Program-made: the position numbers and the translations under genes
Notes under the pieces: generated by a model
Told to the model about the DNA's origin: nothing
Database searches by the model: none
The model's input: the letters and a program-made list of their open reading frames with translations, nothing else
Source: Actinomycetota bacterium
GTDB taxonomy: Bacteria > Actinomycetota > Actinomycetes > Mycobacteriales > Mycobacteriaceae
Assembly (NCBI GenBank): GCA_018268465.1
Contig: JAFDWN010000026.1
Location: 98,909 to 162,908, forward strand
Length of the DNA stretch: 64,000 nt
Direction of reading: 5' to 3'
Part shown: piece after piece, positions 1-64,000 of the stretch
How positions within the stretch are numbered: position 1 is the stretch's first letter
How the letters are laid out: each line of letters begins with the position of its first letter

Positions 1-204
1 GTGTTCGGGCGCGGCCTGCTCAACCGGCTCTTCACCCGTGCCTACGTCCCCGGCGATCACCTCGACACCGACCCGCTGCTGACCGGCCTACCCGAGGACC
101 GCCGCGCCACCCTGGTAGCCGAGCGCGACGACCAGGGCCTGCGGTTCGACATCCGCCTCCAGGGGGCGGGCGAGACGGTGTTCCTGCGCTACCCGGGACA
201 GTGA
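1..204 (+). CDS. pcaG: Protocatechuate 3,4-dioxygenase alpha subunit, C-terminal part (5' end outside window)
   Basis: Only the last 67 codons are present and the reading frame is open to the left edge, so the gene is cut by the window. The visible segment matches the C-terminal end of the PcaG alpha chain (conserved GLLNRLFTR and FDIRLQG..ETVFL segments). PcaG with PcaH forms the intradiol ring-cleaving enzyme that turns protocatechuate into 3-carboxy-cis,cis-muconate. The active-site iron ligands sit in PcaH, which is expected just left of the window. The stop codon overlaps the GTG start of pcaB (GTGA), so the two are translationally coupled. Confidence 0.88.
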   Translation: MFGRGLLNRLFTRAYVPGDHLDTDPLLTGLPEDRRATLVAERDDQGLRFDIRLQGAGETVFLRYPGQ

Positions 205-1418
205 GCGTGGCGGACCTGTTCTGGCCCGGCGACGAACGCGCGGGCGACGTGATGAGCCAGCGCGCGTTCTTCGACGCCCTCGTGGCGGTCGAAAACGCCT
301 GGCTCGCCGTGCTTGTCGACGCGGGCGTGGCGCCCGTCGCGGCCCGCGCTGAGCTGGGCGAACTGGTGAGCGCCGACGACCTCGCGCCGATCGCCGCGGG
401 CGCCGAACGCGACGGCAACCCCGTCACCGGACTGGTCGCGCTGCTACGCGACCGGGCCGCCGCGGACCGTCCGGACACCGCCCGCTGGCTGCACCGAGGA
501 CTGACCAGCCAGGATGTCATCGACACCGCGCTGATGCTGTGCCTGCGCGACGGGCTGCGCCGGGTGGGCGAGGCGCTGAGCGCCCAGGCCGACGTCCTCG
601 TCGGGCTCGTCGAAACCCACCGGGACGCAGCGATGCTCACCCATACACTCACCCAGCCCGCCCTGCCCGGCACCGCCGGACTGAAGTTCGCCGGTTGGTT
701 ATCGGCAATCCTCGACACCGGCGAGATCCTCGCCGCGGTGCCGGCCCTGCCTGTTCAGGCGGGCGGCGCGGCGGGCACCATGGCGGCCGCGACGGAGCTC
801 ACCGGCTCCGCGGACGGCGCGTTGGCACTGTCCGACGGACTGGCCCGCGCGCTGGGGCTCGCCCCGGCGCCACCGTGGCACACCGCCCGGTCGGTGATCA
901 CCCGCGCCGGTGACGCCCTGGTGAGCTGCTGCGACGCGTGGGGCCACATCGCGGCCGACATCGCCGTCGGAAGCCGTTTCGAGGTGGGCGAATTCGCCGA
1001 GGGCAGCGGCGGCGGATCGTCGACGATGCCGCATAAGCGCAACCCCGTCGGTGTGGTGCTCCTGCGCCGGGCGGCGCTCGCGGCGCCCGCCCTTGGCGCC
1101 ACCCTGCACTGCGCGGCGGGCGCCAGTGTCGACGAACGCGCCGACGGCGCATGGCATGCCGAGTGGTCGACGTTGGCAACGCTGGCACGGCGTAGCGTGG
1201 TGGCGGCCGCGCAGGCCACGGATCTGCTGTCCGGCCTGACCTTCGATACCGACCGCGCGGCGGCCAATCTGGCCGCCGCCGAAGGCCTGCTGGCCGAACA
1301 GCGCACGATGAGCCAACTCACCGGCCGGCCACCGGCACCGGCGTATCTGGGCGCCACCGACCGGCTCGTTGACGCGGTACTGCAACGAGCCCGAGAACTG
1401 GCGAAGGAGCGACAATGA
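201..1418 (+). CDS. pcaB: 3-carboxy-cis,cis-muconate cycloisomerase
   Basis: The 405-residue protein belongs to the fumarase/argininosuccinate lyase superfamily. The family signature GSSTMPHKRNP lies at about residues 272-282, and the helical core TSQDVIDTALML precedes it. PcaB cyclises 3-carboxy-cis,cis-muconate to 4-carboxymuconolactone in the cytoplasm, the second step of the protocatechuate branch. The GTG start overlaps the pcaG stop and the gene ends by ATGA overlap with pcaL, so pcaG-pcaB-pcaL form one transcript. Length is slightly short but within the range of actinobacterial PcaB proteins. The order G-B-L supports PcaB rather than purB or argH. Confidence 0.92.
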   Translation: MSVADLFWPGDERAGDVMSQRAFFDALVAVENAWLAVLVDAGVAPVAARAELGELVSADDLAPIAAGAERDGNPVTGLVALLRDRAAADRPDTARWLHRGLTSQDVIDTALMLCLRDGLRRVGEALSAQADVLVGLVETHRDAAMLTHTLTQPALPGTAGLKFAGWLSAILDTGEILAAVPALPVQAGGAAGTMAAATELTGSADGALALSDGLARALGLAPAPPWHTARSVITRAGDALVSCCDAWGHIAADIAVGSRFEVGEFAEGSGGGSSTMPHKRNPVGVVLLRRAALAAPALGATLHCAAGASVDERADGAWHAEWSTLATLARRSVVAAAQATDLLSGLTFDTDRAAANLAAAEGLLAEQRTMSQLTGRPPAPAYLGATDRLVDAVLQRARELAKERQ

Positions 1419-2557
1419 GCACAGTCCCCACGATCGCGGGCACCGACTTCGGGGGGCCGCCCGACGCGCCGCTGCTGCTGCTCGGGCCGTCCCTCGGCAC
1501 CTCCGCGGTGACGCTGTGGTCGTCGGCGGCGCACCGGCTGGCACAACGGTTCCGGGTGGTGGCGTGGGATCTGCCCGGCCACGGTTCCTCCACGGGCTGG
1601 GCGAAACCGTTCACGATGGCCGAGCTGGCCCGCGCCGTGCTGGCACTGGCCGACACCGCCGCGCCCGGCGAGCGGTTCCACTATGCGGGTGATTCCGTCG
1701 GGGGCTGCGTGGGGCTGCAACTGATGCTCGATGCACCGCACCGGATCTCCACCGCCACCCTGCTGTGCACGGGAGCGGTGATCGGTACCGCCGAGTCGTG
1801 GGCCGAGCGCGCGGCCACGGTGCGCGCGTCGGGTACGGCGGCCATGCTGACCGGATCGGCGCAACGATGGTTCGCCGCGGGTTTCACCGAGAGCAATCCC
1901 GAACCCAGCTCGGCGTTGTTACACGCGCTGCGCGACGCGGACGCGGAGAGTTACGCGCTCGTGTGCGAGGCCCTGGCGCGCTTCGACGTCACCGGCCGGC
2001 TCGCCGAGATCGCGACCGCGGTGCTGTGCATCGCCGGCGAGCAGGATCTCCCCACTCCCCCGGAGTCATTGGGCCACATCGCTTCCGGGGTCAAGGACGG
2101 CCGACTGGTGGTGCTGCCCGGCGTCGCGCACCTGGCCCCCGCCGAATCCCCGCTCAAGGTCGCCGACCTGATCGCCGGGCACGCCGCCCCCGATGTGTAC
2201 ACCGCCGGGATGGCCGTCCGCCGCGAGGTGCTCGGCGACGAGCACGTCGACCGGTCCATCACCAACACCACCGATCTCACGGCCGACTTCCAGGATCTGA
2301 TCACCCGTTACGCCTGGGGCAGCATCTGGACCCGCCCCGGACTGGACCGCCGCAGCCGATCGATGATCACGCTGACCGCGCTCATCGCCCGCGGGCACCA
2401 CGAGGAACTGGCCATGCATCTGCGGGCAGCCCGGCGCAACGGGCTGACCGACGACGAGATCAAGGAGGTGCTGCTGCAGAGTGCGATCTACTGCGGCGTG
2501 CCCGATGCCAACACGGCGTTCCGGATCGCCGCGCAGGTGCTGGGCGCAGGTGACTGA
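1415..2557 (+). CDS. pcaL: Fused 3-oxoadipate enol-lactonase / 4-carboxymuconolactone decarboxylase
   Basis: This 380-residue protein joins two enzymes. Residues 1-245 are an alpha/beta hydrolase with the nucleophile elbow GDSVGG (Ser94), an acid residue in AGEQD and a late His in GVAHL, as in PcaD enol-lactone hydrolases. Residues about 255-380 are a carboxymuconolactone decarboxylase domain (PcaC) ending in DDEIKEVLLQSAIYCGVPDAN. The C-terminal domain decarboxylates 4-carboxymuconolactone and the N-terminal domain opens the resulting enol-lactone to 3-oxoadipate. The fusion is called PcaL and is common in actinobacteria. A separate PcaD is encoded at 27728-28513. It starts by a 4-base overlap with pcaB. 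Confidence 0.93.
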   Translation: MSTVPTIAGTDFGGPPDAPLLLLGPSLGTSAVTLWSSAAHRLAQRFRVVAWDLPGHGSSTGWAKPFTMAELARAVLALADTAAPGERFHYAGDSVGGCVGLQLMLDAPHRISTATLLCTGAVIGTAESWAERAATVRASGTAAMLTGSAQRWFAAGFTESNPEPSSALLHALRDADAESYALVCEALARFDVTGRLAEIATAVLCIAGEQDLPTPPESLGHIASGVKDGRLVVLPGVAHLAPAESPLKVADLIAGHAAPDVYTAGMAVRREVLGDEHVDRSITNTTDLTADFQDLITRYAWGSIWTRPGLDRRSRSMITLTALIARGHHEELAMHLRAARRNGLTDDEIKEVLLQSAIYCGVPDANTAFRIAAQVLGAGD

Positions 2558-2957
2558 TCGGGGCGGTGCGCCCGACGAGCCACCGTGCCCCTGCGGTTCG
2601 GGCGAGGACTATCCGTGTTGCTGCGGTCCGCTGCACCGCGGGCAGCGGCCAGCGGACACCGCGGTCGCGCTGATGCGGTCGCGGTTCACCGCCTTCGCCC
2701 TGGGCGACCCCGACTACCTGCTGGCCACCTGGCATCCCAGCACCCGGCCCCGCACGCTGCATCTCGACCAGCGGATCGTCTGGCGCCGTCTGCAGATCGT
2801 CGACACCGACGCCGGCGGGCCCGTCGACGCCACCGGCGTCGTCGAGTTCCGCGCCCAGTACCTGCTCGACGGCAAACGCCATATCCTGCACGAACGCAGC
2901 AGCTTCGCCCGCGACGCCGGCCGATGGGTGTACGTCGACGGCGACGTGGGCGAATGA
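2550..2957 (+). CDS. YchJ-like (UPF0225) SEC-C motif protein
   Basis: The GTG at 2550 is chosen because it overlaps the pcaL stop by 8 bases and places the cysteine-rich motif CPCGSG near the N-terminus, as usual in this family; longer starts would extend into pcaL. The 135-residue product has CPCGSGEDYPCCCG at about residues 11-24, then a compact NTF2-like fold ending in FARDAGRWVYVDGD. Proteins of the UPF0225/YchJ family have no established reaction; the SEC-C-like motif probably binds zinc. It may simply read through from the pca operon. No link to aromatic metabolism is visible. Confidence 0.8.
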   Translation: MTDRGGAPDEPPCPCGSGEDYPCCCGPLHRGQRPADTAVALMRSRFTAFALGDPDYLLATWHPSTRPRTLHLDQRIVWRRLQIVDTDAGGPVDATGVVEFRAQYLLDGKRHILHERSSFARDAGRWVYVDGDVGE

Positions 2958-2973
2958 CACGTCGACGCACCCT

Positions 2974-2979
2974 CGGTAG
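2974..2979 (+). promoter_or_regulatory. Possible -10 element for the M15 peptidase gene
   Basis: The hexamer TAGGGT fits the mycobacterial -10 consensus TANNNT and lies about 45 bases before the ATG at 3025, with a GAGG ribosome-binding sequence near the start. No convincing -35 hexamer was seen. This is only a sequence match. Confidence 0.3.
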
Positions 2980-3024
2980 GGTGACTGACCGGCGGCTCTG
3001 CCGCGGCAGCGAGGTAGACACACG

Positions 3025-3597
3025 ATGCGGACCACACGAACGGCAAGCCCGCGACTGGCGGTTGTCGCGGGCGTAGCAGCAGCAGCGGCGCTGCTGGCAC
3101 AGGTGACCGAGCCGTCGGTCGCGCTCGCCGACAACACCGTCGTCGTCCAGCCCCCGGTCGACCCGGGGGACGGCTCCCTGCCGGGCGATACCGCGCTGAC
3201 ACCGTTCGACGTGGCCGATCCGGCGATCGGCAGGCTCGATCCGCGTCTGCTGACGGCGGTCCAGAATGCGGCGGGCGCCGCGGCCGCCGACGGAATCACG
3301 ATGACGGTCACGTCGGGATGGCGTTCACCGGAGTTCCAGCAGCGTCTGCTCGACGACGCGGTCGCCACCTACGGCAGCCTCGCCGCCGCGCGCCAGTACG
3401 TGCAGGTGCCGGGGGCCTCCAAACATGTGATCGGCGAGGCGGTCGACATCGGTGGGGTCGGTGCCGACGATTGGCTCATCGCCAATGGGCCGAGGTTCGG
3501 TCTGTGCCAGATCTACGCCAACGAGGTCTGGCACTTCGAACTGGCCGCCGACGCCGCAGGTCTGTGCCCGCCGCTGCTACCCGACGCGGCGGGCTGA
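3025..3597 (+). CDS. Exported M15-family peptidase (D-Ala-D-Ala carboxypeptidase-like)
   Basis: The 190-residue protein starts with an N-terminal signal sequence (basic MRTTRTASPR, hydrophobic 11-25, probable cleavage after ALA at residue 36). The mature part shows the M15/VanY zinc signature: SGWRSPEFQ at 97-105, then His134 and Asp141 in SKHVIGEAVDIG, and EVWHFE with Glu167 and His170. These give the His-Asp-His zinc set and the catalytic Glu. It should act outside the membrane on peptidoglycan stem peptides. It stands alone between the pca genes and the convergent hydroxylase operon, and its role there is not evident. Confidence 0.85.
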   Translation: MRTTRTASPRLAVVAGVAAAAALLAQVTEPSVALADNTVVVQPPVDPGDGSLPGDTALTPFDVADPAIGRLDPRLLTAVQNAAGAAAADGITMTVTSGWRSPEFQQRLLDDAVATYGSLAAARQYVQVPGASKHVIGEAVDIGGVGADDWLIANGPRFGLCQIYANEVWHFELAADAAGLCPPLLPDAAG

Positions 3598-3610
3598 GAC
3601 CGACCGCGCC

Positions 3611-5212
3611 CTACCCGGCGCCGAAGTAGCTGACGTCGTCGTTGCCGATCAGGTCGGGCACGGTCCAACCGTCGAGGTCGTATTCGGCCAGGCACGCCTC
3701 GGCCAGACCCTTCATCTGCGCCACTCCCCCGCGGTTCTGCGCCGCGAAGAGCAACTCGGCCTTCACGTTCTCGTGGTTGCCCGAGTAGTTGCGCTCGTAG
3801 AGTTCGTGGCGGCCGCCGAATTCCGAGCCGATCGAATCCCACAGTGCCTTCATGACTTTCACACGGTCGACGGCGGCGATGCCGTCCGAACCGCGCACGT
3901 ACTTGTCCAGGTAGGGCCGCACGCCGGCGCTCTTGAAATCCGCCGCGGAGGACGGCAGGTAGATCAGGCCCGAGGCGACGTCCTGTTCGATGATCTCCTT
4001 GACCCGCGGATACCCCTGGATCATGAACATCCGATAGGTCAGGCCGTACTCGAGACGTGGAATCACGGTGTCACCGATCCACGGCTCGGGATTGCGCGCC
4101 ATCGCGTCGGTCAGCGTCCAGAACAGGTTGCGCCAGCCGATGACCTCACCCACCCGCGTCTGGACACCCCGGAAACCGCCGGAACCCGTCGAATCCAGCG
4201 CCTTGAGCAACAGCCCGGCGATGAAGTCGAGTTTCACGGCCAGGCGGGTGCAGCCCTGGAAGGTGAAGCGGGGCAGGAAGCCCGACTGCGGGAAGAACGC
4301 GTTGATGCGCTCGACGTCGCCGTACATGAACACGTTCTCCCACGGCACCAGCACCTTGTCGAAGATGAAGATGGTGTCGTTCTCGTCCATCCGGCTCGAC
4401 AGCGGATAGTCGAACGGAGTGCCCATCACCGCGGCCTGCTGGGTGTAGGAGGTGCGGCAGATGAGTTTGACGCCGGGTGCGTCCATCGGCACCGTGCAGA
4501 TCAGCGCGAACTCCTTCTTACGGATCGGCAGACCGTAGTGGGCGATGAAGTTGTAGTTGGTGATCGCCGACCCCGTCGCCACCACCTTGGCGCCGGAGAC
4601 GATCAGCCCGGCGTCGGTCTCCTTCTCCACCTTCATGTAGACGTCGCCGACCTCGTCGGGAGGGAGCTGACGGTCCACCGGCGGGTTGATGATCGCGTGG
4701 TTCCAGTACAGGACCTTCTCCTGCGATTCGCGGTACCACCGGTCGGCGTTGGCCTCGAACGGTGCGTAGAGCTCCTTGTTGGCCCGCAGGGTGCCCAGGA
4801 AGCTGGCCTTGTAGTCGGGTGAGCGGCCCATCCAGCCGTAGGTCATCCTGGCCCACGCCGCGATGGCGTCACGCTCCTTGATCAGGTCGTCGGCGCTGGT
4901 GGGGGCCTTGAAGAAGGGCATGGTGACGCCGCCGTTGCCGGTGTCGGTGGGTGTGGTGACCGTGTCGACGTGATCACCGCCGTGCAGTGAGTCGTACAGG
5001 CGTGCCGTCATCCGAATGGGGTTGCGGAACGCCGGATGGGTGGTGACGTCGCCGACGCGTTCGCCGTGCAGCCAGATCTCGCGGCCGTCGCGCAGCGATT
5101 CGATGTACTCGTTGCCGGTCATCGGTCGGGACGCGAAATTGCGGGTCTGGTTGGCCGGACAGTCCGCGGCGGGATTCTGCCGGGCGTCGGGACGGTGGTC
5201 GATAGTGGTCAT
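3611..5212 (-). CDS. FADH2-dependent phenol / 4-hydroxyphenylacetate 3-hydroxylase, oxygenase component
   Basis: The 533-residue protein has the HpaB/PheA1 fold: an N-terminal domain with [22 protein letters not shown] at about 33-54, a central flavin-binding beta domain, and a C-terminal helical domain with the conserved [10 protein letters not shown] segment. Enzymes of this group use reduced FAD from a separate reductase to hydroxylate phenols ortho to the hydroxyl. The flavin reductase gene lies 10 bases upstream on the same strand, and a divergent AraC-type gene follows the layout described for rhodococcal pheR-pheA2-pheA1. With catBAC nearby, phenol to catechol is the likelier reaction, but 4-hydroxyphenylacetate or another phenol cannot be excluded from sequence. 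Confidence 0.85.
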
Positions 5213-5222
5213 CGGGTGCCTT

Positions 5223-5810
5223 TCAGGAGTGGGTGGATGTGCGGAGCTGGTAGAGCGGGGCGAAATTAGTGGTGGCGTCGAACCATCCGGAATGCGGATC
5301 GTCGGCCGACAGCGTCCACAGCGAATTCACCGATGGCGCACCCAGATCGTGGAAGGTGCTGCGGTAGTACAGCAACGGGGCCTTCGGGGGGTTGTCGGGG
5401 GCGTGGGCGTCGACGATCTCGCCGATGAAGATGATGTGGTCGCCGCCGTCGTAGGTGCGCCAGGGCAGGCAGCTCAGCGTGGCCGCGGTCCCGCACAACA
5501 CCGGCGCGGTGGGTCCGTCCGCCCACACCGGACCCGGTTCGGTGGGCCGCCCGGCGAAGTGCATGGCGATGTCGAGCTGATCGGCCGCCAGGATGTTGAC
5601 GGTGAAGGGCGCATCGCTGAGGTACCCGCACGCCTTGGACTTTCGTGTCAGCGTCACCTGGCACAGGCGCGGTTCCAGCGACACCGCGGTGAACGCGGTG
5701 ACCGTCGCGCCGTGCGGTTTGCCGTCGGCGGTTCGGCAGGTGATGACCGTGACACCGCTGGCGAACTGGCCGAACACGTTCTGCAGGGCCCGCTTGTCGA
5801 TCGCTTCCAC
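5223..5810 (-). CDS. Flavin reductase component of the two-component hydroxylase
   Basis: The 195-residue protein belongs to the HpaC/PheA2 flavin reductase group: [13 protein letters not shown] at about 13-25, GATVTAF for flavin binding and [11 protein letters not shown] in the second half. It would reduce FAD with NADH and pass it to the oxygenase encoded 10 bases downstream. It carries about 35 residues beyond the usual core end, with no motif that I recognise. It is the first gene of the two-gene operon, and its promoter region is shared with the divergent AraC gene at 5926. Confidence 0.86.
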
Positions 5811-5925
5811 GTGATCGCCCTCCTGTGACTACCGTGACTGTGACGTAGAACATAAGCTGGACGCCGGTGACTGACGATCCGCCGAACGCGGTCCCGGTCC
5901 GGAATGCGCGGCGAGATTTCAGGGA
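5811..5925. promoter_or_regulatory. Divergent promoter region, hydroxylase operon / AraC gene
   Basis: This 115-base gap holds the start regions of the flavin reductase (leftward) and the AraC gene (rightward). Three GTGAC-type hexamers occur close together (TGTGAC 5824-5829, CGTGAC 5833-5838, TGTGAC 5839-5844). They could be contacts for the AraC protein, but spacing is irregular, so this is only suggestive. An AGGGA sequence sits just before the GTG at 5926. Confidence 0.4.
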
Positions 5926-6852
5926 GTGCCAGTGGCGATGACCGCGGATCCGGACTGGGATTCGGTGTCGGACGCCGTGTCTGGCGCGTATTTCCCGCAC
6001 GAGCTGCGACCCCGCGAACCGGGCAGCAGCGCCGACCTCGACATCGCCGTGACCGCGGTGGGCCCGCTTCGGATCGTGCGGATCGGTTGGGGGGCAGAGG
6101 TATCCATTCACACCGAACACCCAGGTGCGTTCGGTATCAACGTGCCGCTGCACGGTGTGCTCGAAACCGAACTCGCGGGACGATTGGTGGTGTCCACCAG
6201 TGGCTTCGCCACGGTGAACCCGCCGGACACCCCGGCCGAGATCACTCGCTGGTCCAGCACGTGCACCATTCTGGGCGTGCGGATCGACCGGGATCTCGTA
6301 CAGCAGGAACTCTGGCGGGTCACCGGCGGACCCGATGCCAGCATCCCCGGCCAACTCGATTTGCGCGACGCCTCCGGCGCGAGCTGGTTGCAGCTGGTGC
6401 GCAGCCTCGCCGACCATCGCGATGACGACCCACTGTTGTCCAATCCCCTTGTCGCCCAGCAGCTGGCCTGCTCACTGACCGACGCATTCCTGGTCGCGGC
6501 GCTACCCGCGGCGCCCGAGGACCGACTGCCGGTCCGGCCACGGATCGTGTCGCGGGTGGTCGACGCGCTGCGGGCCGACCCCGCACGGCCGTGGACGGCG
6601 GCGGATATGGCGGAAGTGGCCGGGGTCAGTGTGCGACGCCTGCAGGAGGGCTTCCGCCAGTACCTGGGTAAGACACCGCGCGAACTGCTCAACGAGATCC
6701 GGCTCGACCGGGTGCACACCGAATTACGTTCCGGCACAGCGATTTCTGTCACCGATGTGGCCGTGCGGTGGGGTTTCACCCATTTCGGGCGGTTCGCTGC
6801 GGCGTTCCGCCGGCAGTACGGTGTTGCGCCCTCAGAACTGCTGCGGGGCTGA
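5926..6852 (+). CDS. AraC-family regulator, probable activator of the hydroxylase operon
   Basis: The 308-residue protein has an N-terminal cupin-like ligand-binding domain of the AraC_binding_2 type (about 20-185) and a C-terminal double helix-turn-helix (about 205-305) with PWTAADMAEVAGVSVRRLQ and VAVRWGFTHFGRFAAAFRRQYG, the AraC signature. The GTG at 5926 is preceded by AGGGA. It is transcribed away from the flavin reductase/oxygenase operon, the position of PheR in rhodococcal phenol hydroxylase clusters, so it probably senses a phenolic substrate. It ends convergently 25 bases from the lipase gene. Confidence 0.85.
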   Translation: MPVAMTADPDWDSVSDAVSGAYFPHELRPREPGSSADLDIAVTAVGPLRIVRIGWGAEVSIHTEHPGAFGINVPLHGVLETELAGRLVVSTSGFATVNPPDTPAEITRWSSTCTILGVRIDRDLVQQELWRVTGGPDASIPGQLDLRDASGASWLQLVRSLADHRDDDPLLSNPLVAQQLACSLTDAFLVAALPAAPEDRLPVRPRIVSRVVDALRADPARPWTAADMAEVAGVSVRRLQEGFRQYLGKTPRELLNEIRLDRVHTELRSGTAISVTDVAVRWGFTHFGRFAAAFRRQYGVAPSELLRG

Positions 6853-6877
6853 GGGGGCCGCGAAATGCCCCGGCCGT

Positions 6878-8197
6878 TCAGAGCGTTGCACAATTCGGAG
6901 TGGTCGGCTCGCCGTTGAATCGATCGGCGAGCCATTGCATGGCTCGCTCTCCGTCGACGAAGTACGGCAGCAGATGGTTGATCGACAGCTTGTTCAGGAA
7001 TGGCGGCTGCTCATTGGTCCAGAACTCGACGTCGGCGCCCTGCCGGCACCAGTCGACGGCAAGCTGGCGAGACGCGGCCCACGGGCTGAACGAGTCGTAG
7101 CGGTTGGTGGAAATCATCACCGGCGCTTGCGGTTTGAGTGTCCCCAGCCGTTGCGCGGCAAGGATGTCACTGAGCGGCTGTGACTGGATCAGCCCCACCG
7201 GGTCGACGTTGAACCAGAACTGCACATGCCGGAACGCGTAGTCGGCAACGGTCTGCAGTAAGCAGATGCTGCGCGACCAGGTAACCATCTGCACGCCGCG
7301 CGGCGTCAAGGTGCCCATCAACGCGTCTCCCGTCTCCGGGTAGGCGGCAACGATGCCGTTGAGGACATACCCAAGCGCGCCGGCCATGAGGTTTCCGTCG
7401 ACGAACGGCAGCAGGGCCGGGATGTCGGCCGGCGGCGCGCCCGACCATGCACCCACGACCTGCAGCTCCGGCGCGTATCCTGGGGCGAGTTCGGCGGCCG
7501 ACGCCGATGCCTGACCACCGGCTGACCAGCCCCAGAACGCCACTGGCCCGTGGGGATCCAGCGAAGTGCCGGGCAACTGCATTGCGGCACGCGCGGAATC
7601 GATGAGTGCCGTGCCGGCCGCGAGGCGGTTGAGGAACTGCGGCACCTTGCCGGGGATGCCCAGCCCGACGCCGTCGGTCACCACCACCGCGAAACCTCGC
7701 GCCACCATGGTGGCCACGAACGTCTCCTCGTACCCGAACATCAGGTCGAAGCCCTGGGAGAAGTGGATGCCCTGATTGAACATCCGCGACGGCGCGCACT
7801 GTTCGCCGAGACCGTATGGCCCTGTGGCGAAGGCGATCAGCGGTCGCGGGCCCCGTCCCGGCCACGGGTTGTCGGGTTCGAAGTACGTGCCGGTGACGGC
7901 GACGGGCTCGCCCCGGCCGTCGGTGCTGCGGTACATGATGCGGGTACCGGTCGCGACGTAGGCACCCAGCTGTCCGGACGGTTCGAGAACGAGCCGCGAC
8001 GGCTCGGATCTGATCAGATCGCCCGGCAGCCCCGGGGGCAATGGCTCCGGAGGGGTGTAGAACGCGCGGTACGGGGTCTCGTCGGCCCGCGATACGGCGG
8101 GATGCGCGACAGCGCCGAGAACGAGGGCAAGGGCGGTGAGAACGACAGCGCTGAACGCAAACGCCCGGTACGCAGGCATCGATAAGCTCCTAGACAT
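6878..8197 (-). CDS. Secreted lipase/esterase of the LIP family
   Basis: The 439-residue protein begins with a signal sequence (hydrophobic 11-31, likely cleavage after SRA at about 38). The body is an alpha/beta hydrolase of the secretory lipase (LIP) type, with nucleophile elbow GWSAGG (Ser225), an acid residue in NRYDSFSP and a late His in INHLLPYF. Mycobacteria encode several such exported lipases, active on acylglycerols or similar esters. It is separated from the upstream EthD gene by an 18-bp perfect hairpin, so it is probably a transcription unit of its own. Its substrate cannot be read from sequence. Confidence 0.82.
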   Translation of the reverse strand: MSRSLSMPAYRAFAFSAVVLTALALVLGAVAHPAVSRADETPYRAFYTPPEPLPPGLPGDLIRSEPSRLVLEPSGQLGAYVATGTRIMYRSTDGRGEPVAVTGTYFEPDNPWPGRGPRPLIAFATGPYGLGEQCAPSRMFNQGIHFSQGFDLMFGYEETFVATMVARGFAVVVTDGVGLGIPGKVPQFLNRLAAGTALIDSARAAMQLPGTSLDPHGPVAFWGWSAGGQASASAAELAPGYAPELQVVGAWSGAPPADIPALLPFVDGNLMAGALGYVLNGIVAAYPETGDALMGTLTPRGVQMVTWSRSICLLQTVADYAFRHVQFWFNVDPVGLIQSQPLSDILAAQRLGTLKPQAPVMISTNRYDSFSPWAASRQLAVDWCRQGADVEFWTNEQPPFLNKLSINHLLPYFVDGERAMQWLADRFNGEPTTPNCATL

Positions 8198-8245
8198 CGT
8201 TGGCTTGGACGCGCAGTTGCGCTCGTCCGGAGGTGGGTGAACCGA

Positions 8246-8287
8246 GGCCGGATCCGGTAGGGCACCGGCGCCCTACCGGATCCGGCC
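8246..8287 (-). terminator. Strong intrinsic terminator-like hairpin after the P450 operon
   Basis: Two 18-base arms (8246-8263 and 8270-8287) are perfect reverse complements around a 6-base loop. The hairpin lies just past the EthD stop in the direction of transcription and before the lipase gene. No clear T-run follows, which is common for mycobacterial hairpin terminators. Confidence 0.75.
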
Positions 8288-8293
8288 GGTCGG

Positions 8294-8599
8294 CTAGCTC
8301 GGCCGGGGGTGGTGCAGGATCTCCACGCCGCCGGCGGCGAAGTTGTCGACATCGTCGCGAGCCTGGCGCCCCGCATCGGACTGCAGGGCGGCCATCATCG
8401 CCTCTGGAGTGTCGAAATCGGCCTCGAACTTCGCAATGTAAGGTGAATCATTCACCACCCCAAGGATATCCAGGGTGTAGCGGATGTCGCGCACACCGGG
8501 CAGCCGGGAGGCCAGCGGCAGGTGACGATCGAGATAGTAGGACCGGAACGCCGCTGCGTCGGCGGGCTGCCGGTACAGGACGACCAACGTGTGCGCCAT
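8294..8599 (-). CDS. ethD: EthD-family small protein
   Basis: The 101-residue protein matches the EthD fold (dimeric ferredoxin-like): VVLYRQPADAAAFRSYYLDRHLPLASRLPGV at the N-terminus with the conserved Y..HLPL stretch, and an acidic second half. EthD is required with the EthB P450 for ethyl tert-butyl ether breakdown in Rhodococcus, although its biochemical role is not settled. Here it is the last gene of a P450 operon, 16 bases after the P450 stop, which supports a similar supporting role. The symbol reflects family and context only; the substrate need not be an ether. Confidence 0.8.
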   Translation of the reverse strand: MAHTLVVLYRQPADAAAFRSYYLDRHLPLASRLPGVRDIRYTLDILGVVNDSPYIAKFEADFDTPEAMMAALQSDAGRQARDDVDNFAAGGVEILHHPRPS

Positions 8600-8615
8600 G
8601 GTCAGTCCCGTCGCG

Positions 8616-9929
8616 TCACGGCCGGTCCCCGGGAACCGGGTTGTGGGCAGGGTCCCACTGCACCCTCACGTGGTCGGGCCCGCGGAACGACGTATTGGGC
8701 GAGTAGGTCCACTCCTGGTCGGCGACCAGACGCAGATGCGGCAGCCTGCGGGTGGTCTCCTCGAGCATCACCCGCATCTCCATACGCGCCAGGGCCTGCC
8801 CGAGGCAGTGGTGGATGCCCCAGCCGAATGCCAGGTGCTGATCGGCGTTCTCGCGCATGATGTCGAACGCGTCGCCGTCCTCGAACACCGCGTCGTCGTG
8901 GTTCGCCGAACCCGTGAGCAGCAGGATCCGCTCCCCGGCGGGGATATCGAACCCGCCGACGGTCACGGGCTTGGTGGTGATCCGGCGCCAGGCGGGCACC
9001 GACGACGCGAACCGCAGGATCTCTTCGACTGCGTTGGGGATGAGCGAAGGATCCCCGCAGATCATGTCCCACTGGCTGCGGTTTTCCAGCAGCGTCTTGA
9101 ATCCGCTCGCCGCGGCGTTGGTCGTGGTCTCGTGCGAGGCGTAGAGGTGACTCTGCATGATGGAGGCGAGGTAGGTCCTGTCCCACACCTGGTCGTTACC
9201 CGCGGCCTGCCAGGCCCTGATGGCATTGCTCATGTAGTCGTCGCCGGGCTGCTCGATGAGCCGCTCGACATGGGCGCGCGCGTACTGCAGATAGGCGGCG
9301 AACTCTTCGGCGAGCGCCACCTGCTGGTCGTCGCTCGGCCGGCCCCAGATCCACAGGGCGAACCGTGATGCGTATCCGCGCACCCGGGCAACCTCGGCTT
9401 CGGGCACGCCCATCAAGACGAATGCGGTCAGCGCGGGGACTTCGAAGGTCATATCCGCGACCATGTCCGCCGCACCGTGCTTCACGATCGCATCGAGGCA
9501 CTCCGTGACGAATCGCCGGGTAAAGGGCTCGATTTCGGCAGCCTTGAGTTCGGTCGCACCCTTGCGCAGAACCCGTCGGCGTTTGGTGTGCAGCGGCGGG
9601 TCCTCGTCGACGAGCATCGTCGACGGGACGAAGTCGACCGCCGCCAGCTTCTCCATGGCGGCCGGGCAGGGCGGCTTGATCATCTCGCCCGCCGCGGTGG
9701 CCGAATAGGATTCGGTGTCGCGGAAGATCGCCAGCACGTCGGCGTACCGGCTCACCACCCAGTACCCGATCTCGGGGCTGTAGAACACCGGCTCCTCGGC
9801 GCGCGCCCTGGCGAACACCGAGTACGGATCCTGCAGATAGCCTTCGTCGAACGGATTGAAGTCCGAAGCGAACTTCGACACCGGGCATCGCCCGCGCAGA
9901 ATCTCGCTGTCGGCAACGGCTTCGGTCAT
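8616..9929 (-). CDS. Cytochrome P450 of an eth-like operon
   Basis: The 437-residue soluble P450 shows all key motifs: I-helix YASHETTT (263-270), ExxR at Glu303-Arg306, and the haem loop FGWGIHHCLG with Cys375 as ligand. It is the middle gene of reductase, P450, EthD on one strand, downstream of an AraC gene. This mirrors ethRABCD of Rhodococcus, except that the electron donor is a single fused flavin/2Fe-2S reductase in place of a separate ferredoxin and reductase. The expected reaction is oxidative dealkylation or hydroxylation of a small molecule. I cannot assign a CYP family from memory. Confidence 0.88.
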   Translation of the reverse strand: MTEAVADSEILRGRCPVSKFASDFNPFDEGYLQDPYSVFARARAEEPVFYSPEIGYWVVSRYADVLAIFRDTESYSATAAGEMIKPPCPAAMEKLAAVDFVPSTMLVDEDPPLHTKRRRVLRKGATELKAAEIEPFTRRFVTECLDAIVKHGAADMVADMTFEVPALTAFVLMGVPEAEVARVRGYASRFALWIWGRPSDDQQVALAEEFAAYLQYARAHVERLIEQPGDDYMSNAIRAWQAAGNDQVWDRTYLASIMQSHLYASHETTTNAAASGFKTLLENRSQWDMICGDPSLIPNAVEEILRFASSVPAWRRITTKPVTVGGFDIPAGERILLLTGSANHDDAVFEDGDAFDIMRENADQHLAFGWGIHHCLGQALARMEMRVMLEETTRRLPHLRLVADQEWTYSPNTSFRGPDHVRVQWDPAHNPVPGDRP

Positions 9930-9974
9930 GGTCTCCTCATTTCCCTCAACTCACTCTATTTGTTTTGCGGTACA

Positions 9975-10958
9975 TCACAGGTCGAGCACCAGGCGGTCGG
10001 ACCGGGCGCGCGAGCAGCAGATCATCATCACGGTGTTGTCCGCCTTCTCGTCGTCGTCGAGGATCTGGTCGCGATGGTCGACCTCACCGGAGAGGACCGC
10101 TGTTTCGCACGATCCGCAGACTCCCTCCGCGCAGCTGTTGGGCGCCTTGACTCCGCACGCCAGCACGGCGTCGAGAATCGACGTGTCCGCCGCCACCCGC
10201 ACGACCCGCCCCGACCGCGCCAACTCGACGTCGAATTCGCGCTCCACCGCCCGGTCGAGAGCGGGCAGAGCCGCCGAGAATCGCTCCACCCGCAGCTGAT
10301 CGGCGACTCCGAGCTCGTCGCAGCGCGCACTGACTGCGTCGAGCAGACGGGCCGGTCCGCAGGCATAGACCAGCACGCCGCGGCCCAGGTCGGGCGTGAG
10401 CACGCCGGCGAGGTCGAGCCGGGTGCCCTCGTCGCTGATGTGCAGTTCCGCTTCGGGCATCGCCGCCAGCTGGTCGGTGAATGTCATTCTCGCGCGGCTG
10501 CTTCCGGCGTACCGCACGGTGAAAGGCACACCCGAACGACGCGCCGCGGCGATCATCGGCAGCAGGGGCGTCACGCCGATCCCACCGGCCAGGAACAGGT
10601 ATCCTGGCGCATCTCGAAGGGGAAAGTTGTTGCGGGGAAATCCGACTCGCAGAGTCGATCCCTTTCTGAGCTCGGCATGGATGTACTCCGATCCGCCGCG
10701 ACTATCGGGGTCGCGCAGCACCGCGATCTCGTAGCGGCTCAGGTCGTTCGTGTCACCACACAGCGAGTACTGACGGATGATGCCATTGGGCAGGTGCAGA
10801 TCGATATGCGCACCGGCCTCCCAGCCCGGAAGCGGGTGTCCGCCAGTGTCGATCAACTCCAGGACGACGGTGTCCCGGCACTCGGTGCGGATGTCGTCGA
10901 CGGTGAGGGTGAACGTCTCACCCGTCCCGGATTCCTGTTCGACCGCAGACTTCGCCAC
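9975..10958 (-). CDS. Phthalate-dioxygenase-reductase-type NADH oxidoreductase with C-terminal 2Fe-2S domain
   Basis: The GTG at 10958 is preferred because AAAGGAGG lies 5 bases upstream; the open frame extends further but without such a site. The 327-residue protein has a flavin domain with RQYSLC (62-67), an NAD domain with GGIGVTP (125-131), and a C-terminal plant-type 2Fe-2S domain with Cys276, Cys281, Cys284 and Cys314. This order (flavin, NAD, ferredoxin) is that of phthalate-family reductases. The same module is fused to the haem domain in self-sufficient CYP116B enzymes; here it is a separate gene 45 bases before the P450. It should carry electrons from NADH to the P450. Confidence 0.88.
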   Translation of the reverse strand: MAKSAVEQESGTGETFTLTVDDIRTECRDTVVLELIDTGGHPLPGWEAGAHIDLHLPNGIIRQYSLCGDTNDLSRYEIAVLRDPDSRGGSEYIHAELRKGSTLRVGFPRNNFPLRDAPGYLFLAGGIGVTPLLPMIAAARRSGVPFTVRYAGSSRARMTFTDQLAAMPEAELHISDEGTRLDLAGVLTPDLGRGVLVYACGPARLLDAVSARCDELGVADQLRVERFSAALPALDRAVEREFDVELARSGRVVRVAADTSILDAVLACGVKAPNSCAEGVCGSCETAVLSGEVDHRDQILDDDEKADNTVMMICCSRARSDRLVLDL

Positions 10959-11106
10959 GTGATCCTCCTTTCCCGGATGGCCGGAGACAGTGGAGTACGA
11001 CGCTGCTGCCGCCGGAGGGCGGGCATGGCTCATCCCGCGTCCGCGGTGGCGTCCCGTGGCGCGCAGATTCACGTAATCCGATCTGCTGGAAACGAATCTA
11101 GAAAGT

Positions 11107-11140
11107 GCGGTGCGTCATATCTATCCGCGGTGCGACAGAT
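11107..11140 (-). promoter_or_regulatory. Direct-repeat operator candidate for the AraC regulator of the P450 operon
   Basis: GCGGTGCGTCATAT (11107-11120) and GCGGTGCGACAGAT (11127-11140) are direct repeats with two mismatches whose starts are 20 bases apart, about two helical turns. AraC-type activators bind such tandem half-sites. The pair lies about 150-180 bases upstream of the reductase start. Confidence 0.5.
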
Positions 11141-11203
11141 TTGATCCGTTCTGCGCCATCCTCGCGATGTGCTCGGCGCCGTGGCGGGCGGGCGCCTGCA
11201 GGA

Positions 11204-12154
11204 TCACGGCTGATCGTGGCGCAGAGACTGAGACGGGCTGACCCCGTAGGTGCGTCGGTACTCCGCGGCGAAGCGCCCGAGGTGACAGAATCCCCACGAA
11301 CTGGCCACCGCGGCCACCGAGGTCGACTCCGGCGACGCCGCGACCAGCGCGTCGTGCGCCCGGCGCAACCGCACCGAGCGCACGAACTCCGCCGGGGTGC
11401 ATCCGTACTGCTCACGAAATCCGCGCTGTAAGGAGCGGACGCTGATGCCGACCGTGGCGGCGATATCCGTCGGCGTCAGCGGCTGGTCGGCGTTGGCTTC
11501 GACGAACTCGGCGGCCTTGCCGATCACCGCGGACGCCGCCGGTGGCGCGGGGTCGCGCAATGCGGTGCTGTAGTCGTGCTCGGCGAGCATCAGCAGTCCG
11601 ATGATCGTGCTGTAGGCCAGCGGTTTGACCATCATCGGATTGGCCATGATCGACCCGGCCACCTGACCCTGGTGGACGTCGCGAACCATGGACCACCATG
11701 CCACCCCGTCTGGGGCGGTCAGATCGATTGGGCCACAAAGTCGCAGGGGCCGGTTGATCGGGCGCTCCAGCAGATCGGCGAGCACACTGTGGACGACACC
11801 TCCGTCGATCTTCATCGCGAAGATGTTGAGCCTGCTGCCCTCCGGGCAGACGATCCTGGCGTCGGAGCCCGATTCGTAGGCCACTGCATGCGCCGGCGTG
11901 ACCTCGGTGCGCACACCCGCGGAAACGGATATCAGCCCACCGCTGAGCGGCACGTTGACGTGGTAACCGCCGATGGCGGGGCAGTAGAGATCGCTGTTGC
12001 TGTTGTATTCGAGCCGGCCGGTCACCACAGGGCCGGCCGAGACCGCCTCGAGTTCGGCCGTGAACGAGCCCGGCCGGTCGACCCGCGTCAGCGTGTGGGG
12101 GTGGAAGACCTCGCCCGCCCGCGACGTCGCTTCTTCGACGTCGTTACTGCGCAT
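11204..12154 (-). CDS. AraC-family regulator of the P450 operon (EthR-like)
   Basis: The protein (316 residues from the ATG at 12154; an upstream start at 12226 is possible) has an N-terminal AraC_binding_2-like sensor region and a C-terminal double helix-turn-helix with PLTPTDIAATVGISVRSLQRGFREQYG and SSWGFCHLGRFAAEYRRTYG. It lies directly upstream of, and on the same strand as, the reductase-P450-ethD operon with a 245-base gap. This matches the position of the AraC regulator in eth clusters. It probably activates that operon through the direct repeats at 11107-11140. Confidence 0.83.
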   Translation of the reverse strand: MRSNDVEEATSRAGEVFHPHTLTRVDRPGSFTAELEAVSAGPVVTGRLEYNSNSDLYCPAIGGYHVNVPLSGGLISVSAGVRTEVTPAHAVAYESGSDARIVCPEGSRLNIFAMKIDGGVVHSVLADLLERPINRPLRLCGPIDLTAPDGVAWWSMVRDVHQGQVAGSIMANPMMVKPLAYSTIIGLLMLAEHDYSTALRDPAPPAASAVIGKAAEFVEANADQPLTPTDIAATVGISVRSLQRGFREQYGCTPAEFVRSVRLRRAHDALVAASPESTSVAAVASSWGFCHLGRFAAEYRRTYGVSPSQSLRHDQP

Positions 12155-12190
12155 CCGCACCGGGTCATCCCCGCACCCTCGCGCCCGCCC

Positions 12191-12354
12191 GACGCCGGAT
12201 TCGGCGTCGGGTCCACGTCCGACCATCAGCGACCACCCGTGCGGGCGACGCGTCGCAGGGGTCGGGTTCGGTCATCGTGGTCGTGCGTGTGCGGGCCTTC
12301 CCATCGGGTGCCGGTGCCCCGGCGGCGGGTACCGAAACTGTGCATTGCGTCACA
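12191..12354. promoter_or_regulatory. Gap between AraC gene and catC: small hairpin and CRP-like site
   Basis: The 261-base gap from 12155 to 12415 has no credible gene. It holds a 7-bp hairpin (GACGCCG 12191-12197, CGGCGTC 12202-12208) and, at 12339-12354, TGTGcattgcgTCACA, which matches nine of the ten conserved positions of the CRP palindrome. The latter is about 185 bases upstream of the AraC start and could couple the P450 regulon to cAMP. No -10/-35 pair was certain. Confidence 0.35.
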
Positions 12355-12415
12355 ATCGGTGTCAAGCCCGTGCTTCCACTGCCGGACACACGGTGGGCAT
12401 TCGCCCCCACAGCAG

Positions 12416-12700
12416 TCAGCTCGCGTTGACGTCCGACGGGTGCACCGCGAGCGGCGTGACGTGGATGGTCATGTACGGGAACAGCGGAAGTCCCGAAAGG
12501 ATTTGGTGCAGTTCGTCATTGGATTCGACGTCGAAAATCGAGAAGTTCGCGTACTCGCCGACGACGCGCCAGATGTGTGGCCATTTACCGGCCCGCTGCA
12601 ACTGCTGAGAGTAGTCCTTCTCCCGGGCCACGAGCCTGGCCCGGACATCCGGGTCGAGCTCGGGCGGGATGTGGACGTCCATGCGGACGTGGTAGAGCAT
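12416..12700 (-). CDS. catC: Muconolactone delta-isomerase
   Basis: The 94-residue protein has the typical size and sequence of CatC: MLYHVRMDVHIPPEL at the start, the REKDYSQQLQRAGKWPHIWRVVGEYANFSIFD core and the PLFPYM loop. CatC isomerises muconolactone to 3-oxoadipate enol-lactone, the third step of the catechol branch, as a small multimeric cytoplasmic enzyme. It is the last gene of catR-catB-catA-catC, 7 bases after catA. The enol-lactone it makes is then used by PcaL or PcaD. Confidence 0.95.
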   Translation of the reverse strand: MLYHVRMDVHIPPELDPDVRARLVAREKDYSQQLQRAGKWPHIWRVVGEYANFSIFDVESNDELHQILSGLPLFPYMTIHVTPLAVHPSDVNAS

Positions 12701-12707
12701 CGGGCCG

Positions 12708-13574
12708 TCAGCTCCGTTCGGGGTCGAGGACGAAGTTGTACGTGACCTTTTCGCTGCCGTCGGTCTGCGCCTGGGGGTCGAGTATCAACTCGGATTTGAC
12801 CGCGCTGGCGATGTCGTCGTCGTTGTGCTGGTCGCCGGGGAAATACAGTTGCGCGGTGAGCAGTTCGTGACCGGGCGCGGAGACCTTCACGTGCAGGTGG
12901 GCGGGTCGCCAGGCATGCCAGCCGGCAGCGGCGATCAACTTGCCACAGGAGCCGTCGGTCGGGATCTGATACGGCGCGGGCCGAATCGTGGTGATCCTGA
13001 AGGTGCCGTCGGGACCCGTCGAGAAGGAACCGCGGAGGTTCCATTCCGGGATGCCGGGCGCGAACTGTGAATAGAAGCCCTCGGCGTCGGCGTGCCACAG
13101 TTCGACCTTGCCCGCCAACGGAGTTCCGTCGGTGGAGGTGATGGTGCCCTCCCACACGAGCGGGGTGCCCGCCTCGTCGTCGCGCATCGGAATCGTGCCC
13201 GTGGCACCGCACTCGGGCGATGCGGGGACGTAGTAGGGACCCTCGATGGTGCCCTTGTTCCCCTCACGATGGTCGGTCGCGACGTCCTCGACGACGTGCT
13301 CCACCCACACGTCCAGGAACAGCGGCCACTCACCGTCCTGACCGACGTTGATGAGCCACGCCTTGAGCGCGTTGTACTCGTCATAGGTCACCCGGTGGCG
13401 CCGGATCGTGTCGTGCACCGCGGCCAGCACCTCGCGGGCCAAGGTGTCGACGCGTTCGGCCGGCGTGTCCTGCACGGCCGCGAACGGCGACTTGTCGGCA
13501 TGGAAGCGCTCGGTGGCCGATGCGCCCGATGCGGCGGCGGTGGCCTGCTCGGCGGGGGTCTCGATGGTGGTCAT
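12708..13574 (-). CDS. catA: Catechol 1,2-dioxygenase
   Basis: The ATG at 13574 is chosen because AGGAGA lies 6 bases upstream; the frame stays open further but the extra residues do not look like CatA. The 288-residue protein is an intradiol dioxygenase: an N-terminal helical dimerisation region (about 35-105), then the beta-sandwich with iron ligands Tyr115 (EGPYYVP), Tyr168 (EGFYSQF), His226 and His228 (RPAHLHVKV). It opens catechol between the hydroxyls to cis,cis-muconate using ferric iron and O2. It sits between catB and catC. Confidence 0.95.
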   Translation of the reverse strand: MTTIETPAEQATAAASGASATERFHADKSPFAAVQDTPAERVDTLAREVLAAVHDTIRRHRVTYDEYNALKAWLINVGQDGEWPLFLDVWVEHVVEDVATDHREGNKGTIEGPYYVPASPECGATGTIPMRDDEAGTPLVWEGTITSTDGTPLAGKVELWHADAEGFYSQFAPGIPEWNLRGSFSTGPDGTFRITTIRPAPYQIPTDGSCGKLIAAAGWHAWRPAHLHVKVSAPGHELLTAQLYFPGDQHNDDDIASAVKSELILDPQAQTDGSEKVTYNFVLDPERS

Positions 13575-13615
13575 TGATCTTCTCCTGTTTCTCGTGGGCT
13601 GGTGGTGAAGTTCTG

Positions 13616-14719
13616 TCAGTGGTCGGTGCGGTAGCGCGCGAGCTTGTCGGGGTCGATGTCGATGCCGAGTCCGACACCCGGCGGGACGTGCAGCAACCCG
13701 TCCCGGATCCGCAGGGGCTGCGCCAGCAGGTCGTCGGACATGTCGAGGAAGTTGGACAGTTCGCCGGCACGGCGCGACGTCAGCTCGTAGGCCGCACCGA
13801 ATGCGACCGCACACGCCGTGCCGAGCTGACCGTCGATCTGGTTGCCGATCACCACCTCCAGACCCAGTCCCTCGGCGAGGTGGTGCACCCGCGCCGATCC
13901 GGTGAATCCGGTGCGCGCCGTCTTGATGCTCACCGCCGTCGCCGATCCGCCGAGCACCTCGCGGGTCACGTCGGCAGGGGTGGGCACCGACTCGTCGGCG
14001 ATGAACGGCACGTCGAGCTGGCCGACCAGCCAGCGCCGGCCGAGCACATCGTCGGCGGGACACAGTTCCTCGGCGAAGAGCAGATCCAAGTCGGCCATAT
14101 CCTTCATGGCGCGCAACGACTCCGACGCGCTCCAGCCGCGATTGCCGTCGACGTACAGGTCGACGGAGTCACCGAACCGGTCACGCAGCGCGCGCACCAC
14201 CGCGGTGTCCAGCGACACCGGCAACCGTCCCACCTTCACCTTGAAGGTGGTGATGCCGTAGTCGTCGCGCATCCGTTCGGCCTCGGCGACCATCTTCGCC
14301 GGCTCGTCGAACCCCAGCATGTGGCTGACCCGCATTCGGTCGGTGTACCCGCCGAGCAGGCTGCTCACGGGCAGCTCCAGGGTGCGGCCGAGTGCGTCCC
14401 ACATCGCCATGTCGATGGCCGCCTTGGCGGTGGGGTTGCCCACCGTGCGGCCCAGCCGTTGCTGCACGACTTCGCGTTCGAGCAACGTCAGCCCGACGAT
14501 CTGCGGGGCGAAGACGTGCTCGATGACCGCGACGATGCCCGGTTGGGTCTCGCCGTAGGTGAACGGACGCGGCGGCGCCTCGGCGACCCCGACGACTCCG
14601 TCGTCGGTGTGGACGCGTACCAGCACATGCTCGGCGGCGTGCACCTCGCCCGAGGCGAACTTCAGCGGCTTGACATAGCGAATGGCGAACGGAATCGCTT
14701 CGACAGCAGTGATTTTCAC
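13616..14719 (-). CDS. catB: Muconate cycloisomerase
   Basis: The 367-residue protein is an enolase-superfamily muconate lactonising enzyme. It shows the base motif KVK at Lys160-Lys162, metal ligands Asp191 (YVDGNRGW), Glu217 (FAEE) and Asp242 (IADES), and the second base Lys266 in SIKTARTG. It converts cis,cis-muconate to muconolactone with Mn2+ or Mg2+. The start overlaps the stop of catR by 4 bases, so regulator and enzymes are cotranscribed, and catA follows after 41 bases. Confidence 0.94.
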   Translation of the reverse strand: MKITAVEAIPFAIRYVKPLKFASGEVHAAEHVLVRVHTDDGVVGVAEAPPRPFTYGETQPGIVAVIEHVFAPQIVGLTLLEREVVQQRLGRTVGNPTAKAAIDMAMWDALGRTLELPVSSLLGGYTDRMRVSHMLGFDEPAKMVAEAERMRDDYGITTFKVKVGRLPVSLDTAVVRALRDRFGDSVDLYVDGNRGWSASESLRAMKDMADLDLLFAEELCPADDVLGRRWLVGQLDVPFIADESVPTPADVTREVLGGSATAVSIKTARTGFTGSARVHHLAEGLGLEVVIGNQIDGQLGTACAVAFGAAYELTSRRAGELSNFLDMSDDLLAQPLRIRDGLLHVPPGVGLGIDIDPDKLARYRTDH

Positions 14720-15651
14720 AGAGACTCTCCCCTGACGGGATGGGTGGACGAGGGCCGGTCGAGCCGGCCGGGAACGGGGTAGGCGCTTTGCAGGACCTCG
14801 ACGACGGCGTCCACGACGGGATTCTCGGCGCCGCTGCGCCAGGCCAGAGCCAGTTCGATGGTGCCGGCGTCGAGCAGGTCGCGGAACACGACGCCGTTCA
14901 GCGGCAGCGAGCGCACCGAACCGGGCAGCACGGCCACCCCGAGGCCGGCGGCCACCAGCGCGAGCAGCACCGCGGTGCCCGGTGCGGAGTGCTCCCGGTG
15001 CGGGACGAAGCCGGCGCGCCGACAGCTGCGCAGCACCGCGTCGTTGACCGCGGAGTCGGGGCTGGAGTACGCGACGAACGACTCACCGCGCAGATCGGTC
15101 ATCGCCACGACGGGTTCGACGGCAAGGCGGTGGTCGACGGAAACCGCCAGCACGAGCGGCTCGACGTCGATGGTGCGCAGGGCGATGCCGTCGCCGGCGG
15201 CCGGGGGCCGCAGGACGCCGAGATCCAGGGCTCCGGTGCGCAGACCTTCGCACTGGGGCGGTGTCAGCATGTCGGCCCGGATCTCCAGGGCGACCGCGGG
15301 CAGTTCCCGCCGAACGATCCGCGCCATGCGGGGTAGGTGTGAGAACGCCGCGGTGCCGGTCAGTCCGATCCGCAGCAGCCCGGCGCGTCCGGCCGCGATC
15401 CTGCGCACCCCACGCTCGGCGTCTCGGACGTCGGCCAGGATGCGGTCGGCCTCGGCACGCAGGAACTCACCGGCGGCGGTCAACGACACCTGCCTGGTGG
15501 TCCGGTTGAACAGGGTGACGTCGAGTTCGGCCTCAAGCTGGCGGATGGCGTAGGACAGCGCAGGCTGCGCCACATGCAGCTGCTCGGCCGCCTGGCCGAA
15601 GTGGCACGTGTCGGCCACGGCCGCGAAGTAGCGCAGGTGCCGCAGGTCCAT
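14716..15651 (-). CDS. catR: LysR-type regulator of the cat and ben genes
   Basis: The ATG at 15651 gives the usual LysR start MDLRHLRYFAAVADTCHFGQAA; earlier codons in frame would add a basic tail not seen in the family. The 311-residue protein has the winged helix-turn-helix (1-60, with QLHVAQPALSYAIRQLEAEL) and a periplasmic-binding-like effector domain (about 90-300). It leads catBAC by a 4-base overlap and is divergent from benA. CatR/BenM-type proteins respond to cis,cis-muconate or benzoate, so it probably controls both directions. The near palindrome at 15680-15696 may be its autoregulatory site. Repressor or activator mode cannot be told from sequence. Confidence 0.82.
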   Translation of the reverse strand: MDLRHLRYFAAVADTCHFGQAAEQLHVAQPALSYAIRQLEAELDVTLFNRTTRQVSLTAAGEFLRAEADRILADVRDAERGVRRIAAGRAGLLRIGLTGTAAFSHLPRMARIVRRELPAVALEIRADMLTPPQCEGLRTGALDLGVLRPPAAGDGIALRTIDVEPLVLAVSVDHRLAVEPVVAMTDLRGESFVAYSSPDSAVNDAVLRSCRRAGFVPHREHSAPGTAVLLALVAAGLGVAVLPGSVRSLPLNGVVFRDLLDAGTIELALAWRSGAENPVVDAVVEVLQSAYPVPGRLDRPSSTHPVRGESL

Positions 15652-15921
15652 GTCCCGTTCCGATTCCCGTTCTCGTCGTGATATCCGGCGGATATCTCGT
15701 TGACGTGCCCGTTGTGATGGGCGACACGTCCACCGTAAGCACGCAATCCATACAGAACAAGGACAGATATTCGGCATTTTGATAAACGCTCGCGATTAAT
15801 AAGACCCTGGGTCAGGACTGGGAATAACCCTCGTGTGATGGATACCACGAGCTGTGAGAGTGCTGGAAAGCGTCACACACTGCGTGCACCGAGCGCATCA
15901 GCCCGCCCCACCGGAGGAACT
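15652..15921. promoter_or_regulatory. catR / benA divergent control region with LysR-type palindrome
   Basis: This 270-base gap has no gene. At 15680-15696 lies an 8-1-8 palindrome, GATATCCG-G-CGGATATC, which contains the T-N11-A core of LysR operators and lies 29 bases before catR. A second inverted repeat, CTCGTG (15830-15835) and CACGAG (15846-15851), lies nearer benA. GGAGGAAC just before 15922 is the benA ribosome-binding site. The AT-rich stretch 15770-15805 probably holds the benA promoter. Confidence 0.55.
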
Positions 15922-17307
15922 ATGACCGCATCCACCACTGCCCGTGCAACCCACCTGGCGAGCGTTCTCGCCGACGCCGTCGTCGAGGATCCCCAGTCGG
16001 GGATCTACCGGGCCAACCGGAGGATCTTCACCGACGAGGAGATCTTCGAGCTCGAGATGAAGCACGTCTTCGAAGGCAATTGGATCTACCTGGCCCACGA
16101 GAGCCAGGTGCCCAATCCCGGCGACTACTTCACCACCTACATCGGCCGCCAGCCCGTCGTGATCACCCGCGACAAGAACGGTGAGCTGAACTGTCTGATC
16201 AACGCGTGCGCACACCGCGGGGCGATGATCTGCCGGCGCAAGACCGACAACAGGATGACGCTGACGTGCCCGTTCCACGGCTGGACGTTCCGCAACGACG
16301 GCACCCTGCTCAAGGTGAAGGACCCCGACGGCGCCGGCTATCCGGAGTCGTTCAACGTCAACGGCAGCCACAACATGACCCGGGTCGCACGGTTCGACAG
16401 CTACCGCGGATTCCTGTTCGGCAGCCTCAACGCCGACGTCCTGCCGCTGGATGAACACCTGGGTGACACCACGAAGGTGATCGACATGCTCGTCGACCAG
16501 TCCCCCGACGGGCTCGAGGTGCTGCGCGGCTCGTCCACCTACACCTACGACGGCAACTGGAAGGTGCAGGCCGAGAACGGCGCCGACGGCTACCACGTCA
16601 CCGCCACCCACTGGAACTACGCCGCCACCACCAGCAGGCGCAGCACCGGCGAATCCACGAACGACACGAAGGCCCTCGACGCGGGCAGCTGGGGTAAGTC
16701 CGGCGGCGGCTACTGGTCCTTCCCGCACGGCCACCTGTGCCTGTGGACGTGGGCGGGCAACCCGCAGGACCGGCCGCTGTGGGACAAGCTCGACGAGCTC
16801 AAGGAGCAGTACGGCCAGGCCAAGGGTGAGTTCATGGTCAAGGGTTCGCGCAACCTGTGCCTGTACCCGAATGTCTATCTGATGGACCAGTTCTCGACGC
16901 AGATCCGGCACTTCCGCCCGATCGCGCCGGACCAGACCGAGGTCACCATCTACTGCATCGCCCCCAAGGGGGAGAGCGCCGAGGCCCGGGCCCACCGGAT
17001 CCGCCAGTACGAGGACTTCTTCAACGCCTCGGGCATGGCGACCCCCGACGACCTGGAGGAGTTCCGCTCCTGCCAGCTGACGTTCCGGGCCCAGGCCGCG
17101 CCGTGGAACGACATGAGCCGCGGTGCCGAGCACTGGCTCACGGGACCAGATCCCGTCGCCGAATCGCTGGGTATGGACGGTGTCGTCTCGGCTGGTGTCA
17201 AGAACGAGGACGAGGGCCTCTACCCCGTCCAGCACGGCTACTGGCTGCAGACCATGCGCGACGCCCTCGCCCGCGAAGAAGCAACCGCAACCGGAACGGA
17301 GATGTGA
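15922..17307 (+). CDS. benA: Benzoate 1,2-dioxygenase, large (alpha) subunit
   Basis: The ATG at 15922 follows GGAGGAAC and starts a 461-residue protein, the normal BenA length. The Rieske site is CAHRG...CPFHGW with Cys96, His98, Cys116 and His119. The catalytic domain shows [12 protein letters not shown] with Asp222 as bridge and His225 and His230 as ligands of the mononuclear iron. With BenB and the reductase part of the downstream fusion it dihydroxylates benzoate to the cis-1,2-diol (2-hydro-1,2-dihydroxybenzoate). First gene of benA-benB-benCD-benK. A related toluate dioxygenase cannot be excluded, but the cat genes next door favour benzoate. Confidence 0.94.
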
Positions 17308-17311
17308 CGCC

Positions 17312-17836
17312 ATGACCACCACCGAAAAATCCAGCACCACCGGGAAACTCATCACGCAGAACTCGATCGAGCAGTTCCTCTACCGGGAGGCCCGCTACCT
17401 CGACGACCGCGAGTTCGAGAAGTGGCTGGACTGTTACGCCGACGACGTCGTGTACTGGATGCCGTCGTGGGACGACAACGACACGCTCGTGGAGGATCCG
17501 CAACGGGACATCTCGCTGATCTACTACGCCAACAAGGGCGGCCTGGAGGACCGGATCTTCCGCATCCGTACCGAGCGGTCGTCGGCGACGTCGATCCCCG
17601 AACCACGCACCAGCCACAACATCAGCAACGTCGAGGTCATCGAACGCCGGGGCGAGCTGGTGGACGTCCGATTCAACTGGCACACCATGTATTTCCGGTA
17701 CAAGACCATCGACCCGTACTACGGCACCTCGTTCTACACCATCGACTTCTCCGGTGAGCAGCCGCTGATCCGGCGCAAGACCGTCGTACTCAAGAACGAC
17801 TACATCCACCACGTCGTCGACGTCTACCACTTCTGA
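17312..17836 (+). CDS. benB: Benzoate 1,2-dioxygenase, small (beta) subunit
   Basis: The 174-residue protein is a ring-hydroxylating dioxygenase beta subunit (NTF2-like cone): IEQFLYREARYLDDREFEKWLDCYADDVVYWMP near the N-terminus and the C-terminal TVVLKNDYIHHVVDVYHF. It is structural and forms the alpha3beta3 oxygenase with BenA. The start lies 4 bases after the benA stop, inside an ATGTGACGCCATG stretch, so translation is probably coupled. The fused benCD gene begins 11 bases downstream. Confidence 0.93.
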   Translation: MTTTEKSSTTGKLITQNSIEQFLYREARYLDDREFEKWLDCYADDVVYWMPSWDDNDTLVEDPQRDISLIYYANKGGLEDRIFRIRTERSSATSIPEPRTSHNISNVEVIERRGELVDVRFNWHTMYFRYKTIDPYYGTSFYTIDFSGEQPLIRRKTVVLKNDYIHHVVDVYHF

Positions 17837-17847
17837 AGGCGCACCCC

Positions 17848-20541
17848 ATGACCGACACCGGATACTCGGTGGCGTTGTCCTTCGAGGACGGCGTCACCCG
17901 CTTCATCACCTGCCGCGACGACCAGACCGTCGCCGACGCGTCCTACCGCCAGCGCATCAACATCCCGCTGGACTGCCGCGACGGTGCCTGCGGGACGTGT
18001 AAGGCGTTGTGCGAATCGGGCGACTACGACGGCGGCACCTACATCGACGACGCGCTGTCCCCCGACGAGGCGGCCGCCGGCTACGTGCTGCCGTGCAGTA
18101 TGAAACCGCGGTCGGACCTGGTCCTGCAGATCGCCAGCACCTCCGACATCGCCAAGACCCAGGCCGCCACCTACACCGGGACGCTGGTGCGGCTGGATCG
18201 GTTGTCCGCCACCACCGTCGAAATCGGCATCGAGATCCCCAACCGATCCGAACTGGCGTTCCTGCCCGGGCAGTACGTGAACATCGCGGTGCCCGGTACC
18301 GGCGGCGACACCCCGGTCACCAGGTCGTACTCGTTCTCCAACGCCCCGCGGGAGAACCTGCTCACCTTCCTGGTGAAACTGACTCCGGGCGGGGCGATGT
18401 CGGAGTATCTGGCCCAGCGCGCCGCGGTCGGGGACACCATCACGTTCACCGGCCCCAACGGGTCGTTCTTCCTGCGGGAGGCGCAGCGGCCCGCGCTGCT
18501 GCTCGCCGGCGGCACGGGTCTGGCCCCGATCCTGGCCATACTGCGGAAACTGCGTGACGACGGCAGCCACCGCAAGGTGCACCTCGTGTACGGCGTGAGC
18601 ACCGACGAGGATGTCGTCGCACTCGATGCGATCGACGACATCGCCTCGACGCTGCCGGGTTTCACCTGGGACTACTGCGTCGCCGACCCGTCGAGCGCGG
18701 CCGCCAACAAGGGCCCGGAGCGGGCCTACGTGACCAGCCTGATCGGGCCGGAGCACCTTTATGACGGCGACGTCGCCGTGTACCTCTGCGGCCCGCCGCC
18801 GATGGTGGAGTCGGTGCGCCGTCACGTCGCCGACGCCGGGATCGACCCGTCCGGGTTCTACTACGAGAAGTTCGCCCTGGCCCACGCACCGGCCACCGCA
18901 CTCCCGGGGCAGGACACCGAAACACGCTCCACGACAACCGTCGAGGAGCTCCTCGTGTCCGCCGATGCGCGCACCGTCGCGGGGCAGGTGATGCTGCGGC
19001 CTGCGGAGCTGAGCGCCCTGCTCGGCGGCGCCGCCGACACCGGCGACAGTATCCGCCGGATCGCCGGGCAGCTGATGGTTCCGGTCGCCGCAGGCGGCGT
19101 CACCACACCGCTGGACGTCGACAGCGAGCTGTTGATCTCTGCCGGGGCGCGCTCGGTGGCCGGTCAGGAAGTGTTCGCCGCCGCGGCCGCGCGTCCTGTC
19201 TCCGCACCCGCCCCGGTCCCCGTGTCCGCTCCGCCGGCGGTGGCTGCCGCACCCGCGGTGGCACAGGACGGCTACCAGATCGGCGAGGAACATCCCGAGG
19301 TCCACGAGTCCGACGCCCTCTTCGAAGCACGCCAGGCACTCGAACTCGGCGCGCTGGAACTGACTCTGGGCAGGCTCTCCAGCCGTCAGATCGCCGGCTA
19401 CCGCCTGCTCGCGGAGTCGACGCTGCCGTATGTCGACGGCGACCGGTTCGTCGACGCGGCCCAGTACACCGAGACCAACGCGGCATTCCACGACTACCTG
19501 TTCACCCTGACCGGCAACGAACACCTGCTGCAGGCCTATCAGGCACTCGGGGTGAAGGGGCGGATGGGCGAGGTACTGCGCAACGCGACATGGTGCCATC
19601 CCCTGTGCGCACGCGACCATGTCGATATCGTCGACGCATTCGAGGCAGGCGACCGAACCGCTGCCCGCGATTTGATCACCGCGCACGCCGACCGGGCCAA
19701 GCAGACCATGCGCCGCGCGATGGCGGACTCGCTTGCACGGCGGCGCCCGAAGTTCGTCACCCCCGGCAGGTTCGCGGGCAAGGTCGTCGTCGTCACGGGC
19801 GCCGCGCAGGGCATCGGCGAGCACACCGCCCGCCGGATCAGCGCAGAAGGCGGCACCCTGGTGGTTGCCGACCGCTCCGAGCTGGTCAAGGAACTCGCCG
19901 ACGAGCTGTCCACCGGCGGGCCGGAGGCGCTCGCCGTCACCGCCGACCTGGAACACTGGGAGGGCGCGGAAAGCGTCGCCCGCCAGGCTCTGTCGGCCTT
20001 CGGCCGGATCGACGTGCTGGTCAACAACGTCGGTGGTGCGATCAACTTCAAACCGTTCACCGAGTTCAGCGACGCCGAGATCCGCGCCGAGATCGACCGG
20101 TCCCTGATGACCACGCTGTACTCCTGCCGCGCGGCGCTGCCCTCGATGGTCGCGCGGGGACAAGGCGTCATCGTCAACGTCTCCTCGGCCGCGACCCGCG
20201 GCATCCACCGCATCCCCTACTCGGCCGCCAAGGGCGGGATCAACGCCATCACCGCATCGCTGGCCATGGAGTACGCCGACAACGGCATCCGGGTGGTCGC
20301 CACCGCACCCGGCGGAACCGAGGCGCCACCCCGGCGCATCTCCCGCGGCACACCCGAGCCTGGCAACGAGACCCAGCGGGCCTGGTTCGACGCCCACATC
20401 GAGCAGACGGTGGACTCGTCGTTGCTCAAGCGCTACGGCACGCTCGACGAGCAGGTCGCCGCGATCTGCTTCCTGGCCTCCGAGGAGGCGTCCTACATCA
20501 CCGGAACCGTCCTGCCCGTCGCGGGCGGCGACCTCGGCTGA
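17848..20541 (+). CDS. benCD: BenC-FCD-BenD fusion: benzoate dioxygenase reductase, FCD-like domain and benzoate diol dehydrogenase in one chain
   Basis: One uninterrupted frame of 897 codons holds three parts. Residues 1-345 are BenC: 2Fe-2S cysteines 43, 48, 51 and 83, flavin motif RSYSFSN at 159-165, NAD motif GGTGLAP at 221-227. Residues 346-483 are a linker with two near copies of SADARTVAGQ (371-380 and 431-440) and an Ala/Pro-rich stretch. Residues about 484-628 look like the FCD effector domain of GntR regulators, with His548, His591 and His613 at the positions of its metal-binding histidines, but there is no DNA-binding domain. Residues 635-897 are BenD, an SDR with TGAAQGIG at 650-657 and catalytic Tyr791/Lys795. 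The outer parts supply electrons to BenAB and oxidise the diol to catechol. The NADH made by BenD equals that used by BenC, so fusion could aid recycling (inference). Codon use is like its neighbours. Confidence 0.9.
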   Translation: MTDTGYSVALSFEDGVTRFITCRDDQTVADASYRQRINIPLDCRDGACGTCKALCESGDYDGGTYIDDALSPDEAAAGYVLPCSMKPRSDLVLQIASTSDIAKTQAATYTGTLVRLDRLSATTVEIGIEIPNRSELAFLPGQYVNIAVPGTGGDTPVTRSYSFSNAPRENLLTFLVKLTPGGAMSEYLAQRAAVGDTITFTGPNGSFFLREAQRPALLLAGGTGLAPILAILRKLRDDGSHRKVHLVYGVSTDEDVVALDAIDDIASTLPGFTWDYCVADPSSAAANKGPERAYVTSLIGPEHLYDGDVAVYLCGPPPMVESVRRHVADAGIDPSGFYYEKFALAHAPATALPGQDTETRSTTTVEELLVSADARTVAGQVMLRPAELSALLGGAADTGDSIRRIAGQLMVPVAAGGVTTPLDVDSELLISAGARSVAGQEVFAAAAARPVSAPAPVPVSAPPAVAAAPAVAQDGYQIGEEHPEVHESDALFEARQALELGALELTLGRLSSRQIAGYRLLAESTLPYVDGDRFVDAAQYTETNAAFHDYLFTLTGNEHLLQAYQALGVKGRMGEVLRNATWCHPLCARDHVDIVDAFEAGDRTAARDLITAHADRAKQTMRRAMADSLARRRPKFVTPGRFAGKVVVVTGAAQGIGEHTARRISAEGGTLVVADRSELVKELADELSTGGPEALAVTADLEHWEGAESVARQALSAFGRIDVLVNNVGGAINFKPFTEFSDAEIRAEIDRSLMTTLYSCRAALPSMVARGQGVIVNVSSAATRGIHRIPYSAAKGGINAITASLAMEYADNGIRVVATAPGGTEAPPRRISRGTPEPGNETQRAWFDAHIEQTVDSSLLKRYGTLDEQVAAICFLASEEASYITGTVLPVAGGDLG

Positions 20542-20593
20542 CCCCGCTTCACAGCCCTCAACCCACTCCCCCCAACACAATTGGAGCTCAACC

Positions 20594-21898
20594 ATGCCCG
20601 AAAACCGAAGAGCGCGCGCCCTCGCTTGGGTAGTCGCCCTCTCCACCGCTGCGCTCGTCTTCGACGGATACGACCTGGTCGTCTACGGCACCGTCGTACC
20701 CACCCTGCTCGCCGATCCGTCCCAGCTCGGTGCGATCTCACCCGAACAGGCGGGCGCACTGGGCAGCTACGCCCTCATCGGCGTCATGGTGGGCGCGCTG
20801 GCCGCAGGCGCGATCGGTGACCGCGTCGGCCGGCGCGCCGTCATGCTGGTCAACCTCGGATGGTTCTCGGTCGGGATGCTGCTCACCGCATTCGCCCAGT
20901 CGGTGACCATGTTCGGCTTCTTCCGGTTCCTGACCGGGATCGGCGTCGGCGCCCTGGTCGCCACCGTGGGCGCGCTCGTGGCCGAATTCGCCGAGCCGCA
21001 TCAGCGCAATCGGCTCAACGCCGTCGTGTACAGCGGGATCCCCGCAGGCGGTGTCCTGGCGGCGCTGGCCGCTCTGCTCTTCGCCGACAGCGACAGCTGG
21101 CGGATCCTCTTCGCGTTCGGTGCGCTGCCGTTCGTGACACTGCTCCCCCTTGCGGTGTGGAAGCTGCCCGAATCCCCGCGCTGGCTGATGTCGCGGGGAC
21201 GCGAGGAGGAAGCCGTCGCGCTGGCCGCGCGCACCGGCGTCACCCTGCCGTCTGCGACCGAATCAGACACCGGCGGTGTCGGTTTCGCGGCACTGGTACG
21301 CAAGCCGCTGGTCGGACCGACCGCCCTGCTCGGCTTGATGAGCTTCGTCGGCCTGCTGCTGACGTATGGCCTCAACACGTGGCTGCCGCAGATCATGCAG
21401 AGCAACGGCTACGGCAAGACCTACTCGCTGACGTTCCTGCTGGTGCTCAACCTCGGCGCGATCCTCGGTGGTCTGTTCGCGTCCTACGTCGCCGACCGGC
21501 TCGGCAGCGCCCAACGCGTCGTAGTCACGACCTTCGTCCTCGCCGCGGCGATGCTGCTCCTGCTTCCGCTGAGTCTTCCGCTTGGCGCGCTGCTCGCCGC
21601 CGTCGCGATCGCGGGTGTGGGAACGATCGGCACGCAGGTGCTGATCTACGGACTGGTGTCGAACTACTACCCCACCCGGGCGCGTGCCGCCGGAGTCGCG
21701 TGGTGCGCAGGGTTCGGCCGCCTCGGCGGGATCGTCGGACCGGTGATCGGCGGGCTGCTGGTCGGCGCCGGGGTCGGCGGGTCGGTCGCATTCCTGATCT
21801 TCGCGGCGCTGGCCCTGCTCGGCGCCATGGTCACCGCCTTCGTGCCGAAGAGCCGTTCGCCGATGCCCGCCACCGATCAGGTCGCCGCGTCGGTATAG
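20594..21898 (+). CDS. benK: Benzoate transporter, AAHS family of the MFS
   Basis: The 434-residue protein has about 12 hydrophobic segments and the marks of aromatic acid:H+ symporters: DGYD at 24-27 in the first membrane segment, needed for transport in BenK/PcaK, and GDRVGRR in the loop between segments 2 and 3. It is the last gene of the ben operon, 52 bases after benCD, so benzoate is the expected substrate; other aromatic acids are possible. A strong inverted repeat at 21912-21975 follows and ends the operon against the convergent quinone oxidoreductase gene. Confidence 0.9.
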   Translation: MPENRRARALAWVVALSTAALVFDGYDLVVYGTVVPTLLADPSQLGAISPEQAGALGSYALIGVMVGALAAGAIGDRVGRRAVMLVNLGWFSVGMLLTAFAQSVTMFGFFRFLTGIGVGALVATVGALVAEFAEPHQRNRLNAVVYSGIPAGGVLAALAALLFADSDSWRILFAFGALPFVTLLPLAVWKLPESPRWLMSRGREEEAVALAARTGVTLPSATESDTGGVGFAALVRKPLVGPTALLGLMSFVGLLLTYGLNTWLPQIMQSNGYGKTYSLTFLLVLNLGAILGGLFASYVADRLGSAQRVVVTTFVLAAAMLLLLPLSLPLGALLAAVAIAGVGTIGTQVLIYGLVSNYYPTRARAAGVAWCAGFGRLGGIVGPVIGGLLVGAGVGGSVAFLIFAALALLGAMVTAFVPKSRSPMPATDQVAASV

Positions 21899-21911
21899 CC
21901 GCTACCCCGTG

Positions 21912-21975
21912 CGCCGAATGTGCGGTTGTTGTACGGGTTTCGCGAGAGCGACCGTCAACAACCGTACATTCGGCG
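21912..21975. repeat. Intergenic inverted repeat between convergent genes (hairpin family A, copy 1)
   Basis: Arms of 20 bases (21912-21931 and 21956-21975) pair with one mismatch around a 24-base loop containing TCGCG. It sits between benK and the convergent quinone oxidoreductase gene, so it may act as a bidirectional terminator. The arm starts CGCCGAATGTGCGGTTGTT and resembles the repeat at 30714-30777, which suggests a mobile or recurrent element rather than a plain terminator. Confidence 0.65.
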
Positions 21976-21988
21976 TATCAGAGGAGGC

Positions 21989-22975
21989 TCATGGCACCAA
22001 GAGGAGTTTGCCGGTGGTGGCGCGGCTCTCCATGTCGGCGTGTGCTTGTGCCGCATCTCCCAACCGGTACTCCCCGCCGATTCTCACCTGGAGCACGCCC
22101 GCGGCGATCCAGTCGAACAGCTGCGCCGTATGGGCGCGAAGCAGCGCAGGCGTGGGGATGTGATCGCTGAACACCGCGTAGCCGATCTTGATGCTCTTCG
22201 GCAGGGCCATGATGTCGATCGGGTCCGGCCCGCCCAGCACGGGGCCGTACCAGCAGAACGTGCCCGAGCGGCGCAGCACATCGAGTGAACCCTGGAAGGT
22301 CGTCGGCCCGGACCCGTCGTACACGACGTGCACGCCCGCACCACCGGTCAGCCGCAACGCCTCGTCGGCGAACCGGCCCTCGGTATCGACGATCACATGG
22401 TCGGCACCCGCCTCCTTGGCCGCGGTGACTTTGCCCTCCGACGAGACGCGACCGATCACCGATCCGCCCCGCAGCTTGACGATCTGGGTCAGTAGCAGGC
22501 CAAGGCCACCCGCCGCGGCGTGGACGAATGCGACGTCACCCGGCTGCACCGGGTAGAAGCCCGTGGCGAAATGGCTTGCAGTGAGGCCTTGCATCATCAC
22601 CGACGCGGCCGTGCGGTCGTCGATCCCGTCCGGGATCGGCACCAGCGATGCGGCGGGGATGGCGATCCGCTGCGCATAGCTGCCCGGCGCATAGACCCAG
22701 GCCACACGCTGACCGACCGTGATGGCGTCGGGACCACCGTCGGCGTCCTCGCCGACGGCCACCACCCGGCCCGCGCCCTCCACACCGAGGATCTTGGGAT
22801 CGGGAATGTCGGTCCAGGCCGTGCCCTGCCGCACCCCGATATCCATGAAGTTCACTCCCGCGTAGCCGATCTCGACCAACGCTTCACCGGGACCCGGAAC
22901 CGGTTCGGGCCGGTCGGCGTACTCGAGCACCTCCCGACCGCCCGTGCCGGTCATCACGACTGCCTTCACTGCCAC
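21989..22975 (-). CDS. Zinc-independent NADPH:quinone oxidoreductase (MDR family)
   Basis: The 328-residue protein is a medium-chain dehydrogenase/reductase of the QOR type: GroES-like N-terminal part with GEALVEIGYAGVNFMDIGVRQG and no zinc-binding cysteines, then a nucleotide-binding domain with HAAAGGLGLLLTQ at about 150-162. Such enzymes reduce quinones or enones with NADPH. The TetR gene 33 bases upstream and a TetR-type palindrome at 22986-22997 suggest that it is induced by a toxic or electrophilic compound. Its link to the aromatic pathways (for instance quinones from catechols) is inference. Confidence 0.85.
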   Translation of the reverse strand: MAVKAVVMTGTGGREVLEYADRPEPVPGPGEALVEIGYAGVNFMDIGVRQGTAWTDIPDPKILGVEGAGRVVAVGEDADGGPDAITVGQRVAWVYAPGSYAQRIAIPAASLVPIPDGIDDRTAASVMMQGLTASHFATGFYPVQPGDVAFVHAAAGGLGLLLTQIVKLRGGSVIGRVSSEGKVTAAKEAGADHVIVDTEGRFADEALRLTGGAGVHVVYDGSGPTTFQGSLDVLRRSGTFCWYGPVLGGPDPIDIMALPKSIKIGYAVFSDHIPTPALLRAHTAQLFDWIAAGVLQVRIGGEYRLGDAAQAHADMESRATTGKLLLVP

Positions 22976-22985
22976 TCCTTATCGT

Positions 22986-22997
22986 GAACGTTCGTTC
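22986..22997. promoter_or_regulatory. TetR operator candidate before the quinone oxidoreductase gene
   Basis: GAACGTTCGTTC keeps the half-sites GAACG and CGTTC of the perfect palindrome found upstream of tetR at 23597-23608. It lies between tetR and the quinone oxidoreductase start, where a repressor could block the downstream gene. Confidence 0.55.
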
Positions 22998-23008
22998 TGC
23001 AATTGGGG

Positions 23009-23575
23009 CTACTGAAGCGCCCGCAGCGCCATGTCGGCGAGGCCCGTGAGGACCGCGGGTGCCGCACCGCCGCGGCCGGCGACGCGGATACCCGCGATGT
23101 TCGCGACAAGGTAGTCGGCCGCCAGGTCCGGGTCGAGCCCGGAAGCCACATCCCCCTCCCGCTGCGCATCGCGCAACCGCCCGGCGATCACCGCGTGCAG
23201 GCTCTGGCCGAACAGTGCCTTGATCTCGGTCAGCTCGGGACGCGAAGCGCCGAACTCATAGGTCGAGGCGACGCCTAAACACGGCTGATCAGCGGTTTCG
23301 ACCACACGCCGCAGCATCGCGACGATTCCGTCGACGGCCCGTGCACCGCTGCGGAGCGCATCGAAATGCGCCGCACACTCACCCATGCCGTAGCGGCGCA
23401 CCGCCGAGCAGTACAGCTGCCACTTGTCGCCGAATGCCGCATAGAGGCTCTGCCGCCCTATCCCCATCGCGTCGACGAGCATCTGGGCCGAGCTGCCCTC
23501 GAAGCCGTGCTCGCGGAAGACGCCGATCGCTCCGTCGAGGGCGGCGTCGGCGTCGAACTCCCGTGATCGTGCCAC
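23009..23575 (-). CDS. TetR/AcrR-family repressor
   Basis: The 188-residue protein starts MARSREFDADAALDGAIGVFREHGFEGSSAQMLVDAMGIGRQSLYAAFGDKWQLYCSA by family pattern, with the TetR helix-turn-helix at about 25-55 (SAQMLVDAMGIGRQSLYAAFGDK). The C-terminal part is a variable ligand-binding domain. Palindromic operators flank the gene: GAACGATCGTTC at 23597-23608 in front of it and GAACGTTCGTTC at 22986-22997 before the quinone oxidoreductase. It therefore probably represses itself and the oxidoreductase, and perhaps the divergent LuxR-type gene. The inducer is unknown. Confidence 0.86.
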   Translation of the reverse strand: MARSREFDADAALDGAIGVFREHGFEGSSAQMLVDAMGIGRQSLYAAFGDKWQLYCSAVRRYGMGECAAHFDALRSGARAVDGIVAMLRRVVETADQPCLGVASTYEFGASRPELTEIKALFGQSLHAVIAGRLRDAQREGDVASGLDPDLAADYLVANIAGIRVAGRGGAAPAVLTGLADMALRALQ

Positions 23576-23596
23576 CCATCCGTTATACCTTTTCAG

Positions 23597-23608
23597 GAAC
23601 GATCGTTC
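23597..23608. promoter_or_regulatory. TetR operator candidate, perfect palindrome
   Basis: GAACGATCGTTC is a perfect 12-base palindrome in the 45-base gap between the TetR gene (leftward) and the LuxR-type gene (rightward). It shares both half-sites with the copy at 22986-22997. Confidence 0.65.
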
Positions 23609-23620
23609 AATTTTACGAAG

Positions 23621-26323
23621 GTGCGGTCATCCCCGGGCTCTCGCACAAAAACGGGTACAACAACCGTGCGCCCGGCATGGTCGAACTACCATGTGACGGT
23701 GGTCATCGGGTCAACCCCCTTCGTCGGGCGTGACCTGGAGCTGACCGAACTGGCCGACCGCCTCGCCGACATGCACGGCGTCGACGTGGTCGCCGTCGTC
23801 GGCGAGGCAGGCATCGGTAAGACGGCGCTGCTGCGCAGGCTTGCGGCCGCACACCCGGGAAGTCTGTGGGCCCAGGCGGCCGCGTGGGAATCCGGCACGC
23901 CCGGCGGGATGCTCGCTCAGCTGCTCGACGGGAACGCCGCCCCGGACCCGGTGGTCGCCGCAGAGCAGCTGGCCGACGCGGCGGCCGACGCGCGGCTCAT
24001 CGCGGTCGACGATGCGGACAACGCCGATACCCTTTCCCTGCAGTCGCTTTCGACCATGCTCCGACGCCACCGCGACCTGCCGGTGCTGGTCGTACTCGGC
24101 GCCGTATCCGTGCCGTCGACGCTGACCGACGTCGTCACCGGCGAGCTGCGGCTCACCGGGCTGGACAGCCCGGCGGTGGCCGCACTCGCCGCCACCCGCG
24201 GCAGGATCATCCATCCCGCCATGGCCGACGCGCTGACCCGGCACACCCGCGGCAACCCCCGCGATGTGCACGCACTGCTCGACGAACTGCCTGCCACGCT
24301 GTGGTCGCAGCCCGACGCACCGCTACCCGCCCCCTCCTACGTCGTCACCCGGGTCGGGAATCAGTTGCAGCAGTGTGGTTCCGACGCGCGGAGCCTGGTC
24401 GAGGCACTCGCGATCCTCGGCCCCGCGGCGAGTCTGGCCGAAGTGGCGACGCTGGCCGGCCTCGGCGACCCGTCCGCGGCGATCGACGAGGCGGCGGCGG
24501 CGGGTCTCATCGCGGGCGGTTCGCGATTCGAGCCCCGGCTACGCGACCACCTCACCCGGGCCGCGGTGGTCGACCTGATGGGAACACGGGGGGCGAGCCG
24601 GGTCCACCAACGCGCCGCGGAGATCGTCATCGATCCGGCCCGCCGGGTCGCGCACCGGGTCGCCGCCGCTCCCCTGCCCGATACCGCACTCGCCGACGAT
24701 GTGGCCATCCTCGCCGGCGAACGAGCCGCGGAAGGCGCATGGGCCGAAGCCGCCACGTTGTTCCGGGATGCCAGCAGGCTGACCCCCGACCCGCTGGTTC
24801 GCGACGAACGGCTCACCAGGTCGGTGGATGCGCTGATCGCCGCCGGCGATTGTGCCGGCGCGGCCGCACAGGTCCCCGCGATCGAGAGCCTTCGCGAAAC
24901 ACCGCTGCGTAACGCGGTTTTGGCGTACCTGGCGATAGTGCGCGGACGCGCCACCGAGGCCGAGGTCCGGCTGCGGCGCGCCGACGACATCGTCAACATC
25001 GACCGGGACCCCGACACCGCGGCACTGATCGCCCAGCGCTATGTGCTGCATTCCCTGGTCCGGTGCAGGGGCGAGGAACTGGTCGGCTGGGCCGACCGGG
25101 CCATCGATCTGGCGGGACGGGAGTCCTCGGCGGGGATCGAGGCGGCGGCGATCCGTGGCCTCGGGCTCGCCGCGACCGGTCAATCCCGCCAGGCCACCGC
25201 CGCGTACGACGAACTGGCGAGCTGGGTGCGGCACGGCGCCCAGGCGCAGCGGGTCACGATGGCGCGGGGCTGGCTGCAACTCATCCGCGACGACGTCGAC
25301 GGCGCCAGGTCCAGTCTGGAGAGCGCGGTGGCCACCGCGGGTCTGGGTGGTTCGGCGCGGATCACGCTGTGGGCCCACGCGTGGCTGGCCCGCGTCCAGT
25401 TCGCCACCGGCGAGTGGGACCGTGCGTTGCAGACCGTCGAGCTGGGCCGGGCACTCACCGCGTCGAGCGGGATCGTCCTGGCGGAGCCGCTGCTGGAGTG
25501 GACGGCCGCGCAGGTTCATGCGCTGCGGGGCAACTGGGCCGCCGCGGACGCCGCGGTGCGCAACGCCGAGGCGGTCACCCAGGACTACGAGATCATGCGG
25601 ATACCGACACTGCTGGGCAAGGCGCAGATCGCCGAGGCGGAGGCCGACTATGCGAAGGTGCGGCGGGTGCTCGATCCGTTGCGGGCGATGGCGCCCGGCA
25701 CCTCGCTGCAGGAACCCGGACACTGGCCCTGGGTCGACGTGCTCGCCAACGCGATGGTGATCGACGGTCAGCTCGACGCGGCGGATACGTTCCTGCGGCC
25801 CTTCGAATCCCGCGCTCGCGCCCGCGGGCACCGGTCGACGCAGGCCCGGTTGGGGTATGCCAGGGGCAGGCTGCTCGGTGCCGCCGGTGACCTGCCCGCC
25901 GCGCGACGGGCGTTCGAGGAGTCGCTGCGTGTCCTCGAGGGTCTGCCCCTGCGCTACGACCTGGCCCGGGTGAACTTCGCGTTCGGGCAGACCCTGCGGC
26001 GGGCCGGTAAGCGCCGCCAGGCCGACGAGGTGATCAGCACCGCCCGCGACCTGTATGTCTCGCTGGGCGCCGACACCTATGTGGCACGGTGCGACCGAGA
26101 GCTCAAAGCCGGTGGCGTGCACCAGGTTCGCGGTTCACGCGACAACGTCGAACTGACCCCCCAGGAAGAGGCGGTGACGTCCCTGGTCGCCCAGGGACTG
26201 TCGAACCGCGAGGTGGCCGCGGAACTGTTCGTGTCACCCAAGACGGTGCAGTATCACCTGACCCGGATCTACGCCAAGCTCGGGGTGCGGTCGCGCTCCG
26301 AGCTCGCGGCGTTGCGGCGCTGA
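23621..26323 (+). CDS. Large ATP-binding LuxR-family (LAL-type) regulator
   Basis: The 900-residue frame (GTG at 23621; a GTG at 23693 would give 876 residues starting just before the FVGRDLEL segment and is a good alternative) has the LAL layout. An AAA-type ATPase comes first, with Walker A GEAGIGKT at 61-68. A long helical, TPR-like middle of about 500 residues follows, and a LuxR helix-turn-helix ends the protein ([36 protein letters not shown] in outline). These are signal-integrating activators; MalT is the best-known relative. Its ligand and targets are not visible. The 3' end overlaps the convergent pcaJ gene by 55 bases. Confidence 0.83.
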
Positions 26324-26949
26324 TCCGTCACCGGTGCCGCGGTCTTGGCGATGACCTCGTCGAGTTCCACGCCCGGGGCGAGTTCCACGACGGCGAAGCC
26401 CTCACCCGTCACGTCGAACACACCGAGATCGGAGATCACCTGGCTCACCACCTTCTTCCCGGTGAGTGGCAGGTCGCAGCGGGTGACCAGTTTGGCCGCA
26501 CCGGATTTCGCGACGTGGTCCATCAGCACGATCACTCGTCCGGCGCCGTTCACCAGATCCATCGCGCCGCCCATCCCCTTGACCATCGAGCCGGGGACCA
26601 TCCAGTTCGCCAGGTCGCCGTTGGCGGCCACCTGCATGCCGCCGAGCACCGCGACGTCGACGTGTCCGCCGCGGATCATCGCGAAGCTGGTCGAGGAGTC
26701 GAAGTACGACGCGCCGGGGACCACCGACACGGTCTGCTTACCGGCGTTGACGAGATCGGGGTCGACCTCGTCCTCGTACGGGAAGGGTCCGACGCCGAGG
26801 ATGCCGTTCTCGGCGTGCAACTGCACATCCGAACCCTCCGGCAGATAGTCGGGAATCAGCGTCGGCAGTCCGATGCCGAGGTTGACGTAGTCGCCGTCGC
26901 GGAGTTCCAGCGCGGCACGGGCGGCCATTTCGGTACGTGTCCAGCTCAT
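26269..26949 (-). CDS. pcaJ: 3-oxoadipate CoA-transferase, beta subunit
   Basis: The 226-residue protein is the B subunit of a family I CoA-transferase: [14 protein letters not shown] at about 23-36 and the catalytic Glu47 in [11 protein letters not shown]. With PcaI it moves CoA from succinyl-CoA to 3-oxoadipate. It overlaps pcaI by 4 bases (ATGA). About 17 residues at the C-terminus exceed the usual core and are encoded within the convergent 3' end of the LuxR-type gene. Acetoacetate CoA-transferase subunits look alike; the pcaF-pcaD-pcaI-pcaJ order favours the 3-oxoadipate role. Confidence 0.88.
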
Positions 26950-27731
26950 TTCGTGACCTCCTGCGTGGGGCGGGGGCGGGTGGTGCGCTTCTCGATGCCT
27001 TTGCGGGCGGCCTGTTCGGGGGTCAGCGCGACGACGCGCTTGACGAAGATGCCGGGCAGGTGGATCTCGTCGGGGTGCAGTTCGCCAACCTCGACGACGC
27101 GTTCGGCCTCCACCACGGTGATCCGCCCCGACATCGCCGCGGGCGGGTTGAAATTGCGGGCGGCTGCGTGGAAGACGCAGTTACCCGCCTTGTCGGCGAC
27201 GGCGGCCCGCACCAGCGCGTAGTCGGTGACGATGGATTCCTCGAGGAGCATTTCGCGGCCGTTGAACACGCGGACCTCCTTGGGGGGTGAGGCCAGGGCG
27301 ACAGTGCCGTCGGAGTTGTACCGCCACGGCAGGCCGCCCTCGGCGACCAGCGTCCCGACCCCGGTGGGGGTGAAGAAGGCACCGATTCCGCTACCGCCCG
27401 CGCGCATCCGTTCGGCCAGCGTGCCCTGCGGTGTGAGCTCGACGGTGACCTCACCGGCCAGGTACTGCCGGGCGAACTCCTTGTTCTCCCCCACGTAGGA
27501 GGCGATCACTCGGCTGATCCGCCGTGCCTCGAGCAGCAGGCCCAGCCCACCGCCGTCGACGCCGCAGTTGTTGGAGACGATCGTGAGGTCCCCCGCGCCC
27601 TGCTCCAGCAGGGCCTCGATGAGGAACCACGGGATGCCGGCCAGGCCGAAGCCGCCGACGGCCAGGCTCGCGCCGTCGGGGATGTCGGCGACCGCCTCGG
27701 CGGCTGTGCCGACCACTTTGTTCAGTGTCAT
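26946..27731 (-). CDS. pcaI: 3-oxoadipate CoA-transferase, alpha subunit
   Basis: The 261-residue protein is the A subunit of a family I CoA-transferase, with the oxyanion/CoA motif GGFGLAGIP at about 27-35 and [12 protein letters not shown]. It pairs with PcaJ, whose start it overlaps by 4 bases, and its own start overlaps the pcaD stop by 4 bases. The complex converts 3-oxoadipate to 3-oxoadipyl-CoA, the substrate of PcaF. Confidence 0.88.
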
Positions 27732-28513
27732 TTCTCCTCCGTCTTCGGTGCGCTTAGGTGTTCGATGAGGGCCAGGGTGACGATGTCGGGTTGCTCGGCG
27801 TTGGCCAGATGGGCCGCGTGGTGCACGACGCGCAGGCGAGCGCCGGGGATGGCGGTGACGATCTCCTCGAGTCGCGCTGGTGGGGTGGCCGGGTCGTCGC
27901 GGCCGGCGACGGCCAGCGTGGGTGCGGTGATCGCAGAGAGTCCTTGGCGCAGATCCATTTTGGCGATGGCTTCACAACATCCCGCGTAGCCTTCGGCCGG
28001 GGTGCCTGCGACCATGGCCTCATAGTGGGCGACGACGTCGGGACGGGCGAGCCGGTAGCTTTCGGTGAACCACCGTGCGACAACGGATTCGGCGACGGCG
28101 CCCGCACCGGAGCCGCGGACCAGCGCCGCCCGGTCGGTCCACGCCTGCACCGGCGGGAAGTGCGCGGCGGTGCACAGCAGCGCCAGCCGGTCGACCCGTT
28201 CGGGGTGGCGTTCGGCCACGCGCATGGCCGTCATCCCGCCCAGCGACAGTCCGGCCAGGTGGGCCCGTTCGACGCCGAGGCGGTCGAGAAGGGCGACCAG
28301 GTCGTCGGCCAGGTCGTCGATCGAGTACGGCCCGTCGGGCACCGGGGAGTCGCCGTGGCCGCGGGTGTCGTAGCGCACGACGCGGAAGTGCTCGCCGAGT
28401 GCCTCGATCTGAGCGTCCCACATCCGGTGCGTGGATCCGAGCGAGTTGGACAGCACGACAACGGGTTTCCCCCGCCGGCCGGTGACAACGGCGGGTACCT
28501 CGACGGCACTCAC
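27728..28513 (-). CDS. pcaD: 3-oxoadipate enol-lactonase (stand-alone)
   Basis: The GTG at 28513 overlaps the pcaF stop by 4 bases and gives a 261-residue alpha/beta hydrolase of normal PcaD size. It shows [12 protein letters not shown] near the oxyanion hole, nucleophile elbow GLSLGG (Ser90), an acid in [10 protein letters not shown] and a late His in HHAAHL. It hydrolyses 3-oxoadipate enol-lactone to 3-oxoadipate. The same activity is present in the N-terminal half of PcaL at 1415-2557, so the organism has two versions; this one probably serves the catechol branch or general 3-oxoadipate flux. Confidence 0.88.
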
Positions 28514-29733
28514 TTCACGGCCTCGAACACCGCGGCCAGGCCCTGCCCGCCGCCGATGCACATGGTTTCCAGCACGTAGCGGGCGTCCCGGCGGGCGGCC
28601 TCGTAGGCGGCGGTGGCCAGGATGCGGGCGCCGGTGGCGCCGATCGGGTGACCCAGGGAGATCCCGGATCCGTTCGGGTTGAGCCGCTCGTCGCGGGCAT
28701 CGACCTTCCATTCGGCCAGCACGGCGAGCACCTGCGCGGCAAACGCCTCGTTGAGTTCGATGAGGTCGATTTCGTCGAGGGTCAGCGCGGCGCGTTCGAG
28801 TGCGGCGGCACTGGCGCCGACCGGACCGATCCCCATCACCTCGGGACCGCATCCGGCCACCGCCCACGACCGCAGCGCCAGCAACGGTGTCAGACTGCGC
28901 TTTTCGGCTTCGGCCAGCGTGGTGACGACGCACATGGCGGCTCCGTCGTTCTGCCCGGAGGCGTTGCCAGCGGTGACGGTGGACTCCGGGTCGAGCTTGA
29001 GGCGGACGGGTCGCAGGCCGGCGAGTTTGTCGAGGGTGACGTCGGCGCGGGGGTGTTCGTCGCGGTCGACGACGGTATCGGGTTTGCCGCGCTTACCCGG
29101 GATCGTGACCGGAATGAGTTCGTCGGCGAACCGACCCGCGTCGTGGGCGGCGATGGCGCGCTGATGCGAACGGACGGACAGCTCGTCCTGTTCCTCGCGG
29201 GTCAGCGCGTATTCGCGGCGCAGGTTCTCGGCCGTCTCGATCATCCCACCCGAGATCGGATGCGAAGTGCCGCCCGCGGTTTCGCGGGCCCGGTCGAGGC
29301 GGTCCAGCAACGCCACACCGCCCTGGCGCACACCGGTGCGCAGGCCGAGGGCGTAGTGCTCCACGTTGGACATCGACTCGGCCCCGCCGGCGACGACCAC
29401 ACGGGCGGCGCCGGTGGCGACCTGGCCGGCGGCGTAGAGCACCGCCTGCAGTCCCGAACCGCAGCGACGGTCGATCTGCAGACCCGGCACCCGGGTGCCC
29501 AGGCCGCCGTCCAGTGCGGCGATGCGGCCGATCGCCGGCGCCTCACCGTTGGCGTAGCCGTTGCCCAGGATCACGTCGTCGACGTCGCCCTCGCCTAGCC
29601 CGGTCCGCTCGACCAGGGCGCGCACTGTGAGGGTGGCCAACTCCGCGGCCGTCAGCGGGGCCAGTGCGCCGCCCATCCGGCCGACCGGGGTACGGATCGG
29701 GCTGCAGATCACCACGTCATTGCTGGAAGCCAT
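28510..29733 (-). CDS. pcaF: 3-oxoadipyl-CoA thiolase (acetyl-CoA C-acyltransferase)
   Basis: The 407-residue thiolase has the nucleophile Cys91 in DRRCGSGLQAV, the His of GISLGHPIGATG and the second Cys in CIGGGQG near the C-terminus. It splits 3-oxoadipyl-CoA into succinyl-CoA and acetyl-CoA, the last step of the 3-oxoadipate pathway. It is the first gene of the coupled set pcaF-pcaD-pcaI-pcaJ and is divergent from a LysR gene. A beta-oxidation thiolase would look similar; context decides. Confidence 0.87.
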   Translation of the reverse strand: MASSNDVVICSPIRTPVGRMGGALAPLTAAELATLTVRALVERTGLGEGDVDDVILGNGYANGEAPAIGRIAALDGGLGTRVPGLQIDRRCGSGLQAVLYAAGQVATGAARVVVAGGAESMSNVEHYALGLRTGVRQGGVALLDRLDRARETAGGTSHPISGGMIETAENLRREYALTREEQDELSVRSHQRAIAAHDAGRFADELIPVTIPGKRGKPDTVVDRDEHPRADVTLDKLAGLRPVRLKLDPESTVTAGNASGQNDGAAMCVVTTLAEAEKRSLTPLLALRSWAVAGCGPEVMGIGPVGASAAALERAALTLDEIDLIELNEAFAAQVLAVLAEWKVDARDERLNPNGSGISLGHPIGATGARILATAAYEAARRDARYVLETMCIGGGQGLAAVFEAVK

Positions 29734-29809
29734 GCTTCGACCGTACGGCGCGTAGTCAATATTCTGAAGTACCTAGATTCGCGTTATTGATAGGCATAGA
29801 GTCTCAATT
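29734..29809. promoter_or_regulatory. pcaF / LysR divergent control region
   Basis: The 76-base AT-richer gap contains an inverted repeat TCAATA (29756-29761) and TATTGA (29785-29790). It is placed symmetrically between the two starts and may be the LysR binding site controlling both genes. Confidence 0.45.
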
Positions 29810-30700
29810 GTGGAGCTGCGTCACCTCCGGTACTTCCGGGCCGTCGCCGAGGAACTGCACTTCGGCCGCGCCGCCGAACGGTTGCACATCGCCCAGCCGC
29901 CGCTGTCCCAGCAGATCCGCCAGCTCGAAGGCGAATTGGGTGTCGCGCTGCTGGCACGGACCACCCGTAGCGTCGAGCTGACCGCGGCGGGGAGAGCGTT
30001 TCTGCGACGCACGGTGGCCATCCTCGACGCCGTCGAGGACGCGGCGGAGCAGGCGCGGCGTATCGGCGACGGCCGGGAGGGGCGGCTCACCGTGGGCTGT
30101 GTCGGTTCGGCGACGTACTCGTTGCTGCCGCGCCTGGTCCGCCAACTGCGCGACACCCTGCCCGGTGTCGAGGTCAGTGTCCGCGGCGAGATGCTGGCAC
30201 CCGCCCAGATCGCGGCGCTGGTCGCGGGTGACATCGACCTCGCGCTGCTGCGTCCGCCGGTGGAGCACCCCGACGTGGTGTTCCAGACCGTCCGGCGTGA
30301 CCGGCTGTACGCCGCACTGCCCGCCGGTCACCGGCTGGCGGACGGCGGCGAACTGGGCATCGCCGAATTGCGGGGCGAGGACTTCGTGGCGCACGCCGGC
30401 CACGGGCGGTCGGTGATGAGCACCGTGGTGGCCGCCGCCTGCGCCGACGCCGGGTTCGTACCGCGGGTGCGCCACGAGGTCGAGGAGACCTCGACACTGG
30501 TGACGCTGGTGGCGGCCGGCCTCGGTGTCGCGATCGTGCCCGCGCCGACCGCCGAACTCGACATCGCGGGGGTGCGCTACCGTCCGCTGTCGCCCACCGC
30601 GCTCGGCGTCGACCTGGTCGCGGCCAGGGCCGCCGCCGCGGATTCACCGTTGATCGACCAGGTGATGGGCGTGCTCCGGACGGTCGCCCAAGCCGGCTGA
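29810..30700 (+). CDS. LysR-type regulator of the pcaFDIJ operon
   Basis: The 296-residue protein starts MELRHLRYFRAVAEELHFGRAAERLHIAQPP by LysR pattern (helix-turn-helix 1-60) and has a standard effector domain. It closely resembles CatR at 14716 in its first 60 residues, as expected for LysR proteins of aromatic pathways. It is divergent from pcaF, so it probably controls pcaFDIJ in response to a pathway acid. Whether it is a functional PcaQ or CatR relative cannot be decided here. Confidence 0.83.
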   Translation: MELRHLRYFRAVAEELHFGRAAERLHIAQPPLSQQIRQLEGELGVALLARTTRSVELTAAGRAFLRRTVAILDAVEDAAEQARRIGDGREGRLTVGCVGSATYSLLPRLVRQLRDTLPGVEVSVRGEMLAPAQIAALVAGDIDLALLRPPVEHPDVVFQTVRRDRLYAALPAGHRLADGGELGIAELRGEDFVAHAGHGRSVMSTVVAAACADAGFVPRVRHEVEETSTLVTLVAAGLGVAIVPAPTAELDIAGVRYRPLSPTALGVDLVAARAAAADSPLIDQVMGVLRTVAQAG

Positions 30701-30713
30701 CTCTCCCGCCATC

Positions 30714-30777
30714 CCTCGAATGCACGGTTGTTCACACATCCAGTCGCGCGATGCGTACAACTTCCGTGCGTTCGAGG
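30714..30777. repeat. Intergenic inverted repeat between convergent genes (hairpin family A, copy 2)
   Basis: Arms of 14 bases (30714-30727 and 30764-30777) pair with one mismatch, and inner TTGT/ACAA bases extend the stem. The loop contains TCGCG. The arm CTCGAATGCACGGTTGTT is close to that of the repeat at 21912. It lies between the LysR gene and the convergent TIM-barrel gene and may also terminate both. Confidence 0.6.
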
Positions 30778-30790
30778 CGCATCCGCGCAA

Positions 30791-31612
30791 CTACCCCACC
30801 GACAAACACGCCCCCACCGTCGCCCGGGCTGCCGCGGCCAGGTGGTCCAGCCATTCGGCGTTTCCTACGGCGCGACGCAACGGCTCGTTGGGCAGTTCCA
30901 CACTGATCGGCGTCCCCAGCGGCAGCGCCGACCAGATGCCGACCAGGTCCAGTCCGCCCTCACCGGGCACCAGCCGTTCCTCGCGGGCCTGCCGGATGAG
31001 TTCGGCGTCGGTGTCCGGTGTCGGGACGGATCCGTCGCAGAGCTGGGCGTAGTGCACCCATTCGACGGGGATGGCGCGCAGATCGTCCGGCGTGGTGGCT
31101 GACCGGCCCGCGTGCAGGGTATCCACCAGCACCGACCGGGACGGCCCGTCGGCCTGCGACACGATGGACACGGCGCTGCGCGCATTCGGCACAGCCGTCC
31201 ACGGCATGAATTCGAGGCTGGCGGCGATCCCGTACGGCGCACACCGCGCTGCCAGCGCCGCATAGGAGTCGGCCAACCGGTTCTGGTCGTGGTCGTCGCC
31301 CGCGACGAGCACCGCCCGCGCCCCGAGCAGTGCCGACGCCTCCAACAGCGGGACGTACCGCGATGCGTCGAAATCCGATGCGATGCGGATGATCTCGACG
31401 TCGAAGAGGCTGACGGGCGAGTCCGCAAGTCGCTCCGCGACCTCCCGCAGGACCATGGGATCCTCATGGATCGGGTAGGCCGTGGTGCCCGGCGCGGCAG
31501 GCAGCAGCCGGAACCCGACGGTGTCGAAGCCGTGCCGCTCGGCCAGTGTGATGTGGTCGATCGGCGCGATGTCCAGCACGGTCAAGGCGGCCAGGCCCAG
31601 TGGTGCGTTCAT
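30791..31612 (-). CDS. TIM-barrel protein of the xylose-isomerase-like / 3-dehydroshikimate-dehydratase-like group
   Basis: The ATG at 31612 overlaps the stop of the upstream gene (ATGA). The 273-residue protein has the AP-endonuclease-2-like barrel with a plausible metal set: Glu134 (ASLEFMPWT), Asp164 and His167 (LVDTLHAGR), Gln190 (HYAQLCDG) and Glu239 (ISVELPNE). The fold covers sugar isomerases/epimerases and also dehydratases that turn 3-dehydroshikimate into protocatechuate. As last gene of an operon with a shikimate-dehydrogenase-like enzyme and an MHS transporter, the dehydratase role is attractive but unproven; a hydroxypyruvate-isomerase-like or inosose-type activity is the alternative. 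Confidence 0.75.
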   Translation of the reverse strand: MNAPLGLAALTVLDIAPIDHITLAERHGFDTVGFRLLPAAPGTTAYPIHEDPMVLREVAERLADSPVSLFDVEIIRIASDFDASRYVPLLEASALLGARAVLVAGDDHDQNRLADSYAALAARCAPYGIAASLEFMPWTAVPNARSAVSIVSQADGPSRSVLVDTLHAGRSATTPDDLRAIPVEWVHYAQLCDGSVPTPDTDAELIRQAREERLVPGEGGLDLVGIWSALPLGTPISVELPNEPLRRAVGNAEWLDHLAAAARATVGACLSVG

Positions 31613-33321
31613 GAGAGTTCTCCCAGCGCTTTCCCGGTGAGGTAGCCGAATGTCATGGCGGGCCCGATGTTGATCCCGCCGGACGGGTAGTGCCCGCCCA
31701 TCACGCTCGCGGCATCGACGCCGACGGCGTACAGCCCGGTGATCGGGGTGTCGCCGGCTGCCAGCACCCGCGAGGACGCGTCGGTGACCAGCCCGGCGAA
31801 CGTCCCGAAACTGCCAGGCATGAGCTTGACGGCGTAGTACGGGCCCTGCTCCAGCGGCGCCAGCGACGGGTTGGGCCACGGATTGTCGACATCTCCCGAA
31901 CCCTGGTTGAACGCCGTTGCACCCCTGCCGAATTCGGGATCCTCACCATGGCGGGCGTTCTCGTTGAAGGCTGCCACCGTCTTCTCGAGCCCGTGCGGGT
32001 CGATACCACACTTCTGCGCCAACTCGGCCAGCGTGCGGCCCTTCTTGAGATACCCCGACAGCCGGTGGTTGAGCCTCGGCACGGGCAGCGGTTTGGCGAT
32101 GCCGAGCGGGTAGTACTTCATGTAGCGGGCGTCGGCGATCAGCCAGGAACACACCTCCTGGCCCCGGGGCACCGTCTCCACCATCGCCAGCGTGTAGTCG
32201 TGGTACCCGTTGGCCTCGTTGACGAATCGCCTGCCGTCGGCCAACACACCGATCACACCGGGTTTGCCGCGGTCGAGGATGTGCGGAAAGACCCCGCTGC
32301 GGCCGTTGGTGTAGCGCACCAGCGACACCGGGCAGTAAGCGGCAGCCGATGCCACCGAGCGGTCCAGCCGTCCACCGACGTCCTGCGCCAGCCGCAGCCC
32401 GTCGCCCGTGGTGGTGCCTGCGGGCGGCAGCGTCCAGTGCTCACGGCCAGTCGTCGTGCCGCCGAACAGTTCCCGCCGCAGGTCCACGTCATGGCTGAAG
32501 CCGCCACTCGCGAGGACCACCCCGCGCACCGCCGAGACGGTGTACGTGTCGTCGGGGCCGGCGAGCCGCACGCCGGTCACGCGGCCGTCATCGTCGGTGA
32601 GCAGGGCGGTGGCCGCCGTACGAACCCGGATCTCGACGCCGGCGTCCAGTGCCGAGCGCAGCAGGCGCCCGATCAGCGCGGTTCCGTTGACCAGGCTCTG
32701 GCCCCGCCGATGCACCACGAGGTCGGCCAGATGGCGCGCCACTCGGACAGTGCAGTGTGCGAACGCCTTTGTCGACCGCGTGGAGTGCAGAAACGCCTGC
32801 AGATCCGGGCCCGCCATGATGCCCATTCCCAGGAAGGACGTCTCCCACATCTGGCGGCGCAGCAGCGCTGCCACGTCCTTGCCGAGTTTGGTCAGTCGCA
32901 CCGGTTTGGGCGCCACCTGCCGGTGACCGTCGGCCGCGCCGGGGGTTGCGCCGTGGATGTCGGCGATCTTCGTTCCCGGCACGAACTGCAGTGCGGTGCG
33001 TTCCTCGAAGAAGTCCACCATCGCGGGGGCGCCCGCCAGATACGCGTCGACCCTGGCCTCGTCGAAGTTGTCGCCGAGCCGGTTGCTCAGATAGGTCTTG
33101 GGCACCTCGACATCCTCGAAAACCCCGTCCGCCCTGGCGAACCGGTGCCGGGGCGCCCACATCCACCCGCCGGACCAGGCCGTCGCACCGCCGCAGGTGT
33201 CGGCCTTCTCGACGACGAGCACCCGCGCGCCGCCGTGCGCCGCGGCCACCGCGGCCGACAACCCGCCGGCGCCGGAGCCGACGACGACGACGTCGAATTC
33301 GGTGTCGACCTGCGATGTCAC
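31609..33321 (-). CDS. FAD-dependent dehydrogenase, 3-ketosteroid delta1-dehydrogenase / fumarate reductase family
   Basis: The 570-residue flavoprotein has the Rossmann dinucleotide motif GSGAGGLSAA at about 15-24, the ATAWSGGWMW segment, and the C-terminal FAD-binding end GLYAVGVDAASVMGGHYPSGGINIGPAMTFGYLTGK typical of KstD-like enzymes. These introduce a double bond next to a carbonyl in alicyclic ketones. Its start overlaps the Gfo/Idh gene by 4 bases. In this operon it could desaturate or aromatise a hydroaromatic ring rather than a steroid, since no steroid genes are near. Confidence 0.82.
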   Translation of the reverse strand: MTSQVDTEFDVVVVGSGAGGLSAAVAAAHGGARVLVVEKADTCGGATAWSGGWMWAPRHRFARADGVFEDVEVPKTYLSNRLGDNFDEARVDAYLAGAPAMVDFFEERTALQFVPGTKIADIHGATPGAADGHRQVAPKPVRLTKLGKDVAALLRRQMWETSFLGMGIMAGPDLQAFLHSTRSTKAFAHCTVRVARHLADLVVHRRGQSLVNGTALIGRLLRSALDAGVEIRVRTAATALLTDDDGRVTGVRLAGPDDTYTVSAVRGVVLASGGFSHDVDLRRELFGGTTTGREHWTLPPAGTTTGDGLRLAQDVGGRLDRSVASAAAYCPVSLVRYTNGRSGVFPHILDRGKPGVIGVLADGRRFVNEANGYHDYTLAMVETVPRGQEVCSWLIADARYMKYYPLGIAKPLPVPRLNHRLSGYLKKGRTLAELAQKCGIDPHGLEKTVAAFNENARHGEDPEFGRGATAFNQGSGDVDNPWPNPSLAPLEQGPYYAVKLMPGSFGTFAGLVTDASSRVLAAGDTPITGLYAVGVDAASVMGGHYPSGGINIGPAMTFGYLTGKALGELS

Positions 33322-34391
33322 TGAATCGCCTCCTGAAGTTGCGGGGTCAAGTCGACGACCGTTCCGGTGCGCGACGATTCATAGATCGCGGCGACGATCG
33401 CCAACGACGTGCGCGCGGCGCGGCCCGTCACCGCAGGCTGGCCGCCGGTCAGGACGGCCTCGGCGAAGTCCTGCACCTGCACGGTGTGGAAGTCACCGAG
33501 CCGGGCGTTGACTGTGCTGACGTCCGGTTGGCCCGGCACGGCGGTGTCGAACGGCGTGAACAGTCGCTCCTCGCCCGGCACCGTCCAGATCTCGTTGACG
33601 CCCTCCTGACCTTCCGGGAACTCCAGAACACTGCCGATGGCGCCGGTTTCGCCGACCACGGTGACCCGGCAGCCGAGATTGTGGTTGAGGCCGGTGGTGG
33701 CGGTGATGGTCGCGGTGGCACCGGATGCGAACGAGATCACCGCCGACGCGGCGTCCTCGGTTTCGATGTGGGCACCGTGGGTGTGGGTGCGGATGAATCC
33801 GCTCACCCGCGTTGGTTCGCCGAGATACCAGGCCAGCAGGTCGATCTGGTGGATGGCCTGGGTCATCAACACGCCGCCCCCGTCGGTGTCCCAGCGGCCG
33901 CGCCACGCGTCCGACGAGTAGTACTCCGCGGGACGGTGCAGCAGCACCGACACTTCGCCCATCACCGGGCGGCCGATGCGGCCGTCGTCGATGGCTGCCC
34001 GGATCCGTTGCGCAGCGGGCCAGAACCGGCGCTGGAACACCACGCCGAATGTCACGCCTGCGCGTTCGGTCGCTTCGATCATCCGGTCGGCGGCATCCAA
34101 CTGCACCGCGATGGGCTTCTCGCACAGCACATGCAGACCTGCGTCGGCAGCCCAGACGACGACCTGCTCGTGCACGGGATGTGGGGTGCACACCGTCACC
34201 GCAGTCGGGTTCAGTGCCAGGATCTCATCCAGACTTGCTACCGCATAAGGGATTCCGTATTCGGCGGCAAAAGCCTGCGCACGGTCCAGGGCAGGGTCGC
34301 AGCATGCGATCACCTCCACCCCGCCGACCTGTTGCAGGGCACGGGCGTGGTTGCCGGCGATCCTGCCGCATCCGACGATCGCGATGCGCAT
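33318..34391 (-). CDS. Gfo/Idh/MocA-family NAD(P)-dependent dehydrogenase
   Basis: The 357-residue protein has the N-terminal Rossmann fold MRIAIVGCGRIAGNHARAL, the CEKPIAVQLDAADRM motif with the family lysine at about residue 91, and the substrate-binding beta-sheet with HQIDLLAWYLG. Members oxidise hydroxyl groups of polyols, inositols and related rings. It overlaps the KstD-like gene by 4 bases and meets the aldo/keto reductase stop in a one-base overlap (TGATG type). A cyclic polyol or hydroaromatic substrate would fit the context. Confidence 0.86.
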   Translation of the reverse strand: MRIAIVGCGRIAGNHARALQQVGGVEVIACCDPALDRAQAFAAEYGIPYAVASLDEILALNPTAVTVCTPHPVHEQVVVWAADAGLHVLCEKPIAVQLDAADRMIEATERAGVTFGVVFQRRFWPAAQRIRAAIDDGRIGRPVMGEVSVLLHRPAEYYSSDAWRGRWDTDGGGVLMTQAIHQIDLLAWYLGEPTRVSGFIRTHTHGAHIETEDAASAVISFASGATATITATTGLNHNLGCRVTVVGETGAIGSVLEFPEGQEGVNEIWTVPGEERLFTPFDTAVPGQPDVSTVNARLGDFHTVQVQDFAEAVLTGGQPAVTGRAARTSLAIVAAIYESSRTGTVVDLTPQLQEAIQ

Positions 34392-35218
34392 CAGAAATGT
34401 TCCTCTCGTTCGACATCGCGGGCCGCGGCCTCACCGCGGTCCAGGGCATTCAGTCGGGCGACGTCCTCCGGGCCGAGGCTGACGTCGAGTGCGGCCAGGT
34501 TCTGGGCCTGGCGTTGCGGATTGGCCGACCGGGCAACGGGAACCGCACCGACGGCCAGATGCCACGCCAGCACCGCCTGCGCCGGGGTGCAGCCATGCGC
34601 CGAGGCGATATCGGCCACCGCGGGATGGTCGACGATGTCGCCACGGCCCAGCGGGCTCCACGACGACGTCAGCACGCCGAGTCGGTCGTTGACCGACCGC
34701 ACCGGCACCCGGCACAGCGACGGGTCCATCTGGATCTGGTTCACCGCGGGCGCCTCGTCGCACTCCTGCGCGATCCGGCACAGGTGGTGTCCCAGGAAGT
34801 TCGACACGCCGGCGTATCGGATCAGTCCGGCGTCGCGGCACGCCAGCAGACCGGCGAACGCGTCGACGTATTTGTCGAATCGGACCAACGGCCAGTGGAT
34901 CAGGTACATGTCGAGGTAATCCAGACCCATCACGTCCAGGCTGCGCTGCACCGCGCCGCGGATATCACCCGACACATGGTCTCTTCCGCGCAGTTTCGAG
35001 GTGACGAACAACTCGGCACGCGACACACCGGATTGGCTGACGGCCCGGCCCACGGCGTCCTCGTTGCCGTAGATCGCGGCGGTGTCGATGTGCCGGTAGC
35101 CGACCTCGACCGCGGTGAGGACGCACCGCGTCGCGTCTTGGCCGGTCAGTGGCCAGGTACCGAGTCCGAGGGGAGGAATCGCCGCCCGCACGGGCGGCAC
35201 CGTCGTCTGCACCGTCAT
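34391..35218 (-). CDS. Aldo/keto reductase of the hydroaromatic operon
   Basis: The ATG at 35218 overlaps the upstream stop by 4 bases; longer frames are not supported. The 275-residue protein has the catalytic set of aldo/keto reductases: Asp45 and Tyr50 in YRHIDTAAIYGNE, Lys in TSKL and His in LIHWP. It would interconvert a ketone or aldehyde with an alcohol using NADPH. It resembles the second aldo/keto reductase at 54109 only at family level. Its substrate is unknown and is inferred from neighbours to be a cyclic intermediate. Confidence 0.84.
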   Translation of the reverse strand: MTVQTTVPPVRAAIPPLGLGTWPLTGQDATRCVLTAVEVGYRHIDTAAIYGNEDAVGRAVSQSGVSRAELFVTSKLRGRDHVSGDIRGAVQRSLDVMGLDYLDMYLIHWPLVRFDKYVDAFAGLLACRDAGLIRYAGVSNFLGHHLCRIAQECDEAPAVNQIQMDPSLCRVPVRSVNDRLGVLTSSWSPLGRGDIVDHPAVADIASAHGCTPAQAVLAWHLAVGAVPVARSANPQRQAQNLAALDVSLGPEDVARLNALDRGEAAARDVEREEHF

Positions 35219-37173
35219 GCGCTGACCGTCTTCTCCGCCAGGTGCGTGATGGCCGCGGCCGCATCGACGGCCGTCACCAGCGCCGAGTGGATGGAGCCGC
35301 CGTCGCCTCCGGCATCGCCGACGGTGTGTACGCCCAGCGGCGGCTCCAATGCGCGCAGCGCGGACAGCAGTTCGACGCGCGGTTCGATGCCGTGGGACAG
35401 CAACAGCTCGCCCGGGGCATCCACCCACTGCTCGGCACCCTCGGTACGGATCAGGATCCGGTCCGCCTCCACCCGCACCACCGTCGACGAGAGATAGGCG
35501 GTCAGGTTCTCCGCTGCGGTGAGTCGCGGCAGCATGACGATCTTGGCTCGCCGGCCGACGTCGTGGGCGATGGCGGACTGCGGCCCGATCAACACGACCC
35601 TGGTGCCTGCCGCCAGCAGGTCGTCGGCCACCGCGGCGGCCTCCCGGTCGGCACCGTAGATGGTCACGGCCGCCGGGGCGGTGCCCCCGGTTCCATCGAA
35701 CTCCAGCAGGAAGTCCCGCACGTCGCGCACGACGCGCGTCTCGGCGCCGGCGACCTGCGGCGCAAACCCGTCGCCACCGCTGGCCAGCACGATCGCATCG
35801 GGGACGGCGCCGGCAAACGCCGCCGCGCTGACCGCGGTGCCCAGGTGGCTCGTGACACCGAGGTCGGCCAGTTCGGCGCGGTACCAGTCCACGATGTGGG
35901 GATACTCGGGGTACTCGTGCAGCCGGGACGCCAGCACGAAATCACCGCCGGTTTCGGAGCGCTGGTCGTAGATATCGACCTGGTGTCCCGCCAGCGCGAG
36001 TTCGCGCGCCGCGCCCATCCCCGCGGGACCGGCACCGATCACCGAAACCCGCACGCGTCGCGCCGCCGGTTTGTCGGGCTGCTCGGCCTCGCGACCCACC
36101 CACGGGTTGACTGAACACGGAATCGGTCCCGCGGCAAGGGAATCGATGCAGTAGTTGCACGCAATACAGGGCCGGTAGCGCCCGCCGTCGATCGCCCGGT
36201 TGGGAAAGTCGGGATCGGCGTGCAGGGTACGGGCCAGGCTGACGAAATCGGCCTTGCCCGCGGTGAGGATGTCGGCGGCCGTCTGCGGGGTATTGATCCG
36301 GCCTGCCACCCCGACCGGGATGTCGTAGGCCTTCACGTACGGTTCGGCGTAGTCGCGCAGCAGGCCCCGCTCCCACTCGCCGGGCTGGATGATCCACTGT
36401 CCGGATTCGTAGTTGCCCGCCGAGACGTCGAGGAAATGGAGCCGTTCGGTGTGCACCGCCGCCATCCGCTCGAACATCAGCTCGGGTGTGAGCCCACCGT
36501 CGACCGCTTCGAACGCCGAAAAGCGGATCCCCAGAACGATTCCCGGCGCATGGTCGTGGACCGCGGCGATGACGCGGTTGACGAACAGCACCGGGTCGGC
36601 CCACTCGTCGTCGCGCTGGTTGTAGGCCGGTGACATGAACTGCGAAATCAGGTAGCCATGCCCGCCGTGTAGGGAGATGACGTCGACGCCGGCCTGTTGA
36701 CAGCGTGCCGCGGCCTCGCCGAAACACTCGATGATGTGCTCGATGTCATCGGTGTCGAGTTCCTCGGGCATCTCCCCGCCCACCACGTGGCACGGGATCG
36801 GGCTGGGCGCCACCGGCACGAATCCGCTCACCACCCCCTGCGCGGTCCGCCCGCCGTGGTTGAGCTCCACGCCCACCAGCGCACCGTGGGCATGAACGGC
36901 CGCAGCCATCTTCGCGATGCCGGGGATGCGGTCGTCCTCGTCGACCCCCATCTGCCGGATGCGCCCCTTTCCGTCGGCACGCACATAGGAGGCCTCGGTG
37001 AACACCAGTGCCGTGCCCCCCGACGCGCGGCGCTCCAGGTAGTCGATGTACCTGTCGGTCATGGTGCCGTCGATCTCGCAGTAGTTGCGTTCCATCGGGG
37101 CCGAAACAAAGCGGTTCCGCAGTTTGAGCCCACCGACGTCAAGTGGTTCGGCAAAGGGCGGCAGGGTCGACAT
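35215..37173 (-). CDS. 2,4-dienoyl-CoA-reductase-like (old yellow enzyme) iron-sulfur flavoprotein
   Basis: The 652-residue protein has the FadH layout: an FMN-binding TIM barrel (1-330) with HGGHGYLISQF at 169-179, a 4Fe-4S site with Cys336, Cys339, Cys342 and Cys353, and an FAD/NAD(P) half starting VSVIGAGPAGMGAARE at 377. Relatives reduce conjugated double bonds of enoyl-CoAs, enones or cyclic dienes, or oxidise methylamines. The cysteine spacing CxxCxxC is one residue tighter than I recall for E. coli FadH. It is the third gene of the operon, 20 bases after the shikimate-dehydrogenase-like gene. Confidence 0.83.
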   Translation of the reverse strand: MSTLPPFAEPLDVGGLKLRNRFVSAPMERNYCEIDGTMTDRYIDYLERRASGGTALVFTEASYVRADGKGRIRQMGVDEDDRIPGIAKMAAAVHAHGALVGVELNHGGRTAQGVVSGFVPVAPSPIPCHVVGGEMPEELDTDDIEHIIECFGEAAARCQQAGVDVISLHGGHGYLISQFMSPAYNQRDDEWADPVLFVNRVIAAVHDHAPGIVLGIRFSAFEAVDGGLTPELMFERMAAVHTERLHFLDVSAGNYESGQWIIQPGEWERGLLRDYAEPYVKAYDIPVGVAGRINTPQTAADILTAGKADFVSLARTLHADPDFPNRAIDGGRYRPCIACNYCIDSLAAGPIPCSVNPWVGREAEQPDKPAARRVRVSVIGAGPAGMGAARELALAGHQVDIYDQRSETGGDFVLASRLHEYPEYPHIVDWYRAELADLGVTSHLGTAVSAAAFAGAVPDAIVLASGGDGFAPQVAGAETRVVRDVRDFLLEFDGTGGTAPAAVTIYGADREAAAVADDLLAAGTRVVLIGPQSAIAHDVGRRAKIVMLPRLTAAENLTAYLSSTVVRVEADRILIRTEGAEQWVDAPGELLLSHGIEPRVELLSALRALEPPLGVHTVGDAGGDGGSIHSALVTAVDAAAAITHLAEKTVSA

Positions 37174-37193
37174 GACCTCTCCTGTCGTCGTTT

Positions 37194-38078
37194 TCAGCTG
37201 GCAAGGGCGGCGCGGCGACGCAACACCTCGTGCAGGTGGCGCCGCATCCGCTGGCGATCGGGCTCGACGCCGGTGACGAGTGCGAACGTGTCGGCGGCCT
37301 GCGCGACGAGCATCTGGGCACCGTCAAGGGTGCGGCATCCCAACGCCGTTGCAGCACGAAGTAATTCGGTGTGCACCGGACGGTAGACGATGTCGGCGAC
37401 CCAGTGCCGCGACTGCAGCACCGCGGTGTCGAACGGGGTTCCCGCGAACCCCTCCATGCCGATCGGCGAGGCGTTGACCACACCGGCGGCGCCGGGCACA
37501 TGGGTGGCGGTGTCGGCAGCGGCCACACCGGTGGCGTCGGTGCCGGGATGGGTCCGGCCCACCTGTCGGGCCAGGCCCTGGGCGCGGACCGGGTCGGCAT
37601 CGGCGACGATCAGGCGCTGCGCCCCCGCCGAGGCCAGCGCATGGGCGACGGCCGATCCGGCGCCGCCGGCGCCGCACAGGACGACCGTGTCCAGTGCGGC
37701 CCCGGTCAGCCCACCGCGCAATGCGGTGAGGAATCCGCTGTAGTCGGTGTTGTGGCCGATCAACCGGCCGTCGTCGACGACGACCGTGTTGACCGCACCG
37801 AGCGCCGCCGCGTGCGGATCGAGGTCGTCGAGGCCACCCATGACGGTCTGCTTGCACGGGTGGGTGATGTTGAATCCGGTGAACCCGGCGGTGATCGCTT
37901 CGCGGACGACGGTGGCGGCGTCGGCGGGTGAGCGCCGCAGGGTGTGGATGTCGAGAAGTTCGTACCGGTAACCGGCCAGTCCGAGCGCCCTCGCCTCGGC
38001 CTCGTGCACGACTGGCGACAGCGAGCTGCCGATACCTTCCCCGACGAGCCCGATCCGGTGGGACGTGACCGTCGCCAT
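37194..38078 (-). CDS. Shikimate/quinate dehydrogenase-like enzyme, probably NAD-dependent
   Basis: The 294-residue protein has the AroE fold. It keeps the SxS substrate motif (Ser19, Ser21), the catalytic Lys76 in NITHPCK and Asp112 in HNTD, plus the late Gln in LDGAQMLVAQA. The cofactor loop GAGGAG at 136-141 is followed by Asp160 at the end of the second strand (IVAD) in place of the NRT-type NADP motif, which suggests NAD use and a catabolic direction, as in QsuD-type enzymes. SxS favours shikimate over quinate. It lies next to the MHS transporter gene, so uptake and first oxidation of shikimate or a similar hydroaromatic acid is proposed. Confidence 0.82.
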   Translation of the reverse strand: MATVTSHRIGLVGEGIGSSLSPVVHEAEARALGLAGYRYELLDIHTLRRSPADAATVVREAITAGFTGFNITHPCKQTVMGGLDDLDPHAAALGAVNTVVVDDGRLIGHNTDYSGFLTALRGGLTGAALDTVVLCGAGGAGSAVAHALASAGAQRLIVADADPVRAQGLARQVGRTHPGTDATGVAAADTATHVPGAAGVVNASPIGMEGFAGTPFDTAVLQSRHWVADIVYRPVHTELLRAATALGCRTLDGAQMLVAQAADTFALVTGVEPDRQRMRRHLHEVLRRRAALAS

Positions 38079-38079
38079 G

Positions 38080-39423
38080 TCAGGACGCCTTGCGAGCGAC
38101 CTCGGCCGGACGCAGACCCAACAGCGCCGTTGGCGTGCGGTAGGTCTCGGGGCCGGTGGCGAAGCTGACCGCCGACAAGACCGCGAAGCCCAGGCACATC
38201 CAGGCCACCGGCAGCCAGTTGGTGACGTCGCCGGAAGTCATCGCCTGCGCGATCATCGGGGTGAAACCGGCGACGAGCAGGCCGAGCATGAGGCCGATCG
38301 CCATACCGCTGTAGCGGACCTTCGCCGGGAACTGCTCGGGGAACGAGGCCATGTAGGTGCCGTTGGGTGCCGCGTAGAAACCGCCGATGAGGATGATGCC
38401 GCTGAGGAACACCAGCGCCACGTTGCCGGTGCCGATCGCGTGGAAGTAGACGAACATCATCAGCCCCGCCCCCAGGACGCCCGTGATGAAAACCGGCTTG
38501 CGGCCGATGCGGTCGGCGAGCAGACCGTACAGCGGCTGGGTCAGCACGGCGCCGAAGTTCGCGGCGGCGATGGCCAGTAACATCGTCCCGCGCTCGATCC
38601 CGTTGTGCTGCACGGCGTATGCCAGACCGAAGACGTTGACGATGGTGTTCATCATTGCGAAGGTGGAGCTCAACATGACACGCACCACCGCTGCCACGTG
38701 GTGGCGGAACAGTTCGACGACGGGCACGGAGGCGACCTCATCAGCGGCCTTGACGTCCTCGAACACCTCAGGCTCCTCGAGCTGGCGGCGCAGCCAGAAC
38801 GCCATCACCGTCAGTGCGATGCTGATGAGGAACGGAATGCGCCAGCCCCAGGAGAACAGATCCTCGTCAGGCAGTGTGGCGACCGGAATGAACACCAGGC
38901 TCGACAAGACGATGCCGAACATGATCCCGCTCATGGTGAAGCTGGCGAAGAAGGAACGACGGCGCTCGGGTGCGTGCTCCATGGATAGCGACGCCGACCC
39001 CGGGGACTCGCCGCCGGCGGAGAGCCCTTGCAGCAGGCGCAGCAGCACCAGGATGATCGGCGCCGCGACGCCGATCTGGTCGTAGGTCGGCAGGCAGCCG
39101 ATCAGGAAGGTGGCGACACCCATCAGAGACAGGCAGGCGATGAGGGTGTTGCGCCGGCCGATCTTGTCGCCCAGATGCCCCCAGACGACGGCACCCAGTG
39201 GGCGGGCCACATAGGCGACGCCCAACGTTCCGATCGACAGCAGTGTGGACATCGCCCCGCCGGGGAAGAACACGGTGCCGAACACCAGTGCGGCGGCGGA
39301 CCCGTAGATGAAGAAGTCGTAATACTCCAGCGTGCTGCCGAGGAAGCCCGACACCGCGGCGCGGCGGGCGTTCCGATCACTGCGGCTGCGCTGGCCCGCC
39401 GCAGGTGTGACGGCTGTGCTCAT
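38080..39423 (-). CDS. MHS-family MFS transporter (shikimate-transporter-like)
   Basis: The 447-residue protein has about 12 membrane segments and metabolite:H+ symporter features: EYYDFFIYG at 33-41, [13 protein letters not shown] in the second loop, and RRLQG/GGES-type residues after segment 4 ([17 protein letters not shown] in outline). ShiA, KgtP and ProP belong here. It is the first gene of the seven-gene operon, one base from the shikimate-dehydrogenase-like gene, and follows a LysR gene. It is the probable importer of the operon's substrate. Confidence 0.87.
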
Positions 39424-39504
39424 GGGTTGTCCTTTCGTCGGCGGCTGTGAGGCGCCGCGCCCGATGGACTGAGTGTGACCCCATGCACTTCATTGCGTCC
39501 AACA

Positions 39505-40443
39505 CTAAATACGTCTTGAACTATGTGCAGCAGCGTCTGAGTTGGGCGAGTCCGGCGGCGTGGGCAGCACCTTTTCGCTCAATGCCAGCACCGCGTCACG
39601 CGCGAGCGATCCACGCCGCGGCGACCAGGCGATGCCGTGCAGCATCAGCACGGGTTCACCGGTCAGCGGCACATAGGCCGCTCCGGGTGGGGTCACGTTG
39701 GCCACCCCCTCGGTCATCAGCGCCACACCGACCCCCGCCGCCACGAGCATGAGGATCATGTAGGGGTCGGTGATCTCCTGGACCACGCGCGGGCGGAAAC
39801 CCGCGTCGACACATGCCGCCAGCGTGATCTCCTGCAGTGCCGAGCCGGCCAGGACCGGCGTGGCGATGAAGTCGTCGTCGGCCAGCGCGGCCAGGTCGAT
39901 CGCGGTTTCGCCCGCCAATCGGTGATCGATGGGCAGCACCGCGCCGAACGGTTCACGGGCGATGAGCCGGGTACGCACCGCGGCGGAGTCGACGGGCAGC
40001 CCGACGAACGCGATATCCAGTGCGCCGCTGTCGAGTTGCTGAACGGCGTCGCGGGTCATCACCCGGCCGACGAGACTCAGGTCGATATCGGGGAAACGCT
40101 CCCGCACCGCACGCGTGAGCGGGGGCAGCGACAGGTGGTTGAGGACACCGGTGAAGCCGAGTGTGATGTGCCCGTAGACGGCACCCTCCGAGGCGCGAGT
40201 GGCCTGACGGGCCATGTCGACTTGTTCGAGGACCGCACGGGCGTGCGGGAGAAACGCGTGCCCCGCCGCGGTGAGTGAGACCGAGCGGGTGCTTCGCTCG
40301 AACAGCGAAACACCAAGCTCGCGTTCGAGTTTGCGCACGGTCTGACTCAGCGGCGACTGCGCCATCTGGAGCCTGGTGGCAGCGCGGCCGAAATGCAGTT
40401 CCTCGGCGACTGCGATGAAAGCCTGCACCCAGCGGATCTCCAC
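39505..40443 (-). CDS. LysR-type regulator of the hydroaromatic operon
   Basis: GTG at 40443 gives the typical start (M)EIRWVQAFIAVAEELHFGRAATRLQMAQSPLSQTVRKLE; a TTG 12 bases earlier is less likely. The 312-residue protein has the LysR helix-turn-helix and effector domain. It lies just upstream of, and on the same strand as, the MHS transporter operon and is divergent from the SDR gene at 40544. The 19-base palindrome at 40503-40521 may be its binding site. A LysR protein next to an MHS transporter and AroE-like gene recalls QsuR of Corynebacterium (comparison by layout only). Confidence 0.83.
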   Translation of the reverse strand: MEIRWVQAFIAVAEELHFGRAATRLQMAQSPLSQTVRKLERELGVSLFERSTRSVSLTAAGHAFLPHARAVLEQVDMARQATRASEGAVYGHITLGFTGVLNHLSLPPLTRAVRERFPDIDLSLVGRVMTRDAVQQLDSGALDIAFVGLPVDSAAVRTRLIAREPFGAVLPIDHRLAGETAIDLAALADDDFIATPVLAGSALQEITLAACVDAGFRPRVVQEITDPYMILMLVAAGVGVALMTEGVANVTPPGAAYVPLTGEPVLMLHGIAWSPRRGSLARDAVLALSEKVLPTPPDSPNSDAAAHSSRRI

Positions 40444-40502
40444 GACTACTCCCAACTGTGACCCGTCCCATATAGTGACGACCGTACACAGATCGAGATT
40501 TT

Positions 40503-40521
40503 TATGTGTGATTCACACATA
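40503..40521. promoter_or_regulatory. 19-base palindromic operator before the SDR gene
   Basis: TATGTGTGA-T-TCACACATA is a perfect 9-1-9 palindrome 22 bases before the SDR start and 60 bases before the LysR start. It contains a T-N11-A core, fitting the divergent LysR regulator. Its closeness to the SDR ribosome-binding site (GGAGGAAG) suggests a repressing or autoregulatory site. Confidence 0.6.
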
Positions 40522-40543
40522 GATTCTGTTCGGAGGAAGCTCA

Positions 40544-41233
40544 ATGACCCCCAGCGTCTCCCGCCGCGCCCTGATCACCGGCGGCGCCAGCGGCGTCGGG
40601 AAGGCGAGCGCGCTGCGACTGGCCGCCGATGGCGTCGACGTGGTGACCGCCGACATGGCCGGCGAGGCGGATGAACACGTGGACGTCAGTGATGCGGAAT
40701 CCGTTGCGGCACTGCGTAACAAAGTCGGCGCGGTGGACATCCTGATCAACAGCGCCGGCATAGTCGGCAGGTCGGCGCCACTGGTCGAGCTGGATCCGGC
40801 CGAGTGGCGTCGGGTATTCGCCGTCAACGCCGACGGCACGTTCCTGATGTGTCGCGCCTTCGCCCCGGCCATGGTGGACCGTGGCTGGGGCCGGATCGTC
40901 AACCTCGCGAGTATCGCGGCCAAGGACGGCAACCCGACACAGAGCGCCTATTCGGCGTCGAAGGCCGCCCTCATCGCCATGACCAAATCCCTGGGTAAGG
41001 AACTGGCCACCACGGGTGTGCTCGTCAACGCAGTGGCGCCGGCGGCCGTCAGCAGCCCGATGAATGCCGCCACTGACCCGGCGGTCCTGGCCAGATCGCA
41101 GGCGCTGACCCCGATGGCCCGGATGGGTCGCCCGGAGGAGATCGCAGAACTCGTCGCGTGGCTGTCCTCACCGGCCGTCAGCTACTCCACGGGCGCGGTC
41201 TACGACGCGTCCGGCGGAAGGGCGTCGTACTGA
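40544..41233 (+). CDS. Short-chain dehydrogenase/reductase
   Basis: The 229-residue SDR has the cofactor motif TGGASGVG at 13-20, NSAG in the middle, the catalytic Ser in LASIAAK and Tyr/Lys in YSASK, and the end TGAVYDASGG. It resembles 3-oxoacyl-reductase-like or cyclic-alcohol dehydrogenases. A strong ribosome-binding site GGAGGAAG precedes the ATG. It is divergent from the LysR gene and has the palindrome 40503-40521 in front, so it may be part of the same regulon and act on a related ring compound. Confidence 0.85.
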   Translation: MTPSVSRRALITGGASGVGKASALRLAADGVDVVTADMAGEADEHVDVSDAESVAALRNKVGAVDILINSAGIVGRSAPLVELDPAEWRRVFAVNADGTFLMCRAFAPAMVDRGWGRIVNLASIAAKDGNPTQSAYSASKAALIAMTKSLGKELATTGVLVNAVAPAAVSSPMNAATDPAVLARSQALTPMARMGRPEEIAELVAWLSSPAVSYSTGAVYDASGGRASY

Positions 41234-41275
41234 CATCCTCGACGGTCCTGTAACGGTCACCCGTACCCGAGACAC

Positions 41276-41304
41276 CTCTCCCGGGGAGGTGAATCCCGGG
41301 AGAG
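41276..41304 (+). terminator. Perfect 10-bp hairpin before the anti-sigma/sigma pair
   Basis: CTCTCCCGGG (41276-41285) and CCCGGGAGAG (41295-41304) pair perfectly around 9 bases. It lies between the SDR stop and the zinc-finger gene, directly before AAAGGA and the ATG at 41324. It may terminate the SDR transcript or, if transcribed with the downstream genes, affect their translation. TGTAACG at 41249-41255 resembles an ECF-type -35 element, but no matching -10 was certain. Confidence 0.5.
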
Positions 41305-41323
41305 AAAGGACCACACCCCAGTC

Positions 41324-41617
41324 ATGAATTGGACGAGATTTCGCGTGCGCCGGGCAAAACGGCGACGCTCCGGCGAGGCGCCGCTGCGCTGCCAGGAGAT
41401 GGTGGAACTGATCACCGACTATCTCGAGGGAGCACTCGACAGCGCGATGCGTGCCCGGTTCGAGCAACATCTGCGCGGCTGTCATGGCTGTGCGGCGTAT
41501 CTGCAGGAACTCCAGGTCACCATCCGCGTGGTCGGCGCGCTGCGCGATGAGCACCTGGATCCGGTGTTCCGTGACAGGCTGCTCGCGACGTTCTCCGGCA
41601 CGGGTGGATCATGGTGA
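41324..41617 (+). CDS. Putative zinc-finger anti-sigma factor (ZAS type)
   Basis: The 97-residue soluble protein has a zf-HC2 motif: Cys23, then His49, Cys53 and Cys56 in FEQHLRGCHGC, the HxxxCxxC signature of zinc-binding anti-sigma proteins such as RshA and RsrA. No membrane segment is visible. Its stop region overlaps the downstream ECF sigma-factor gene by 7 bases, so the two are a pair. The order anti-sigma before sigma is the reverse of most such pairs, including sigH-rshA at 46722-47662. A very basic N-terminus (RFRVRRAKRRR) is unusual. Confidence 0.78.
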   Translation: MNWTRFRVRRAKRRRSGEAPLRCQEMVELITDYLEGALDSAMRARFEQHLRGCHGCAAYLQELQVTIRVVGALRDEHLDPVFRDRLLATFSGTGGSW

Positions 41618-42216
41618 CATCCGCGTCGTCCGAGCTCGCCGCGGTCCGCGCCGGCGACGGGGCGGCGTTCGTCAGGCTGGTCAACCAGTACACCCCCGGA
41701 ATGCTTTGTTGCGCACGCGGATTCGTCGACAGCGAGGCAGATGCCGAGGAGGTGGTGCGGCAGACGTGGATATCGGTTCTCGACGGCCTGCACACCGTCG
41801 ACACTGGCGCGCCCGTGCAGGCGTGGCTGTTCGGGGTGTTGATCGGAATCGCCGGCGCGCGCACGGAACAGGGCGACGCCGGCACCGGTCCCACCGTCGA
41901 CCCCGCACGCTTCCACGGACCGGACGCACCCGCCGCCGGCACCTGGAAGGAGCCGCCGCCGGCCTTCCCCGAGCCGCGGGCAGACTCGGTGTCGGGCAGC
42001 GATCTGCGCGGACCGGCGCGGCGCGCCCTGCGGCGGATATCGCGCCAGCAGCGGGTCGTGGTCACCCTCCGCGACATCGTCGGATTCGATGCCGACGAGG
42101 TGTGCCGGCTGCTTGGCCTCACTGCCGACGCGCAGCGGGTGCTGCTGCACCGCGGCCGCGCCGCGATCCGTGCGGCACTGGAGGAGCACCTCAGCCATTC
42201 GGACGTCCAGGGCTGA
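41611..42216 (+). CDS. ECF-type sigma factor with a long inter-domain linker
   Basis: The 201-residue protein has a weak sigma region 2 (about 10-80: FVRLVNQYTPGMLCCARGFVDSEADAEEVVRQTWISVL) and a clearer region 4 (about 140-195: RRISRQQRVVVTLRDIVGFDADEVCRLLGLTADAQRVLLHRGRAAI). Between them lies a Pro/Ala-rich linker of about 50 residues, longer than usual. It starts inside the anti-sigma gene. Targets are unknown. It stands at the junction between the catabolic region and the conserved mycobacterial block. Confidence 0.78.
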   Translation: MVTSASSELAAVRAGDGAAFVRLVNQYTPGMLCCARGFVDSEADAEEVVRQTWISVLDGLHTVDTGAPVQAWLFGVLIGIAGARTEQGDAGTGPTVDPARFHGPDAPAAGTWKEPPPAFPEPRADSVSGSDLRGPARRALRRISRQQRVVVTLRDIVGFDADEVCRLLGLTADAQRVLLHRGRAAIRAALEEHLSHSDVQG

Positions 42217-42274
42217 CGGCTACGGGAGTTCCTCGCGCCGCGCCGCGCCGTCCGGCCGGTGTCAGAATCTGGTG

Positions 42275-43150
42275 GTGTCGCGTCTCACCGCGGCGGGATA
42301 CGCCGACGCACAGGTCGCGCGGGTGCGCGACAAGCCGGCGCAACGCCTGACGCTTCTGCGCGACCTCTACGACCTGCCCATCGACGCCTATCGACGGCAT
42401 CTGCCCTTCCGGCGGGCAGCCTCGGCGTTCATGCAGTGGCAGCTGCGCCGCGGTCTGCTCAACCCGCCGGACGGCCCCCGGCCGGGCAGTCCGTGGTGGC
42501 GCGCGATCAACGAATCGCTGCTGCGCGACACCTGCGAGGCCCGTGCGCTGGCCCTGGGATATCCCGGTGCACCACGCAGTGCGGGCGTGGGCGCCCACCT
42601 CGAATTCATCGCCCACCCGACCGCACGCAACTGGTACCGGGCGCACAACATCACCATCGCCTGCGGCTACCTGGCGAACCATGCCGCGGCCCGCGACGAA
42701 GGACTCGTCGAGCGGTTCTTCCTCAACGTGGTCCTGCTGCGGGTCCTCTTCGCCCATGCGCTGGTGGCCGCGCCCCGGCTCGCGGTGAGCTGGCTCGCCC
42801 CGATCGGCGGGGCATTCGGCGACCCGCGACTGGGTATGACCGGCATCTTCCTGTCGCTGTCGCGCGTGCTGCCCGACCGCTACCCCGTCGGCTCCGATGT
42901 GGCCGTGTACGTTGCCGCCGAACTCCCCTTCGCCCACATGCTCGACGTCGGTGTCATCCTGCCCAGGGCCAGGCAACTCTACGACTGGTCGGCCGGCGAA
43001 CTGGGCGTCCCCGAACTGAGCACCCTGCTCGACGGCGTCACCCCCGCCTATGCCTGGGATCCCGCGGACGCCGCGGTGTGGCAGATGCAGCGGTCGATCC
43101 TGGCGCGCGCGGCGATACGGCTTCTGCCGGTGGCAACGTCGCCCCGTTAG
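42275..43150 (+). CDS. Conserved hypothetical protein
   Basis: The frame gives 291 residues from the GTG at 42275 (a GTG at 42272 is equivalent). I do not recognise a family. The protein has a basic N-terminal half (RVRDKPAQRLTLLRDLYDLPIDAYRRHLPFRRAASAFMQWQLRRG), a moderately hydrophobic stretch around residues 150-190 (NVVLLRVLFAHALVAAP) and no signal peptide. Codon-position GC bias supports that it is coding. It ends 11 bases before the lipid kinase gene, with which it may be cotranscribed. Confidence 0.65.
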   Translation: MSRLTAAGYADAQVARVRDKPAQRLTLLRDLYDLPIDAYRRHLPFRRAASAFMQWQLRRGLLNPPDGPRPGSPWWRAINESLLRDTCEARALALGYPGAPRSAGVGAHLEFIAHPTARNWYRAHNITIACGYLANHAAARDEGLVERFFLNVVLLRVLFAHALVAAPRLAVSWLAPIGGAFGDPRLGMTGIFLSLSRVLPDRYPVGSDVAVYVAAELPFAHMLDVGVILPRARQLYDWSAGELGVPELSTLLDGVTPAYAWDPADAAVWQMQRSILARAAIRLLPVATSPR

Positions 43151-43153
43151 GCT
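43148..43153 (+). promoter_or_regulatory. Possible -10 element for a leaderless lipid-kinase transcript
   Basis: TAGGCT fits TANNNT and ends 8 bases before the GTG at 43162. No ribosome-binding site precedes that GTG, so transcription and translation may start together. It overlaps the stop of the upstream gene. Confidence 0.4.
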
Positions 43154-43161
43154 CATCGCTC

Positions 43162-44115
43162 GTGCGCGCCGTGCTGATCGTCAACCCGAATGCGACATCG
43201 ACCACGCCCGCCGGGCGCGATCTGCTCGCGCACGCACTGGAGAGCCGAGTCGAGCTCACCGTCGAACACACCGACCACCGCGGGCACGCGATCGAGATCG
43301 GACACGCCGCCGCACACGCGGGAGTCGACGTCGTGATCGTGCACGGCGGCGACGGAACGGTGAACGAAGTCGTCAACGGAATCCTGGACGAATGTGGGCC
43401 CACGGCCCCCGCCCCGGCGGTCGGTGTCGTCCCCGGCGGGTCGGCCAACGTCTTCGCGCGGGCGCTCGGCATCAGCCCGGACCCGATCGAGGCGACGAAC
43501 CAGCTCGTCGACCTGCTCGGCGCGTACCGGAACAACCCCCGGTGGCGCCGGATCGGCTTGATGGATTGCGGCGAGCGTTGGGGTGTCTTCACCGCGGGCA
43601 TGGGCGCGGACGGCGAAGTGGTGGCGGCCGTGGAGGCTCAGCGCGCCAAGGGCCGCAAGGTGACGGCGGCCCGCTACATCCGGGTCACGGTTCGCGAACT
43701 ACTGGCCAGCGTCCGCAAGGAGCCGGCGTTGACGGTGCATCTGCCCGACCGCGAACCGGTCTCCGGCGTGCACTTCGCCTTCGTCTCCAACTCCAGCCCC
43801 TGGACGTACGCCAACACCCGCCCGATCTGGACCAACCCCGGCACCACGTTCGAGACGGGCCTGGGGGTCTTTGCCACTACGAGCATGAACGCCTGGGCGA
43901 ACCTGCGCCTGGCCCGGCAGATGTTCGCCAAGAACCCGACCCTGGTCGCCGGACATCTGATTCGTGACGACGACGTGCAATGGGTTCGTGTGACAAGCAC
44001 CACACCGGTGGCATGTCAGATAGACGGGGATTACCTCGGGCGTCGTGAAGCCATGTCGTTCACATCCGTACCCGATGCACTGGGCGTGGTGGCACCGCCC
44101 GCAAAATCCCTTTGA
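43162..44115 (+). CDS. Diacylglycerol-kinase-family lipid kinase
   Basis: The 317-residue protein has the DAGK catalytic domain: VLIVNPNATS at the N-terminus, the nucleotide motif GGDGTVNEVVNG at about 63-74, and VPGGSANVFARALG. The C-terminal beta-sandwich ends in TTPVACQIDGDYLGRREAMSF. Such enzymes phosphorylate diacylglycerol, ceramide or sphingoid-like lipids at the membrane. The gene is conserved just upstream of whiB1 in mycobacteria. The exact lipid substrate is not known from sequence. Confidence 0.85.
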   Translation: MRAVLIVNPNATSTTPAGRDLLAHALESRVELTVEHTDHRGHAIEIGHAAAHAGVDVVIVHGGDGTVNEVVNGILDECGPTAPAPAVGVVPGGSANVFARALGISPDPIEATNQLVDLLGAYRNNPRWRRIGLMDCGERWGVFTAGMGADGEVVAAVEAQRAKGRKVTAARYIRVTVRELLASVRKEPALTVHLPDREPVSGVHFAFVSNSSPWTYANTRPIWTNPGTTFETGLGVFATTSMNAWANLRLARQMFAKNPTLVAGHLIRDDDVQWVRVTSTTPVACQIDGDYLGRREAMSFTSVPDALGVVAPPAKSL

Positions 44116-44361
44116 CCTGCAATAACTGCGTAGAGTTGGGCTAACAAGGGCGCAGGTGGGTTTAGTGTAGTACAAACGTGTGAGGGCTCCGGTAACGGAC
44201 CTTCAAAGTGACATTGCCCACGTGTTAACTGATCGCTATTGACATCTGTTCAGCCTGTGAAAGCATCGGATGCAACAGTGCAGAAACATTTCGTGTGCAC
44301 GCGTTAACAGCCGAAGAAAAGCTCGTGCGCTCTGCTGCGCACATAGTGAGGAGTTAGAACA
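44116..44361 (+). promoter_or_regulatory. whiB1 promoter region with CRP-like site
   Basis: The 246-base gap has no gene. AGTGACATTGCCCACG at 44207-44222 fits the CRP half-site pattern GTGA-N6-cCAC and lies where M. tuberculosis whiB1 has a cAMP-CRP (Rv3676) site. A TTGACA hexamer is at 44239-44244. GGAG occurs at 44352-44355 before the ATG. The long leader is in keeping with the complex control known for whiB1. Confidence 0.5.
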
Positions 44362-44616
44362 ATGGATTGGCGCCACAAGGCAGTGTGTCGCGACGAAGAT
44401 CCGGAACTGTTTTTCCCCGTCGGTAACAGTGGGCCGGCCCTCGCGCAGATCGCCGACGCGAAGCTGGTATGCAACCGTTGCCCGGTGACCGCGGAATGCC
44501 TGAGCTGGGCTCTGGACTCCGGCCAGGACGCCGGCGTCTGGGGCGGTATGAGCGAGGACGAGCGTCGCGCACTCAAGCGCCGCAACGCCCGGACGAAGGC
44601 CCGCACCGGGGTCTGA
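44362..44616 (+). CDS. whiB1: WhiB-family iron-sulfur transcription factor WhiB1
   Basis: The 84-residue protein has the four cluster cysteines of Wbl proteins (Cys9, Cys37, Cys40, Cys46), the GVWGGM turn and the basic C-terminal DNA-binding tail RRALKRRNARTKARTG. WhiB1 holds a 4Fe-4S cluster that reacts with nitric oxide and binds the primary sigma factor SigA; it is essential in M. tuberculosis. Position between the lipid kinase and pdtaS matches the mycobacterial whiB1 locus. A perfect 12-bp terminator hairpin follows. Confidence 0.96.
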   Translation: MDWRHKAVCRDEDPELFFPVGNSGPALAQIADAKLVCNRCPVTAECLSWALDSGQDAGVWGGMSEDERRALKRRNARTKARTGV

Positions 44617-44637
44617 CCGCAGCCCGCTCCGCACGGC

Positions 44638-44664
44638 TACGGCCCCGACGAAGTCGGGGCCGTA
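44638..44664. terminator. Bidirectional terminator hairpin between whiB1 and pdtaS
   Basis: TACGGCCCCGAC (44638-44649) and GTCGGGGCCGTA (44653-44664) pair perfectly around GAA. It lies between the convergent whiB1 and pdtaS genes and can serve both strands. Confidence 0.85.
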
Positions 44665-44711
44665 ACTCTGTGCAGAGCCGCACGCCGGGACTCCCGCCTT
44701 TCGCGCGATCC

Positions 44712-46202
44712 TTACTGCGCGAATCGCGCGGTGCGCCGGCCGATGGGGACGCGCAACACGACATCGGTGCCACCCGTGGGCACGTCGTGCATACCGAGGG
44801 ATCCGTCGAGTTCGGCCGATACCAGGGTGCGGACGATCTGCAGACCCAGCCGGTCGGACTTCTCGAGACTGAACCCGTCGGGCAGGCCGACACCGTCGTC
44901 GTGCACGACCACGTCCAGCCAGCGCGCCGAACGCTCGGCCCGGATGATCACGCATCCTGTCCTGGTCACGTCGAAGGCGTGTTCGATCGCATTCTGCACC
45001 AGCTCGGTGATCACCATGATCAGCGCCGTGGCCCGGTCGGCGTCCAGGACGCCGAGTTCACCGGCCCGGGTGATCCGGATCGGGGTGTCCACATTGGCCA
45101 CGTCGTTCATCATCGGCAGGATCCGGTCGACGACCTCGTCGAGATTGACGTCTTCATCCACCGACATCGAGAGCACGTCGTGCACCAGCGCGATCGACGA
45201 CACCCGGCGGACCGACTCGATCAGCGCTTCGCGGCCTTCGGCGTTGTTGGTGCGCCGGGCCTGCAGGCGCAGCAGCGCCGCGACGGTCTGCAGGTTGTTC
45301 TTCACCCGGTGATGAATCTCGCGGATGGTCGCGTCCTTGGACAACAGGGCGCGGTCCCGGCGTTTCACCTCGGTGACGTCGCGGATGAGCACCGCGGCGC
45401 CGACCGCGCTGCCGTGAACGACCAGCGGCAGCGTGCGCAGCAGCACCGCGGCACCGCCGGCGTCCACCTCCATCCGCATACTCGACCCGCCGGCCAGTGA
45501 ATCGCGGACGTGGTTGGCGAGTTCCTGCGCCTCGAACGGGTCGGACATCAGCGGCCGGGTGACAGTCACCAGGTTGTGCCCTTCCAACTCCGACGTCAGC
45601 CCCATCCGGTGGTACGCCGAGATGGCGTTCGGGCTGGCGTAGACCACCATGCCCGCTTCGTCCAGGCGGATGAACCCGTCCCCGACACGGGGGCTGGAGC
45701 GCGACATCGCCAGATCGCCGACATTCGGGAAGGTGCCCTCGCTGAGCATGTGCAGCAGGTCGCGGGCACAGTCGAGGTAGGCGTTCTCCAGTGGACTGGC
45801 CGTCCGCCTGGCAGCCAGCGAAGTTTCATGGGTCAGCACCGCCACCACCTGGTCGCGGTAGCGCACCGGGACCGCCTCGACGCTCAGGGTCGGCGAATCC
45901 CGCGGCCACCTCGCCCGTTCCCGCCCGATCGTGCCCGAGCGGAACGCCGCGGTGACCAGCGGCAGGTCGACGCCGTCGGCCAGCGTGCCGACCGAATCGG
46001 CCAGCAGCACGGTGGGGGCCGTATTGGGCCGGATCTGGGCCACACACACCAGGACACCGTCGTCGCGGCGCACCCACATCAGATAGTCGGCGAAGGACAG
46101 GTCGGCCAGCAGCTGCCACTCCCCGACCACCGCATGCAAATGGTCCACGGCGGCGCCGGGCAGGACGGTGTGCTCGGCGAGCAGATCACCGAGTGTCGAC
46201 AT
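44712..46202 (-). CDS. pdtaS: Sensor histidine kinase PdtaS
   Basis: The 496-residue soluble kinase has an N-terminal GAF-like domain (about 1-150), a PAS domain (about 170-285) and a HisKA_2/HATPase kinase core starting at EIHHRVKNNLQTVAAL (295-310, phosphoacceptor His297 or His298), with the N box ELVQNAIEHAF and DDGVGLPDG. It lacks membrane segments. PdtaS phosphorylates the antiterminator regulator PdtaR, which is encoded elsewhere. Gene order with whiB1 on one side and the TB7.3-like gene on the other matches other mycobacteria. Confidence 0.93.
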   Translation of the reverse strand: MSTLGDLLAEHTVLPGAAVDHLHAVVGEWQLLADLSFADYLMWVRRDDGVLVCVAQIRPNTAPTVLLADSVGTLADGVDLPLVTAAFRSGTIGRERARWPRDSPTLSVEAVPVRYRDQVVAVLTHETSLAARRTASPLENAYLDCARDLLHMLSEGTFPNVGDLAMSRSSPRVGDGFIRLDEAGMVVYASPNAISAYHRMGLTSELEGHNLVTVTRPLMSDPFEAQELANHVRDSLAGGSSMRMEVDAGGAAVLLRTLPLVVHGSAVGAAVLIRDVTEVKRRDRALLSKDATIREIHHRVKNNLQTVAALLRLQARRTNNAEGREALIESVRRVSSIALVHDVLSMSVDEDVNLDEVVDRILPMMNDVANVDTPIRITRAGELGVLDADRATALIMVITELVQNAIEHAFDVTRTGCVIIRAERSARWLDVVVHDDGVGLPDGFSLEKSDRLGLQIVRTLVSAELDGSLGMHDVPTGGTDVVLRVPIGRRTARFAQ

Positions 46203-46231
46203 CAGTTCTCCCGCGGACGGCGCTCAGCCCG

Positions 46232-46447
46232 CTAATTGATCACCGCGATGAGGTGGCCCGCCTGGATGACATCGCCTTCGGACACATTCACACGGGTGAC
46301 GGTCCCCGCCACCTCGGCGAGCACGGGGATCTCCATCTTCATGGACTCCAACAACACCAGGGTGTCTCCCTCGCCGATCTGATCGCCCTCGTGAACCACG
46401 ACCTCGAGCACACTGGCCACGATTTCTGCGCGAACGTCCTCGGCCAT
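46232..46447 (-). CDS. Biotinylated protein, TB7.3-like (biotin/lipoyl attachment domain)
   Basis: The ATG at 46447 gives a 71-residue protein starting MAEDVRAEIVASVLEVVV; an ATG 6 bases upstream is also possible. The whole protein is a biotinyl domain with the attachment motif ESMKME. It matches the small biotinylated protein TB7.3 (Rv3221c) of M. tuberculosis in length and sequence. It would serve as a stand-alone biotin carrier for an acyl-CoA carboxylase. It follows the rshA side and precedes pdtaS in transcription. Confidence 0.92.
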   Translation of the reverse strand: MAEDVRAEIVASVLEVVVHEGDQIGEGDTLVLLESMKMEIPVLAEVAGTVTRVNVSEGDVIQAGHLIAVIN

Positions 46448-46563
46448 CGTCATCCCACTCTCCGGAGTTGCACACCGGCCGGTGTCCCGCCGCCGGCCCG
46501 CCGGCTCCTATCGAACCACAAGCCGTCGCGACAGAGCATCAGCGCGGCCGTGAGACACTGGCA

Positions 46564-46569
46564 TATAAG
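46564..46569 (+). promoter_or_regulatory. Probable -10 element of the bL37 gene
   Basis: TATAAG lies 23 bases before the ATG at 46593, with CGGAGGACC as ribosome-binding site between them. The A/T-rich CATATAAGCAT block stands out in this GC-rich gap. No strong -35 was seen. Confidence 0.5.
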
Positions 46570-46592
46570 CATCGACCAAACGGAGGACCATC

Positions 46593-46667
46593 ATGGCCAA
46601 GCGTGGCCGCAAGAAGCGTGACCGCAAGCACTCGAAGGCAAACCACGGCAAGCGCCCCAACGCCTAG
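46593..46667 (+). CDS. 50S ribosomal protein bL37
   Basis: A 25-codon frame with a good ribosome-binding site (GGAGGA) encodes a 24-residue, very basic peptide starting MAKRGRKKRDRKHSKANHGK and ending RPNA. This is the mycobacterial ribosomal protein bL37, found in cryo-EM structures of the M. smegmatis large subunit. It is too short for most gene callers. Its own promoter-like TATAAG lies upstream and a perfect 11-bp terminator hairpin follows at 46688-46712, so it is a single-gene transcript between the TB7.3-like gene and rshA. Confidence 0.9.
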   Translation: MAKRGRKKRDRKHSKANHGKRPNA

Positions 46668-46687
46668 CCGTCGCCTACAGACATGTC

Positions 46688-46712
46688 GGGCCGCCGCGTA
46701 TCGCGGCGGCCC
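46688..46712. terminator. Terminator hairpin between bL37 gene and rshA
   Basis: GGGCCGCCGCG (46688-46698) and CGCGGCGGCCC (46702-46712) pair perfectly around TAT, followed on the plus strand by GTTGTGTTGT. It lies 20 bases after the bL37 stop and just past the rshA stop on the other strand, so it can end both. Confidence 0.82.
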
Positions 46713-46721
46713 GTTGTGTTG

Positions 46722-47027
46722 TCAGCGCCTGATGATCGTGGTGCGGCTGATCTCGATCCGAAGCCGCTCACGCAGCCCGTCGGGCGCCTTCTCACCGCTG
46801 CACTTCGTGGCGATCAATCGCTTCACGCGCTCCTCGACACCGTAATGGCGCAGGCAGGCGGGGCATTCTTCGAGATGATGCCGCAGCTTGTTGCGGGTTT
46901 CGGCGGTGCATTCACCGTCGAGGAGGGTCCACACCTCGGCGATGACGGCCGCACATTCGGGATGCGCAGGATCGACGGGGCCCACGGGGGGTACCCAGCG
47001 TTCGTCGTCGGCGCGGTCCTCGGTCAT
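46722..47027 (-). CDS. rshA: Anti-sigma factor RshA
   Basis: The ATG at 47027 overlaps the sigH stop by 4 bases. The 101-residue protein is a redox-sensing zinc anti-sigma factor with His51, Cys55 and Cys58 in HHLEECPAC, and further Cys25, Cys40 and Cys75. Under reducing conditions it holds SigH; disulfide stress or phosphorylation releases it. Co-translation with sigH keeps the two in balance, as in other mycobacteria. Confidence 0.93.
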
Positions 47028-47662
47028 GACGAAACCTCCTCGGCATCGAGCTCGCCGCCGCGGAGGAACCCGCGGTCTCGTGCGACATCGGCCAACAGCG
47101 AACGCAGTTGGCGGCGGCCCCGATGCAGCCGGGACATCACTGTCCCAATCGGCGTGTCCATGATTTCGGCGATCTCCTTGTATGGAAAACCCTCGACGTC
47201 GGCGTAATACACCGCCATCCGGAATTCTTCTGGCAAGGCCTGCAGTGCGGCCTTGATCTCGGTGTCCGGCAGCGCTTCCAGCGCCTCCACCTCGGCAGAC
47301 CGCAGCCCACTGGACGAATGCTCCGCGTTGGCGGCGAGCTGCCAATCGGTGATCTCGTCGGTCGGGTACTCGGCGGGCTGACGCTGCTTCTTGCGGTAGT
47401 TGTTGATGTAGGTGTTCGTCAGGATCCGGTACAGCCACGCCTTGAGGTTCGTGCCCTCCCGGAACGACCGGAACGCCGAGTAGGCCTTCACCATGGTTTC
47501 CTGCACCAGGTCTTCGGCGTCGGCTGGGTTGCGCGTCATGCGCAACGCGCCACCGTAGAGCTGGTCGATCAACGGAATCGCGTCACGCTCGAACCGCGCC
47601 GTGAGTTCGGCGTCGGTTTCCTCGGCGTGAGGCGCTTCTTCGGTCAGGTCGATCTCGGACAT
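47024..47662 (-). CDS. sigH: ECF sigma factor SigH (heat and oxidative stress)
   Basis: The ATG at 47662 gives a 212-residue protein close in length to M. tuberculosis SigH; an open frame extends upstream to 47827, so a longer form is possible. Region 2 holds [25 protein letters not shown] and [15 protein letters not shown]; region 4 holds [44 protein letters not shown]. SigH drives thioredoxin and heat-stress genes. It is cotranscribed with rshA by ATGA overlap and is divergent from the YbaK-like gene across 224 bases. Confidence 0.95.
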
Positions 47663-47874
47663 CGTGGGAGCCACCGTCCCTTCTGTTGCGGCAACACCGA
47701 ACCGCCCCGGTATCTCGACCGGACGTTCCAGGCACACCGTTGGCACCAAAAGTCCCCTTTCGTTGATCCTAGAGGCAGATGCCGACAACACCCTGGCCGC
47801 TGCGCGAACCACTGCTGGTCCGAACAACAGCGGCGACCGTGGCGCTTGTTCCCATCGGCGCCGCGGCCCGGCGC

Positions 47875-47880
47875 TAATCT
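47875..47880 (+). promoter_or_regulatory. -10 element of a leaderless transcript (YbaK-like gene)
   Basis: TAATCT matches TANNNT and ends exactly 6 bases before the GTG at 47887. No Shine-Dalgarno sequence is present. This spacing puts the transcription start at the start codon. Confidence 0.6.
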
Positions 47881-47886
47881 GGGCCG

Positions 47887-48375
47887 GTGGCAGGCGCGGC
47901 GACCCCGGCGATCAAGGCCCTCGTCGCAGCCGGGGTGGCCCACGAGATCCTGCAGTACCACCACGACCCGCGCGCAGAGTCCTATGGCGAGGAAGCCGCC
48001 GCCGAGCTGGCCGCGGTCGAGGGAGTCGATCCCGCGCAGGTCTTCAAAACGCTGATCATCGCCCTGCCGCGGGGGTTGGCGGTGGCCGTGCTGCCGGTGC
48101 CGGTGAAGCTGTCGCTCAAGGCGGCCGCGGCGGCGCTGGGTGTGCCGAAGGCCCAGATGGCCGACCGCGCGGCGGCCGAACGCTCCACCGGTTACGTCCT
48201 GGGCGGCATCTCGCCCTTCGGACAGCGCAGACCGCTGCCGACCGTTGTCGACGCATCGGCGCTGGGCTGGGAGCGGGTGCTGTGCAGCGCCGGCAAGCGA
48301 GGCTGGGACGTCGCGCTCGATCCGCGCGATCTCGTGCGGGTCACCGGCGCCGTCACCGCCGACATCCGCGCCTGA
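47887..48375 (+). CDS. YbaK/ProRS-type aminoacyl-tRNA deacylase
   Basis: The 162-residue protein fits the YbaK family: [11 protein letters not shown] near the N-terminus, [35 protein letters not shown] with the conserved Lys, and [24 protein letters not shown] with the GGISPfG loop. Such enzymes hydrolyse Cys-tRNA(Pro) or other mischarged tRNAs. The GTG start directly follows a -10 element (leaderless). It is divergent from sigH and followed by a hairpin at 48388-48450. Confidence 0.88.
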
Positions 48376-48387
48376 CCCTCCCGGATG

Positions 48388-48450
48388 CGCCGAGATGAGG
48401 CTCCGGCACGCCGCGGGGCCATTCGGCGTGTCACACGTCTGATCTCGGCA
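48388..48450. repeat. Intergenic double inverted repeat (hairpin family B, copy 1)
   Basis: Outer arms CGCCGAGATGAG (48388-48399) and CTGATCTCGGCA (48439-48450) pair with few mismatches, and inner arms CACGCCG (48407-48413) and CGGCGTG (48424-48430) pair perfectly. It follows the YbaK-like gene and abuts the promoter of the SDR gene. It shares both ends and the inner GGCACGC block with the element at 58780-58842. Confidence 0.6.
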
Positions 48451-48454
48451 GGGC

Positions 48455-48460
48455 TAATGT
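48455..48460 (+). promoter_or_regulatory. -10 element of a leaderless transcript (SDR gene)
   Basis: TAATGT ends 6 bases before the ATG at 48467, with no ribosome-binding site. This is the same layout as at 47875 and 58750. Confidence 0.6.
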
Positions 48461-48466
48461 GACGCC

Positions 48467-49315
48467 ATGTCGCTCAGCGGGAAAACCATGTTCATCTCCG
48501 GCGCGAGCCGCGGCATCGGGCTGGCGATTGCCAAACGGGCCGCGGCCGACGGCGCGAACATCGCGCTGATCGCCAAGACCGCCGAACCGCATCCGAAGCT
48601 GCCCGGCACGGTGTACACCGCCGCCGAGGAACTGGAGGCCGCCGGCGGGCAGGCGCTGCCCATCGTCGGCGACATCCGCGACGGCGATTCGGTGGCCGCC
48701 GCGGTGGCGCAGACCGTCGCACGGTTCGGCGGCATCGACATCTGCGTCAACAACGCCTCGGCCATCAACCTCGGGTCGATCGGCGATGTGCCGCTGAAAC
48801 GCTTCGACCTGATGAACGGTATTCAGGTGCGCGGCACCTACGCCGTCTCGCAGGCCTGCATCCCGCATATGAAAGGCCGCGACAACCCGCACATCCTCAC
48901 GTTGTCCCCGCCCATCCGGCTGGAACCGAAATGGCTGACCCCGGCCGCCTACATGATGGCCAAATACGGGATGACGTTGTGCGCGTTGGGTATCGCCGAG
49001 GAATTGCGTGACGAGGGCGTCGCGTCGAACACGTTGTGGCCGCGGACCCTGGTCGCCACGGCAGCGGTGCAGAACCTGCTCGGCGGCAACGAGGCGATGG
49101 CCCGTGCCCGTAAACCCGAGGTATACGCCGACGCCGCCTATGCGGTGTTGAACAAACCGGCCCGCGACTACACCGGCCAGACCCTGCTGTGTGAGGACGT
49201 GCTGCTCGAATCCGGCGTGGAGGACCTGTCGGTGTACGACTGCGTACCGGGTTCGGAGCTGGGGGTTGATCTCTGGGTCGACTCGCCCAATCCGCCGGGG
49301 TACGCAGGTCCGTGA
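48467..49315 (+). CDS. SDR-family oxidoreductase (HSDL2-like, Rv3224-like)
   Basis: The 282-residue protein has the SDR cofactor motif SGASRGIG at 11-18 and NNAS, but the usual SxnxYxxxK catalytic stretch reads LSPPIRLEPKWLTPAAYMMAKYGM, with Tyr/Lys as YMMAK. This SDR type resembles human HSDL2 and is conserved beside sigH in mycobacteria. Its substrate is unknown; lipid or steroid-like alcohols are possible. It ends convergently with the methyltransferase gene, with a hairpin between. Confidence 0.85.
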   Translation: MSLSGKTMFISGASRGIGLAIAKRAAADGANIALIAKTAEPHPKLPGTVYTAAEELEAAGGQALPIVGDIRDGDSVAAAVAQTVARFGGIDICVNNASAINLGSIGDVPLKRFDLMNGIQVRGTYAVSQACIPHMKGRDNPHILTLSPPIRLEPKWLTPAAYMMAKYGMTLCALGIAEELRDEGVASNTLWPRTLVATAAVQNLLGGNEAMARARKPEVYADAAYAVLNKPARDYTGQTLLCEDVLLESGVEDLSVYDCVPGSELGVDLWVDSPNPPGYAGP

Positions 49316-49320
49316 CCGTC

Positions 49321-49344
49321 CCCCGGTGTGAGCAAGCACCGGGG
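49321..49344. terminator. Bidirectional terminator hairpin between SDR and methyltransferase genes
   Basis: CCCCGGTG (49321-49328) and CACCGGGG (49337-49344) pair perfectly around 8 bases, between two convergent genes. Confidence 0.7.
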
Positions 49345-49368
49345 TTCCCCCGATGCACTCGGCGGGAC

Positions 49369-50880
49369 TCATTGCGACTGGTAGAGGATCCCCCGTCCGA
49401 TCGCCTCGCGCACCACCGGCAGGGCCGCCTCGGCCAGCGCGTCGGCGTCAACTCCGTGATGAGCGGCCAGCAAGTCGATCAGCACGCCCAGCGGCACCTC
49501 GCCGCGGCATCCGGCCAGCAGCGCCCGCGAAACCTCGTCGACACCGAGGACCGCTCCGGGGCCGCCGGGCCGGCGCACCGCCGCCCCGACCACCTGCCAA
49601 CCCTGCGGGCCGGGCAATGACTGCTCCTCGAGAAACACCGGCGCGGTCGACAGCCTGGCCCCCAGCAGCTGCTCGTCGGAGGTCTCGTGCAGATACTCCC
49701 GCCGCGCCAGGAACGCCTCGACCTCGGGTCCGGTGAGCGCCTCGTCGTGCGCGGTGATCTCCTCGAGCACATGGTCGGGCGGTCTGCGCTCGCCGCGGCG
49801 CGGGGCCCGCAGCGTGATCATGCCCATACCGATCCCGGCGATGCCCTCCTCGGCGAACCAGTCCAGCCACCGGCCGCCGCGCCGCGCCGCCTCCTCCGGC
49901 AGTTCCCCGGCGTCGGAGGTCCACAACGACACGTAGCTGACCGGGTCGGCGAACTCGCGCTGCACCACCCACGCGTGCAGACCGGTGCCGGCCAGCCAGC
50001 CGCCGACCCGTCGGCGCCACGCGCCGTCCCCCTCGCCGTCGCGCACGATCCAGTTGGCCATGATCTGCGCGGTGCCACCCGGCTCCAGATGATCACCGGC
50101 CTGTTCAACCAGGTTCTGGCACACCGCATCGCCGGCCATACCCGAGTCGCGGTACTGGTAGTCGAGCGCCCCGGACCCCACCACGAAGGGCGGATTGGAC
50201 ACGATCAGGTCGAAACGCTCGCCGGCCACGGGTTCGTACAGGCTGCCGCCGCGCAGATCCCACGACATGCCGTTGAGCCGGGCGGTCGCCGCGGCCAGCG
50301 CCAGCGCCCGCTCGTTGGTGTCGGTCGCGACGACGGCGTCGCAGTGCGCGGCGAGGTGCAGCGCCTGGATCCCGCATCCGGTGCCGAGATCCAGCGCCCG
50401 CCCGACCGGAGTGCGGATGACGGCGTGCGCCAGCGATACCGAGGCGCCGCCGATGCCGAGCACATGGTCGCGGCGCACGGGTCCGGGGCGCACAGCGGAG
50501 TCCAGATCGGAGACGACCAGGAAGTCGCGGGCCCCGTCGCTGTGCGGGCGGATGTCGAGCGCGGCCCGCAGAGTGCCGTCGCGGTTCGCCTCGACGACAC
50601 CGCCGGCGACGAGCGCGTCGGCACCGGCAGTCGGCAGTGCCTCCGCGACCCGGTCACCGGGTTCGTCGGCGCCGAGCAGGAACAGTCGCACCAGCACCGC
50701 CAGCCGTCGCTGCGGCGCAGCCGCCCGCTCGGTGGCGCGCAGCGCCGACCACCACACGCCCCGGCTGAACGCGGCGCCGGCGTCGGCGCCGAGCAACCCG
50801 GCCACCCCGTCGGTGGTGTAGTCCGCGCTGCGCAGATCGTCGGCCAGGGCATCGACCACCGCCGCGGACAGGTCCGTCAC
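49369..50880 (-). CDS. Class I SAM-dependent methyltransferase (NPPF type) with extra domains
   Basis: The GTG at 50880 overlaps the stop of the SRAP gene by 4 bases. The 503-residue protein has an N-terminal helical part (about 1-130) and then a class I methyltransferase with DLGTGCGIQALHLA at about 165-178 and the catalytic SNPPF motif at about 230-234, typical of enzymes that methylate N atoms of bases or glutamine side chains. The C-terminal 170 residues are of unknown fold. The natural substrate (rRNA, tRNA or protein) cannot be told. Cotranscription with the SRAP gene is conserved in layout only as far as I can infer. Confidence 0.82.
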   Translation of the reverse strand: MTDLSAAVVDALADDLRSADYTTDGVAGLLGADAGAAFSRGVWWSALRATERAAAPQRRLAVLVRLFLLGADEPGDRVAEALPTAGADALVAGGVVEANRDGTLRAALDIRPHSDGARDFLVVSDLDSAVRPGPVRRDHVLGIGGASVSLAHAVIRTPVGRALDLGTGCGIQALHLAAHCDAVVATDTNERALALAAATARLNGMSWDLRGGSLYEPVAGERFDLIVSNPPFVVGSGALDYQYRDSGMAGDAVCQNLVEQAGDHLEPGGTAQIMANWIVRDGEGDGAWRRRVGGWLAGTGLHAWVVQREFADPVSYVSLWTSDAGELPEEAARRGGRWLDWFAEEGIAGIGMGMITLRAPRRGERRPPDHVLEEITAHDEALTGPEVEAFLARREYLHETSDEQLLGARLSTAPVFLEEQSLPGPQGWQVVGAAVRRPGGPGAVLGVDEVSRALLAGCRGEVPLGVLIDLLAAHHGVDADALAEAALPVVREAIGRGILYQSQ

Positions 50881-51692
50881 AGCAGCGTGGCCTGCTCCGG
50901 CTCGGCCTCCGCCGGCTCGATGAGTTCCGGGCCGTTGTTGCGGACGCTGTTGACCAGGCGCGACACCTCGCGGATCTGGATCCGGTCCAGGTCGCCGTGC
51001 CCGCGCAGCAGTCCTTCGTCGACCGGCGTGTCGGGGTCCAGCCATCGATCCCAGTCGCGGCTGCTGACGGTCAGCGGCATCCGGTCGTGGATCTCGGCGA
51101 GCGGACCGACGGCGTCGGTGGTGATGATGGTGCAGCTCAGCAGCGGCGGCGCCGTGGACGGCCCGGCAGCATCGTCGCGGGGCCGCCACGTCGACCACAA
51201 ACCCGCCATGAACAGCGGTTCGCCGTCGCCGGCGTACATGTAGAACGGCGTCTTCGGCGCCTTCTTACCGTCGGCACGCTCACCGCCCGGCCGCCACTCG
51301 TACCACCCGTCCATCGGCACCAGGCAGCGTTTGTGTTTGGCCGAGCTGCGGAAGGCGGGTGAGGAGCTCACCTTCTCGGCGCGGGCATTGATCAGCAGCG
51401 GACCCTTGGTGTCGGGGCCGCCGTCCGCAGCGGTCTTGGCCCACGGCGGCACCAGTCCCCAACGCATCAGCCGGATTCGCCGGGTGGGTTCGTCGTCGGG
51501 GTCGGTGTGGCGGCGCACGACGGTCGCGACGGACGTGGTGGGCGCGACGTTGTAGTTCGGCGCGGTGGAGTAGTTGGGGGCGGTGGAGTCCTTCGCCGCG
51601 GTGGCCGCGGTGGCCGCGGTGGCTTCGTCGATGGCCTGGATCTTCTGGGCCAGCAGCGCCGGATCGGTGGTGACCGCGAATCGTCCGCACAT
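50877..51692 (-). CDS. SRAP-domain (YedK/HMCES-type) protein with repeat insertion
   Basis: The 271-residue protein starts MCGRF; Cys2 becomes the N-terminal catalytic residue that links to abasic sites in single-stranded DNA. Other family residues are visible: NARAEK (with Glu), LVPMDGWYEW and EIHDRMP (with His). Between about residues 26 and 50 there is a low-complexity insertion made of ATA units and two STAPNY copies, encoded by tandem DNA repeats at 51552-51624. It is cotranscribed with the methyltransferase and divergent from aroA. Confidence 0.9.
   Translation of the reverse strand: MCGRFAVTTDPALLAQKIQAIDEATAATAATAAKDSTAPNYSTAPNYNVAPTTSVATVVRRHTDPDDEPTRRIRLMRWGLVPPWAKTAADGGPDTKGPLLINARAEKVSSSPAFRSSAKHKRCLVPMDGWYEWRPGGERADGKKAPKTPFYMYAGDGEPLFMAGLWSTWRPRDDAAGPSTAPPLLSCTIITTDAVGPLAEIHDRMPLTVSSRDWDRWLDPDTPVDEGLLRGHGDLDRIQIREVSRLVNSVRNNGPELIEPAEAEPEQATLL
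51552..51624. repeat. Coding tandem repeats within the SRAP gene
   Basis: Two 18-base units (51552-51569 and 51570-51587, two mismatches) are followed by three 9-base units GCGGTGGCC (51598-51624, last one imperfect). All units are multiples of three, so copy-number change would keep the frame. Confidence 0.75.
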
Positions 51693-51737
51693 GTATCCGA
51701 TAGTGGCAGAGGATCCCGACAAGGCAGGATGTAGGCC

Positions 51738-53045
51738 GTGAGCAATTGGCCCGCACCCTCGACGCGCAGCCCGGTCCACGCGACGGTGACCGTGCCGGGC
51801 TCGAAATCGCAAACCAACCGTGCGCTGATCCTGGCCGCCCTGGCGACGCCGAACGGCACGTCGACCATCAGCGGTGCGCTGCGCAGCCGCGACACCGATC
51901 TGATGATCGGGGCGGTGCGGGCGCTGGGCGTCGCGGTGGAACCTGCCGCGGGCGCCGACACCGAGCTGACGGTGTCCGGGAGTATCGCCCCGGCCGCCGG
52001 CGTGCGCATCGACTGCGGCCTGGCGGGCACGGTGTTGCGGTTCGTACCGCCCGTCGCGGCATTGGGCACCGCCGCGGTGACGTTCGACGGCGACGACCAG
52101 GCCCGGGCTCGTCCGATCGTTCCGCTGCTCGACGCCCTGCGCGGACTGGGTGTGGACGTCGCCGGCGACGCCATGCCGTTCCGGGTGCGCGGACGCGGCG
52201 CCGTCACCGGCGGCAAGGTCGAGATCGACGCGTCGGCGTCGTCTCAGTTCGTCTCCGGACTGCTGCTCGCCGGGGCCGCATTCACCGACGGCCTCACGGT
52301 CGTGCACACCGGCACCGCCGTGCCCTCGGCCCCGCACATCGCGATGACGGTCTCGATGCTGCGCGATGCGGGCGTCGAGGTCGACGACACCGAGCCCGAC
52401 ACCTGGCAGGTGCGACCGGGCCCGATCGCAGCCGGGCACTGGGCCATCGAACCCGATCTGTCGAATTCGGTTCCCTTCCTGGCGGCGGCCGCGGTCAGCG
52501 GTGGCAGTGTCCGGCTGGCCGGCTGGCCGCCGGCCAGCGTGCAGCCGGTCGACGACGTCGTCGCGCTCCTGAGCAAGGTGAGTGCCGCTGTCCGGCACTC
52601 GGATACCTATCTGGAAGTGGTCGGTCCGACAAGCTTCGGCGGCTTCGACGCCGATCTGCACGATATCGGCGAGCTGACGCCCGCCGCGGCGGCGCTCGCC
52701 GCCCTGGCCACCCCCGGGTCGGTCTCCCGGCTGAGCGGCATCGCGCACCTGCGCGGCCACGAGACCGACCGCCTCGCCGCGCTGCGCACCGAGATCAACG
52801 GTCTCGGCGGACGGTGCGAGGAAACCGACGACGGCCTGCTGATCACCGCGCGGCCCCTGCACGGCGGCGTGTGGGGGTCCTACGCCGATCACCGCATGGC
52901 CACGGCGGGCGCGATCATCGGCCTGCGGGTCTCCGGCGTGGAGGTGGAGGACATCGCCACCACCGCCAAGACGATGCCCGACTTCCCGCAACGGTGGTCC
53001 GACATGCTGGCCGGCCAGACCGCGGAGCCCGAGGCAGGCGATTGA
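51738..53045 (+). CDS. aroA: 3-phosphoshikimate 1-carboxyvinyltransferase (EPSP synthase)
   Basis: The 435-residue protein has the EPSP synthase marks: [17 protein letters not shown] at about 18-34, the [10 protein letters not shown] segment, [11 protein letters not shown], and the late [13 protein letters not shown]. It joins shikimate 3-phosphate with phosphoenolpyruvate in the shikimate pathway. It overlaps the TTG start of rsgA by 4 bases. The aroA-rsgA pair is conserved in mycobacteria. It is a biosynthetic gene and not part of the catabolic operon at 30.8-39.4 kb. Confidence 0.96.
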
Positions 53046-54022
53046 GCCCTCGCCAGTACGACGAATCCGACGTCCGGATCCGGCCGGGTCGGGGCACGCG
53101 CCCGCGTACGAAGACCCGTCCCGACCACGCCGATGCACGCGGTGCGATGGTGGTCACGGTGGACCGGGGGCGGTGGGGCTGTGTACTGGATGGTGATCCC
53201 GAACAACTTGTGACCGCGATGCGGGCCCGCGAACTGGGACGCACCCCGATCGTCGTCGGCGACGACGTCGACCTGGTCGGCGACCTGTCCGGGCGGGCAG
53301 ACACCCTGGCCCGCATCGTGCGGCGCAGTGATCGGCGAACGGTGTTGCGCCGCACCGCCGACGACACCGATCCGACCGAGCGGGTGGTGGTCGCCAACGC
53401 CGACCAGCTGCTCATCGTCGTCGCGATGGCCGATCCGCCGCCGCGCACCGGCTTCGTCGAACGGGCACTGATCGCCGCGTTCGCGGGCGGTCTCACGCCG
53501 ATCCTGTGCCTGACCAAGAACGACCTCGCCGAGCCGGGGCCGTTCGCCGCCCGATTCGACGGTCTGGATCTGACGATCGTCGCCGCCGGCCGCGAAGATC
53601 CGCTCGACGCCGTCGCCGGCACCCTGACCGACAAGGTGACCGTCCTGCTCGGCCACTCCGGGGTGGGCAAGTCGACATTGGTCAACCGGCTGGTGCCGGA
53701 AGCGGATCGGGCGATCGGCGAGGTGACGGGTGTCGGCAAGGGTCGCCACACGTCCACCCAGTCGGTGGCGTTGCCGCTGAACGGCTCGGGCTGGGTGATC
53801 GACACTCCGGGCGTGCGCTCCTTCGGCCTGGCCCACATCGAACCCGCCGACGTGCTGATGGCGTTCTCGGATCTGGCCGACGCGACCGAAGACTGCCCAC
53901 GGGGATGCGGTCATATGGGCCCGCCCGCCGACCCCGAGTGCGCACTCGATGCGCTCACCGGCCCCGCGGCGGCGCGCGTCGCGGCGGCCCGGCGTCTGCT
54001 GGCGGTGCTGCGGGACACCTGA
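53042..54022 (+). CDS. rsgA: Small ribosomal subunit biogenesis GTPase RsgA
   Basis: The TTG at 53042 overlaps the aroA stop and gives 326 residues starting [17 protein letters not shown], which fits the mycobacterial family; no better start exists downstream. It has an OB-fold N-terminus, then the circularly permuted GTPase order: G4 LTKND first, then G1 GHSGVGKST, and G3 [10 protein letters not shown]. The zinc site [16 protein letters not shown] follows. RsgA helps the last stages of 30S maturation. Confidence 0.94.
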
Positions 54023-54108
54023 GAAGACGCCGCCGACGGAAGGATGGCGGGCGGCGCCGTCGTTACATCCCCGAGACAGCGAAAAACACCGTGATCGATG
54101 GAGGTTTG

Positions 54109-54960
54109 ATGGTGAACAGCCTTGCGGCCGTGCGGTTGAACGACGGCCTGGATATCCCCCAGTTGGGTTTCGGTGTCTATCTGGTGGCCCCCGAGGACGC
54201 CGCCGACGCCGTGCGTACGGCCTTGGAGATCGGGTACCGCCATATCGACACCGCCGAGATGTACCGCAATGAGAAGGGTGTCGGCGAGGGCATCCGGGCT
54301 TCGGGGATCGACCGCGCCGAGGTCTACGTGACGAGCAAGCTCAACAACGGCTTTCACCGGCCCGACGACGCGCGGCGGGCGTTCGACGAGACCCTCGAGG
54401 CGCTCGGGTTCGACTACGTGGATCTGTTTCTCATCCACTGGCCGCTGCCGTCGCTGTACGACGGCGACTTCGTCTCCACCTGGCAGACCCTGGAGGAGTT
54501 CCACCGGGACGGCAGGGCACGCAGCATCGGGGTGTCGAATTTCCAGATCCCGCACCTGCAACGGCTGGCCCGCGAAACCGAAACGGTGCCGGCGATCAAC
54601 CAGATCGAGGTTCACCCGTACTTCACCAACGACGAGGTTCGGGCCTACGGCGCCGCGAACGGCATTGCCACCGAAGCGTGGTCGCCGATCGCCAGGGGCA
54701 AGGTGATCGGCGATCCGGTGGTCATCCGCATCGCCGAGGCGCTCGGTAGGACGCCCGCCCAGGTGGTGTTGCGCTGGCATATCCAGCGCGGCGATATTGT
54801 CTTCCCCAAATCCGTGACCCCGGACCGTATCCGGGAGAACTTTGCGCTCTTCGACTTCGAGCTCGGCGCCGCGGAGATGGCGGCGTTGACCGCGCTGGAC
54901 AAGGGAGAGCCCGGTCGCACCGGGCCGAATCCCGATGTCTTCGACTACATCCCCGACTGA
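54109..54960 (+). CDS. Aldo/keto reductase (AKR5-like, 2,5-diketo-D-gluconate reductase type)
   Basis: The ATG at 54109 follows GGAGGTTTG-like sequence. The 283-residue protein has the catalytic set Asp47 and Tyr52 (YRHIDTAEMYRNE), Lys77 (TSKL) and His110 (LIHWP), with cofactor-binding SNFQ and the PKSVTPDRIRENF end motif for NADPH. Mycobacterial relatives reduce small aldehydes and dicarbonyls such as methylglyoxal. It is 87 bases after rsgA and converges on the secreted protein gene. Confidence 0.9.
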   Translation: MVNSLAAVRLNDGLDIPQLGFGVYLVAPEDAADAVRTALEIGYRHIDTAEMYRNEKGVGEGIRASGIDRAEVYVTSKLNNGFHRPDDARRAFDETLEALGFDYVDLFLIHWPLPSLYDGDFVSTWQTLEEFHRDGRARSIGVSNFQIPHLQRLARETETVPAINQIEVHPYFTNDEVRAYGAANGIATEAWSPIARGKVIGDPVVIRIAEALGRTPAQVVLRWHIQRGDIVFPKSVTPDRIRENFALFDFELGAAEMAALTALDKGEPGRTGPNPDVFDYIPD

Positions 54961-54975
54961 CCGCCGCTCTGCGGC

Positions 54976-55407
54976 TCATCCTTTGCCCTTGGGCTGGGCC
55001 TGATTGGCGGCCGCGGTCGCCTGATCCTGCGCTGCTTGCGCTTTGGCCGCCGCGATGGCCGCGCGACCTTCCGGGCTGGCCGCCGAGTTGCCCGGCGTCG
55101 AGGCCGTCGCGACGGCCGCGCTGCAGTCCAGGTACAGCAGGACGGTGTCGGTGACGGGCGAGAAATCGTCACCCTTGATCCACGGTGCCTGCTGTGAATG
55201 CGTGACGATGCAGTCGTCGTTGGAGAGGCTGTCACCCTCCCTGGTGGCGATCACCCCCGTGAGACCCGCATCCCCCAATGCCGAGGTGACATCGGAGTAC
55301 TTCTGTCCCGCGTAGCTGTCGGCGGACGCGACGCCGGCGCCGAGCATGCTCAGCGAGGCGATCACGCCGCATGCGGTGAATGCGGTCAAGCCGCGCAATG
55401 TGTTCAC
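54976..55407 (-). CDS. Small secreted protein with a PASTA-like core
   Basis: The 143-residue protein has a signal sequence (hydrophobic 9-25, likely cleavage after ASA at about 29). The mature part, YAGQKYSDVTSALGDAGLTGVIATREGDSLSNDDCIVTHSQQAPW, resembles a PASTA-like unit seen in several mycobacterial exported proteins, and holds two cysteines (about 66 and 94) that may pair. The C-terminus is Ala/Gln-rich and disordered. No function is assigned. Confidence 0.75.
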   Translation of the reverse strand: MNTLRGLTAFTACGVIASLSMLGAGVASADSYAGQKYSDVTSALGDAGLTGVIATREGDSLSNDDCIVTHSQQAPWIKGDDFSPVTDTVLLYLDCSAAVATASTPGNSAASPEGRAAIAAAKAQAAQDQATAAANQAQPKGKG

Positions 55408-55604
55408 GTCGGACCTCCAGTGACGACCGTTCGGAAACCGAAGCGTACGACCGGCGTCTGGTAAATCCCTTGGGAGGCAGGGTGCGAATGCTGACAGTTC
55501 GCCACGAATCGGCTGGCTGCCCGGCCGCAGCCCGGGCCGGTTGGCTGCCGGCAGCCGAAAAGGTTTGCCGGCCAGTGCTTCCGGCGCGCGGCGCGGACAG
55601 AAAC

Positions 55605-55643
55605 GACTCCGACCCGGCCGCGCGGGGCGGCCGGGCCGGAGTC
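55605..55643 (-). terminator. Terminator hairpin after desA3
   Basis: Arms 55605-55620 and 55628-55643 pair over 16 bases with one mismatch around CGCGGGG. It lies 12 bases past the desA3 stop in the direction of transcription. The rest of the gap 55408-55604 shows no gene; it is GC-rich with short repeats of CCGGC. Confidence 0.8.
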
Positions 55644-55654
55644 GATCGTCGTAC

Positions 55655-56941
55655 TTATGCCGCCAGGTCGGTGGACGGTGCGAGCCGCTTGGCGGCCCGC
55701 CTCTCGCGCCGCCAGGACCGCACCGTGGCGATGGCGGTTTTCAGGCCGCGGCGCCGGCCGGTGACCGGATCGGTGCCGACGAACCCGGCGTCGTCGAGTT
55801 CGGTGAACATCCGCTCGCTGCGCGTCTCCGGCGCGTCGTCGGCCGTGTCACGCAAGAACCGGTCGGGCAGCGACAGTTTCGCGATCGTGCGCCATGCCTT
55901 GCCGTACTGCAACAGGAACGACCCCGTCGTGTAGGGCAGGTCGTACTTGTCGCACACCTCCCGCACCCGGAAGGAGATCTCGTGCAGCCGGTTGCTGGGG
56001 ATGTCCGGATAGATGTGGTGCTCGATCTGGTGGCACAGATTGCCGCTCATGAACCGCAGCACCGGGCCGTTCTCGAAGTTGGCGCTGCCCAGCATCTGGC
56101 GCAGATACCACTGCCCCTTGGATTCGCCCACCATGTCGGTCTTGGTGAACTTCTCGGCGCCGTCGGGGAAATGCCCGCAGAAGATCACCGCGTTGGACCA
56201 CACATTGCGGATCACGTTGGCCATGGCGTTGGCCGTCAGCGCCGAGCGGAACGTCGCACGCGGGGACAGTGAGGTCACCGCGGGGAATGCGACGTAGTCC
56301 TTGAGCACCTGATGACCGGCCTTGGCCGCGAACTCCTTGAGCCGGACGTTCGTGACGGCGCGGTCGTCACGACCCTTGGCGACCTTCCCGAGTTCGAGGT
56401 GCTGCAGCGCGACGCCCCACTCGAAGCCGAGCGCGAGCAGCGTGTTGTACACCAGGTTGCCGAGGTTGAACGGCTTCCAGCGCTGGTCGCGGGTGACGCG
56501 GATCAGGCCGTAGCCCACATCGTCGTCCATCCCGAGGATGTTGGTGTACTTGTGGTGCATGAAGTTGTGGGTGAATCGCCAGTGTTTGGCGGTCCCGCCC
56601 ATATCCCACTCCCATGCCGAGGAGTGGATCTCGGGATCGTTCATCCAATCCCACTGGCCGTGCATGACGTTGTGGCCGATCTCCATGTTCTCGACGATCT
56701 TGGCCACGCCGAGGGTCGCGGTGCCGGCCCACCAGAAGCTCCGCTTGGAGCTGCCGGCCAGCAGCAGCCGGCCCACCACCTCCAGCGTCCGCTGCGCGGC
56801 GATGGTACGGCGGATGTAGCGAGCATCGCGCTCGCCGAGGGAGTCTTCGATGTCCTGCCGGATCGCATCCAGCTCTGTGGCCAGATTCTCAATGTCGGCG
56901 TCGGTCAGATGCGCGAACGCCGGAACGTCGGTGATTGCCAT
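55655..56941 (-). CDS. desA3: Membrane acyl-CoA delta-9 desaturase DesA3
   Basis: The 428-residue protein has the three histidine boxes of membrane desaturases: HNVMH (90-94), HNFMHH (125-130) and HQIEHH in the C-terminal half, and hydrophobic stretches between them. DesA3 converts stearoyl-CoA to oleoyl-CoA with electrons from the reductase encoded next upstream (Rv3230c-like). The gene has its own double palindrome operator at 56965-56997, matching the one before the reductase, so both respond to one regulator. Confidence 0.93.
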   Translation of the reverse strand: MAITDVPAFAHLTDADIENLATELDAIRQDIEDSLGERDARYIRRTIAAQRTLEVVGRLLLAGSSKRSFWWAGTATLGVAKIVENMEIGHNVMHGQWDWMNDPEIHSSAWEWDMGGTAKHWRFTHNFMHHKYTNILGMDDDVGYGLIRVTRDQRWKPFNLGNLVYNTLLALGFEWGVALQHLELGKVAKGRDDRAVTNVRLKEFAAKAGHQVLKDYVAFPAVTSLSPRATFRSALTANAMANVIRNVWSNAVIFCGHFPDGAEKFTKTDMVGESKGQWYLRQMLGSANFENGPVLRFMSGNLCHQIEHHIYPDIPSNRLHEISFRVREVCDKYDLPYTTGSFLLQYGKAWRTIAKLSLPDRFLRDTADDAPETRSERMFTELDDAGFVGTDPVTGRRRGLKTAIATVRSWRRERRAAKRLAPSTDLAA

Positions 56942-56964
56942 CGGTCATCCTCCTTTCGACTACC

Positions 56965-56997
56965 TACGGTACCGTAACCTACGACTGCGTAGGTTAC
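56965..56997 (-). promoter_or_regulatory. Double-palindrome operator before desA3
   Basis: TACGGTACCGTA (56965-56976, perfect palindrome) and TACGACTGCGTA (56980-56991) start 15 bases apart; GTAACCTACG/CGTAGGTTAC (56974-56983, 56988-56997) also pair perfectly. The same 15-base arrangement occurs before the reductase gene at 58208-58234. A dimer-of-dimers TetR-type repressor is a likely binder. Confidence 0.7.
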
Positions 56998-57010
56998 CAA
57001 TCAGTAAAGG

Positions 57011-58153
57011 TCACACATCGAGTACACAGTCGCCCGACGCCGCCGAAACGCACGTCTGGACCCGGGTACCCGGTTCGTACTCGTCACCCGTGCGCAGGTC
57101 GCGGACGTGTCCGTCGACCAGCGCGACCACACACGACTGGCAGATGCCCATCCGGCAGCCGAACGGCATCCGCACGCCGACCTGCTCGCCGGCGTCCATC
57201 AACGACGTCGCGGCGTCCACGGTGACGGTCCTGCCGCTGCGTTCGAAGGTCACCGTCCCGCCCTCGCCGTGCGGCTTGGCCCGCGACACCGCGAACCGCT
57301 CGAGATGCAGCCGGTCGGGGACCCCGGCGGCCGCCCATACCTTCTCGGCGTCGTTGAGCATGCCTTCCGGGCCGCACGCCCAGGTCTGCCGCTCGGCCCA
57401 GTCGGGTACCTCGTCGGCGATGCGGGTCAGATCCAGCCTGCCCTGAGCCCGCGTGGTGCGCAGTCGCAGCCGGTAGCCGGGGTGCCCCTGCTGCAACTCG
57501 GCCAGTTCGGCGGCGAACATGACGTCGGATTCGGTGGGGGCGGAGTGCACGTGCACGATGTCGGTGATCTGGCCGTGACGCACCAGGGTGCGCAGCATCG
57601 ACATCACCGGGGTGATGCCCGAGCCTCCGGTCAGGAACAACACCGACGCCGGCGCCGGATCGGGCATGACGAAGTTGCCCTGCGGCGCGGCCAGGCGCAC
57701 GATCGTGCCGGGCTCGACTCCGCCGACGAGATGGGTCGAGAGGAATCCCTCCGGCATCGCCTTGACGGTGATCGTGATCGTGCGCGCGGTACGGCCCTGT
57801 GTGGTCACCGGACTCGACGTCAGCGAGTAGGACCGCCAGCGCCAGCGCCCGTCCATCAACAGGCCGATGCCGATGTACTGGCCCGGCTGGTAGTCGAACG
57901 AGAATCCCCACCCCGGCTTGATCACCAGCGTGGCCGAGTCCTCGGTCTCCCTGCGCACCTCGACGATCCGTCCGCGCAGCTCCCGCGCCGACCACAACGG
58001 GTTCGCCAAGTGCAGGTAGTCGTCGGGCAGCAGCGGTGTGGTGATCCGTCCGGCGATGGTGCGCAAGGCGTTCCAGGCCGGATGCTGGCTGCTGACCTGC
58101 GGCCGTACGGTGTCGGCGATGTTGGCCGAGACCTTGACATTGTTCTTGGCCAT
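57011..58153 (-). CDS. Stearoyl-CoA desaturase electron-transfer reductase (Rv3230c-like)
   Basis: The 380-residue protein has an FAD domain with [10 protein letters not shown] at about 106-115, an NAD domain with [14 protein letters not shown], and a C-terminal 2Fe-2S domain with cysteines in [10 protein letters not shown] and [11 protein letters not shown]. In M. tuberculosis Rv3230c passes electrons from NADPH to DesA3. It sits 69 bases upstream of desA3 on the same strand and has a matching operator of its own. Confidence 0.9.
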
Positions 58154-58207
58154 GACTGGCTCCTGCTCCGATCACGCGGTGCGATTGTCGTCCCGCAGGA
58201 TGTAACC

Positions 58208-58234
58208 TACGGTACCGTAACTTACGGTGCCGTA
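58208..58234 (-). promoter_or_regulatory. Double-palindrome operator before the desaturase reductase gene
   Basis: TACGGTACCGTA (58208-58219, perfect) and TACGGTGCCGTA (58223-58234, one mismatch) start 15 bases apart, exactly as at 56965 and 56980. The segment shared by both promoters covers about 28 bases when read on the minus strand. Confidence 0.7.
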
Positions 58235-58242
58235 TCCAGTCG

Positions 58243-58743
58243 TCAGAGCAAATCGAGCAGAAAAGCGAGCTCCTGTGTCGCATACCACGCCAGATCGTGG
58301 TCCTGCGCGTCACCGACGGTGAGTTCGGCGTCCTCGTCGCCCAGATCGGCCGCGTCGATGACGTCGACGGCGGCGCTGACCGCGGTCTCGGCGTCGGCAT
58401 TGTCGACGTAGGCGGCGATCACGTTGTCGAAGGTCACCGGGCCGGATAGGCGCACCACCGCGTCGTCGAGGTCCGGCCGTGCCGTCGCCCCCTCGACCTC
58501 GGCAACCAGCACCGCCCGCCGCTGCGGCAGCTCCGCGACGACATCCTCGGCGGCGAGGAGTCGCAGCGACGCCAGCGCGGCCTCGCGCAGCGCGACCTCG
58601 GCGAGCTCGTCGTCGTCGCCTTCGGCGTAGGCCTCCCGCAGTGTCGGGGTCACGGCGAAGGCGGTGCCGTTCACCGGGCGCAGCTCTCGATCGGCGACGA
58701 GTCGCTGCAGCATGGCCAGGGTCGAGGGAACGTAGACGCGCAC
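58243..58743 (-). CDS. Conserved mycobacterial protein (Rv3231c-like)
   Basis: The GTG at 58743 is chosen because a -10 element lies exactly 6 bases upstream (leaderless). The 166-residue acidic protein starts VRVYVPSTLAMLQRLVADRELRPVNGTAFAVTP and has no motif that I recognise beyond an Ala/Asp/Glu-rich middle. It keeps its place between ppk2 and the desaturase reductase gene in mycobacteria. Function unknown. Confidence 0.8.
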   Translation of the reverse strand: MRVYVPSTLAMLQRLVADRELRPVNGTAFAVTPTLREAYAEGDDDELAEVALREAALASLRLLAAEDVVAELPQRRAVLVAEVEGATARPDLDDAVVRLSGPVTFDNVIAAYVDNADAETAVSAAVDVIDAADLGDEDAELTVGDAQDHDLAWYATQELAFLLDLL

Positions 58744-58749
58744 CGGGTG

Positions 58750-58755
58750 AGAGTA
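58750..58755 (-). promoter_or_regulatory. -10 element of a leaderless transcript (Rv3231c-like gene)
   Basis: On the minus strand TACTCT ends 6 bases before the GTG at 58743. No ribosome-binding site is present. Confidence 0.55.
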
Positions 58756-58779
58756 GCCCGGCCGGCCCCCCGACCCCGT

Positions 58780-58842
58780 CGCCGAGATCGGGGTTATGGC
58801 ACGCGCAGCGGCGTCCAAGCGTGCCGAACCCTTATTTCGGCA
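58780..58842. repeat. Intergenic double inverted repeat (hairpin family B, copy 2)
   Basis: CGCCGAGAT at the left end (58780-58788) faces ATTTCGGCA-type sequence at the right end, and inner arms GGCACGC (58798-58804) and GCGTGCC (58819-58825) pair perfectly. It lies between ppk2 and the Rv3231c-like gene. Ends and inner block match the element at 48388-48450. Confidence 0.6.
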
Positions 58843-58854
58843 GGACGCGCGGGG

Positions 58855-59685
58855 TCACTCCTGATCGCCGAGGAGCGCGGCGACGTGGTCGTCGACGTAG
58901 GTCACGATCTCCCGCGACGGCCGGACGTAGTTTCCGGACTCGACGGGCCGGTTGGGCAGCTCCACGGCAGGCTTGTCGACGTCGCCGTAGTCGATGGTCG
59001 ACAGCAGGTGCGCGATCATGTTGAGGCGCGCATGCTTCTTGTTGTCGGATTCCACGACATACCAAGGGCTCACGGTGGTGTCGGTGTGAACCATCATCTG
59101 GTCCTTGGCACGCGCGTAGTCCTCCCAGCGGTACACCGACTCCAGGTCCATCGGCGAGAGCTTCCACTGCCGGACCGGATCGTGCAGCCGCTTGCGGAAC
59201 CGGCGCAGCTGCTCGTCGGCGGACACCGAGAACCAGTACTTCCGCAGCACGATCCCGTCCTCGATGAGCATCTGCTCGAAAATCGGTGTCTGCCGCAGGA
59301 ACAGCGTGTGCTCGCGGGGAGTGCAGAAACCCATCACCTGCTCGACACCGGCCCGGTTGTACCAGGAACGGTCGAACAGCACGATCTCGCCTTTGGCGGG
59401 CAGATGTTCGATGTAGCGCTGGAAATACCACTGCCCGCGTTCGCGATCGCTCGGCGCAGGCAATGCGGCGATCCGGGCCACCCGCGGACTCAGATACTCG
59501 GTGATCCGTTTGATCGTGCCGCCTTTGCCCGCCGCGTCGCGCCCTTCGAAGACGACCACGATGCGCGCACCGGCGTGCTTGGTCCACTCCTGCAATTTCA
59601 CCAATTCGGTTTGCAGCCGGAACAACTCGGCCTCGTAGATGTCACTGGCCAACTTGGACCCATTCGATTTCTTTGCCTTGCCCAC
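58855..59685 (-). CDS. ppk2: Polyphosphate kinase 2
   Basis: The 276-residue protein has the PPK2 kinase fold with Walker A GRDAAGKGG at about 48-56, the lid/DRxR-type segment, and Walker B FDRSWYNRAGVEQVMGFC. PPK2 makes GTP or ATP from polyphosphate and a nucleoside diphosphate. It is on the same strand as the WS/DGAT gene, 26 bases after its stop, as in other mycobacteria. Confidence 0.93.
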   Translation of the reverse strand: MGKAKKSNGSKLASDIYEAELFRLQTELVKLQEWTKHAGARIVVVFEGRDAAGKGGTIKRITEYLSPRVARIAALPAPSDRERGQWYFQRYIEHLPAKGEIVLFDRSWYNRAGVEQVMGFCTPREHTLFLRQTPIFEQMLIEDGIVLRKYWFSVSADEQLRRFRKRLHDPVRQWKLSPMDLESVYRWEDYARAKDQMMVHTDTTVSPWYVVESDNKKHARLNMIAHLLSTIDYGDVDKPAVELPNRPVESGNYVRPSREIVTYVDDHVAALLGDQE

Positions 59686-59711
59686 CGCCAGATCCTACGG
59701 TGCGCGGGCGA

Positions 59712-61121
59712 TCAGCGTGCGGCGTCGAGAAGCTCGTCGAGCGATTCGCGCAGCAGCGCCGGCAGCACATCGACGTCGCTCATCGCGTCGCGGTCGGCGT
59801 TGACGCCGAAATAGAGCATGCCGTTGTAGGACGTGACACCGATCGACAGCACCTGGTTGTGCAGCAGCGGCGGCACCGCGTAGGTCTCCAGTAGCTTGGT
59901 ACCCGCAACGTACATCTGCTTCTGCGCGCCAGGCACATTGGTGATCAGCAGGTTGAACAGGCGCGCCGAGAAACTGGTGGCAACGCGAATTCCCATGGCG
60001 TGCAACGTCGGTGGTGCGAAACCGGACAGCGTGACGATGGTTCTCGCATCGACGAGGCTGGCGGCGGTGGGATAGGCCTCGGTGGCGTGCGCGATCTGGG
60101 ACAGCCGTACGACGGCGTTACCCTCCCCGACGGGCAGGTCGATCAGGAACGGCGCCACCTCGCTGATCGGCTGGCCGGGACCGGCCGTGTCGAGATCGGC
60201 CTCGGCGTACACGGACATCGGCGCCATCGCCCGCACGGTCGACGACGCCGTCACCGGTTCGCCCCGCGACAGCAGCCAGTTGCGCAGTGCGCCGGCGACC
60301 ACCGCCAACACCACGTCGTTGACGTCGCAGTCGTAGCGCGAACGCAACTGCCGGTAGTCCTCCAGCTGGTGGCTCGCCACCGTGAAACGCCGGTTCCGCG
60401 ACACCGTGGTGTTCAGCGGGCTGCTGGGCGCGGTACCGCGCGCGGCGGTGCGCGCCAGGTGCTCCACCCGGCGCCCGACCTCGGCGAGCCGGCCCGTGCT
60501 GGTGGCCACCTCCGTCACCGCTTCGGTCAGCGATGCCAGCTGGGCACCGGGCCGGGTAATCCACTCACCCACCGCGCCCACCAGCAGCTGGCGTTCGCTG
60601 GGCTCGCGACCGGGTATCCAGATGTCCTCGCCGAACTCGGGCGGTTTCTGGGTCCGATCGGCGATGACGTGGCCGATCTCCAGCGCCGTCAGCCCGTTGA
60701 CCAGCGCTTGGTGCGACTTGGTGTAGATGGCGACGCGATTCTTCGTCAGGCCCTCGACGAGATACATCTCCCACAGCGGTCGCGACCTGTCCAGCGGCCG
60801 GGATCCCAGCCGGGCGATCAGGTCGTGCAGCTGGGCGTCGCTGCCCGGGGACGGCAGCGCCGAGCGACGGATGTGGTAGGTGATGTCGAAATCGCGGTCG
60901 TCGATCCACACCGGCCTGGCCATTCCCAGCGAGACCTCACGCACCTTCTGGCGGTACCGCGGGATCTGCGGCAACCGCTGTTCGACGGTGGCCAGCAGGG
61001 TTTCGTAGCTCAGGCCGTTGCGGGGTCTGCGCAGGATCGACAACGACCCGACGTACATCGGCGTCGCGGTGTTCTCGAGGTGGTAGAACGACGCATCGGA
61101 CGCCGACAGCCTCACCACCAT
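59712..61121 (-). CDS. WS/DGAT-family acyltransferase with altered HHxxxDG motif (Tgs3-like)
   Basis: The ATG at 61121 gives a 469-residue protein with the usual start RLSASDASFYHLENTATPMYVGSL. The WS/DGAT fold is complete, with the PLW motif (RPLWEMYLVEGL) and the C-terminal NVPG segment (LLITNVPGAQKQMYVAG). The active-site motif HHxxxDG reads HQALVNG (137-143): the second His and the Asp are replaced. In M. tuberculosis this locus is split in two genes (Rv3234c/Rv3233c); here it is one intact frame. Triacylglycerol synthesis is the family role, but activity is in doubt. Confidence 0.87.
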   Translation of the reverse strand: MVVRLSASDASFYHLENTATPMYVGSLSILRRPRNGLSYETLLATVEQRLPQIPRYRQKVREVSLGMARPVWIDDRDFDITYHIRRSALPSPGSDAQLHDLIARLGSRPLDRSRPLWEMYLVEGLTKNRVAIYTKSHQALVNGLTALEIGHVIADRTQKPPEFGEDIWIPGREPSERQLLVGAVGEWITRPGAQLASLTEAVTEVATSTGRLAEVGRRVEHLARTAARGTAPSSPLNTTVSRNRRFTVASHQLEDYRQLRSRYDCDVNDVVLAVVAGALRNWLLSRGEPVTASSTVRAMAPMSVYAEADLDTAGPGQPISEVAPFLIDLPVGEGNAVVRLSQIAHATEAYPTAASLVDARTIVTLSGFAPPTLHAMGIRVATSFSARLFNLLITNVPGAQKQMYVAGTKLLETYAVPPLLHNQVLSIGVTSYNGMLYFGVNADRDAMSDVDVLPALLRESLDELLDAAR

Positions 61122-61297
61122 CCGGCGCCGTCCTCCCGTCACGCTCTGTCGCTTTCGCAGACCCCGACACGGTAACCGGAGATCCGCCCTGTGCGCATAG
61201 CGGGTGATCAGGGGTGCTCGCAAACCGTGCGATCATGGCGGTGTCCGCTCCTCTCCGGCGGGCGCTGTCGTGTCGCGCCGAATCCGGGAGGCAATCC

Positions 61298-61768
61298 GTG
61301 TCCGCACCTCGTCATACCCCGCTGACGTCGCCCGTCGTCGACTACGAGCCGCCGGTGCACATTCCGTGCCCGGCGCCCTCACCTGCGGCGTTGCGCCGGG
61401 GCACGCCCCGGCGTCGACTGACGCCGGCACCGGCGCCCGAAGCCGCGGCGCCCAGGGCGGCCGCGGAGTTCGCCGACACCGCACTGCGCCGGATCCTCGA
61501 GGTGGTCGACCGTCGCAGGCCCGTCACCCAGCTGCGCCCGATGGTCCGTCCGGCACTCGTCGACGCGGTCGCCGCACTGACGCGGTCGCGGTACAGCGCT
61601 CCGGCGGTGATCCGGCGGGTCCGGCTGCGTCCCGCCGGCGGCGCGGTGACGGCCGCGGAGGTGTTCGCCACCTACACGCGCGGCGACCGGGTGCGCGCCA
61701 TCGCCGCCCGCGTCGAACTGATCCCGCAGACCGGTCGCTGGCAGCTCGTGGCGTTGCAGATCGGGTGA
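61298..61768 (+). CDS. Rv3235-family protein
   Basis: GTG at 61298 is preferred because GGGAGG lies 6 bases upstream; the frame is open from 61214. The 156-residue protein has a Pro/Ala/Arg-rich N-terminal half and a small conserved C-terminal domain (RRVRLRPAGGAVTAAEVFATYTRGDRVRAIAARVELIPQTGRWQLVALQIG in outline). Members of this family lie beside secA genes in many actinobacteria, but their role is unknown. It is convergent with secA1 (11 bases apart). Confidence 0.78.
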   Translation: MSAPRHTPLTSPVVDYEPPVHIPCPAPSPAALRRGTPRRRLTPAPAPEAAAPRAAAEFADTALRRILEVVDRRRPVTQLRPMVRPALVDAVAALTRSRYSAPAVIRRVRLRPAGGAVTAAEVFATYTRGDRVRAIAARVELIPQTGRWQLVALQIG

Positions 61769-61779
61769 CCCCCGCCGGG

Positions 61780-64000
61780 TCAGCCTCTGCGGTGCGACTT
61801 CGGCGCGGCCTTGGCCTGCCTGCGCGCCGCTTCCCGGCGTTCCCGGCGGCTGCCGCCGCCGCTCGCCGCCGCGGCGTGGCGCGGTCCGGCGCCGTCGCGC
61901 TGCACCTCGGGGGTGCCGTCTTCCGACGGTCCGGTGTAGGTCAGCGGCGGGGCTTCGTCGGCGATTCCCTTCGCGCGCAAGGCCGACGGTGCCGCTGCCC
62001 GTTCCTTGGTGGCGACCCCGCCCTGCCCCGCGGAGTCCTGCGCCTTCGCGGCGGCGGCCTGCGCGAACTCGGCCAGCCCGGTGGGTGCGTCGACGGGCGC
62101 GACGGCCGGTGCCGGCGCGGCTTCGACGGTGACGTTGAACAGGAAACCGACCGACTCCTCTTTGAGCGCGTCGAGCATGCCGACAAACATGTCGTAGCCT
62201 TCGCGCTGGTATTCGACCAGCGGGTCGCGCTGGGCCATGGCCCGTAGACCGATGCCCTCCTTGAGGTAGTCCATCTCGTAGAGGTGCTCGCGCCACTTGC
62301 GGTCGATGACGTTGAGCAGGATGTTGCGTTCCAGCTGGCGCATCGCGCCCTCGCCGGCGATGCCCTCGAGGTGTTTCTCGCGTTCGGCGTAGGCGCGTTC
62401 GACGTCGGCGATGAGGACGTCGAGCAGTTCCTCGCGGGTCAGTTCGCCGGGTTCGCCGATCGCGTCGGAATCGACGAGGTCGTGGTGGTCGACCCCGACG
62501 GGATAGAGGGTCTTCAGCGCGGTCCAGAGGGCCTCCAGGTCCCAATCCTCGGCGTAGCCTTCCGCGGTGGCGCCGTTGACGTAGGCCGTGATGACGTCGA
62601 CCAACATCTTGTGGGCCTGCTCCTGGAGGTTCTCGCCCTCCAGGATCATGCGGCGCTCGTCGTAGATGACCTTGCGCTGCTGGTTCATCACCTCGTCGTA
62701 CTTGAGGACGTTCTTGCGGACCTCGAAGTTCTGCTGCTCGACCTGGGTCTGCGCGCTCTTGATGGCGCGGGTGACCATCTTGGCCTCGATCGGCACGTCC
62801 TCGGGCAGATTGAGCCTGGTCAGCAGCGATTCCAGGGTGGCCCCGTTGAACCGTCGCATCAACTCGTCGCCCAGCGACAGGTAGAACCGGGACTCACCCG
62901 GGTCGCCCTGGCGGCCGGACCGGCCGCGCAGCTGGTTGTCGATACGCCGCGACTCGTGGCGCTCGGTGCCCAGCACGTAGAGCCCACCCACCGCGCGGAC
63001 GTCCTCGGCTTCGGCGTCGGCCTCTTCCTTGATCTTGGTCAGCGTCGCGTCCCAGGCCGCTTCGTAATCCTCGGGTGTCTCCACCGGGTCCAGGCCCTGG
63101 TCCCGCAGGCGTTTGTCGGCCAGGAAGTCGACGTTGCCGCCGAGCACGATGTCGGTGCCGCGGCCGGCCATGTTGGTGGCCACGGTGATGGAACCGAGCC
63201 GGCCCGCCTCGGCGATGATGTTCGCCTCCTGCTCGTGGTACTTGGCGTTGAGCACGTTGTGCGGGATCTTGCGCTTGGTGAACTGGCGCGACAGGTACTC
63301 GGAGCGCTCGACGCTGGTGGTGCCGATCAGCACCGGCTGGCCCTTCTCGTACCGTTCGGAGACGTCGTCGACGACCGCGATGTACTTGGCTTCCTCGGTC
63401 TTGTAGATGAGGTCGGACTGGTCGGCGCGGACCATGTCCCGGTTGGTCGGGATCGGCACCACACCCAGCTTGTAGATCTCGTGCAGCTCGGCGGCCTCGG
63501 TTTGGGCCGTGCCGGTCATTCCGGACAACTTGTTGTAGAGCCGGAAGTAGTTCTGCAGCGTGATGGTGGCCAGCGTCTGGTTCTCGGCCTTGATCTCGAC
63601 GTGCTCCTTGGCCTCGATGGCCTGGTGCATGCCTTCGTTGTAGCGCCGCCCGATGAGCACGCGACCGGTGAACTCGTCGACGATGAACACCTCGCCGTTG
63701 CGGACGATGTAGTCCTTGTCGCGCTGGAAGAGTTCCTTGGCCTTCAGCGAGTTGTTGAGATAGCTGACCAGCGGCGAGTTGGCGGCCTCGTAGAGGTTGT
63801 CGATACCGAGCTGATCCTCGACGAACTCGACCCCCAGTTCGTGCACGCCGACGGTGCGTTTGCGCAGGTCGACCTCGTAATGGACGTCCTTTTCCATCAG
63901 CGGCGCGAGGCGGGCGAACTCGGTGTACCAGTTCGAGGCACCGTCGGCGGGTCCGGAGATGATCAGCGGGGTGCGTGCCTCGTCGATCAGGATCGAGTCG
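61780..64000 (-). CDS. secA1: Protein translocase ATPase SecA1 (N-terminal part outside window)
   Basis: The frame runs off the right edge: the last bases encode [14 protein letters not shown], inside the first nucleotide-binding domain, so about the first 200 residues are missing. Visible parts are the preprotein cross-linking region, NBD2 ([15 protein letters not shown] and [17 protein letters not shown]), the helical scaffold/wing domains and a C-terminal tail rich in Ala, Arg and Lys. The zinc-binding CxC tail of enterobacterial SecA is absent, as usual in mycobacteria. It is the housekeeping motor of Sec export. Confidence 0.95.

Follow-up and report, generated by a model that had tools for sequence, protein, structure and literature searches.

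A single-frame fusion of BenC, an FCD domain and BenD in an actinobacterial benzoate operon

The ben locus and its fused reading frame

The window, i.e. the whole stretch of 64,000 nucleotides analyzed here, contains a benzoate operon on its forward strand. Three features precede it on the reverse strand: a catechol 1,2-dioxygenase gene (catA; 12708–13553, the matched part of a longer frame; TIGR02438, 489.4 bits for a cut-off of 404.4), a muconate cycloisomerase-like (catB-like) gene (13616–14719; TIGR02534, 204.3 bits, below the cut-off of 334.95) and a LysR-type regulator frame (14716–15777) divergent from benA, whose start is unsettled and which matches several LysR models, all below cut-off. 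The large subunit of benzoate 1,2-dioxygenase is encoded by benA (15922–17307; TIGR03229, 809.8 bits for a cut-off of 780.95), with a start set by eye in a frame that opens at 15835, and the small subunit by benB (17312–17836; TIGR03232, 271.3 bits for a cut-off of 225.55). The frame studied here begins 11 bases after benB and occupies positions 17848–20541. It is followed on the same strand by an aromatic acid/H+ symporter-like gene of the MFS type (benK-like; 20594–21898; TIGR00895, 249.3 bits, below the cut-off of 418.55) and by a terminator-like hairpin behind the operon (21907–21925). This hairpin is a consensus match only, six of them being found in the window where 2.2 are expected. A scan of the window for sigma-70 promoters found none (0.6 expected). 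Further downstream lies a large gene whose end appears LuxR-like by eye.

The frame opens with ATG at 17848, its stop codon ends at 20541, and its 897 codons are free of internal stops. A preliminary description of this DNA had read it as one protein joining BenC and BenD, and profile matches above cut-off at both ends confirmed this reading. The N-terminal part (residues 6–343; 17863–18876) is a BenC reductase (NCBIfam NF040810, 461.9 bits for a cut-off of 430) in which Pfam recognizes Fer2, FAD_binding_6 and NAD_binding_1, and the C-terminal part (residues 641–897; 19768–20538) is the diol dehydrogenase BenD, of the SDR type (NF040811, 412.1 bits for a cut-off of 380). A linker (residues 346–483; 18883–19296) and an FCD domain (residues 491–615; 19318–19692) separate the two enzymes. 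PF07729 matches the FCD domain with 56.8 bits in the whole chain (gathering cut-off 24.3, E = 3.9e-15) and with 60.0 bits (E = 4.1e-16) when residues 484–628, previously assigned to it, are searched alone; the domain limits proposed earlier were roughly right, if slightly wide. The predicted absence of a DNA-binding part also held, with no HTH family (including the winged HTH PF00392) detected by Pfam at E≤1 either in residues 346–634 or in the whole chain. At this threshold, residues 346–634 gave only one weak match besides FCD, to a capsid family, and Pfam found no P450 match in the protein.

The cysteines of the BenC [2Fe-2S] cluster (Cys43, 48, 51 and 83) and the Tyr-x3-Lys residues of the BenD SDR (Tyr791 and Lys795) are unchanged in all 50 fusions of one alignment, and PF07729 is present in each of them. 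In two annotated proteobacterial records, benC and benD are separate genes of 336–341 and 258–261 codons; the textbook sizes are about 340 and 260 residues. The genome itself harbours no second close BenC or BenD, the next matches reaching 30% identity for the BenC part and at most 40% for BenD, among short-chain dehydrogenases generally. The protein is best explained as that half of benzoate dioxygenase which supplies electrons and dehydrogenates the product, carried on a single chain.

Distribution and descent of the fusion

We searched 397 genomes of the same order and found 47, own genome counted, with a match above the NF040810 cut-off. The frame is BenC-linker-FCD-BenD in 38 of these, BenC-FCD with a separate BenD in two (L086 and L090; 512 and 533 aa), BenC-BenD fused without FCD in two (L096 and L102), and plain BenC with a separate BenD in five (L084, L085, L087, L120 and L121; L085 is counted here with a BenD that is split over two frames in its draft). 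A Pfam scan at E≤1 of L084, L087, L096, L102, L120 and L121 found no FCD. L096 is a one-contig genome, and the FCD loss in L102 could be an assembly fault because this genome is a draft of about 220 contigs in which a stub of the FCD end is left. The preliminary description had not foreseen that the FCD domain is missing from 7 of the 47 BenC genomes, nor that the fusion is common and in print for Gordonia alkanivorans YC-RL2.

The corresponding class sample (394 genomes) gave 13 genomes above the BenC cut-off, ten of them already in the order sample; it adds two fusions and one BenC-FCD above cut-off, and one plain BenC below it. Scanning GTDB species genomes with an FCD alignment confirmed 206 loci, of which the best 80 were kept. 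All 80 encode the full fusion, in a set that includes near-copies, overlaps the order sample and leans towards the fusion because FCD was the query and the best loci were kept. In each of the 80, benA and benB precede the fusion on its own strand. The kept loci belong to Mycobacterium, Mycolicibacterium, Mycolicibacter, Gordonia, Williamsia, Aldersonia, Antrihabitans, Rhodococcus, Amycolatopsis, Saccharopolyspora, Pseudonocardia, Nocardioides, Knoellia and Kitasatospora, and to a few MAGs. The fusion is widespread in actinobacteria.

A sequencing or assembly artefact, for which a stop or frameshift near positions 18900–19750 had been considered, is rejected since the same frame recurs in 38 of 47 order-sample genomes and in 80 of 80 kept loci. 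Production of a separate BenD from an internal start was also considered. A start codon with a Shine-Dalgarno-like word occurs between FCD and BenD in 5 of the 80 loci and is not conserved; the corresponding stretch of the window has none by eye. The control is weak here, as only 27 of the 80 loci have such a word before the assigned start of the fusion itself.

Among 72,556 plasmid records, the FCD domain has six matches at E≤1e-6, one in Tsukamurella (a fusion) and five in Paraburkholderia. In two annotated records (Tsukamurella WP_068741130.1 and Paraburkholderia WP_310819464.1) the whole chain is named only benC, a label that conceals the FCD domain and the second enzyme in both. The architecture is already known: benC and benD of Gordonia alkanivorans YC-RL2 were reported in 2019 as fused together with an FCD domain (PMC6362181), and the window protein is another member. 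The two sentences of this genome paper that concern the fusion give no function and do not state that FCD lies between the enzymes; in Gordonia alkanivorans NBRC 16433 (L140) we found it in that position. The paper also places a LysR gene upstream and a LuxR gene downstream, as in the window. For Rhodococcus ruber Chol-4, which grows on benzoate, the label given to benC in a figure legend, reductase component/diol dehydrogenase (PMC6498646), implies the fusion; the relevant passages of that paper do not mention FCD and list a separate benD as well. The fusion is present in Rhodococcus ruber IEGM 1391 (L191).

Phylogenetic trees were built from 78 BenC rows and from 55 FCD rows, both midpoint-rooted. 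In the BenC tree, the fusions and their derivatives form one group of 63 rows (100/100). BenC-FCD proteins adjoin this group (96/87 for both together), the three BenC-FCD rows themselves grouping weakly (89/24). Both FCD-less fusions fall within the fusion group, as does the L120/L121 pair, which by parsimony gives three losses of FCD, one of them together with a split of BenD. By the BenC tree, the seven FCD-less genomes would correspond to these three losses and to two basal lineages without FCD.

The FCD tree contains a 25-row clade (99/98) that unites the reductase-linked FCDs with one ordinary GntR-FCD regulator (L214, HTH by eye). Its other rows are 15 BenC-FCD-BenD fusions, the BenC-FCD proteins L086, L090 and L116, three of the five Paraburkholderia copies of a reductase-FCD-P450 protein, two flavin reductase-GntR-FCD proteins (L118 and L251) and one flavin reductase-FCD protein (L119). 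Pfam identified the domains of L118 and L119; those of L251, which sits on a long branch, were assigned from a visual reading of the sequence and from its match to L118. Thirty other FCD proteins, the 30 best-scoring among 131 hits to Pfam FCD from five genomes, fall outside the clade and are presumed from their family to be regulators. Within the clade, the FCDs of BenC-FCD proteins and fusions group together (97/93), as do those of the fusions alone (99/99), and the P450 FCDs of Paraburkholderia form the next branch, weakly (82/44). When 296 genomes sampled from the phylum were searched for the nearest FCDs not belonging to ben loci, one scan gave those of L118 and L119, and another those of L118 and L214. 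L118 adjoins a gene resembling, by eye, 4-hydroxyphenylacetate 3-hydroxylase. The FCD domain may descend from a GntR-type regulator that lost its DNA-binding part, and it was probably attached to BenC first and to BenD later. As this FCD lineage occurs on BenC without BenD, on P450 reductases and on flavin reductases, it accompanies the reductase rather than BenD.

The linker motif and the FCD site

The linker has a pLDDT mostly below 50 in the structure model and, judged by the composition of 80 linkers, is rich in Ala, Pro, Gly and Glu. The low-confidence model nevertheless contains three tiny beta hairpins, and these coincide with three copies of a motif, R-x-[IV]-A-G-Q: ARTVAGQVML (residues 374–383; 18967–18996; hairpin 376–381), IRRIAGQLMV (402–411; 19051–19080; hairpin 404–409) and ARSVAGQEVF (434–443; 19147–19176; hairpin 436–441). 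The relaxed pattern R-x-[ILV]-[AVICGTLS]-G-Q occurs 161 times in 80 linkers of 68 to 200 residues, with at least one copy in 75, at least two in 62 and at least three in 23 of them. Shuffled linkers contain 0.2 copies on average and three at most (1000 rounds). The pattern was chosen after the linkers had been seen, and the linkers of related proteins do not count as independent; even so, the excess is far above what such post hoc choice or kinship would give.

The motif does not follow the FCD domain. Copies are retained in the FCD-less fusions L021 (of L096) and L027 (of L102), and one is left where the split BenC of L051/L053 (genes of L120/L121) ends, whereas the BenC-FCD proteins L011/L015 (of L086/L090) have none. 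Motif and FCD are therefore separate modules, the motif being tied to the BenD fusion. We also searched 16 genomes, ten with the BenC-BenD fusion and six without, with a 24-position motif profile, whose scores cover 150 first-look candidates in most of these genomes. In these 16 genomes, matches at E<0.04 occurred only within the fusion, and a cell-wide docking motif is rejected on this ground. Two matches outside the fusion (E = 0.045 and 0.047) scored better than the copies in one genome's own fusion (G285; 0.09), and the matches listed did not include the degenerate copy that follows BenC in G207/G281.

The FCD domain shows the all-helical FCD fold. A fold search places among its closest solved structures the inducer-binding domain of DhdR, VanR with citrate and Zn-bound TM0439, all from GntR-type regulators; a sequence profile of the domain found no match in the PDB at E≤0.01. 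These FCD-type regulators share the fold and differ in having a DNA-binding part. The window FCD carries the metal-type pattern of Asp/Asn plus three His, as N544, H548, H591 and H613, at positions that we take to be those of the metal ligands in FCD structures. The three histidines stand where the preliminary description had put them, and the fourth position is occupied by Asn544 rather than Asp. The N/D-x3-H ... H ... H pattern is also found in most regulator sequences of the FCD tree. In this FCD lineage these residues never vary: each of the 110 distinct FCDs that were aligned has the same four (L116 lies outside this set, its N/H/H/H being readable in a separate comparison). Conservation spreads over much of the domain beyond the site. 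Compared with the window protein, the remaining 37 order-sample fusions are 70–90% identical in FCD, 59–80% in BenC and 65–85% in BenD; the linker reaches 31–49% in the 34 of these 37 that BLAST aligned.

A possible role for the FCD domain

Oxygenases can waste NADH and form reactive oxygen when electrons flow without substrate. We propose that the FCD domain senses a ring carboxylate and gates the electron supply of the reductase, a reading to which the sequence comparisons lead us to give a probability of about one half. The preliminary description had likewise suggested that FCD could gate the enzyme, naming benzoate or muconate as possible ligands. BenD and FCD, only some 25 residues apart, would form a core, and BenC would ride on a long flexible arm reaching the BenAB oxygenase. 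In the key step, a ring carboxylate (benzoate or the diol) would bind the N/H/H/H site of FCD, probably via a metal, and ligand-bound FCD would lift an inhibition of BenC, thereby sparing NADH and O2 when substrate is lacking. Dioxygenation spends one NADH and the diol dehydrogenase gives one back; by this textbook stoichiometry, BenD would regenerate from the diol the NADH that BenC consumes.

The gating reading is suggested by the presence of the same FCD lineage on other oxygenase reductases and by the invariance of its site. It also has a published precedent. In HpaC (C1), a reductase of A. baumannii, a MarR domain at the C-terminus is reported to keep the enzyme inhibited until substrate binds, a stimulation that the same source terms uncommon (PMC10816480). 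Both proteins are oxygenase reductases with a regulator-type effector domain C-terminal to the reductase, whereas HpaC serves a two-component monooxygenase through a diffusible flavin; common ancestry of its MarR domain with FCD is not claimed. The substrates of two FCD carriers, benzoate and cyclohexanecarboxylate, are moreover both ring carboxylates. The latter is reportedly hydroxylated by a self-sufficient P450 that Paraburkholderia terrae KU-64 possesses (Yamamoto et al. 2022, cited in PMC9687028) and in which, according to PMC9687028, an FCD-like domain comes after a reductase with [2Fe-2S] and FAD. The five Paraburkholderia plasmid copies have this order in one frame (Pfam on one of five); compared with the window fusion, the P450 stands where BenD stands and the long linker is missing.

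More tentatively, and as something possible rather than probable, one FCD lineage, once the sensing domain of a regulator, might be a transferable electron-supply gate for unrelated oxygenases of the Rieske, P450 and flavin types, of which at least two use ring carboxylates. In the benzoate fusion, the linker hairpins might dock the swinging reductase arm either to the three-fold BenAB oxygenase or to the core formed by FCD and BenD, and the single chain would then work as a closed machine that recycles its NADH. A paper on TsaC/TsaD (PMC10579966) deals with the recycling of NADH in Rieske chemistry.

The main alternative is that FCD is purely structural, pairing two chains and keeping BenD assembled with the BenC arm, without sensing anything. 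FCD domains of GntR regulators do dimerise, much of the domain is conserved and not the site alone, and the long tether with its repeated motif resembles assembly hardware. A scaffold, however, need not keep N544, H548, H591 and H613 in 110 of 110 sequences; two fusions hold BenC and BenD together without any FCD, and the same lineage on BenC without BenD, on P450 and on flavin reductases is left unexplained. We therefore regard this alternative as rather improbable, if far from negligible. Channelling, in which the FCD site would hold the diol (or benzoate) and pass it to BenD or BenAB, seems unlikely: the short distance between FCD and BenD, the ring carboxylate nature of the BenD substrate and the joining of consecutive enzymes in one chain would suit it, but FCD is attached to BenC without fused BenD in L086, L090 and L116 and precedes a P450 in Paraburkholderia. 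It is less likely still that FCD is a functionless relic of a chance fusion, as its absence from seven BenC genomes with three losses might suggest, since its identity to the window domain is as high as for the catalytic domains and its site residues are constant. Finally, a role of the chain in gene control, for example with FCD binding the operon's LysR or LuxR regulator, is very unlikely: a LysR-type frame and a gene with a LuxR-like end lie on either side here, and both kinds of gene are reported in Gordonia as well (PMC6362181), but the chain has no DNA-binding part and nothing supports this role directly.

If FCD gates BenC, actinobacterial benzoate breakdown would be under an enzyme-level substrate control that the separate BenC of Proteobacteria lacks, and the domain could serve as a part for building substrate-gated oxygenases. 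Our literature search, outside which subscription papers largely fell, found neither a functional study of FCD in BenC nor a description of the reductase-FCD clade. To the Gordonia report the present analysis adds this clade, the invariant N/H/H/H site and the repeated linker motif.

The domain may also account for an older observation. BopZ of Rhodococcus sp. 19070 is reported (Haddad et al. 2001) to be a reductase that exceeds BenC by about 200 residues, its C-terminus being reportedly unlike other known proteins and unexplained in 2001. A literature search for BopZ by name returned only unrelated uses of the word. BopZ has no fused BenD and in this resembles the BenC-FCD proteins of L086 and L090, and its extra part may be an FCD domain.

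Relatives and neighbours of the BenC-FCD-BenD fusion

Natural BenC-BenD fusions that do not contain the FCD ligand-binding domain were found at loci L096 (3614-6316) and L102 (4825-7071, minus strand), and represent ready-made controls for the role of this domain. A LysR-benA-benB-fusion cluster is borne by the 239 kb plasmid NZ_LR134459.1 of Tsukamurella tyrosinosolvens (L216), where the 860 aa fusion is annotated merely as benC. Downstream of the fusion in the window, a large gene (23621-26323) has an end that appears LuxR-like by eye; a passage of the Gordonia alkanivorans YC-RL2 genome paper (PMC6362181) describes a LuxR gene downstream of ben.

FCD domains joined to other enzymes

In Paraburkholderia, a BenC-type reductase, an FCD domain and a cytochrome P450 share a single frame (L215, 3984-6770; likewise L217-L220), labelled benC in the sole annotated record. 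This architecture agrees with the published KU-64 type, as presented in a section of a review (PMC9687028). Flavin reductases with a C-terminal GntR-FCD or FCD part, located at L118 (4983-6191, minus strand), L119 (3051-5447) and L251 (3953-5143), apparently form another set of reductases carrying regulator domains. The L118 gene adjoins one similar to 4-hydroxyphenylacetate 3-hydroxylase. A gene of this type also lies close to a flavin reductase on a Pseudarthrobacter chlorophenolicus A6 plasmid (L252, 3968-4747), whose tail looks by eye HTH-like and devoid of an FCD.

A second BenC-like reductase

A further BenC-like reductase occurs in eight genomes of the window's genus (L055-L062), scoring 287-300 bits, under the BenC cut-off (430 bits, NF040810). 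It is part of frames of 854-1006 aa, for example at L058 (2468-5029, minus strand); in L058 and L061, the two loci compared with Pfam, the remainder gave a weak FAD-dependent oxidoreductase match.
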